A stretch of 33,264 bases of DNA from Aeromicrobium sp. (GTDB lineage: Bacteria; Actinomycetota; Actinomycetes; Propionibacteriales; Nocardioidaceae): NCBI GenBank assembly GCA_025965175.1, contig JAOPXL010000230.1:1-33264 (forward strand), read 5' to 3'. The notes beneath the pieces were generated by a model. It was not told the DNA's origin and did no database searches. It saw nothing but the letters and a program-made list of their open reading frames with translations. Positions 1 to 33,264 of the stretch are shown here, piece by piece (position 1 is the first letter of the stretch; every line of letters starts with the position of its first letter). Both the position numbers and the translations under genes were made by a program.

Positions 1-168
1 CAACGCGTCAGTAAGTAGAGACCTACGCGCCGCGACGAAGGCTGCGAACTCGCGCACCTGTGCTTCAGCGTTTGTCACCGGCTCCAATCCGAGGGCGCGG
101 AGCCCCTCGTTTGCGTCGGTGAGAGAGACGAGCCCGTCCTCGATGGGGCCGGTCGTCCAGCCACGGTC

Positions 169-3100
169 CTAGTAACTCATGACGGCAGCAGCATCGACCG
201 TGGTCCCCGAGAGCCGTGAATCGAGCCAGGCCCGCATCTCATTTCGATCAGTCGGTATTTCGAGCGAGTCGCGGAGCTCTTCCGCGACGTCTGGTGCCAC
301 TGTCGCGAGTAAGGTCACCAAGGCCGAGGTGTCAGGCCGAACGGCACCCCGCTCGGCACGGGCAAGCTCTACGTCGGCCTCCGGTAGTCGGAGTGCGGTC
401 GCAAGATCAGCGTTGGACGGGGTGCCCCCGCGTACGGCACCTCGTAGGTCGACCAGCGCGAGCCGGAGATCCTTGAAGACTGTTGGGGCTCCTACGGCTT
501 GGGTGATGCCCTCGGCAGCTCGCTCCGCGAGCTCGATTCTTGTCAGGCCCTGCGCGTGTCGAACGAGCACGACTCCACGCCCGTCATCGCCTTCGACCCA
601 GCAGGACAACTGGCCCTGAGGATCTTGAACCTGGTATCCGTCCACGCTGGTCGAGAACTCAGTCACACGCATGAGGTTTGTTGTCCTCAACCTATGCGCT
701 GCCTGCCCGAGCTGTCTGGAACCGCGACTGAGCACACCCTGCTGGTGCGAAAGCACCAATAGGACGAGCGTCTCGAACCAGTCCCCGAGCAAGTCCAAAA
801 GTGGACCTTGGCTCGTCGGTTCCGTCCAGCGGACTTTGATCTCGGCGTCGGCCACAGACCTGAATCGGTTCGGAGCAGTCTCAGACACGTAGCGACCGAC
901 TCGTCGGGCCAAGGAGCGATCGGTGAAACCGAGTCGAGGCAAAGGAAGTTGGGCCAGAAGCGCAGCCTGCGGCACATCTGGAACGGCGTAGTAAATTGTC
1001 TCGCCGTCGTCAGCGATCTCGGCCAGCTCGACAGCCCCCAGCCGCTCGACCAAGACGCCACGAGGCTGATCACCTGTCGGGTCGGCGAGAAAGTCGACCC
1101 AACTACGTTCGTACTCGGCGCGGGTTCCTCGCACCCAGGCCCCATCTTGGCTGATCAGTTCCGCGAGGTACTCGATGCGGGCCACAGCAGAGTCTTCCGC
1201 GTCCCAATGTCGTGCCCCCAGCGCCCGCAGCCTTTCGATGCCGCGCGACCCAACAGAACGGCGGAGATGCGGGGACGGCGCCGGCAGGTACGGCGGAGCG
1301 TCGCCCTCGACCCACCAGGCATTTGCAATCGACGTGAGCGTTACCGTCGTCCGATCACCGGGCTCTCGCTGAGGGAACCACGGAGAAGTCAACAGGAAGG
1401 TGGCCACGAAGGATGGCCAGGTCGCGACATCTCCACTTTGAGGACGTTCGAAGCGCGCATCGAGTGCGAGGTCTTCCCATCGGTCCAGCCCGGCTAGCAC
1501 CAATTCGCCAAATATCTCCTGGGCACGAGTCGAGAAGTCATTCCACTCTGACTGGCCGGGAAGACGTGCGATGTGGACCATCCGGTATTCGACGCTTGTG
1601 TATGTGGCGGGTCGGCCGCGCCATTGGTCTGCCGCGTCGAGCCACGTCTCGCGCAGTCCAGATGGAACCCACCCGGGCAGGTTGAAGCGAGGGAGTGAAG
1701 TGGGGCTGTTGATGGTCGATCCGTATACGTTCCACCGGGCGCCCTCCATCTCAATCGGCCAGAGTCCGTGGCGTACACCGGCTCTCTCCAAGAACTCGCG
1801 CATAGCGTCGAGGTCCTCCTCGACAACCCAGGCGGACGGCGGTTGGAGAATGCCGTCGGGTATGCCATCGAGATCGATGTCGTCACCAAGTGCTTCAACG
1901 AGGCGTACCAATGCCTCGTCAACCCAGGCGTCATCTCCTGCCCAGCCCTTGCCGAAGTGCGCCTCGTCTGCGGCAATCCACCCTGAGACACTCGGAACGC
2001 GGAAGGGCGTCGTGGGGAAGTACTCCTCCCCCAAGGGACTTCGTGCGTCCCGCCAGACATCGAGCGCGTAGCGAAGTGAGGCGTCGAGGTCGGCTTCGCC
2101 CAGGTCTTGCTGACCACCCATCACTTCGGCGACGACCCGGAGAATGTCTTCCGACCCGAAGTCGGCGACGCACTCCGACAACCAATGGCGCCCTTCGCGG
2201 TAACTTTGATCGTCAAGGCGCCAAGGAATGTCATCCCGAACGTACGCCAGTTGGTGAGCCACGGCTTCCGGGGGTTGCATTCGTGACGGCGTGGCGCCTC
2301 GTTGGGGCGGGAAGAAGACCGTCGGGTTGCCCGGTACTCCGTTCGCATGAAGTAGGCGACCTACCCCTGCCACGATCTTGGCGCCTGCTAGTGGCGCCGA
2401 TCGTGGCAGGGACGCAGCCAACTCGTCGTAGAACACTGCCCATTCATCTGGGCTCGCACCAGTCGATTGGAGGTGGAGAGCGCATGTCTCAGCGAACGCC
2501 ACGAGCGCCTCGCTCGCCGTCCGCCAGCTCGCCGCATGTCCGAGCTGGAGGTAAAGGTCCGCGAGCCTTGCGATTCTGGTCGAGCCGAGCCCCGGGTCAA
2601 TGAGCCCTCGCAACTGCTCTGGATTGAGTCGCTCGGGGGTGAAGTGTTCGCCGTGCGCCTCCCACAGGGACCCGTCCGCAACGGATACACGTGAGGGCGT
2701 TGCGGCCTCGCGTGAGGGAAGGAAGGCCACACCTGCCAGGGGACGGGACCGATCCTCCATCGCAGCTACCAGGCGTGGGAGGTGGCCCTTGGACCAACAT
2801 GCCAGATCGACCAGTGTTCCGGGTGGCAACTCGACATGCCCCTCAGTCGCAGAAATCAAGAGGTCTGCGGCAAGCGCGGCGGCCTCACCTAGGAATAGGT
2901 CGTTGATGGGGTAGGTCTCGTCCAGCGAGCGTCGGTCCAGACTGGAGAAAAACGGGGCCTGGAGATACACGGGCAACGGGCATTCAACCCGGTTGCCCAT
3001 CGGCAGGAAGTTGTAGAGCCTCGGCGAGTCCAGTGGGTCACCTGCTGCAAGCGCCAGGACGACCTCTGCGTCACCCTCCCATTGATCCCATCCTGGCAAA

Positions 3101-4107
3101 TGAGCCCCCGCGTGGCGGGTGGCCTCAATCGCCTTTAGCACCGTCGACTCGGGGATTGTTCGCCGGGCGACGACGAACTCACTGTCGTCCTGGAGTAGCG
3201 ACCGTGTCAGGCCTCGAGTTCTGTCGATGTCCTCGACCAAGCGCGTTAGCGAGATGCTCGCCTCGGCGTCCGGTTTTATCGTGATGAGATCGATCGTCTC
3301 GATCCGGTCGAGGAACAGATGCATAGGCACGCCGCTGCCCTCAACCGCTTCCAGCTCGCCTCGCGCGTCCTCAAGGGCACGTTCTGACTTCAGCGGAAGA
3401 CGGATCACGGTACAGAAGCCGGCGTCACCGAGATCAGTCGTGCGCTGGGGCACATTCATCAGAGGAAAGGTCAAGGTGAGGGTGGAAACGTTCTCCGCCA
3501 ACTCGGCGGCCAGTCCGTCCTCGCGCGGTGCCCAGCGAGCGGCAAGGTCGACGAAATCGCCGTGCGTGCCGAATCGGAACGTAAAGCCATCGAAGTCGTT
3601 CGCGTCATCTCTGGATCGGCTGTACACCTCCGGGCACTCGCTGAATTGGAGGACACTCTTGAAGCCGACGCCCTTGTTACCGATGCCTTCGCTCGGAGGT
3701 TTGTCACTCACCGCGACGTCGACCATCGCGGCGAAGTTTCGGTCGGTGAGGGGGTGCCCGCCGTTGGCGACGTACAGAGTGCCAAATGGCCCTTCGGTCT
3801 CGTCAAGAATGACTCGAATCTGGCCGTTCACGGCGTCCTTGCCGTGGGCGTCGTGGGCGTTCTGGATGAGTTCGATGAGTGTTCGGCCGTGGTAGTCAGC
3901 CGAGATGATGCCCTCAATGAAACGCTTGATCTGAAGTGTCGGTCGCTCTCCGTTCTTGCGCCCAAACAGGAACTGGTCGACCTGCCACTTGGCCTTCTTG
4001 TCAATCAACTCACGAAACGCTGGCAAGGGGAGACATTGTTCGGCGGCCGCGTGCACGTCGTCTCCTCTTCTGCGAGCCGTCAACGGGACGGGCGGCCGGG
4101 CAGTCAT
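169..4107 (-). CDS. Large ATP-binding protein with sacsin/HSP90-like (GHKL-fold) N-terminal ATPase domain; candidate defence/island protein
   Basis: 1312-aa ORF; N-terminal motifs IELIQNAHDAHG, LYVANGGHPLTDRNFAAMVD and EGIGNKGVGFKSVLQFS match the Bergerat/GHKL fold of sacsin-N-like proteins. Start codon uncertain (a GTG about 50 nt inside is possible). Confidence 0.8.
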   Translation of the reverse strand: MTARPPVPLTARRRGDDVHAAAEQCLPLPAFRELIDKKAKWQVDQFLFGRKNGERPTLQIKRFIEGIISADYHGRTLIELIQNAHDAHGKDAVNGQIRVILDETEGPFGTLYVANGGHPLTDRNFAAMVDVAVSDKPPSEGIGNKGVGFKSVLQFSECPEVYSRSRDDANDFDGFTFRFGTHGDFVDLAARWAPREDGLAAELAENVSTLTLTFPLMNVPQRTTDLGDAGFCTVIRLPLKSERALEDARGELEAVEGSGVPMHLFLDRIETIDLITIKPDAEASISLTRLVEDIDRTRGLTRSLLQDDSEFVVARRTIPESTVLKAIEATRHAGAHLPGWDQWEGDAEVVLALAAGDPLDSPRLYNFLPMGNRVECPLPVYLQAPFFSSLDRRSLDETYPINDLFLGEAAALAADLLISATEGHVELPPGTLVDLACWSKGHLPRLVAAMEDRSRPLAGVAFLPSREAATPSRVSVADGSLWEAHGEHFTPERLNPEQLRGLIDPGLGSTRIARLADLYLQLGHAASWRTASEALVAFAETCALHLQSTGASPDEWAVFYDELAASLPRSAPLAGAKIVAGVGRLLHANGVPGNPTVFFPPQRGATPSRMQPPEAVAHQLAYVRDDIPWRLDDQSYREGRHWLSECVADFGSEDILRVVAEVMGGQQDLGEADLDASLRYALDVWRDARSPLGEEYFPTTPFRVPSVSGWIAADEAHFGKGWAGDDAWVDEALVRLVEALGDDIDLDGIPDGILQPPSAWVVEEDLDAMREFLERAGVRHGLWPIEMEGARWNVYGSTINSPTSLPRFNLPGWVPSGLRETWLDAADQWRGRPATYTSVEYRMVHIARLPGQSEWNDFSTRAQEIFGELVLAGLDRWEDLALDARFERPQSGDVATWPSFVATFLLTSPWFPQREPGDRTTVTLTSIANAWWVEGDAPPYLPAPSPHLRRSVGSRGIERLRALGARHWDAEDSAVARIEYLAELISQDGAWVRGTRAEYERSWVDFLADPTGDQPRGVLVERLGAVELAEIADDGETIYYAVPDVPQAALLAQLPLPRLGFTDRSLARRVGRYVSETAPNRFRSVADAEIKVRWTEPTSQGPLLDLLGDWFETLVLLVLSHQQGVLSRGSRQLGQAAHRLRTTNLMRVTEFSTSVDGYQVQDPQGQLSCWVEGDDGRGVVLVRHAQGLTRIELAERAAEGITQAVGAPTVFKDLRLALVDLRGAVRGGTPSNADLATALRLPEADVELARAERGAVRPDTSALVTLLATVAPDVAEELRDSLEIPTDRNEMRAWLDSRLSGTTVDAAAVMSY

Positions 4108-4155
4108 TGGCGACCGTCCACTCGTCCATCTTGGCAGTGAGCGCCGACACCGGCG

Positions 4156-4174
4156 GGATTACGGGTAGTAATCC
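4156..4174. promoter_or_regulatory. Perfect palindrome GGATTAC-GGGTA-GTAATCC upstream of the ATPase gene (possible operator or hairpin)
   Basis: 7-bp perfect arms, 5-nt spacer, about 50 bp upstream of the start codon at 4107. Confidence 0.4.
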
Positions 4175-4527
4175 GGCAAGGGCTTCAGGCTGCGCTCGTC
4201 GGTCCTGTGGGCTGACGGTCGCATCCGCGGGGCGCACCGATGCCGATTGCCAGCGGTCGCGATGTGATCCCGTGCAGTCCTCGGCTCACCTCGCTCATGG
4301 AGGGGACCACGGCATGGTCGCAGATCCTTTCAAAAGCACAGCGGATGCTGGGGATGACCGAACTTGGTTGTAGCGAGCGCCGATAGACCGTGATGCATGT
4401 CGACTACTGCTGCGATGCGGTCGGCTCTTGCACCTGATCCCCATGCGGCGACTATCGGTGTCGACGACGCTTGAAAACGAGGCCATAGCGACGGGCGAAA
4501 ACGAGGCCACCCAGACAGATTGGATGG

Positions 4528-4745
4528 GTGATCTCAGTGGAGGATTGGGCTTTGATTCGGCGGCTGGTTGCGGACGGTGTTCCGCAGCGTCAGGTCGCAC
4601 GGGACCTGGGTGTAGCGAGGTCGGCGGTCGAGCGGGCGTTGGCTTCGGACCGGCCACCGAAGTACGAGAGGCCGGCGCGCCGACAGCGTTTGCGCCGTTC
4701 GAGCCACTGGTCCGGCAACTGCTCGTTGCGACGCGTGACATACCG
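4528..4745 (+). pseudogene. istA: IS21-family transposase IstA, N-terminal fragment (frameshifted and truncated)
   Basis: ISVEDWALIRRLVADGVPQRQVARDLGVARSAVERALASDRPPKYER in one frame, continuing as AFAPFEPLVRQLLVATRDIPTGTL in another. Confidence 0.8.
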
Positions 4746-5293
4746 ACTGGGACGCTCAACCAGCGGTGCGTCAGCAGGTTGCCGCACTCGCCTCGGGCGG
4801 GTTCCTCACCGAAGCACGCAACGTCGTGCTCCTGGGCCCACCGGGCACCGGGAAGACCCACCTGGCTACCGGCCTGGGCATCGCTGCCGCGCACCACGGC
4901 CACCGGGTCCTGTTCGCGACCGCGACCGAGTGGGTCACCCGGCTCACCGACGCCCACCGCGCCGGACGGCTACCGCAAGAGCTCGCACGGCTGCGGCGCT
5001 ACGGACTGATCATTGTCGACGAGGTCGGCTACCTGCCCTTCGAGCAAGACGCAGCGAACTTGTTCTTTCAACTCGTCTCGTCTCGTTACGAACACGCCTC
5101 GCTGATCCTGACCAGCAACCTGCCCTTCAGCGGCTGGGGCGGTGTCTTCGGCGACCAGGCAGTGGCCGCAGCAATGATCGACCGCGTCGTCCACCACGCC
5201 GACGTCCTCACGCTGAAGGGCGCCAGTTACCGGCTACGCAACCGCGGGATCAACACGTTGCCCAGCATCAGAACCCAGGACACGGCAGACTAG
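4746..5293 (+). pseudogene. istB: IS21-family helper ATPase IstB, 5'-truncated
   Basis: AQPAVRQQVAALASGGFLTEARNVVLLGPPGTGKTHLATGLGIAAAHHG...LIIVDEVGYLPFEQDAANLFFQLVSSRYEHASLILTSNLPFSGWGGVFGD; Walker A and B present, N-terminal portion missing. Confidence 0.85.
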
Positions 5294-5932
5294 AAATCAA
5301 CGAACCGGTGGCCTCGTTTTCGAGCGTCGAATCGGCTTCATTTTCGAGCGTTGCCGACAATCGGTGCCGCGGGTCGTTCAGCCGGATCTGGAGCGAGCAC
5401 CAGGTGCGAATCATTCTCCGGCTCGACCGGGTCCGTGGCTCCTCAAGTCGCTGGGCAAGATATCGCTGGAAAGGTGAAATCCCGGCGATGTGACCGAGGC
5501 CAGTGATCTTTCCGGGGTCTTAATGGAACACGGCTACCGGACGCTTCGGCACGGCCAAGGCAGACGAGCGAACGGCCTCGAGGGGCCAGCTCGTGACAAC
5601 ACTGAGCTGAGCGTCTTAGCACTTGGGTTGGTCGACAAAATGCCGAGGTATCAGCGTGTCGATCGCCACCTGAAGAGGCTCTGCTCCTGGCCGCAGCAGG
5701 GCCGCGAACGGGAGTGGTTGGCGGACCTGTCCGACCTCGCGGAAGCGATGGTCAAGAAGCCCGTCCGACCACAATGCACGGTCGACTACACTCACCACTT
5801 AATCACCACTTATTCGGGCAAATGGGCGCATATCGAGGCATGTACCGTCCAATGCGAGGGCGGACTCCGGGCGCATCGGTGCAGGTCAGAGCATGTTTTG
5901 GCAACTTCGAGCAAACCGCCCGGGGGGAGGGG

Positions 5933-5974
5933 CTTTGGAACAGGGGGTCGCAGGTTCAAATCCTGTCAGCCCGA
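5933..5974 (+). other. Partial tRNA-Pro gene, 3' half (T-arm and acceptor 3' strand): putative attachment-site remnant
   Basis: CAGGGGGTCGCAGGTTCAAATCCTGTCAGCCCGA matches the actinobacterial tRNA-Pro 3' end; no 5' half is present upstream. Confidence 0.8.
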
Positions 5975-5999
5975 CGTTGTGATGTCTCAGGACATCCCG

Positions 6000-6030
6000 G
6001 AAGACCGAACCTGTAAGGGGTTCGGTCTTC
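6000..6030 (+). terminator. Rho-independent-type hairpin downstream of the tRNA-Pro fragment
   Basis: GAAGACCGAACC-TGTAAGG-GGTTCGGTCTTC, 12-bp perfect stem, 7-nt loop, then TGTCATTTCT. Confidence 0.7.
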
Positions 6031-6032
6031 TG

Positions 6033-6560
6033 TCATTTCTGGGGCTTTCCGCACGGGTGGTAGTCGCGGCTGGTGTCGGTGGTCAGCTCGCGCAGCAGCT
6101 CGCCGGTGATGGCGTTGACGACTCGGACGGGGAGGTCGTCGATGAGCATGATGACGTGGGTTCGGGCGGGGGTTCGTCCGCCGATGTGGCGGAGGGTGGC
6201 CCGGTGTGGCAGAGATCGGTGGGGTCGGCGGTGGTTGTATACGTCGATGAACTCGCCCAGCAGGGCTTGGAGCTTGGGGATCGTGGCTGGCTGATCAGAC
6301 CTGGCGCGGAGCCACTTCTTGAACGTCTGCTGGAATCGTTCGACCTTGCCCTGGGTGGTGGGGTGGTTCGGTTTGCCATTCTTCTGGGTGATGTCGAGGT
6401 GGCGGAGCTCGGCCTTGCGGCGGCCTTGGCGTCCGATGCCGGCGAGGCGGACGGTGGGGGCACCTTCCTGCACGAAGTGCTTGGGGGAAAGTCGGACTGC
6501 CAGGTCTCGTTCGGCATCGATGCTTCGAACCGGATGTAGGACGACTACGACGGGTCGATG
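6033..6560 (-). pseudogene. IS481-like (DDE, rve-superfamily) transposase remnant
   Basis: SSYIRFEASMPNETWQSDF in one frame, then KNGKPNHPTTQGKVERFQQTFKKWLRARSDQPATIPKLQALLGEFIDVYNHRRPHRSLPHRATLRHIG in another; start and central catalytic region missing. Confidence 0.8.
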
Positions 6561-6780
6561 AACGCGTGGACCGCTGACCCGGATCGCCCGCTCCAGCGCG
6601 CCTGATCGGTACCCGGCGCCAGCCGAGGCAGTGTTTTCGACGACCCGGGTTCGGCCAGCCTGCTTGCTGAAGGCCGTTGCGTGCTGTTCACTCCACGTAC
6701 AGACACGTTGTCAGGTCCGGATGTCTGGGCCCGGCAGCCTGTGCGGGTCCCGTCCGGGGACCCAGAACTGGAGACCTGCC

Positions 6781-7896
6781 ATGAAGCGAACCATTCGAAG
6801 TGCCGCCGTCGTCATCTCTCTCGCCGCGCTGGGACTCGCGGCCTGCGGGGGTCCGCCGGACAAGAAGTCCGACAGCACCACCGAGGCCGCGAGCGCGACG
6901 TCCGCCAAGGACCTCGGGGGCATGAGCGCGCTGGTGAAGGCGGCCAAGAAGGAGGGCACGCTCAACGTCATCGCCCTGCCGCCGACCTGGGCCAACTACG
7001 GCAAGATCATCACGGCGTTCGAGGACAAGTACGGCATCAAGGTCACGTCCGCGCAGCCGGACGCAGCCAGCCAGGACGAGATCAACGCTGCCAACACCCT
7101 CAAGGGCACGAAGCGGGCGCCGGACGTGTTCGACCTCGGCCAGTCCGTCGCTCTGGCCAACACCGACATGTTCGCGCCCTACAAGGTGGCGACCTTCGAC
7201 TCGGTCCCCAAGCAGTTCAAGGACGCGAACGGCACCTGGGTCAACGACTACGGCGGATTCATGTCGGTCGGATTCGACACCAAGAAGGTCCCCGAGGTCA
7301 CGAGCCTGGACGACCTGCTCGGGGCGAAGTTCAAGGGCAAGGTCGCGCTCAACGGTGACCCGACCCAGGCCGGTGCTGCGTTCAGTGGCGTCGTGATGGC
7401 GGCGATCGCCAACGGTGGATCGGCGGACGACGTCGCCCCCGGCGTGGACTACTTCGGCAAGCTGAAGGAGGCCGGCAACTTCCTGCCGGTCGACCCGACC
7501 CCGGCGACGATCGAGTCAGGTCAGACTCCGGTCGTCATCGACTGGGACTACACGAACACGGCCGAGACCGCGAAGCTGCCGTCCTGGAAGGTCGTGGTGC
7601 CCGAGGGCGCCGCGGTCGGCGGCTACTACTACCAGGCCATCAACAAGGATGCGCCGCACCCCGCTGCGGCCCGCCTGTGGCAGGAGTTCCTCTACTCCGA
7701 CGACGGGCAGAACCTCTTCCTCGGCGGCGGGGCGCGCCCGGTCCGCGCGGACGCGATGAAGTCGGACGGGACGCTCGACGCCGCCGCGTACGACAAGCTG
7801 CCCGCGGTGCAGGGCGATCCGGTCCTGCTCACCGAGAAGCAGACCAAGACCGCGGCTGACTACCTGTCGAAGAACTGGTCCAAGGTCGCCGGCTGA
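6781..7896 (+). CDS. ABC transporter substrate-binding lipoprotein (polyamine/iron-type)
   Basis: Lipobox LAALGLAACGG; extracellular solute-binding fold; followed by two permeases and an ATPase. Confidence 0.9.
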   Translation: MKRTIRSAAVVISLAALGLAACGGPPDKKSDSTTEAASATSAKDLGGMSALVKAAKKEGTLNVIALPPTWANYGKIITAFEDKYGIKVTSAQPDAASQDEINAANTLKGTKRAPDVFDLGQSVALANTDMFAPYKVATFDSVPKQFKDANGTWVNDYGGFMSVGFDTKKVPEVTSLDDLLGAKFKGKVALNGDPTQAGAAFSGVVMAAIANGGSADDVAPGVDYFGKLKEAGNFLPVDPTPATIESGQTPVVIDWDYTNTAETAKLPSWKVVVPEGAAVGGYYYQAINKDAPHPAAARLWQEFLYSDDGQNLFLGGGARPVRADAMKSDGTLDAAAYDKLPAVQGDPVLLTEKQTKTAADYLSKNWSKVAG

Positions 7897-7910
7897 ATGG
7901 GCCGACAGCC

Positions 7911-8765
7911 GTGAGCCGAGGCGTACGGCGCCTGGTCCCGGTCCTGGGCCTGGTGCCGTTCCTCGGCTACCTGACGATATTCCTGCTGATCCCCACAGTT
8001 TCCGTGGTGGTGGGAGCCTTCGTCGAGAAGGACCGAGCGAGCCTGTCCAACATCCGGGCCCTCGGCGACGAGGTCGTGCTGCGCACGCTGTGGCGCAGCA
8101 TCGAGCTGTCCGCCGAGAGCGCGATCATCGGGGCCGTGCTGGGCGCGTTGCTGGCGTACGCTGTGGTGACGGGCAGACCGGACGGGACGCTCCGACGTTC
8201 CGTGACGAGTGCGTGCGGGGTGCTGGCGCAGTTCGGCGGAGTCACCCTGGCATTCGCATTCATCGCGACGCTCGGGTTCTCCGGTGTCGTGACCGAGGCC
8301 GGTCGGGACGTCCTCGGCGTTGACCTGTTCGGCAGCGGTTGGCTGTTCGGCCTGAAGGGGCTGACGCTGGTCTACACCTACTTCCAGATCCCGCTCATGG
8401 TCATCGTGTTCCTTCCGTCCCTCGACGGCATGCGGTCGCAGTGGCGTGAGGCTGCCGAGAGCCTGGGTGCGTCCACCTGGCAGTTCTGGCGGTACGTCGC
8501 CGGTCCGCTGCTGCTGCCGGCGTTCCTCGGGTCGACCCTGTTGCTGTTCGCGAACGCCTTCGCCGCGTACGCGACGGCAGCCGCCCTCGTGAGCCAGGGC
8601 AGCCCGATCCTGCCGTTGCTCATCCGCAACGCCCTGACCAGCGAGATCGTCCTGGGCCAGAGTCACCTGGCCTTCGCGCTGGCCCTGGACATGATCGTCG
8701 TGGTCGTCGTCGTCATGACGATGTACGCCCTGCTCCTGCGCCGGACCTCTAGGTGGCTGCGATGA
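7911..8765 (+). CDS. ABC transporter permease
   Basis: Multiple TM segments; EAA-type loop (EAAESLGASTWQFWRYVAGPLLLPA); GTG start. Confidence 0.9.
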   Translation: MSRGVRRLVPVLGLVPFLGYLTIFLLIPTVSVVVGAFVEKDRASLSNIRALGDEVVLRTLWRSIELSAESAIIGAVLGALLAYAVVTGRPDGTLRRSVTSACGVLAQFGGVTLAFAFIATLGFSGVVTEAGRDVLGVDLFGSGWLFGLKGLTLVYTYFQIPLMVIVFLPSLDGMRSQWREAAESLGASTWQFWRYVAGPLLLPAFLGSTLLLFANAFAAYATAAALVSQGSPILPLLIRNALTSEIVLGQSHLAFALALDMIVVVVVVMTMYALLLRRTSRWLR

Positions 8766-9598
8766 CCACGGCACGCGTGCGCGCGCATCGCCGGCTGCAG
8801 GCGTTCCGCGTCGTGGTGCTCACCGTCCTGGGCCTGTTCTTCCTGGTCCCGCTGGGCTCGATGGCCGCCTACAGCGTCCGGGTGCCGGCCGGCGGGCGCA
8901 CTCTCGACTTCTGGAGACAGCTCGGCCAGGACCCCGATCTGCGGGGCGCCATCGTGACGTCGTTGGAGCTCTCGTTGCTGACGGTCGTCCTGATGCTGGT
9001 GCTCCTGGTGCCCACCATGGTCTGGGTCCGGCTGCGGGTTCCCGGCATGTCGCGGATCGTCGAGTTCCTGTGCCTGCTGCCGCTGACGATCCCCGCGATC
9101 GTCCTGGTGGTGGGACTCAAGGGTGTCTACGCCTGGGTGACCTACTTCCTGGGCGACTCGAGCCTCACCCTGACCTTCGCGTACGTCGTGCTGGTGCTGC
9201 CGTACGCCTACCGCTCGATCGACGCCGGCCTGGCGTCGATCGACGTCGTCACGTTGTCCGAGGCCGCCCGGGGTCTCGGCGCCGGCTGGTTCACCGTCAT
9301 CACCCGGATCATCGTGCCCAACATCGGGGCTGCGCTGCTGTCGGCGGCCTTCATCTCGGTGGCCCTCGTGCTCGGTGAGTTCACCCTCGCCTCGCTGCTG
9401 AGCTACACCAACCTGCAGGTCGTCATCAACCTGCTGGGCAAGAGCGACAGCCAGACGTCGGTCGCGGCCTCCCTGGCGTCCTTGGTGTTCGCCTTCGTGC
9501 TGCTGATCCTGCTGTCCCTGGTGGGCCGGCGGCGTGGCGCACGCCGCACCGCGCCGGCCCTCGACCTGATGGCACCACCCGTTGCGAAAGAAGGATGA
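8762..9598 (+). CDS. ABC transporter permease
   Basis: Multiple TM segments; EAARGLGAGWFTVITRIIVPNIGAAL; ATGA overlap with the upstream gene. Confidence 0.9.
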   Translation: MTTARVRAHRRLQAFRVVVLTVLGLFFLVPLGSMAAYSVRVPAGGRTLDFWRQLGQDPDLRGAIVTSLELSLLTVVLMLVLLVPTMVWVRLRVPGMSRIVEFLCLLPLTIPAIVLVVGLKGVYAWVTYFLGDSSLTLTFAYVVLVLPYAYRSIDAGLASIDVVTLSEAARGLGAGWFTVITRIIVPNIGAALLSAAFISVALVLGEFTLASLLSYTNLQVVINLLGKSDSQTSVAASLASLVFAFVLLILLSLVGRRRGARRTAPALDLMAPPVAKEG

Positions 9599-9601
9599 GT
9601 C

Positions 9602-10666
9602 ATGATCGCCACGTCGACCGGCGCGCGGGAGGGCCTCGAGGTACGTCTGGAGGACCTGCGACGCAGATTCGGGACCGTCACCGCGCTGGACGGGTTGTCC
9701 TTGACCCTTGCCCCCGGTGAGCTGGTGGCTCTGCTGGGTCCTTCCGGCTGCGGGAAGACGACGGCGTTGCGCATCGTCGCCGGACTCGACGAGCCCGACA
9801 GTGGTCGCGTCGTGGTGGGCGACCGTGACGTCACGGACGTGTCGGCCAACAAGCGCGACATGGGCATGGTGTTCCAGGCGTACAGCCTGTTCCCGCACAT
9901 GACGGCCCAGCAGAACGTCGAGTTCGGCCTCAAGCTGCGGGGGCACGACTCGACGCGACGCCGGGCCCGGGCCGGTGAGGTGCTGGACCTGGTCGGGCTG
10001 TCGTCGCAGAAGGACAAGTACGCCGGACAGATGTCCGGGGGGCAGCAGCAGCGTGTGGCGCTGGCGCGTGCACTCGCCATCGAGCCGTCGGTGCTGCTCC
10101 TGGACGAGCCGCTGTCGGCCCTGGACGCGAAGGTGCGGGCGCAGCTGCGCGACGAGATCCGACGGGTCCAGCTGGAGGTGGGTACGACGACCCTGTTCGT
10201 CACCCACGACCAGGAGGAGGCGCTGGCGATCGCGGACCGGGTCGGCGTCATGAGCCAAGGCAGGCTCGAACAGCTCGACGCCCCGGAGGCGCTCTACTCG
10301 AGGCCGGGCAGTGCCTTCGTCGCCTCGTTCGTCGGGCTCATGAACCGCGTCCCGTGCGAGGTGCAGGGCGGACGTGCCACGTTGCTCGGGACGTCGGTCA
10401 CCACGCTCGACGGGTCCGTCCACGGCGGACGCGGCGTCGCACTCGTGCGCCCCGAGCAGGTGCAGGTGGCCGCTGGCGGGGACGACGCCACCGTCGTCCA
10501 CATCAGCTTCCTCGGCTCGTTCTCGAGGGTCACGGCACGACTCGTCGAGGGCACGGAGCTGATCGTGCAGACACCGTCCGCGACCGTGCAGGACCTGCGG
10601 ATCGGGGACCGCGTGGGGCTGAGCCTGCTCGCGGACGATCTGCTGGTCTCGGCCACGACGGACTGA
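9602..10666 (+). CDS. ABC transporter ATP-binding protein (PotA-like)
   Basis: Walker A GPSGCGKTT, signature MSGGQQQRVALARAL, Walker B LLLDEPLSALD, C-terminal TOBE-like region. Confidence 0.95.
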   Translation: MIATSTGAREGLEVRLEDLRRRFGTVTALDGLSLTLAPGELVALLGPSGCGKTTALRIVAGLDEPDSGRVVVGDRDVTDVSANKRDMGMVFQAYSLFPHMTAQQNVEFGLKLRGHDSTRRRARAGEVLDLVGLSSQKDKYAGQMSGGQQQRVALARALAIEPSVLLLDEPLSALDAKVRAQLRDEIRRVQLEVGTTTLFVTHDQEEALAIADRVGVMSQGRLEQLDAPEALYSRPGSAFVASFVGLMNRVPCEVQGGRATLLGTSVTTLDGSVHGGRGVALVRPEQVQVAAGGDDATVVHISFLGSFSRVTARLVEGTELIVQTPSATVQDLRIGDRVGLSLLADDLLVSATTD

Positions 10667-10676
10667 GCCCTCGAGG

Positions 10677-11585
10677 TCAGTCGCTCCTGCTGATGGCCAC
10701 CAGCTCGTGCAGCGGCACCGGGTTGTCCCGCGTGGCGCGGCAGGTGAGCTGGAGCTGGTAGGCGCCGGGCGCCGTGCGGACCTGCACCGCCCACCGGACG
10801 CCGTCGACCTCGAAGACTGCGTCGGTCAGGCCGGCGCTGATCCGGCGCGACACGAGTCGTACGGAGTCCATCCGGGCCTCGCCGAGCTCCCGTCGCAGCG
10901 CTATCTCCGCGAACTGGACCGGCATCGCATACGACGAACGTCCGCGCAGATGGTCGAGGTCGAGCTCGTCGGCAGCGAGGCGATCGGCGATCGCAAGCGA
11001 GGACGCGGCGTCGAGGCGTCCGTAGTACAGCCCCTCGGGGAGCACCAGCATGTTGCCCGCGAACCGGTCGCCCCCGATGTGCGACACCTCCCAGGTGTCG
11101 TCCGGGTGGGTCGCCGCCAGGGCCGCAGCGACCGGACGACCGCGTTCGGCGCAGCACGCGTCGTGGCGACCGTGCGTGCAGACGCACAACAGTCTTCCGT
11201 CGAACGGCGTCAGGCCGGGGGAGCGGCCCGCGCCCAACGCGACCAGGTCGAGGGCGAGCAGCTGGTGGGGATCGGTCAGCACCGTGGTCTGCATCCAAGG
11301 ACGGGAAGGGTGCGCGAATGCCGCGAAAACCCGGATTCCCTCCGGATGGGTGCTGCGGTCGGGCCGGCGCACGAGCAGTGGCCGGACCCGCGCCGAGGCG
11401 GCCGCGCGGAGCACAGCCTCGCCCAGCCCGTCAGGCAGCCGGGCGTCGCGCAGCGCGTTGACGCCCCACGGTCCGGGGTGCTCGACCAGCAGGAACGCGC
11501 GTACGTTCGACGCCGTGCCGGTGGCGGGTTCCTCGCGCCGCTGGCTGGTGGTGGCGCAGCGGAACGCGGGGTCGCGCGAGGTCAC
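10677..11585 (-). CDS. Suc_Fer-like (sucrase/ferredoxin-like) thioredoxin-fold [2Fe-2S] protein
   Basis: LCVCTHGRHDACCAERGRPVAAAL...WEVSHIGGDRFAGNMLVLPEGLYYGRL matches Suc_Fer-like family motifs. Confidence 0.85.
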   Translation of the reverse strand: MTSRDPAFRCATTSQRREEPATGTASNVRAFLLVEHPGPWGVNALRDARLPDGLGEAVLRAAASARVRPLLVRRPDRSTHPEGIRVFAAFAHPSRPWMQTTVLTDPHQLLALDLVALGAGRSPGLTPFDGRLLCVCTHGRHDACCAERGRPVAAALAATHPDDTWEVSHIGGDRFAGNMLVLPEGLYYGRLDAASSLAIADRLAADELDLDHLRGRSSYAMPVQFAEIALRRELGEARMDSVRLVSRRISAGLTDAVFEVDGVRWAVQVRTAPGAYQLQLTCRATRDNPVPLHELVAISRSD

Positions 11586-12709
11586 CGGACGACCTCGAGC
11601 AATCCTTCCCGGACGAGGCGGCGGCAGAGCACGAGCCGGCTCTGCGGGTCGAGAGTGTCGGCCAGATCGGCAGCAGTGAGCTCGTCGCGTGTGCGCAGCT
11701 CGTCCAGGGCCGGCCGCAGCCAGCCGGGCATGTCGAGGGAGCGGTCACCCAGCAGCACCTCGACCCTGTCGCCACGCGCGATCAGCACGCACGGATGACC
11801 GGGCCGGCGGCGCAGCTGCGTGTCGTCGGCGATCGAGTCAGCGGACAGGACGTCGTGCAGCCCCCCTGCGAGGCGGGGGCTGCGGGTCGTGAGGAACCGA
11901 CGGATCTCGGTCTCGACCGCCGTGCCCGCGTCGACCTCGCGGATCTGAGCGGCCAGCGACTCGAGCTGGTGGGCGAGCTCGTCGGCGAGCGGTCGGGGAT
12001 CGTCGAGATATCCGGCCGGCAGGTGCTGGTCGGGCACCGCTGCGACGAGGTCGGCGACGCTGCGCTCCAGCAGACCGCGCCACGTGAGCTGGTTGATGCC
12101 GATCGTGACGTGCAGCGAGACGGTGTCCTGCGCACGCGCGGCGTGCGGGGTGCCGGTGGGCAGGTACATCGACAGCCCGGGCTCCAGGAGCACGTCCTCG
12201 GCCCCGTCGGGGCCGTGGACCTCCCACTGCTTCGAGCCGGCGGTCTGGAACACGAACACGTCGTGGGTGTCCGAGTGCACCGCGAAACCCTGGGCGCCGG
12301 GCGGGGTGAGGTAGGCGTTGGCCTGGCACGGGTGCCCGAGCTCGAGCTCGAGCTCGGCGACCAGCCGGGTGATCGGCAGCCAGTAGCGGTGCAGTCCCTG
12401 GAGGACGATCGTGGCGCCCCCCTCGAACAGGGCCAGCGCCTTGCGGGAGTCCACCAGGCCGGTCAGCGGCTTGCCGGCGAGGGTCGCCCCGCGGGTGTAG
12501 GAGGACTCGGGCAGCACGGCCCCGTCCTGGGCCAGCCGGATGGACGGGGTACGGATCGCGGAGGACGTGAGCAGCGTGTCGATGTCGTCCAACGACAGCA
12601 GGGCGAGCAGCTCAGGATCGGCGCGGTGCAGGTGCACCCGCGACGCCCAGACCTTCGTCAGGAAGGTCTGGGCGTCCCCGCTGAGCAGGTCGAGCGCGGA
12701 GTTGGGCAC
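11582..12709 (-). CDS. Cupin_4/JmjC-type 2-oxoglutarate-dependent oxygenase (ROX family-like)
   Basis: HSDTHDVFVFQTAGSKQWEVHGP with downstream TPHAARAQ..SLHVTIGI, the HxD...H arrangement of ROX enzymes; GTG start; ATGA-type overlap with the Suc_Fer-like gene. Confidence 0.85.
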   Translation of the reverse strand: MPNSALDLLSGDAQTFLTKVWASRVHLHRADPELLALLSLDDIDTLLTSSAIRTPSIRLAQDGAVLPESSYTRGATLAGKPLTGLVDSRKALALFEGGATIVLQGLHRYWLPITRLVAELELELGHPCQANAYLTPPGAQGFAVHSDTHDVFVFQTAGSKQWEVHGPDGAEDVLLEPGLSMYLPTGTPHAARAQDTVSLHVTIGINQLTWRGLLERSVADLVAAVPDQHLPAGYLDDPRPLADELAHQLESLAAQIREVDAGTAVETEIRRFLTTRSPRLAGGLHDVLSADSIADDTQLRRRPGHPCVLIARGDRVEVLLGDRSLDMPGWLRPALDELRTRDELTAADLADTLDPQSRLVLCRRLVREGLLEVVR

Positions 12710-12711
12710 GG

Positions 12712-12957
12712 TCAGGACGCGTCGCCGTCCGTGGTGTCCTTGGCGTCGCCGTCGGTGCCGTCGGAGTCCGCCCCGTCGCCGTCGGTGCCGTCGGAGTCCG
12801 TGGTGTCGCCGTCGGTCGTGTCCGTGGCGTCGCCATCGGTGCCGTCGGCGTCACCGCCGTCCGTGCCGTCGGCGTCGCCTCCGGGAGCCGGCGTGCCGCC
12901 TGCCGGGCTGCTGGTGATGTCGTCGTCGTTGAGCGGCTCTTCGGGGGTGGTCGTCAT
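12712..12957 (-). CDS. 81-aa Asp/Gly/Thr-rich repeat peptide (candidate precursor/substrate of the adjacent oxygenase)
   Basis: MTTTPEEPLNDDDITSSPAGGTPAPGG followed by six [TG]TDG[GD] units; strong RBS AGGAGG upstream; stop codon 2 nt before the oxygenase GTG start. Confidence 0.75.
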   Translation of the reverse strand: MTTTPEEPLNDDDITSSPAGGTPAPGGDADGTDGGDADGTDGDATDTTDGDTTDSDGTDGDGADSDGTDGDAKDTTDGDAS

Positions 12958-13066
12958 ACGTCCTCCTGGGTGCGAAGTGGCTGACCGCCCCGGACGGGCG
13001 GCTCCTACAGTCTGCTGCCACGTCCGTGGCCCGACAAGCGGGGAGTGACAGATCTTCGGCGGGGCT

Positions 13067-13089
13067 CCCTCGCCCGTAGTGGGTGAGGG
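13067..13089. promoter_or_regulatory. Inverted repeat CCCTCGCCC-GTAGT-GGGTGAGGG in the divergent intergenic region
   Basis: 8 of 9 bp complementary arms between the peptide gene (minus) and MFS gene (plus). Confidence 0.35.
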
Positions 13090-13160
13090 CTGCCGCGGCG
13101 TGGATCCCTAGCGTGGTGAGCGTGGCGCGGTCGTGGGTCGTCACGCGGAGAGGTAGGCGC

Positions 13161-14663
13161 ATGAGCGATGTCGCACAGATCAGCACCGGGGCGCGTGGCG
13201 TCCTGGTCGTCACGTGCATCTCGACGCTGGTCGTCAACGCGAACACCTCGGCGGTCAGCATCCTCCTGCCGGCCATCTCGAGGGACACTGGCACCTCGGT
13301 CGCGACGCTGCAGTGGGCGGTGACCGGCTACTCGCTCGTCGGCGCCGCCGTCATCGTGACCGCGGGGTCGCTGGGCGACGTCTTCGGGCGCAAGCGGGTC
13401 TTCCAGCTGGGCCTGCTCCTGTTCGTCGGGTCGTGCCTGATGATCGCGCTGGCGGGATCAGGCGGCATGGTGATCGCCGGGCGCGTCATCCAGGGCGCGG
13501 CCGGGGCGACGATCCTCGCGTGTGGTCTCAGCCTCCTGACGGTCGCCAACGACGATGACTCGCAGCTGCGGTCGGTGTCCCTGTGGGGCGCCGCCGCGGC
13601 CGTCGGTGCTGCCGCCGGGCCGTTGCTGGGCGGGGTGCTCGTCGACCTCACCGGATGGCAGGGACTGTTCTGGGTCGACGCCGGCGTGGCGGTCGTCTGC
13701 ATCTTCATGACGTCGGCGACCGTTTCCGAGTCCAGGGACCCGGACCGTCCCGAGACGATTGACTACGCCGGCACGTTGCTCATCGCACTGGTGCTGACGC
13801 CCCTGATCCTCGGGGTCTCCAAGAGCGGTGACTGGGGATGGTTCTCGGTCGCCACCCTGGGCTGCTTCGCGATCACGATCGCGGCCGCGATGGGGTTCGT
13901 CGTTGTCGAGCAGAAGGTCGCGGTGCCACTGCTGGACCTGGCCCTCCTGCGCAACCGGGTCCTGGTCGGCTCGACCATCGCGATCCTGATCGGTGCCGGC
14001 ACGATCAACGGGCTGATGTACCTGCTCAGCCTGTACTTCCAGGACCCCTCCTCCCTCGGCTTCAGCCCGCTCGAGGCCGGCCTGGCAACGCTGCCAGCCA
14101 CGGTTGGCCTGGTCGTGGTGGCGCCGCTGGTGCCGCGTCTGGCGGTGCGGATCGGTGGCCGGCAGACGGTCTGTGCCGGCTTCATCCTCACGACGATCGG
14201 CTTCGTGGTCGTCGGGCTGGTCGACGCATCGTGGACGTACGGTGCGTTCCTGCTCCCGCTGGTCGCCATCGCGGTGGGCATGGGCCTGTCCAACGGTCCT
14301 GCGTCGTCGGCCGCGACAGCCTCCGTCCCGGAGAACCAGGTCGGCGGCGCCTCCGGTGTCTCCAACATGGCGCGGTACGTCGGCGCGGCCGTCGCGACCG
14401 CGCTGGCGGCCACGATCTACGGCACCGTGATCGGCAACCAGACCGACGACGGCGCTGCGAAGGGGGACGCGCTCGCGTCCGGGCTCGCTGCGGCCTCCTG
14501 GCTGATGGTCGTCTTCAGCGTCCTGGGTGTCCTGATGGCCGTCGCGATGGGCAGGCACCGCCCCGCGAAGGGGACCCTGGATGACGCTGCCGCTGCGGTG
14601 GCCGCGCACACGTACACCCTGCCGACCTCCGCCACGGCCGGCCGGTCCGGCTCACGAGGCTGA
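13161..14663 (+). CDS. MFS transporter, DHA2 (EmrB/QacA-like) 14-TMS drug:H+ antiporter
   Basis: WAVTGYSLVGAAVIVTAGSLGDVFGRKRVFQLGLLLF and related DHA2 motifs; RBS GGAGAGG. Confidence 0.9.
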   Translation: MSDVAQISTGARGVLVVTCISTLVVNANTSAVSILLPAISRDTGTSVATLQWAVTGYSLVGAAVIVTAGSLGDVFGRKRVFQLGLLLFVGSCLMIALAGSGGMVIAGRVIQGAAGATILACGLSLLTVANDDDSQLRSVSLWGAAAAVGAAAGPLLGGVLVDLTGWQGLFWVDAGVAVVCIFMTSATVSESRDPDRPETIDYAGTLLIALVLTPLILGVSKSGDWGWFSVATLGCFAITIAAAMGFVVVEQKVAVPLLDLALLRNRVLVGSTIAILIGAGTINGLMYLLSLYFQDPSSLGFSPLEAGLATLPATVGLVVVAPLVPRLAVRIGGRQTVCAGFILTTIGFVVVGLVDASWTYGAFLLPLVAIAVGMGLSNGPASSAATASVPENQVGGASGVSNMARYVGAAVATALAATIYGTVIGNQTDDGAAKGDALASGLAAASWLMVVFSVLGVLMAVAMGRHRPAKGTLDDAAAAVAAHTYTLPTSATAGRSGSRG

Positions 14664-14692
14664 GCCACGACGCACGCACCGGGAGGCGGCGT

Positions 14693-15286
14693 TCAGGCCA
14701 GTCGCTGCGCCAGACCGTCGAGATGCGTGTCGAGGTGTCGTTGGTACCAGCCACGGCCCGCCCACTTCTCGGGGTCCTCGAACCCCGGGATCGTGTGCTC
14801 GGGCACGTCCTGCTCGGTGGCCAGGTTGTGCATGCGCGTCGCATCGATCGAGCAGTTGAGCACCAGGGTCCGGATGAAATCGATCGCCGCCGTGGCATCG
14901 ACCAGGTCGAGCCCGTGCCCGACGAGCGACTCGACGTGGGGAGTGAGCTTCTCCACGAAGCCGGGGGAGACGTTGCGGGCGGTCACGGCCGCGACGTCGT
15001 AGCCGGCGTACTGCTGGCACAACCCCCAGAGGGTCTCGCCGATCGCGGCAATCTCCTCGCGCCAGTCCAGGTCGATGGAGGGCCACGGTGCCTCCCGCGC
15101 AATCCGGTCCATGGCGAGGACGAGCAGGTGCTCACGGCTGTCGACGTAGCGGTAGAGGCCCGAGTGGGCGACGTTGAGGCGTCGGGCGATCTGCGGCATC
15201 GAGAACGTCGCGAGCCCCTCGGCCAGGACCGCGTCGATGATCTGATCGACGGAGAGCTGTCGCGGACGTCCCGGCTTGGTTCGCAT
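14693..15286 (-). CDS. TetR/AcrR family transcriptional regulator
   Basis: N-terminal HTH: IIDAVLAEGLATFSMPQIARRLNVAHSGLYRYVDSREHLLVLAMDRI. Confidence 0.9.
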   Translation of the reverse strand: MRTKPGRPRQLSVDQIIDAVLAEGLATFSMPQIARRLNVAHSGLYRYVDSREHLLVLAMDRIAREAPWPSIDLDWREEIAAIGETLWGLCQQYAGYDVAAVTARNVSPGFVEKLTPHVESLVGHGLDLVDATAAIDFIRTLVLNCSIDATRMHNLATEQDVPEHTIPGFEDPEKWAGRGWYQRHLDTHLDGLAQRLA

Positions 15287-15386
15287 CCGTTCACGATACC
15301 GAGCCGGGCGTCCTGCGGGGATCGCAGCCGGCAGAACTGCTGCCTAGCCTCGGGCCCAGCCCTGGACGGCGGCCGTCGGAATCGGG

Positions 15387-16487
15387 TCAGGGCCGCGCCT
15401 CGATCACGAGGTTGACCGGTGTCGTGGTGGCGACGCGGACCCGGCTGAAGCCGGCGTCCTCGAGCAACGACGTGAGCACGGCGGGACCGGCCTGCGGGCC
15501 CAGTGCCCGCTGCCCGGGCTGGGCGAGCGAGGAGGGCGTGCAGACCAACGTCGAGGCGCCGTAGAACACGCGCCCGATGGGATGCAGGTTGTCCTCGATG
15601 TGGTCACCGGCCATCGGCTCGACGAGCATGAATGTCCCGTCATCGGCGAGGCAGCGGCGCACCGCTCGGGCAGCGCCGTCCGGGTCGCCCATGTCGTGCA
15701 GGCAGTCGAACATCGTGACCAGGCCCGCGGCTCGGGCCGGCAGGTCGGCGGCATCGCCCACCTCGAACGTCACGCTGTCCGTCACGCCGGCCTCCTCGGC
15801 ACGGCGGCGAGCCACGACGATCGAGCCCTCGTGGTAGTCGATCCCCACGAACCGCGAGCGCGGGAAGTGCTGCGCCATGAGGATCGTAGAGGCGCCGTGC
15901 CCGCACCCGACGTCGATGACGTCGGTGCCCTGGTCGAGCTTCGCGATCATGCCCTCCATCGCCGGCAGCCAGCTGTCGACGAGGTTGGCGGCGTACCCCG
16001 GCCGGAAGAAGCGCTCCGTGCCCGTGAACAGCAGACCGTCGTGCTCGTGCCAGCCGAATCCCTGCCCGGAGCGGAACCGGTCCTCGATCGTCGGTACGTC
16101 CCGGAGTGCCGCGAGTGCCAGCTGCATGCTGCCGGTGAAGAACGCCGGGCTGTCGGGGTCGGCAAGAGCAGCCTCCTGCTCGGGCGTCATCGACCAGAGA
16201 CCCGTCTCGCGGTCGTACTCGATGTAGCCGCCGGCGGCCTGGTTGGCCAGCCAGGGGGACAGGTAGACGGGCGACGTGTCGGTGCGCTGTGCGAGCTCCT
16301 CGGTGCTGACCGGCTCGCCGCCGCGCATCGCGGCGTAGATGCCGAGCTCGTCGCCGATCACGACCAGGCCGGCGCTGATGGTGCCACCCAGGTCACCGAT
16401 GATGCGGCCGAGCAGCTCGTCGAGGCGATCGGGGTCGATCTCGCGTGCCTGCTGCTGGGTGGAGGACGGGTGGGACTGGGTGGTCAT
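15387..16487 (-). CDS. Class I SAM-dependent methyltransferase with N-terminal winged-helix domain
   Basis: DVIDVGCGHGASTILMAQHFPRSRFVGIDYHEGSI; N-terminal STEELAQRTDTSPVYLSPWLANQAAGGYIEYD. Confidence 0.88.
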   Translation of the reverse strand: MTTQSHPSSTQQQAREIDPDRLDELLGRIIGDLGGTISAGLVVIGDELGIYAAMRGGEPVSTEELAQRTDTSPVYLSPWLANQAAGGYIEYDRETGLWSMTPEQEAALADPDSPAFFTGSMQLALAALRDVPTIEDRFRSGQGFGWHEHDGLLFTGTERFFRPGYAANLVDSWLPAMEGMIAKLDQGTDVIDVGCGHGASTILMAQHFPRSRFVGIDYHEGSIVVARRRAEEAGVTDSVTFEVGDAADLPARAAGLVTMFDCLHDMGDPDGAARAVRRCLADDGTFMLVEPMAGDHIEDNLHPIGRVFYGASTLVCTPSSLAQPGQRALGPQAGPAVLTSLLEDAGFSRVRVATTTPVNLVIEARP

Positions 16488-16532
16488 GGGTGTTCCTTTC
16501 GGTAGGTCATCTCTCCACGATCGGCCGGGTCC

Positions 16533-16561
16533 GTCGACGCGGCGTCAATCGACCGTCAATC
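16533..16561 (+). promoter_or_regulatory. Direct heptamer repeats at 11-bp spacing (GTCGACG-cggc-GTCAATC-gacc-GTCAATC): candidate SARP/AfsR operator
   Basis: Two perfect GTCAATC heptamers separated by 4 bp, with a weaker third copy in register, between the divergent methyltransferase and SARP genes. Confidence 0.5.
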
Positions 16562-16589
16562 CGGGGCAGAACGGGACTATCCTGAGGAG

Positions 16590-19500
16590 ATGCTTCGGCT
16601 GCGGATAGTTGACCGCCTGGAGGCTGAGGTGGATGGCGCGGCGGTTGCCATGCCCCCCGGCGGGCGCGCCTGCGCCCTGATCGGTTGGCTGGCACTGCAC
16701 CCGGGTCCCCATCCCCGCCGGGAGGTCGCCGCCAGCCTGTGGCCCGAGATGCCGAACGATCGTGCGCTCGCGAACCTGCGGACGGCGCTGTGGGCCGTTC
16801 ACCGATCGTGGGGGCCGGCCGGCCGGTACGTTGAGGCCACCCGCTCCGGGGTCGGGCTCGTGGAGGACGACATCTGGGTCGACGCGCTGCAGGACGACGC
16901 GACGATCGCGGGACACCTGCTGCCCGGTCTCGCGGACGAGTGGGCGGCGTCGGCCCGCGACGAACGCCGGCGCGCGGCCCTCGACGCGCTCGTCGAGCGG
17001 GCCGACACCGCCGAGCGTGACGGTGACCTGTCCGAGGCGGTCCGGCTCAACCGCGAGCTGTGCCGGCTGTGCCCGATCGACGAGAACGCGCACCGGTCGC
17101 TGCTGCAACGGCTGCTGCTGGCGGGGGACCGCGCCAGTGCCGTGTTGGCGTCGCGCGACTTCGCTGACCGGCTCGCGTCCGAGCTGGGGGTACGGCCGTC
17201 GGTGCCCACCCGAGCGGCGCACGCGCGAGCCCAGGCCGGGGTCGCCCGCAGCCCCCGGCCGCGGCTGTTGGGACGCGCCGAGGAGGTCGCCGGCCTGACG
17301 AGCCTGTGGCACACGGCAGCCCGCGGGGACGGGCAGGTCGTCGTGCTCGTGGGGGAGGCCGGCATCGGCAAGTCGAGCCTCATCGCGGAGCTGACGCACC
17401 GGGTCGAGACCTCGGGCGGCACCGTCGCCGCGGCGACGGGCGCGGACGCTGCCGGCCGCACCCCGTTCTCCGCATGGCTCGAGCTGTGCGACGGCCTCGC
17501 GGCCTCCGCGCCGCCAGTGCCCCAGGACGCCGGCTGGCCGCGTGAGCTCAACCGGCTGTCGCCCGGGCTCGGTGGTCGGCTCGGTCACCCGGGACCTCCG
17601 GCGTCCGTGGCGGCTCCCGAGCTCGAACGCCTGAGGGTTTTCGAGTCGGTCCTGCGGCTCGTGGAGTGGTCCTGCCTGCACCGACCGACGATGTTGGTGC
17701 TCGACGACGCCCACCGCGTCGACGGTGCCAGCCTGCGGCTGACCGCCCACGTCGCGCGCCGCCTCGCGGCCCTGCCGGTCCTGCTCGTCGTGGCCCACCG
17801 TGGGGGCGCCCTTCCGGTCGAGCTCACGACGCTCATCGCGGACCTGACGGCGCGCGGCCCTGTCGTCGAGGTCGCCGTGCGCCCGCTGGACGCCCCGGCG
17901 GCGGCGGCCCTCGCGACTTCGGTCCAATCACTGGGGGTCGACGCGGTGCGCAAGGTCGTCGCCGCCGCCGAGGGCAACCCGTTGCTGGTCGTGGAGTCGA
18001 GCCAGGCGCTGGCGCGGGGCGGTGCGGACCCGCCGGCGAACCTGCGCACCGCGGTGCGCGCCTCGTGCGGGCGGATGCCCACCGCCGGCGTGCGGCTCGT
18101 GCAGCTGCTGGCGGTGGCGGGGCGTCCGTTGTCGCCACCGGAGCTGGACCGCCTCGAGATCGACGGGGTCGACGCGCTGGAGGCGGCCGCGGCCGCTGAG
18201 GGACTGCTGGCCAGGCGCGGAGGCTCCCTGGGCTTCCGGCACGAGCTCCTCCGGGCGGCGGTCAGCGCCGAGATCGTGGACCCGGTCCGACTTCACGAGC
18301 GGATCGCCACCGCGGTCGACCCCTCCCGGCACGCGGACGTGGCACATCACTTGGCTGCCGCCGGCCGACCCGGCGACGCGGCCGCGCAGTGGGCCGCTGC
18401 GGCGGCGGACGCCCGCCGGGTGGGCGCGCTCGCGGAGGCTCGCGACTTCCTGACCAGGGCCACGGATGCCGCCCCCGCAGATGGGCGGCTGTGGCTCGAG
18501 CTGCAGGAGGTCTGCGCCTGGTCAGGACGGCACCTCGAGGCGGAGCCGGCGTGGGACCGTGCGGTGGCGCTTCTGCCGGTGCCCGACCTCGCCGCGGCGT
18601 GGTGTCGCCGGGGTCGCCAGCTCCGCTCGGTGCGCTGCGACCCCGCGGCATCGATGTCCGCCTACTCCGTGGCCCACGACCTCCTCACCCGGTGGAGCGC
18701 CCCGCGTCTGCGTGCTGACGTGCTGCTCGGCCTTGCCTGGGGCGATGCCGTCGCCGGTGACGGTCGACGCCATGAGGAGCTGCTGGAGAGGGCCGAGCGG
18801 CTGCTGCCGGACTCGCTCGATGTGCGGGTGGTCTCCGACGTCGTCGAGATCCGGATGCAGGGACTGATCCGACGAGGACTCTTCGCCCGAGCGGCCGGGG
18901 TCGCGCTGAGAGCGCCACCGCACGCGGTCTCAGCGCGGTTCCCCGACCGCGCCTTCGCGGTGCTGGTCAACGCCGCGTGCGCGCTGAGCTGTGCTGGTGA
19001 CCGGGACGGTTCGCTGGCACTCGCCGATCGCGCGGTCGAGGCGACGGCCGCCCTGCCCGCGGTCCTGATCGGCAGCCTCGCGGCACGGGCCCAGCTGCTG
19101 GCCCGGCTCGGCCGGCACGAGGAGGCTGCCGACACCGCGCGACGCCAGCTGGCCCTCGCCCAGCGGCTCGATGCGCCCGGGCTCGTCGCGACGACGTTCC
19201 ACGACGTGGGTCTCGTGGCCCTGGCCGCCGGTCGGTACCGGGTGGCCGCGACACATCTGGACCGTGCGCTGGCGGCCGGGGCACGCGTCAGCCGACCCAC
19301 GGCAGGCCTACGGTGCGCGGAGGCACTCGTCCGATCCGGTGACCCGGCGGGCGCGCGGCAGCGGCTCCGGACCGTCCTGCTCGATCCCGTGGGTCGGGCC
19401 GACCAGCCGTGGTCGCTGCTCCCGCAGATCGCGTACGTCCGGGGACTCGTGGCCGCCGCGGAGGGAGACCCGGACACCGCGCGTGCACGGTTCGACGAGG

Positions 19501-19688
19501 CGCGTGACGCCTGGCGGCGGGTGCTCGGATCCGTCACCGCCCGGACCGCCGACGGCTACCTGGCCCATCTCGTGGACCTCGGCCGGCCGCCCGTGACGGG
19601 GCTCGTCGAGCCCGAGTGCGAGCTCGACCGGATCCAGATGTCCCGCCAGGTCCTCCCGGCCGGCAGGTCGAGACCGACCCGCGTGTGA
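16590..19688 (+). CDS. SARP/AfsR-like transcriptional activator (winged helix + BTAD) fused to AAA ATPase and helical-repeat C-terminus
   Basis: N-terminal LRIVDRLEAEVDGAAVAMPPGGRACALIGWLALHPGPHPRREVAASLWPE; BTAD AVRLNRELCRLCPIDENAHRSLLQRLLLAGD; Walker A VGEAGIGKSSLIAEL. Confidence 0.88.
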   Translation: MLRLRIVDRLEAEVDGAAVAMPPGGRACALIGWLALHPGPHPRREVAASLWPEMPNDRALANLRTALWAVHRSWGPAGRYVEATRSGVGLVEDDIWVDALQDDATIAGHLLPGLADEWAASARDERRRAALDALVERADTAERDGDLSEAVRLNRELCRLCPIDENAHRSLLQRLLLAGDRASAVLASRDFADRLASELGVRPSVPTRAAHARAQAGVARSPRPRLLGRAEEVAGLTSLWHTAARGDGQVVVLVGEAGIGKSSLIAELTHRVETSGGTVAAATGADAAGRTPFSAWLELCDGLAASAPPVPQDAGWPRELNRLSPGLGGRLGHPGPPASVAAPELERLRVFESVLRLVEWSCLHRPTMLVLDDAHRVDGASLRLTAHVARRLAALPVLLVVAHRGGALPVELTTLIADLTARGPVVEVAVRPLDAPAAAALATSVQSLGVDAVRKVVAAAEGNPLLVVESSQALARGGADPPANLRTAVRASCGRMPTAGVRLVQLLAVAGRPLSPPELDRLEIDGVDALEAAAAAEGLLARRGGSLGFRHELLRAAVSAEIVDPVRLHERIATAVDPSRHADVAHHLAAAGRPGDAAAQWAAAAADARRVGALAEARDFLTRATDAAPADGRLWLELQEVCAWSGRHLEAEPAWDRAVALLPVPDLAAAWCRRGRQLRSVRCDPAASMSAYSVAHDLLTRWSAPRLRADVLLGLAWGDAVAGDGRRHEELLERAERLLPDSLDVRVVSDVVEIRMQGLIRRGLFARAAGVALRAPPHAVSARFPDRAFAVLVNAACALSCAGDRDGSLALADRAVEATAALPAVLIGSLAARAQLLARLGRHEEAADTARRQLALAQRLDAPGLVATTFHDVGLVALAAGRYRVAATHLDRALAAGARVSRPTAGLRCAEALVRSGDPAGARQRLRTVLLDPVGRADQPWSLLPQIAYVRGLVAAAEGDPDTARARFDEARDAWRRVLGSVTARTADGYLAHLVDLGRPPVTGLVEPECELDRIQMSRQVLPAGRSRPTRV

Positions 19689-19702
19689 CGGCATCGCCGC
19701 CT

Positions 19703-21070
19703 TCAGGACCCCAGGATGTGGGCGGCCGCCTCGGCCCCCATGCGGATGCCGCCGTCGACGTGCTGGAAGCCCAGTCCGGCGACGTCGCTGCTGACGAACT
19801 GCAGCGGCCCGACCGGCTCGCGGAGCAGCGCACCGTACCTCGTCATCGAGCCGACGTCGAAGCTCGTCGCGTAGGCGCCCGCGGTGAGATCCTCGGCCGC
19901 CCAGTCGCTCTCGTAGTACGCGACGGGGTCCAGCGTCGCGGGACCGTAGTACGTCGCGAGCGAGGCCAGGATGCGCTCGCGACGCTCCTCCGCGCCGAGC
20001 CGTAGCATCGCGTCCGCCTGGTCACCGGCCACGAACGCGACCAGGGTGCCGCGGTCCTCGTCGTGGTTGGTGTTGTCGTACGCCTCGTGCGCAACCTGGT
20101 AGGGGCTGAACGCCGTCCCCGACAACCCGTCCGCGCGCCAGAACGGGGTCGCGTACGTGACGTGGACCTTGATGACGAGCCCGAACGACTGGTGCTGGCG
20201 CATCTGCTGGTGCAGCGCCGGGAGCGGGGGCGAGAAGGTGATGCGGGACACCAGGGTCGGCGGCACCGCCACGACGACGTGGGACGCGCGGTACGTCGCG
20301 CCGTCGGCGGTCACGGTGGCAGCATCGCCGTCCCACGCGATCGCCGAGACGGGGGCGCTCGTGCGGACGATGTCCCCGAGGTGCGTCGCGAGCTCGGTCG
20401 GGACGACCTGCAGCCCGCCCACGACGCGGCGGTCGAGGATGAACTCGGAGTCCACCAGGTTGCTGAACCCGCCGGCGCTCGCGGCCATGTGCACGGCCTG
20501 CAGGGCACTGAAGGCGTGATCGGGCTTCGTCAGCATGGCCGCGCCGATGAACAGGCTGATGTTGTCGCGCGCCTCCTGGTCGTCGGTCTGCTCGGCCAGC
20601 CAGGCCCCGAACGTCATCCGGTCGAGCCGCACCGCGTCGGGAGCTTCCCACGGCCGAGCCGGGTCCATCGCCGCCGAGAGCTCGTCGAGGATCGCCGTCA
20701 GCCGGATGATCTCGGCCTCGGTGTGCGGCGGCACGGGGAAGATCTCGCCCTCGAACAGGCGTCGCTCGCCGTCCCGGGTCACATAGACCGACTTGCCCTC
20801 GCGGTAGCGGGAGAACGTCTCGAGGTCGAGCTCGTCGAGCATCGCCAGCAGCGCGTCCTGGTCGGGGGAGACCCATTGTCCGCCGAGCTCGAGCATGACG
20901 CCGTCGACGGTGTCGGTCCACAGCCGGCCGCCCACGCGATCCCGGGCCTCCAGGACCACGACGCTGCGCCCGGCCTGCTGCAGACGGCGGGCCGCGGTGA
21001 GCCCGGTGACCCCGGCCCCGACCACGATGACATCGGTCTCGACCACATTCCCGGGCTCTTCGATGTCCAT
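19703..21070 (-). CDS. Flavin-dependent monoamine oxidase (putrescine oxidase-like)
   Basis: VIVVGAGVTGLTAARRLQQAGRSVVVLEARDRVGGRLWTD; C-terminal FAD-binding FVSSDVAGLGFQHVDGGIRMGAEAA; ORF is open to 21115. Confidence 0.88.
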   Translation of the reverse strand: MDIEEPGNVVETDVIVVGAGVTGLTAARRLQQAGRSVVVLEARDRVGGRLWTDTVDGVMLELGGQWVSPDQDALLAMLDELDLETFSRYREGKSVYVTRDGERRLFEGEIFPVPPHTEAEIIRLTAILDELSAAMDPARPWEAPDAVRLDRMTFGAWLAEQTDDQEARDNISLFIGAAMLTKPDHAFSALQAVHMAASAGGFSNLVDSEFILDRRVVGGLQVVPTELATHLGDIVRTSAPVSAIAWDGDAATVTADGATYRASHVVVAVPPTLVSRITFSPPLPALHQQMRQHQSFGLVIKVHVTYATPFWRADGLSGTAFSPYQVAHEAYDNTNHDEDRGTLVAFVAGDQADAMLRLGAEERRERILASLATYYGPATLDPVAYYESDWAAEDLTAGAYATSFDVGSMTRYGALLREPVGPLQFVSSDVAGLGFQHVDGGIRMGAEAAAHILGS

Positions 21071-21129
21071 GGGGCCATCGTCGCCCATCCGGGGCGCTTG
21101 CACACGAGGGGGCACGGCAGGATGGCCAC

Positions 21130-21924
21130 ATGACCGATCTGCAGTCCGATGTCGAGCTCGCGACGCGTCTGGTGCGCGACGCCGCGGCCCTGGCCTTGCG
21201 CATGCGCGCGGAGTCGAGCCTCGACGTGCAGCGCAAGACCTCGGTGTCCGATGTCGTCACCGACGCCGATCACGCCGCGGAGGCGTTGGTCGTGGAGACC
21301 CTGCGACGGGAGCGCCCGGCGGACGGCCTGCTGGGGGAGGAGGGGACCAGCCTCGCCGGCACGTCCGGGCGGCGGTGGGTCATCGACCCGGTCGATGGCA
21401 CCTACAACTTCGCGAACGGCTCGGACTACTGGTGCTCCGCGATCGCCCTGACCGATGGCGACGAGCTCGTCCTGGGTGCCGTGGCGCATCATCGCGACGG
21501 CGTGCTGGTGGGCGGGCCCGGGCTCCCCACGACCCTCGACGGCGAACCCGTCGCCCGGATGACGGACGATCCCATCGAGCGCCTGGGCGCCGGGACGTAC
21601 ATCCATCCCGCCACGATCGATGACCCGGCGATCCGGACGGCCTGGCTGCGCGCCGCTGCCCTCCCGGCCACCCTCCGGATGCACGGCTCGGGGTCGATGG
21701 ACCTCGTCGGCGTCGTGACGGGTCGGCTCGGCGCCTGGTTCCAGCACAGCACCCCCGACTGGGACTGGCTGCCCGGCGCGGCCCTCCTGCAGGGCGCCGG
21801 CGGGGTCGCCCGTCGGGTCGAGGTCGACGGACTGACCTGGTCGGTGGGAGGCCCGCCCGGTGCTGTCGACGCCCTGGCCGGGGCGCTGGCCGGCACGCCC
21901 ACCGCAGCGGAGGACGCGTCATGA
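21130..21924 (+). CDS. Inositol monophosphatase family protein
   Basis: TDADHAAE, GEEG and WVIDPVDGTYNFANG motifs; C-terminal DWDWLPGAALLQGAGG. Confidence 0.92.
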   Translation: MTDLQSDVELATRLVRDAAALALRMRAESSLDVQRKTSVSDVVTDADHAAEALVVETLRRERPADGLLGEEGTSLAGTSGRRWVIDPVDGTYNFANGSDYWCSAIALTDGDELVLGAVAHHRDGVLVGGPGLPTTLDGEPVARMTDDPIERLGAGTYIHPATIDDPAIRTAWLRAAALPATLRMHGSGSMDLVGVVTGRLGAWFQHSTPDWDWLPGAALLQGAGGVARRVEVDGLTWSVGGPPGAVDALAGALAGTPTAAEDAS

Positions 21925-22520
21925 CGACCCTCGGCGCGGTCGCGGTGTTCTGCGGGTCGAGCTTCGGGAACGACCCGGCGTACGAGGCAGCCGCGCGGCT
22001 GACGGGTCGGACCCTGGCCGAGCGGGGGATCGACGTCATCTACGGGGGCGGGCACGTCGGCCTGATGGGGGCCGTCGCCGACGCGGCGGTCGAGGCCGGA
22101 GGTCGCGTCATCGGGGTGATCCCGCGCCAGCTCGACGACCGCGAGCTGGCCCACGACGGGCTGACCGAGCTGCACGTCGTCGAGTCGATGCACGAGCGCA
22201 AGCAGCTCATGGCCGACCTGTCCGACGCGTTCGTCGCGCTGCCGGGCGGCGCCGGCACGCTGGAGGAGATCGCGGAGCAGTGGACCTGGGCGCAGCTGAC
22301 GATCCACGCCAAGCCGTGCGGGTTCCTGGACGTCGCCGGGTTCTGGGCGCCGATGCGGACGATGCTGACCACGATGGTGGAGTCGGGATTCGTCCGCGCC
22401 GAGCAGTCGGGAATCGTGTCGTTCTCCGACGACCTCGATGACCTGCTCACGATCCTGTCGGCACCGCCGTCGTGGACCGACAAGTGGGGCGGCGTGACCG
22501 ACCAGACGCCCGTCCCGTGA
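21921..22520 (+). CDS. LOG family protein (TIGR00730; nucleoside 5'-monophosphate phosphoribohydrolase-like)
   Basis: YGGGHVGLMGAVADAA; MHERKQLMADLSDAFVALPGGAGTLEEIAEQWTWAQL. Confidence 0.93.
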   Translation: MTTLGAVAVFCGSSFGNDPAYEAAARLTGRTLAERGIDVIYGGGHVGLMGAVADAAVEAGGRVIGVIPRQLDDRELAHDGLTELHVVESMHERKQLMADLSDAFVALPGGAGTLEEIAEQWTWAQLTIHAKPCGFLDVAGFWAPMRTMLTTMVESGFVRAEQSGIVSFSDDLDDLLTILSAPPSWTDKWGGVTDQTPVP

Positions 22521-22924
22521 GCGCCCCGGTGATCCACGTGGCGGCAGCACTGACCGTCGATGCCGACGGACGCGCGCTGATGGTGCGCAAGCACGGGACG
22601 ACGATCCTCATGCAGCCCGGCGGCAAGATCGAGCCGGGGGAGAGCCCGCTGGAGACCCTACGGCGCGAGCTCGACGAGGAGCTCGGGCTCGACCTCGCTC
22701 CGGAGGCGTTCACGTGGCTCGGCACGTTCGAGGAGGACGCGGCCAACGAGCCCGGTCACCGCGTGCGGGCCGAGGTCTACACGTTGACGGTCGACGCCGC
22801 ACTGCCGCTGGCGGCCGCCGAGATTGCCGAGAGCCGCTGGGTCGACCCGCACGACGTCGGGGACATCGAGATCGCACCGTTGAGCAGCGCGGCCCTGCTG
22901 CCGATCCTGAGAGGACGACCATGA
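22517..22924 (+). CDS. NUDIX hydrolase
   Basis: Nudix box GGKIEPGESPLETLRRELDEELG; GTGA overlap start. Confidence 0.9.
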   Translation: MSAPVIHVAAALTVDADGRALMVRKHGTTILMQPGGKIEPGESPLETLRRELDEELGLDLAPEAFTWLGTFEEDAANEPGHRVRAEVYTLTVDAALPLAAAEIAESRWVDPHDVGDIEIAPLSSAALLPILRGRP

Positions 22925-23556
22925 GCACGATCGACGACACCGTCACGGTGCGGACCGGCAGCGACGCCGACCCGCTGGTCCTGCTGCTGCACGGCTTCGG
23001 GTCCAACGAGCAGGACCTGCCCGGGCTCGCCGCGCACCTCCCGGCCGGTCTCGCAACCGTGTCGGTGCGGGCTCCGCTGCCGCTCGGCGCCGGCTCGCAC
23101 GCCTGGGTGCCGATCGAGGTCCCGGGCCGACCCGACCCCGCGATCGTCGCGGCGTCGACCGAGGCGCTCCTGACCTGGTTCGACGCCCAGATCCCGGAAG
23201 GTCGACCCGTCGTGCTGCTGGGCTTCTCGCAGGGCGGACTCATGGTCAGCCAGCTGCTGCGGGCCCGGCCCGACCGGTTCGTCGCCGCGCTCGTGCTGTC
23301 CGGGTTCGTGCTCGACGCCGACCAGCCCGGCGACGCCGCGCTCGCCGAACGTCAGGTGCCGGTGTTCTTCGGCCACGGGGACGCCGACCCGGTCATCGCC
23401 CCGGACGCCACCCGTCGCGCGTCGGCGTGGCTCGCCGGACACGCAGCCACGACCGAGCGGACGTACGCCGGGCTCGCCCACGCGATCTCGGCCGAGGAGC
23501 TCGAGGACATCAACGCCTTCCTGCTCGCTCACGTCCCGGGGCTCAGCGCCCCCTGA
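22921..23556 (+). CDS. Alpha/beta hydrolase (phospholipase/carboxylesterase family)
   Basis: LLLHGFGSNEQDL, GFSQGG, FFGHGDADPVI, LAHAIS; ATGA overlap with the NUDIX gene. Confidence 0.9.
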   Translation: MSTIDDTVTVRTGSDADPLVLLLHGFGSNEQDLPGLAAHLPAGLATVSVRAPLPLGAGSHAWVPIEVPGRPDPAIVAASTEALLTWFDAQIPEGRPVVLLGFSQGGLMVSQLLRARPDRFVAALVLSGFVLDADQPGDAALAERQVPVFFGHGDADPVIAPDATRRASAWLAGHAATTERTYAGLAHAISAEELEDINAFLLAHVPGLSAP

Positions 23557-23908
23557 GCCGGTCCATCGCCCGGCGGTCCCGCTTGGTCGGGCGCCCGGCG
23601 CCGCGGTCGCGGCGGGGCATCACCGCGACCTCCTCCTTGGGCGGGGGCGGCGGCGTGTGGTCCTCGTAGCACTGGACCGCGACCGGCGCGCCGACCCGCT
23701 TGGTGATGATCCGCGTGACGACGACGACCCGCTGGCCGGCCTCGGTCAGCGCCTCGACCCGGTCGCCGACCTTGACCGGCTGGGACGGCTTGGCCTTGGT
23801 GCCGTTGATGCGCACGTGCCCCGCCTTGCACTCCGACGACGCGATCGACCGGGTCTTGTAGAGCCGGACCGACGACACCCACACATCGGCGCGCGCGGTC
23901 GTGTCCAT
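23543..23908 (-). CDS. S4 domain RNA-binding protein (Hsp15-like)
   Basis: RADVWVSSVRLYKTRSIASSECKAGHVRINGTKAKPSQPVKVGDRVE; basic C-terminal tail. Confidence 0.88.
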   Translation of the reverse strand: MDTTARADVWVSSVRLYKTRSIASSECKAGHVRINGTKAKPSQPVKVGDRVEALTEAGQRVVVVTRIITKRVGAPVAVQCYEDHTPPPPPKEEVAVMPRRDRGAGRPTKRDRRAMDRLRGR

Positions 23909-23931
23909 GCCTGCGAGCCTATGCTTCCCCC

Positions 23932-24165
23932 ATGACGAACGACGACATCGAGGTCATCGAGATCACGGGTGACATGATCCGACTCGGCCAGTTCCTGAAG
24001 TTCGCCAACTTCGCCGACTCCGGCGCCCACGCGGGGGCCATGATCGGCGATGGCGACGTCTCGGTCGACGGGGTCATCGAGACCCGCCGCGGCCGCCAGC
24101 TCGCCAAGGGGATGCTCGTCGAGGTGCGCACGGCCTCGGAGAACCACGCCGCCCGGGTCGGTTGA
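23932..24165 (+). CDS. S4 domain RNA-binding protein (YbcJ-like)
   Basis: IRLGQFLKFANFADSGAHAGAMIGDGDVSVDGVIETRRGRQL. Confidence 0.88.
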   Translation: MTNDDIEVIEITGDMIRLGQFLKFANFADSGAHAGAMIGDGDVSVDGVIETRRGRQLAKGMLVEVRTASENHAARVG

Positions 24166-24166
24166 G

Positions 24167-25198
24167 GTGGCCCGGCTGGAGCTCGGCCTCGACACGTTCG
24201 GCGACGTCACGTCCGGGCCCGACGGGGTCCCGCTGCCGTACGACCAGGTGATTCGCAACATCATCGAGCAGGCCGTGCTGGCCGACGAGCTGGGACTCGC
24301 GTTCTTCGGGGTCGGGGAGCACCACCGGGAGGACTTCGCCGTGACCGCGCCGGAGGTCGTCCTGGCGGCTATCGCGTCGCGCACCCAGCAGATCCACCTC
24401 GGCACGGCAGTGACGGTGCTGAGCTCGGACGACCCCATCCGGGTCTACGAGCGGTTCGCGACCCTCGACGCGGTGTCCAATGGGCGTGCCGAGGTGATCC
24501 TGGGCCGCGGCTCGTTCACCGAGTCGTTCCCGCTGTTCGGCTTCGACCTCGGCCAGTACGAGGAGCTGTTCGCCGAGAAGCTCGACCTGTTCGCCGCGCT
24601 CCGCTCGGAGGGGCCGGTCACCTGGGAAGGCAACCTCCGTCCACCGCTGGTCGGCCAGGAGGTCTACCCCAAGACGGCCTCGGGCTCCCTCATGACTTGG
24701 ATCGGCGTGGGCGGCAGCCCGGAGTCGGTCATCCGGGCCGCGCGCTACGGCATCCCGTTGATGCTCGCGATCATCGGTGGGCCGCCCGCGCAGTTCGCGC
24801 CGTTCGCCCAGCTCTACCGGCAGGCGCTCGAGCAGCTCGGCAAGCCGCAGCTGCCCGTCGGGGTGCACTCGCCCGGCCATGTCGCCGACACCGACGAGCA
24901 GGCCCGCGACGAGCTGTGGCCGCACTTCGCGGTGCAGCGCGAACGCATCGGTCGCGAGCGGGGCTGGCCGCCGCCGACGCGGAACGAGTTCGACGCGGGA
25001 GCGGGTCCCGACGGGGCGATCTACGTCGGCTCGCCCCAGACCGTCGCCGACAAGATCGTCCGCAACACCAAGATCCTGGGCCTCGACCGGTTCGACCTGA
25101 AGTTCAGCAACGGCACTCTCGGGCACGATCAGCTGATGCACAGCATCGAGCTCTACGGTCGCGAGGTCGCGCCGCTGGTGGACGAGGCGCTGGCATGA
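24167..25198 (+). CDS. LLM-class flavin-dependent oxidoreductase
   Basis: ELGLAFFGVGEHHREDFAVTAPEVVLAAIASRTQQIHLGTAVTVLSSDDPIRVYERFATLDAVSNGRAEVILGRGSFTESFPLFG. Confidence 0.9.
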   Translation: MARLELGLDTFGDVTSGPDGVPLPYDQVIRNIIEQAVLADELGLAFFGVGEHHREDFAVTAPEVVLAAIASRTQQIHLGTAVTVLSSDDPIRVYERFATLDAVSNGRAEVILGRGSFTESFPLFGFDLGQYEELFAEKLDLFAALRSEGPVTWEGNLRPPLVGQEVYPKTASGSLMTWIGVGGSPESVIRAARYGIPLMLAIIGGPPAQFAPFAQLYRQALEQLGKPQLPVGVHSPGHVADTDEQARDELWPHFAVQRERIGRERGWPPPTRNEFDAGAGPDGAIYVGSPQTVADKIVRNTKILGLDRFDLKFSNGTLGHDQLMHSIELYGREVAPLVDEALA

Positions 25199-26247
25199 CG
25201 TTCCCCGCCGCGCTCCCGGTTCCCCGCACACCCGACTCGATGGATGCCCCGCCGCTACGCTGGGCGATCCTCGGACCCGGATGGATCGCCGAGCAGCTCG
25301 TGGAGTCCCTGCACGCGCACACGCGCCAGGAGGTCGTCGCGGTCGGCTCGCGGTCCCTGGACCGGGCCCGCTCGTTCGCTGACCGTCACGGCATCGCGAC
25401 GGCGGTCGGCAGCTACGAGGAGCTCGTCGGCCTCGACGAGGTCGACATCGTGTACGTCGCGACACCCCACCCCTTGCACCTGCCGCACGCGCTCCTGGCG
25501 ATGGACGCGGGCAAGCACGTCCTGATCGAGAAGCCCATCGCGCTCAGCGCTGCCGAGGCCCGGCAGATCGCGTCGAGGGCGGCCGAGGCGGGGTTGTTCT
25601 GCGCCGAGGCGCTGTGGACGCTGTTCCTGCCCAAGTGGGACGTCCTGCGACAGGTCGTGGAGGGCGGGATGCTCGGCGAGCTGCGGTCGGTGCACACGAT
25701 CTACGGCGAGTACTTCACCGACGACCACCGGATCTTCGACGCGACCCTTGCCGGCGGGCCGCTGCTGGACCTCGGGACCTACCCACTGGCGTACGTCACC
25801 TCGCTGCTGGGTCCGGCGACGACGGTCGCCGCAGCCGGGGTCCCGGACCCACGCGGCGTCAACGGCCAGCTCGGCGCCACGATGGTGCACGGCGACACGA
25901 TGTCGGTCATCGCGACGACGGTCCACGGCTGGCCGCGCAACGAGATCACGATCATCGGCAGCGAGGGAGTCCTGACGGTCGAGGCGCTGCACAACTCGCC
26001 GGGGCCGCTCACCGTGACGTCCGCCGACCGCCGCGTCACCCTGACCCATGACGAGCCGTACGGCGACCAGGTGGCAGGGCTGCACTTCCAGGCGGCCGAG
26101 GCCGCGCGTCGCATCACGGCGAACGAGACCCAGACGCCGATCCGTCCGCTGGGCGCGTCGATCATCTCGCTGGAGGCGTCCGACGAGATCCGGCGCCAGG
26201 TCCAGATCTCGTTCGCCGCGGCCGGTCTGGTGGAGCAGCCGCACTAG
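25195..26247 (+). CDS. Gfo/Idh/MocA family oxidoreductase
   Basis: RWAILGPGWIAEQLVESL, VYVATPHPLHLPHALLAMDAGKHVLIEKPIAL, LLDLGTYPLAYV. Confidence 0.92.
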   Translation: MTFPAALPVPRTPDSMDAPPLRWAILGPGWIAEQLVESLHAHTRQEVVAVGSRSLDRARSFADRHGIATAVGSYEELVGLDEVDIVYVATPHPLHLPHALLAMDAGKHVLIEKPIALSAAEARQIASRAAEAGLFCAEALWTLFLPKWDVLRQVVEGGMLGELRSVHTIYGEYFTDDHRIFDATLAGGPLLDLGTYPLAYVTSLLGPATTVAAAGVPDPRGVNGQLGATMVHGDTMSVIATTVHGWPRNEITIIGSEGVLTVEALHNSPGPLTVTSADRRVTLTHDEPYGDQVAGLHFQAAEAARRITANETQTPIRPLGASIISLEASDEIRRQVQISFAAAGLVEQPH

Positions 26248-26256
26248 AGTGACGGC

Positions 26257-27078
26257 GTGCCAGAGCCGGAGCGCCACATCGAGATCGTGCCTGACCGTGA
26301 TCGACCCTCGGCGTACACCATCAAGATCGATGGCACCGACCAGTCTTACGTCGACCTGGACGATCCCCGCCGGCTCGAGTTCGACTACGTGCAGCGGATC
26401 GCCGACGTCATCGACGCGTACGGCGAGCCCGGGGCGCCGCAGCGGTTCGTCCACGTCGGGGGAGCGGCGCTGACCGTGCCGCGCTACGTCGCTGCGACCC
26501 GGCCGCGGTCCGCGCAGGTCGTGCTGGAGCCCGACGAGCAGGTCACTGCGATGGTGCGTGAGGAGCTGCCGCTGCCACGACACAGCGGCATCAAGGTGCG
26601 CCCCGTCGACGGGCGCACCGGGATCGCTGCCCTGCGCGACGACTTCGCCGAGATCGTGGTGGTGGACGCGTTCGACGGGGCGCGGATCCCGGCCGATCTC
26701 GGGACTGCGGAGTTCTTCGCCGAACTGGCGCGGGTCGTTGTGCCGGAGGGCCTCGTGCTGCTCAACCTCGCGGACAAGGCGCCGTTCCCGTACGTCCGAC
26801 GGGTCGTCCGCGGCGTGTGCGACTCGTTCGCGCAGGCCATGATCAGTGCCGAGCCGGCGACGCTCAAGGGCCGGCGGTTCGGCAACGTGCTGGTCGTGGC
26901 GTCCCAGCGGCCGCTGCCCTGGGAGGCGCTGGCCCGGCGGGCCGCGAGCTCCCCGTTCCCCTACCGCGTCATGCCCTATCGCGATGTCGTGGAGAAGCTC
27001 GCCGCAAAGACCCCCTTCACCGACGAGGACAGCGAGCGCTCACCCGCCCCACCCGGTGGAGCCACCTTCTTCAGCTGA
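26257..27078 (+). CDS. Spermidine synthase-like methyltransferase-fold protein
   Basis: DDPRRLEFDYVQRIADVIDAY...RFVHVGGAALTVPRYVAATRP.SAQVVLEPDEQV...EIVVVDAFDGARIPADLGTAEFFAEL. Confidence 0.85.
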   Translation: MPEPERHIEIVPDRDRPSAYTIKIDGTDQSYVDLDDPRRLEFDYVQRIADVIDAYGEPGAPQRFVHVGGAALTVPRYVAATRPRSAQVVLEPDEQVTAMVREELPLPRHSGIKVRPVDGRTGIAALRDDFAEIVVVDAFDGARIPADLGTAEFFAELARVVVPEGLVLLNLADKAPFPYVRRVVRGVCDSFAQAMISAEPATLKGRRFGNVLVVASQRPLPWEALARRAASSPFPYRVMPYRDVVEKLAAKTPFTDEDSERSPAPPGGATFFS

Positions 27079-27091
27079 CGGGCCCCCACCG

Positions 27092-27175
27092 GGATCCGCG
27101 ACTGGCGCAAGATGAAGAAAATGGGACGGTGTGTCGTCCACAATTGCGCCGCTCGAGGACAGAATTGCGCCACTC
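27092..27175 (+). repeat. 84-bp repeat, copy A (inverted relative to copy B at 28038-28121)
   Basis: GGATCCGCGACTGGCGCAAGATGAAGAAAATGGGACGG...GCGCCGCTCGAGGACAGAATTGCGCCACTC; 74/84 identical to the reverse complement of 28038-28121, no gaps. Confidence 0.92.
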
Positions 27176-27179
27176 CCGG

Positions 27180-27986
27180 TCAGTCGGGCGTACGTCCGAG
27201 GGTGTGGCGGACGTCCTGCCGCAGGGACGGGACGCCGTCGAGCAGCGCGTCGGCCCGGGCGAGCAGGCCAGGAAGATCGTCGTCGGGCACGAAGGTCCAC
27301 ATCATCCGTTGGCCGACGCTCATGCTCCAACGCTGCCAGGCGGCACTGTCGGCGAGCGAGATCGTCACCGGCTGGGTCACGCTCCGGACGTCGGCGGCCC
27401 CGCTGTCGGTCAGGAGCTGCTCGAAGGCGGTGTCGCTGGCGAACGGCCCGCGCTTGCCGGTCGTCCGGGCGTCGAGCACGTCGGGCGGGAGGTACGGATC
27501 GAAGAGCTCGTCGAGCCCGCTCCACACCTCGTCCTGCGCTCCGAACGTCGTCAGGCCGATGCGTCCGCCCGGCACGAGGAGGTCGACCCACCGGCGTAGG
27601 GCTTCGGGCGGGTCCGGGAGGAAGAACAGCACGAGAGACGCGGCCACGACGTCGACGGACCGCGGCTCGTACGTCGGCTCGGCGGCGTTCATGAGGCTCA
27701 CGTTCACCTGGCGCAGGTCGGCGGTGAGTCCGGACGTCAGGTTGACCATTGCGGGTGAGATGTCGCAGGCACGGACCGATCCGTCCGTCCCGACGGCCTC
27801 GGCGAGCGGCAGCGTCAACGCGCCCCGTCCGCAACCGAGCTCGACCACCGACTCGCCGGGACGAGGGTCCAGCAGTCCGACCAGGTGGTGCGCGATCGGC
27901 TGGAAGAAGTCGACGCCGACCTGGTCGTACGTCGGTGCGACGGCGTCGAACAGCCCGGCAACTCGGGCGATCCGGTCCGGCATCAT
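27180..27986 (-). CDS. Class I SAM-dependent methyltransferase (UbiE-like)
   Basis: ARVAGLFDAVAPTYDQVGVDFFQPIAHHLVGLLDPRPGESVVELGCGRGALTLPLAEAVG; ORF open to 28022. Confidence 0.88.
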   Translation of the reverse strand: MMPDRIARVAGLFDAVAPTYDQVGVDFFQPIAHHLVGLLDPRPGESVVELGCGRGALTLPLAEAVGTDGSVRACDISPAMVNLTSGLTADLRQVNVSLMNAAEPTYEPRSVDVVAASLVLFFLPDPPEALRRWVDLLVPGGRIGLTTFGAQDEVWSGLDELFDPYLPPDVLDARTTGKRGPFASDTAFEQLLTDSGAADVRSVTQPVTISLADSAAWQRWSMSVGQRMMWTFVPDDDLPGLLARADALLDGVPSLRQDVRHTLGRTPD

Positions 27987-28037
27987 CCTCGGATCATCAA
28001 CCCGCCCACCGATCCCGGTCAACCGGTGCGTTCCGCC

Positions 28038-28121
28038 GAGTGGCGCAAACCTGTCCTCGAGCGGCGCAGATCTGGACGAAACCCTGTCTCATTTTCTTCA
28101 TCTTGCGCCACTCGCGGATCC
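28038..28121 (-). repeat. 84-bp repeat, copy B; begins GAGTGGCGCAA, with TTGCGCCACTC near the other end
   Basis: Reverse complement matches 27092-27175 at 74/84 positions. Confidence 0.92.
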
Positions 28122-28143
28122 AGTGGCGGATTCGGGGGGCGGG

Positions 28144-29355
28144 TCAGGCGTTGAGGGACTCGGCCAACGCGTCGACGGCCTGGTCGATCTCTTCCTTGGT
28201 GATGACCAGGGGCGGGGCGATGCGGAGCGTACGCTCGTGCGTCTCCTTGCACAGCACGCCGCGGTCTCGCAGTGCCATCGACACCTCGCGTCCGGTCTTG
28301 GCCCGCGGATCGATGTCGACGCCGGCCCACAGCCCGCGCCCGCGGACCGTGGCGATGCCCTTGCCCACGAGCTCGTCGAGGCGACCGTGCAGGTAGCGGC
28401 CGAGCTCCTGCGAGCGGGTCTGGAACTCACCCGTCGCGAGCAGCTCGACGACGGCCCGTCCCACGGCGCACGCGACGGGGTAGCCGCCGAACGTCGACCC
28501 GTGCTGGCCGGGCTTGAGCACGCCGAGGACGTCCGTGCGGCCCACGACGGCCGAGACCGGGATGATGCCGCCGCCGAGGGCTTTGCCGAGCGTGTAGAGG
28601 TCGGCGCGTACGTCGTCGTGGTCGAGGGCGAACAGCTTGCCTGTGCGGGCCAGGCCCGACTGGATCTCGTCGGCGATCATCAGGACATTGTTGTCGTCGC
28701 AGAGGCGGCGGACGCCGGAGAAGAAGCCCGCCGGGGGCACGATGACGCCGGCCTCGCCCTGGATCGGCTCCATGAGGATCGCGGCAGTGTTGGGGGTGAT
28801 CGCGTCGCTGATCGCCTGCAGGTCGCCGTAGGGGACCGTGATGAACCCCGGCGTGAACGGTCCGTAGTTGTCGTGCGCGACCGGGTCGTCGGAGAACGAC
28901 ACGATCGTCGTGGTGCGGCCGTGGAAGTTCCCGGCGGCGACGATGATCTCGGCGCTGTCGAACGCGACCCCCTTGACCTCGTAGGCCCACTTGCGCGAGA
29001 CCTTGATCGCCGACTCGACGGCCTCGGCGCCGGTGTTCATCGTCAAGACCATCTCGGTCTGGGTCAACTCGGCCAGCTCGCGGCAGAAGGCACCGAACTG
29101 GTCGTTGTGGAATGCGCGGGACGTCAGCGTCAGCCGGTCTAGCTGGTCGCGGGCCGCCGCGACGAGGGCCGGGTGGCGGTGCCCGAAGTTGAGCGCCGAG
29201 TAGCCGGACAGGAAGTCCAGGTAGCGGTTGCCGTCGACGTCGGTGACCCACGCACCCTCCGCCTCGGAGATGACCACGGGCAGGGGGTGGTAGTTGTGCG
29301 CCCCCCACTCCTCGTCGAGCTTGATGAAGGAAGAGGTCAGTCCGTGATCAGCCAT
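28144..29355 (-). CDS. rocD: Ornithine--oxo-acid transaminase
   Basis: GAHNYHPLPVVISEAEGAWVTDVDGNRYLDFLSGYSALNFGHRHP; ADEIQSGLARTGKLFALDHDDVRADLYTLGKALGGGIIPVSAVV. Confidence 0.93.
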   Translation of the reverse strand: MADHGLTSSFIKLDEEWGAHNYHPLPVVISEAEGAWVTDVDGNRYLDFLSGYSALNFGHRHPALVAAARDQLDRLTLTSRAFHNDQFGAFCRELAELTQTEMVLTMNTGAEAVESAIKVSRKWAYEVKGVAFDSAEIIVAAGNFHGRTTTIVSFSDDPVAHDNYGPFTPGFITVPYGDLQAISDAITPNTAAILMEPIQGEAGVIVPPAGFFSGVRRLCDDNNVLMIADEIQSGLARTGKLFALDHDDVRADLYTLGKALGGGIIPVSAVVGRTDVLGVLKPGQHGSTFGGYPVACAVGRAVVELLATGEFQTRSQELGRYLHGRLDELVGKGIATVRGRGLWAGVDIDPRAKTGREVSMALRDRGVLCKETHERTLRIAPPLVITKEEIDQAVDALAESLNA

Positions 29356-29432
29356 GCGGCCACGGTACAAGCCCGCCCGGTCAGGCACGTGCCCGTGGCA
29401 TCGTAGCCGCCGCGGCTCGATACCCTGAGGGG

Positions 29433-29960
29433 GTGCCTGCCTCGGACCCCGCGTACGCCCTGCGTCCGCTCGACGGGCCCGTGAGGCTGATCAGGTCCCT
29501 TGCCGCCGCGGTGGTGTGCGTCGCCGCCGCGGCGATCGGTCACCGGTCGGCGGGCGGCCCGCTGCCGGCCACCGCGGTGCTGGCCGTGCTCGCCGGGGCT
29601 TCGGCGATCACCTGGCTGCTGGCCGCGCGACGCGTGACGCCCGGTCAGCTCGTCGGCCTGCTGGCGCTGTGCCAGGTCGGTGTGCACCTCGGGGCCTCGA
29701 CGGGGGAGATGACGATGGGTGCCGGCATGGTCGCCGCTCACGTCCTGGCGACGGCCGTGAGCGCGCTGGTGCTGGCTCGTGGCGAGGCGTTCGTCTGGCA
29801 CCTCGCCGAGCGCCTCGGTCTGCGGCTCGCCCCGTTGCGCCTCGCGACGAAGGCACTGCCGACCACGCGGGGCCCTGTGATGACCGCGGCGCCCCGGTCG
29901 CTCCAGGACGTTCGTCTCGCGCACTCGCGCGTGCTGAGAGGTCCGCCGGCCGGGGCCTGA
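29433..29960 (+). CDS. Small integral membrane protein of unknown function at the head of the copper operon
   Basis: About 4 hydrophobic segments; GTG start; co-directional with YcnI/CopC/CopD. Confidence 0.65.
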   Translation: MPASDPAYALRPLDGPVRLIRSLAAAVVCVAAAAIGHRSAGGPLPATAVLAVLAGASAITWLLAARRVTPGQLVGLLALCQVGVHLGASTGEMTMGAGMVAAHVLATAVSALVLARGEAFVWHLAERLGLRLAPLRLATKALPTTRGPVMTAAPRSLQDVRLAHSRVLRGPPAGA

Positions 29961-29997
29961 CCCCACTGCACCCTCCTCTCGAACCAGGAAGTTCCCC

Positions 29998-30672
29998 ATG
30001 ACCCGCACCACCGCGCTGCTCTCCGCTGCGCTCCTGACCACTGCCCTTGTGACTGTGGCCGGTCCCGCCTCCGCCCACGTCGGGGTCTCGACGACCGACG
30101 CCGCCCAAGGCGGATACGGCAAGGCGGTCTTCCGCGTCCCCAACGAGTCCGACAAGGCCGCCACGACCAAGGTCGTCGTGACGCTGCCGGCCGACCAGCC
30201 GTTCGCGTTCGCCACCGCCGGCGCCAAGCCGGGCTGGAGCGTCAAGGTCCGCAAGGCGACGCTTGACAAGCCCACCAAGGTCGGCGACTTCGACCTGACC
30301 GAGGCGGTCCGCACGATCACCTGGACCGCGGACGGCGCGGGGATCCCGGTCGGGCAGTTCGACGAGTTCGCCCTGTCCGGCGGACCGTTCCCGACCGCCG
30401 ACGACATCACGTTCACCGCCGAGCAGACCTACGATGACGGCACGACGGTGGCGTGGGACCAACCGCAGACCGGGGACGAGGAGCCCGAGCACCCGGCGCC
30501 TGTCCTCGCCCTCGCCGAGGCGACGGCCGGTGGCCACGGCGCTGTCGCCGACAAGCACGAGGAGGCGCCCGACGACGACAACGACCTGGGTGTCTGGCTC
30601 GGCGGCGCCGCCCTCGCGGTGGCTCTGGCGGCGCTGGTTGTTGCCCTGCGGGAGAATCGACGTCGTGCGTAA
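29998..30672 (+). CDS. YcnI family copper-associated membrane protein (DUF1775)
   Basis: Signal peptide ending GPASAHVGVSTTDAAQGGYGKAVFRVPNES...; C-terminal TM helix. Confidence 0.9.
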   Translation: MTRTTALLSAALLTTALVTVAGPASAHVGVSTTDAAQGGYGKAVFRVPNESDKAATTKVVVTLPADQPFAFATAGAKPGWSVKVRKATLDKPTKVGDFDLTEAVRTITWTADGAGIPVGQFDEFALSGGPFPTADDITFTAEQTYDDGTTVAWDQPQTGDEEPEHPAPVLALAEATAGGHGAVADKHEEAPDDDNDLGVWLGGAALAVALAALVVALRENRRRA

Positions 30673-31174
30673 CGTCCTGCTCCGCGGAGGGCTCCTGGCC
30701 CTCGTCGCGCTCGTCCTCGGGGCCGGGCCGGCCAGCGCCCATGCGGCGCTGGTCGGCTCCGACCCCGAGGACGGCGCAACCCTCGCGACGGCTCCGCGTG
30801 CGGTAACCCTGACCTTCAGCGAGAACGTCGGCAACGGCCAGCTCGTGGCGACGGCTCCCGACGGGTCCAAGGTCGAGGTCAGTGGCACCCGCACGAGCGA
30901 CCGCACGCTCAGCGGATCACTGGACGACGTCGATCAGCGCGGGACGTTCACGCTGGCCTACCGGGTCCTGTCGGCGGACGGGCACCCCGTGTCCGGCACG
31001 ATCACGTACGACGTCACGTCGGGCCGGGCCGTCGAGCAGACCACCGAGCCGAGGTCGGAGACTTTCATCCACCGTCACAGCGGGCACCTGTTCTGGGGCA
31101 TCCTCGCGGCCGCCGTCGCGATCGCCCTGCTGCTCGTCCCCTTGAGGAGGCACGATGACACAGACCGTGCGTGA
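30665..31174 (+). CDS. CopC domain copper resistance protein
   Basis: ASAHAALVGSDPEDGATLATAPRAVTLTFSENV...YRVLSADGHPVSGTITYDV; C-terminal TM; GTG start overlapping ycnI. Confidence 0.92.
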   Translation: MRNVLLRGGLLALVALVLGAGPASAHAALVGSDPEDGATLATAPRAVTLTFSENVGNGQLVATAPDGSKVEVSGTRTSDRTLSGSLDDVDQRGTFTLAYRVLSADGHPVSGTITYDVTSGRAVEQTTEPRSETFIHRHSGHLFWGILAAAVAIALLLVPLRRHDDTDRA

Positions 31175-33116
31175 CACCCTGGTGGGCCTGATCGTCGCGG
31201 GGCTGGCGCTGCTGACCTTCCTGGTCGTGGGCGGCGGCTCGTACGAGCAGGCCCCCATCGGCATCGCGGACCCCGGCCCGTTCGTCGGCTGGGCGTTGCC
31301 CTTCACCAAGCTGCTGATGGACGTCGCGGCGGTCCTTGTGGTCGGCTTCCTGCTCGCTGCGGCGTTCCTGCTGCCGTCGACCGAGGCCGAGGTGCAGGGA
31401 CTGTCGGTCCAGGCGATCAGGCTCGCGTCGCGCTGGGCGTCGGTGTGGGCCGTGGCGAGCGTCGCCTACTTCTTCCTCAAGCTCTCCGGGGACGTCTTCG
31501 GCCGCCCGCTCGGCCAGATGTCGTGGGCGTACGTCAGCGGCTACGCCGGCACGGCGGAGGGCCGCGCGATCCTGATCCAGGCGCTCGGCGCCCTGGTCGT
31601 CGCCGTCGCGACCCGGTTCGCGCTCAGCATGCGCTCGATCGCCGCGATCCTCGGTCTGAGCCTGGCGACCCTTGGCCCGATCGCGCTGACGGGTCACTCG
31701 GCCGGGTCCGGCTCGCACGACCTCGCGACCACGAGCCTCTACCTCCACCTGAGCGGCGCCACGCTGTGGGTCGGCGGGCTGGCGGCGCTGGCGTGGGTCG
31801 CGATCCGCGGCAGCAAGCGGCTCGAGCCAGCGGTGGCGCGCTACTCGACGCTCGCGCTGTGGGCCTTCGTCATCGTGGGCGTCTCCGGCGCCGTCAACGC
31901 GGCGGTGCGCCTCGAGACGCTCGGTGACCTGTTCGGCACGTCGTACGGTCGGCTGGTCCTGGCCAAGCTCGTGGCCCTGGTCGCGCTCGGCGTCCTCGGC
32001 GTGCGGCAGCGCCGGCGCATCGTCGCGGCCGGCAGCGGCTTCCTGCGCCTCGCGGTGACCGAGGTGTTCATCATGGCGGCGGCCATCGGCCTCGCCGTGG
32101 CCCTGTCCCGGACCCCCACGCCGGTGGGGGAGAACGTCCTGACCTCACCCGTCGAGGAGCTCCTGGGCGGACCCCTGCCGGCGGCCCCGACGGTTCTGCG
32201 CCTGGCGTTCGGCTGGTCAGGCAACGGCGTGGGTCTCGCGATCGTGGGGCTCGGCACGGCGTTCTACCTGCGCGGCGTGTGGGCGATGCACCGCCGCGGC
32301 GCGGCGTGGCCCCTCGGACGTACGCTCGCGTGGCTCGCCGGCATGGCCGTGATCGCGTGGGCGACCTTCGGTGGCCTGGGGGAGTACTCCCACGTCCTGT
32401 TCAGCGCACACATGGCCTCCCACATGCTGCTGTCGATGGTCGCGCCGATCTTCCTGGCCCTCGGCGCACCGATGACCTTGGCGCTGCGCACCCTGCCCGG
32501 GCCGCGACGACCCGGCGAGGTGTCGCCCCGGGCGATGCTGCTGAGTCTGCTCAACTCCCGGTTCAGCAGGATCGTGACACACCCGGTGGTCGGCCCGGTC
32601 CTGTTCGTTGGGAGCCTCTACGGGCTGTACTTCTCCGGCCTGTTCGAGACGCTGATGGGCAATCACTGGGGCCACGCCATCATGGAGATCCACTTCCTGG
32701 CCGTCGGTACGCTGTTCTACTACGTCATCATCGGGATCGACCCGTCGCCGCGGGCGCTGGCGCCAATCGCCCGGTTCGGGGTGCTGCTCGTGACGCTGCC
32801 GTTCCACGCGTTCTTCGCCGTGGCCCTGATGGCATCCAACACGGTCTACGCCCTCGACTACTGGAAGGCGCTCGACCGGCCCTACCGGACAGACCTGCTC
32901 GCCGACCAGTATCTCGGCGGCGGAATGACCTGGGCGATGGGGGAGATCCCGCTGGTCCTCGTGATGATCGCGATCCTGTCCCAGTGGTTCAGATCCGACA
33001 CGCGGGAGGCGAAGCGCTTCGACCGCAACGAGGACCGCAACGACGACGCGGCGCTCGAGGCGTACAACGCCCGTCTCCGTGACCTCGCCGAGCACGGCAG
33101 ACGGCGGGACCCCTGA
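31155..33116 (+). CDS. CopD-CtaG fusion: copper export domain plus cytochrome c oxidase (caa3-type) assembly factor
   Basis: N-terminal CopD-like TM region (GHSAGSGSHDLATTSLYLHLSGATLWVGGLAAL); C-terminal CtaG (FSAHMASHMLLSMVAPIFLALGAPMTLALR). Confidence 0.92.
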   Translation: MTQTVRDTLVGLIVAGLALLTFLVVGGGSYEQAPIGIADPGPFVGWALPFTKLLMDVAAVLVVGFLLAAAFLLPSTEAEVQGLSVQAIRLASRWASVWAVASVAYFFLKLSGDVFGRPLGQMSWAYVSGYAGTAEGRAILIQALGALVVAVATRFALSMRSIAAILGLSLATLGPIALTGHSAGSGSHDLATTSLYLHLSGATLWVGGLAALAWVAIRGSKRLEPAVARYSTLALWAFVIVGVSGAVNAAVRLETLGDLFGTSYGRLVLAKLVALVALGVLGVRQRRRIVAAGSGFLRLAVTEVFIMAAAIGLAVALSRTPTPVGENVLTSPVEELLGGPLPAAPTVLRLAFGWSGNGVGLAIVGLGTAFYLRGVWAMHRRGAAWPLGRTLAWLAGMAVIAWATFGGLGEYSHVLFSAHMASHMLLSMVAPIFLALGAPMTLALRTLPGPRRPGEVSPRAMLLSLLNSRFSRIVTHPVVGPVLFVGSLYGLYFSGLFETLMGNHWGHAIMEIHFLAVGTLFYYVIIGIDPSPRALAPIARFGVLLVTLPFHAFFAVALMASNTVYALDYWKALDRPYRTDLLADQYLGGGMTWAMGEIPLVLVMIAILSQWFRSDTREAKRFDRNEDRNDDAALEAYNARLRDLAEHGRRRDP

Positions 33117-33135
33117 GCTCAGGGATCCCGCCGTC
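33100..33135. terminator. 36-bp near-perfect palindrome between convergent genes (bidirectional terminator candidate)
   Basis: GACGGCGGGACCCCTGAG/CTCAGGGATCCCGCCGTC, 17 of 18 bp complementary, overlaps the copD-ctaG stop codon. Confidence 0.65.
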
Positions 33136-33150
33136 GAACCGGTGGTCGGA

Positions 33151-33264
33151 TCAGAAGATGATCTGGCCGCCGGAGGTTGCTGCGGTGAAGCGCTCCTGGG
33201 CGTCGGCCCAGTTGACGATGTTCCACCACGCCTTGACGTAGTCGCCCTTGACGTTGAGGTAGTC
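33151..33264 (-). CDS. Superoxide dismutase (Fe/Mn family), C-terminal part, truncated by window end
   Basis: Reverse strand translates as [37 protein letters not shown], the SOD C-terminal signature. Confidence 0.88.

Follow-up and report, generated by a model that had tools for sequence, protein, structure and literature searches.

A widespread actinobacterial gene cassette of an aspartate-repeat peptide, a PF08007 oxygenase and an HX3D Suc_Fer protein, most likely a new RiPP-like class

A short aspartate-repeat peptide, a JmjC_2/cupin_4 (PF08007) 2-oxoglutarate (2OG) oxygenase and a Suc_Fer (PF06999) protein are encoded together in a three-gene cassette that is widespread in actinobacteria, and the association of these genes is far beyond chance. 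We propose that the cassette is RiPP-like, and that the oxygenase probably oxidizes core aspartates of the peptide under the guidance of a leader, with Suc_Fer as the electron donor. The cassette most likely constitutes a new RiPP-like class, which is to be distinguished from a proven RiPP.

Organization and distribution of the cassette

The window analyzed here (the whole stretch of 33,264 nucleotides from Aeromicrobium sp., contig JAOPXL010000230.1) carries the three genes on its minus strand, in the order peptide (12712–12957), oxygenase (11582–12709) and Suc_Fer (10677–11585). The tight coupling that an earlier note on this DNA had described can be read in the sequence: the TGA of the peptide gene is followed after 2 nt by the GTG of the oxygenase gene at 12709, and the oxygenase TGA and the Suc_Fer GTG share 4 nt (GTGA, 11585–11582). 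An AGGAGG ribosome-binding site (12962–12967, minus strand) was read directly, 4 nt 5′ of the ATG of the peptide gene. The source genome contains a single PF08007 gene and a single PF06999 gene, both inside the cassette. Convergent with the cassette lies an ABC importer operon (6631–10666; SBP_bac_6, two BPD_transp_1 permeases and an ATPase with TOBE_2), which we take to be of the type known from iron or spermidine/thiamine uptake, and which is not conserved next to the cassette in other loci.

Genome neighborhood had been named in the earlier note as the check on this association, and the expected neighbors were indeed found. A scan of 85,462 species genomes identified 80 loci, mostly in Nocardioides, Aeromicrobium and Marmoricola, and also in Microlunatus speluncae and Nostocoides japonicum; all 78 loci with enough upstream DNA carry a repeat-peptide ORF directly upstream of the oxygenase. 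For divergent homologues, 395 genomes of the class were searched and 80 regions of falling score were taken, among which the repeat ORF is present in 45 of 51 loci with an oxygenase profile score ≥175 bits, in 1 of 7 between 130 and 175 bits, and in none of 22 below 130 bits. Overall, the peptide ORF was detected upstream in 124 of 158 loci, whereas none of the remaining 12,795 ORFs in these loci passed the criterion used. This criterion was chosen after the data had been seen, and background and low-score controls were judged by it identically. It replaced a first detector (18% Asp) that was too strict for peptides of the DGGA class.

The third gene follows the same pattern. Suc_Fer is encoded downstream in 116 of 123 peptide loci, vs. 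1 of 34 loci without a detected peptide (Fisher, 7e-26), and PF08007 homologues of low score that lack the peptide lack Suc_Fer as well. The sole Suc_Fer-positive locus among the 34 is L144; here the peptide was missed by the criterion, yet VALDDSDMKTT...DTDGTDSSDSDGTD is visible by eye. Among the loci from the species genomes, one uncut locus (L065) is without a downstream Suc_Fer gene. In another locus (L194) the oxygenase is split in two ORFs while peptide and Suc_Fer are present, corresponding to a broken or frameshifted copy or to a sequencing error.

No other conserved neighbors were found among the 78 loci with 4–7 kb flanks, the remaining clusters being antisense shadows or scattered, and no dedicated protease or transporter is conserved near the cassette in this set. 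Such functions are not needed by every RiPP class, but their absence is unusual for an exported RiPP. The genes adjoining the cassette in the window (MFS, TetR, methyltransferase, ABC) were rejected as members, as they are not conserved elsewhere. We also rejected a role in anti-phage defence (no PADLOC match), a phage origin (nothing in the phage collection matched) and plasmid carriage, for which the search returned only Streptomyces clavuligerus homologues of ~31% identity in a different context.

A phylum-wide search found the same cassette in other classes of the phylum. Within the genus its distribution is patchy, the close version of the oxygenase occurring in 8 of 37 same-genus genomes, with the source genome counted. 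A distant version was observed in 6 genomes of the genus, and never together with the close version among the 37 searched.

Features of the peptide, the oxygenase and Suc_Fer

The peptide gene (12712–12957, minus strand) encodes 81 amino acids, 24 of which are Asp (MTTTPEEPLNDDDITSSPAGGTPAPGGDADGTDGG...DTTDGDAS), and is supported as a gene by its ORF, by purifying selection and by the homologous upstream ORFs. The peptide has no Pfam family, and nothing exceeded the cut-off in NCBIfam. Between the gene (GC3 of 0.91) and its homologue from an Aeromicrobium MAG (L033), 13 differences are synonymous and 4 nonsynonymous; for the core alone, the numbers are 8 and 2, respectively. As synonymous changes outnumber nonsynonymous ones in this comparison, also within the core, the repeats are maintained as protein.

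Near the N-terminus, residues 8–16 (12910–12936, minus strand) form the leader motif PLNDDDITS, recognized by its conservation, with the consensus LxDDD[MI]xT or near it. The pattern L/V-x-[DE][DES][DEM] occurs in 77 of 78 peptides of the Nocardioides-type set vs. 167 of 1560 shuffled sequences (~11%). Many further peptides carry the variant MALDDDDMTT, and VEGLTDEDIETV is found in other classes; the DDD leader motif is missing from one clade, that with EGPADGGAEGTPGVHDGGADGGA repeats.

The Asp-repeat core of the window peptide (residues 28–81; 12715–12876, minus strand) was delimited by autocorrelation and Asp context, and its aspartates show a periodicity of 5, 8 and 13 residues. Core types in other loci include DADGTDGDATDTTDG, DGGADGGADGGA, EGTADGGSNPEGHDGGADGTA and the rarer DGTDQGVEGGTYGPRD, with variable length and unit, and the type tracks the oxygenase tree, DxDG cores belonging to one clade and DGGA cores to another. 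In the last 40 residues of the 124 peptides, Asp is never absent, whereas Ser is absent from 4, Thr from 15 and Asn from 103. None of the cores detected contains Cys, Tyr, Phe or Trp. The residue after Asp is almost always Gly, Ala, Ser or Thr; the most frequent pair is D-G (989 Asp residues across the 124 cores), and Asp-Asp is avoided (9 seen vs. ~480 expected). The repeats announced in the earlier note are real, but its pattern [TG]TDG[DG] is better given as Asp plus a small residue (D-G, D-A, D-S, D-T). The layout of a conserved leader before variable repeats is RiPP-like.

Some upstream ORFs depart from these types. Rare GPRD-type core units (DGTDQGVEGGTYGPRD, DGQDAGPGPDTGPRD) were seen in L228, L065 and L098, the first two of which have no adjacent Suc_Fer gene. 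In L174 and L180 the upstream peptide is non-repetitive, with a common D/E-rich tail (DDPEL.GADL.EDQ...GPT.EPGA) and no adjacent Suc_Fer gene; these may represent a related single-copy precursor type. Three low-scoring PF08007 genes (L205, L216 and L220) have other short ORFs directly upstream (e.g., MDPIEVEVEELTQVTSRDITAGGDSDGTDSSSDFI), which may encode distinct RiPP precursors that serve related oxygenases.

The oxygenase (11582–12709, minus strand; 375 aa, GTG start) was assigned to JmjC_2 (PF08007; 65.5 bits vs. a cut-off of 22, 4e-18), and the assignment is supported by conserved residues and an AlphaFold2 (AF2) model. Based on conservation and alignment with NO66, the HxD iron ligands are H145 and D147 (HSD, 12269–12277, minus strand), aligned with the HxD of NO66, and the third ligand is H189 (12143–12145, minus strand). 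These residues and K160 are invariant in alignment A1, and the metal ligands are at least 97% conserved over 116 loci. K160, which aligns with the Lys of NO66, is presumed to bind 2OG. The best PDB match of the model (pLDDT 90.6) is NO66, over the whole length (TM 0.71), followed by MINA53, YcfD and B. subtilis YxbC (Foldseek). The assignment to the ROX type in the earlier note is supported by these intact metal and 2OG residues and with the whole-length fold match to NO66, MINA53 and YcfD.

ROX enzymes in general carry a C-terminal winged helix. The predicted structure contains the full ROX architecture, comprising a DSBH, dimerization helices and a C-terminal winged helix (residues 299–373; 11591–11815, minus strand) that is a candidate leader-binding domain. 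According to DSSP, the modeled domain has strands at 308–312, 315–319 and 324–328 and helices at 329–339, 346–349 and 355–367. This βββ-ααα order agrees with the definition of an RRE in a recent study (PMC12710340); no PF05402/PqqD match was found in the Pfam scans. Being common to ROX enzymes, the winged helix is suggestive of leader binding rather than proof.

The Suc_Fer protein (10677–11585, minus strand; 302 aa, GTG start) matches Suc_Fer-like PF06999 (62.3 bits vs. a cut-off of 34.9, 8e-17), and its AF2 model (pLDDT 93.6) has a central thioredoxin-like [2Fe-2S] ferredoxin fold. Foldseek retrieved Aquifex TLF and Azotobacter FeSI (probability 1.00, target TM 0.71, E 0.01). The ligands of Aim32 are arranged as CX8C...HX3H (PMC8482512). 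Among the cassette proteins, CX8C (C136 to C145; 11151–11180, minus strand) is conserved in 119 of 119, and HX3D (H169...D173, HIGGD; 11067–11081, minus strand) in all 116 with a readable motif; C10 and C282 are also invariant. Suc_Fer proteins without a nearby oxygenase have HX3H, L264 excepted, and L264 sits in genome G100, whose peptide-oxygenase pair has no adjacent Suc_Fer gene. Judged by these motifs, the cassette Suc_Fer is a distinct subfamily within the family and does not belong to the bis-histidinyl type. In L118 we observed a second Suc_Fer paralogue, of the HX3H kind (THLGGH; 217–1086), immediately upstream of the cassette, so that both types occur side by side in one Nocardioidaceae genome.

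One unlinked HX3D Suc_Fer is present in each of G130, G117, G143 and G100, indicating that in these genomes the gene was separated rather than lost. Among other genomes whose peptide-oxygenase pair is unaccompanied by Suc_Fer, no Suc_Fer match was found in G145, G438, G241, G165, G607 and G692, and G756, G132 and G313 have Suc_Fer of the HX3H kind only. As some genomes keep peptide and oxygenase without any Suc_Fer, the protein is not essential everywhere. Its place in the system, as put forward in the earlier note, stands as that of a usual and specialized partner, but a dispensable one.

Proposed mechanism and alternative explanations

We suggest that the first gene encodes a precursor, in which the LxDDD[MI]xT motif would act as leader for the Asp-repeat core. 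The C-terminal winged helix of the oxygenase would hold this leader, while the enzyme would oxidize the repeated aspartates iteratively, most likely at the beta carbon to yield beta-hydroxyaspartate. The [2Fe-2S] cluster of Suc_Fer would give electrons, most likely keeping the catalytic iron, or iron bound to the product, in the Fe(II) state or returning it to that state. Such processing would yield a peptide that is strongly acidic, carries several hydroxyl groups and chelates metal, and that may stay active in the cell or leave by a non-dedicated route; with no conserved protease or exporter, it may be either a secreted natural product or an intracellular modified protein. More tentatively, the system can be read as a new RiPP-like class spread over Actinomycetota: one PF08007 oxygenase bearing an RRE would turn a genetically encoded Asp repeat into a poly-beta-hydroxyaspartyl metal-binding peptide, with the help of a [2Fe-2S] protein whose His/Asp ligand position is unusual.

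Aspartate is favored as the site because it is the only readily hydroxylated residue common to every core, and we favor its hydroxylation over that of threonine. Among the related protein hydroxylases, YcfD oxidizes a beta carbon, that of Arg81 of L16 (PMC4295552), and enzymatic beta-hydroxylation of Asp exists in RiPPs (SmaO, reported in PMC13097080). Threonine, which the earlier note had also considered as the modified residue, was rejected as a universal target on account of the 15 of 124 cores without Thr. Several observations weigh against leader-guided oxidation of aspartate: the core clade without the DDD leader motif, the lack of a conserved protease or transporter, unusual for an exported RiPP, and the genomes that have peptide and oxygenase without Suc_Fer. 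In addition, the known substrates of NO66, MINA53 and YcfD are His and Arg residues of ribosomal proteins, and not Asp.

The same cassette might perform other chemistry on the core, such as Thr/Ser hydroxylation, Gly backbone cleavage, D-G oxidation, or conversion of hydroxyaspartate as by SmaO/SmaX; we consider this unlikely. The frequent D-G bonds are chemically labile, and 2OG enzymes catalyze many reactions. Within RiPPs, SmaO/SmaX beta-hydroxylate Asp on the way to aminomalonate (PMC13097080), and an alpha-ketoglutarate enzyme with oxidative backbone cleavage is known (PMC12636437). Thr, however, cannot be the general site, and since the cassette has one oxygenase, the second step of a two-step pathway would have to come from a partner encoded elsewhere.

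It is improbable that the enzyme is a conventional ribosomal oxygenase with the acidic peptide as its unmodified partner (for example an inhibitor, chaperone or metal buffer). The best structural matches of the enzyme are ribosomal oxygenases, and mimicry of a nucleic acid or shielding of a basic ribosomal protein would be conceivable roles for an acidic peptide. However, ribosomal proteins are universal, whereas the cassette is patchy even within the genus; the repeats vary with the oxygenase clade; an expanding repeat core behind a conserved leader is the pattern of a substrate; and low-scoring PF08007 homologues that have no peptide have no Suc_Fer either. The gene context points to the peptide, rather than a ribosomal protein, as the target of the oxygenase. 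A mirror-tree correlation of 0.91, uncorrected for shared ancestry, counts for little.

It is very improbable that the cassette serves intracellular metal handling, with the Asp peptide as a Ca(II)/Fe buffer that Suc_Fer and oxygenase sense or load, modification being incidental. Asp-rich DxDG patterns resemble calcium-binding loops and an exporter or protease is not conserved, but the spacing found in known calcium loops is missing from cores such as DGGADGGADGGA (L172), and the Fe/2OG site is conserved in full, which speaks for catalysis. Finally, although the region is GC-rich and repeats may open several frames, the idea that the ORF is a low-complexity artefact with coincidental neighbors is refuted by the 0 of 12,795 background ORFs passing the criterion, the purifying selection in leader and core, and the conserved leader motif.

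Comparison with known systems

We found no description of the peptide or the cassette in family models or in the searched literature, which covered few subscription journals. If leader-guided oxidation of aspartate is correct, the bacterial PF08007 family, which is large and for the most part uncharacterized, gains a defined peptide substrate, and the cassette offers a testable case of iterative Asp hydroxylation encoded by a repeat gene. Poly-hydroxyaspartate would be expected to act as a chelator of iron or calcium, so that the system would be relevant to how a major bacterial phylum handles metals. The analysis also defines an HX3D Suc_Fer subfamily linked to one pathway.

The oxygenase shares with NO66, MINA53 and E. 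coli YcfD (RoxA) the whole-length fold (DSBH, helical domain and C-terminal winged helix), the HxD...H iron site and the aligned Lys in the 2OG region. In contrast to these enzymes, to which it is ~20% identical, it is accompanied by an Asp-repeat peptide and Suc_Fer, and it is accessory and patchy, with no ribosomal link seen.

The nearest prior art is a 2025 study that describes PF08007 proteins with RRE-like domains, and bacterial homologues, in RiPP-like contexts; in the text searched, it mentions neither the present cassette nor the repeat peptide or Suc_Fer (PMC12710340). In biphenomycin-type clusters, BpmG and PbsQ are JmjC or cupin hydroxylases, of which PbsQ hydroxylates a peptide ornithine (PMC12257519). 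Both the RRE-fused PF08007/JmjC RiPP pathways and BpmG/PbsQ resemble the cassette in having a JmjC/cupin-fold enzyme near a precursor peptide. There, however, the hydroxylase is one among several tailoring enzymes (MNIO, B12-rSAM, arginase), whereas in the cassette the oxygenase is the only enzyme with the repetitive Asp core.

SmaO/SmaX provide a parallel for beta-hydroxylation of peptide Asp in a RiPP, the reaction that we infer here. These are two oxygenases reported to modify a single linear peptide at its N-terminus, next to a graspetide synthetase (PMC13097080), while the cassette has one PF08007 enzyme and tandem repeats. Lastly, the cassette Suc_Fer shares PF06999, the TLF fold, CX8C and the first His with Apd1/Aim32-type proteins (PMC8482512), but differs from them in that the second His ligand is replaced by Asp (HX3D) in all readable cassette members.
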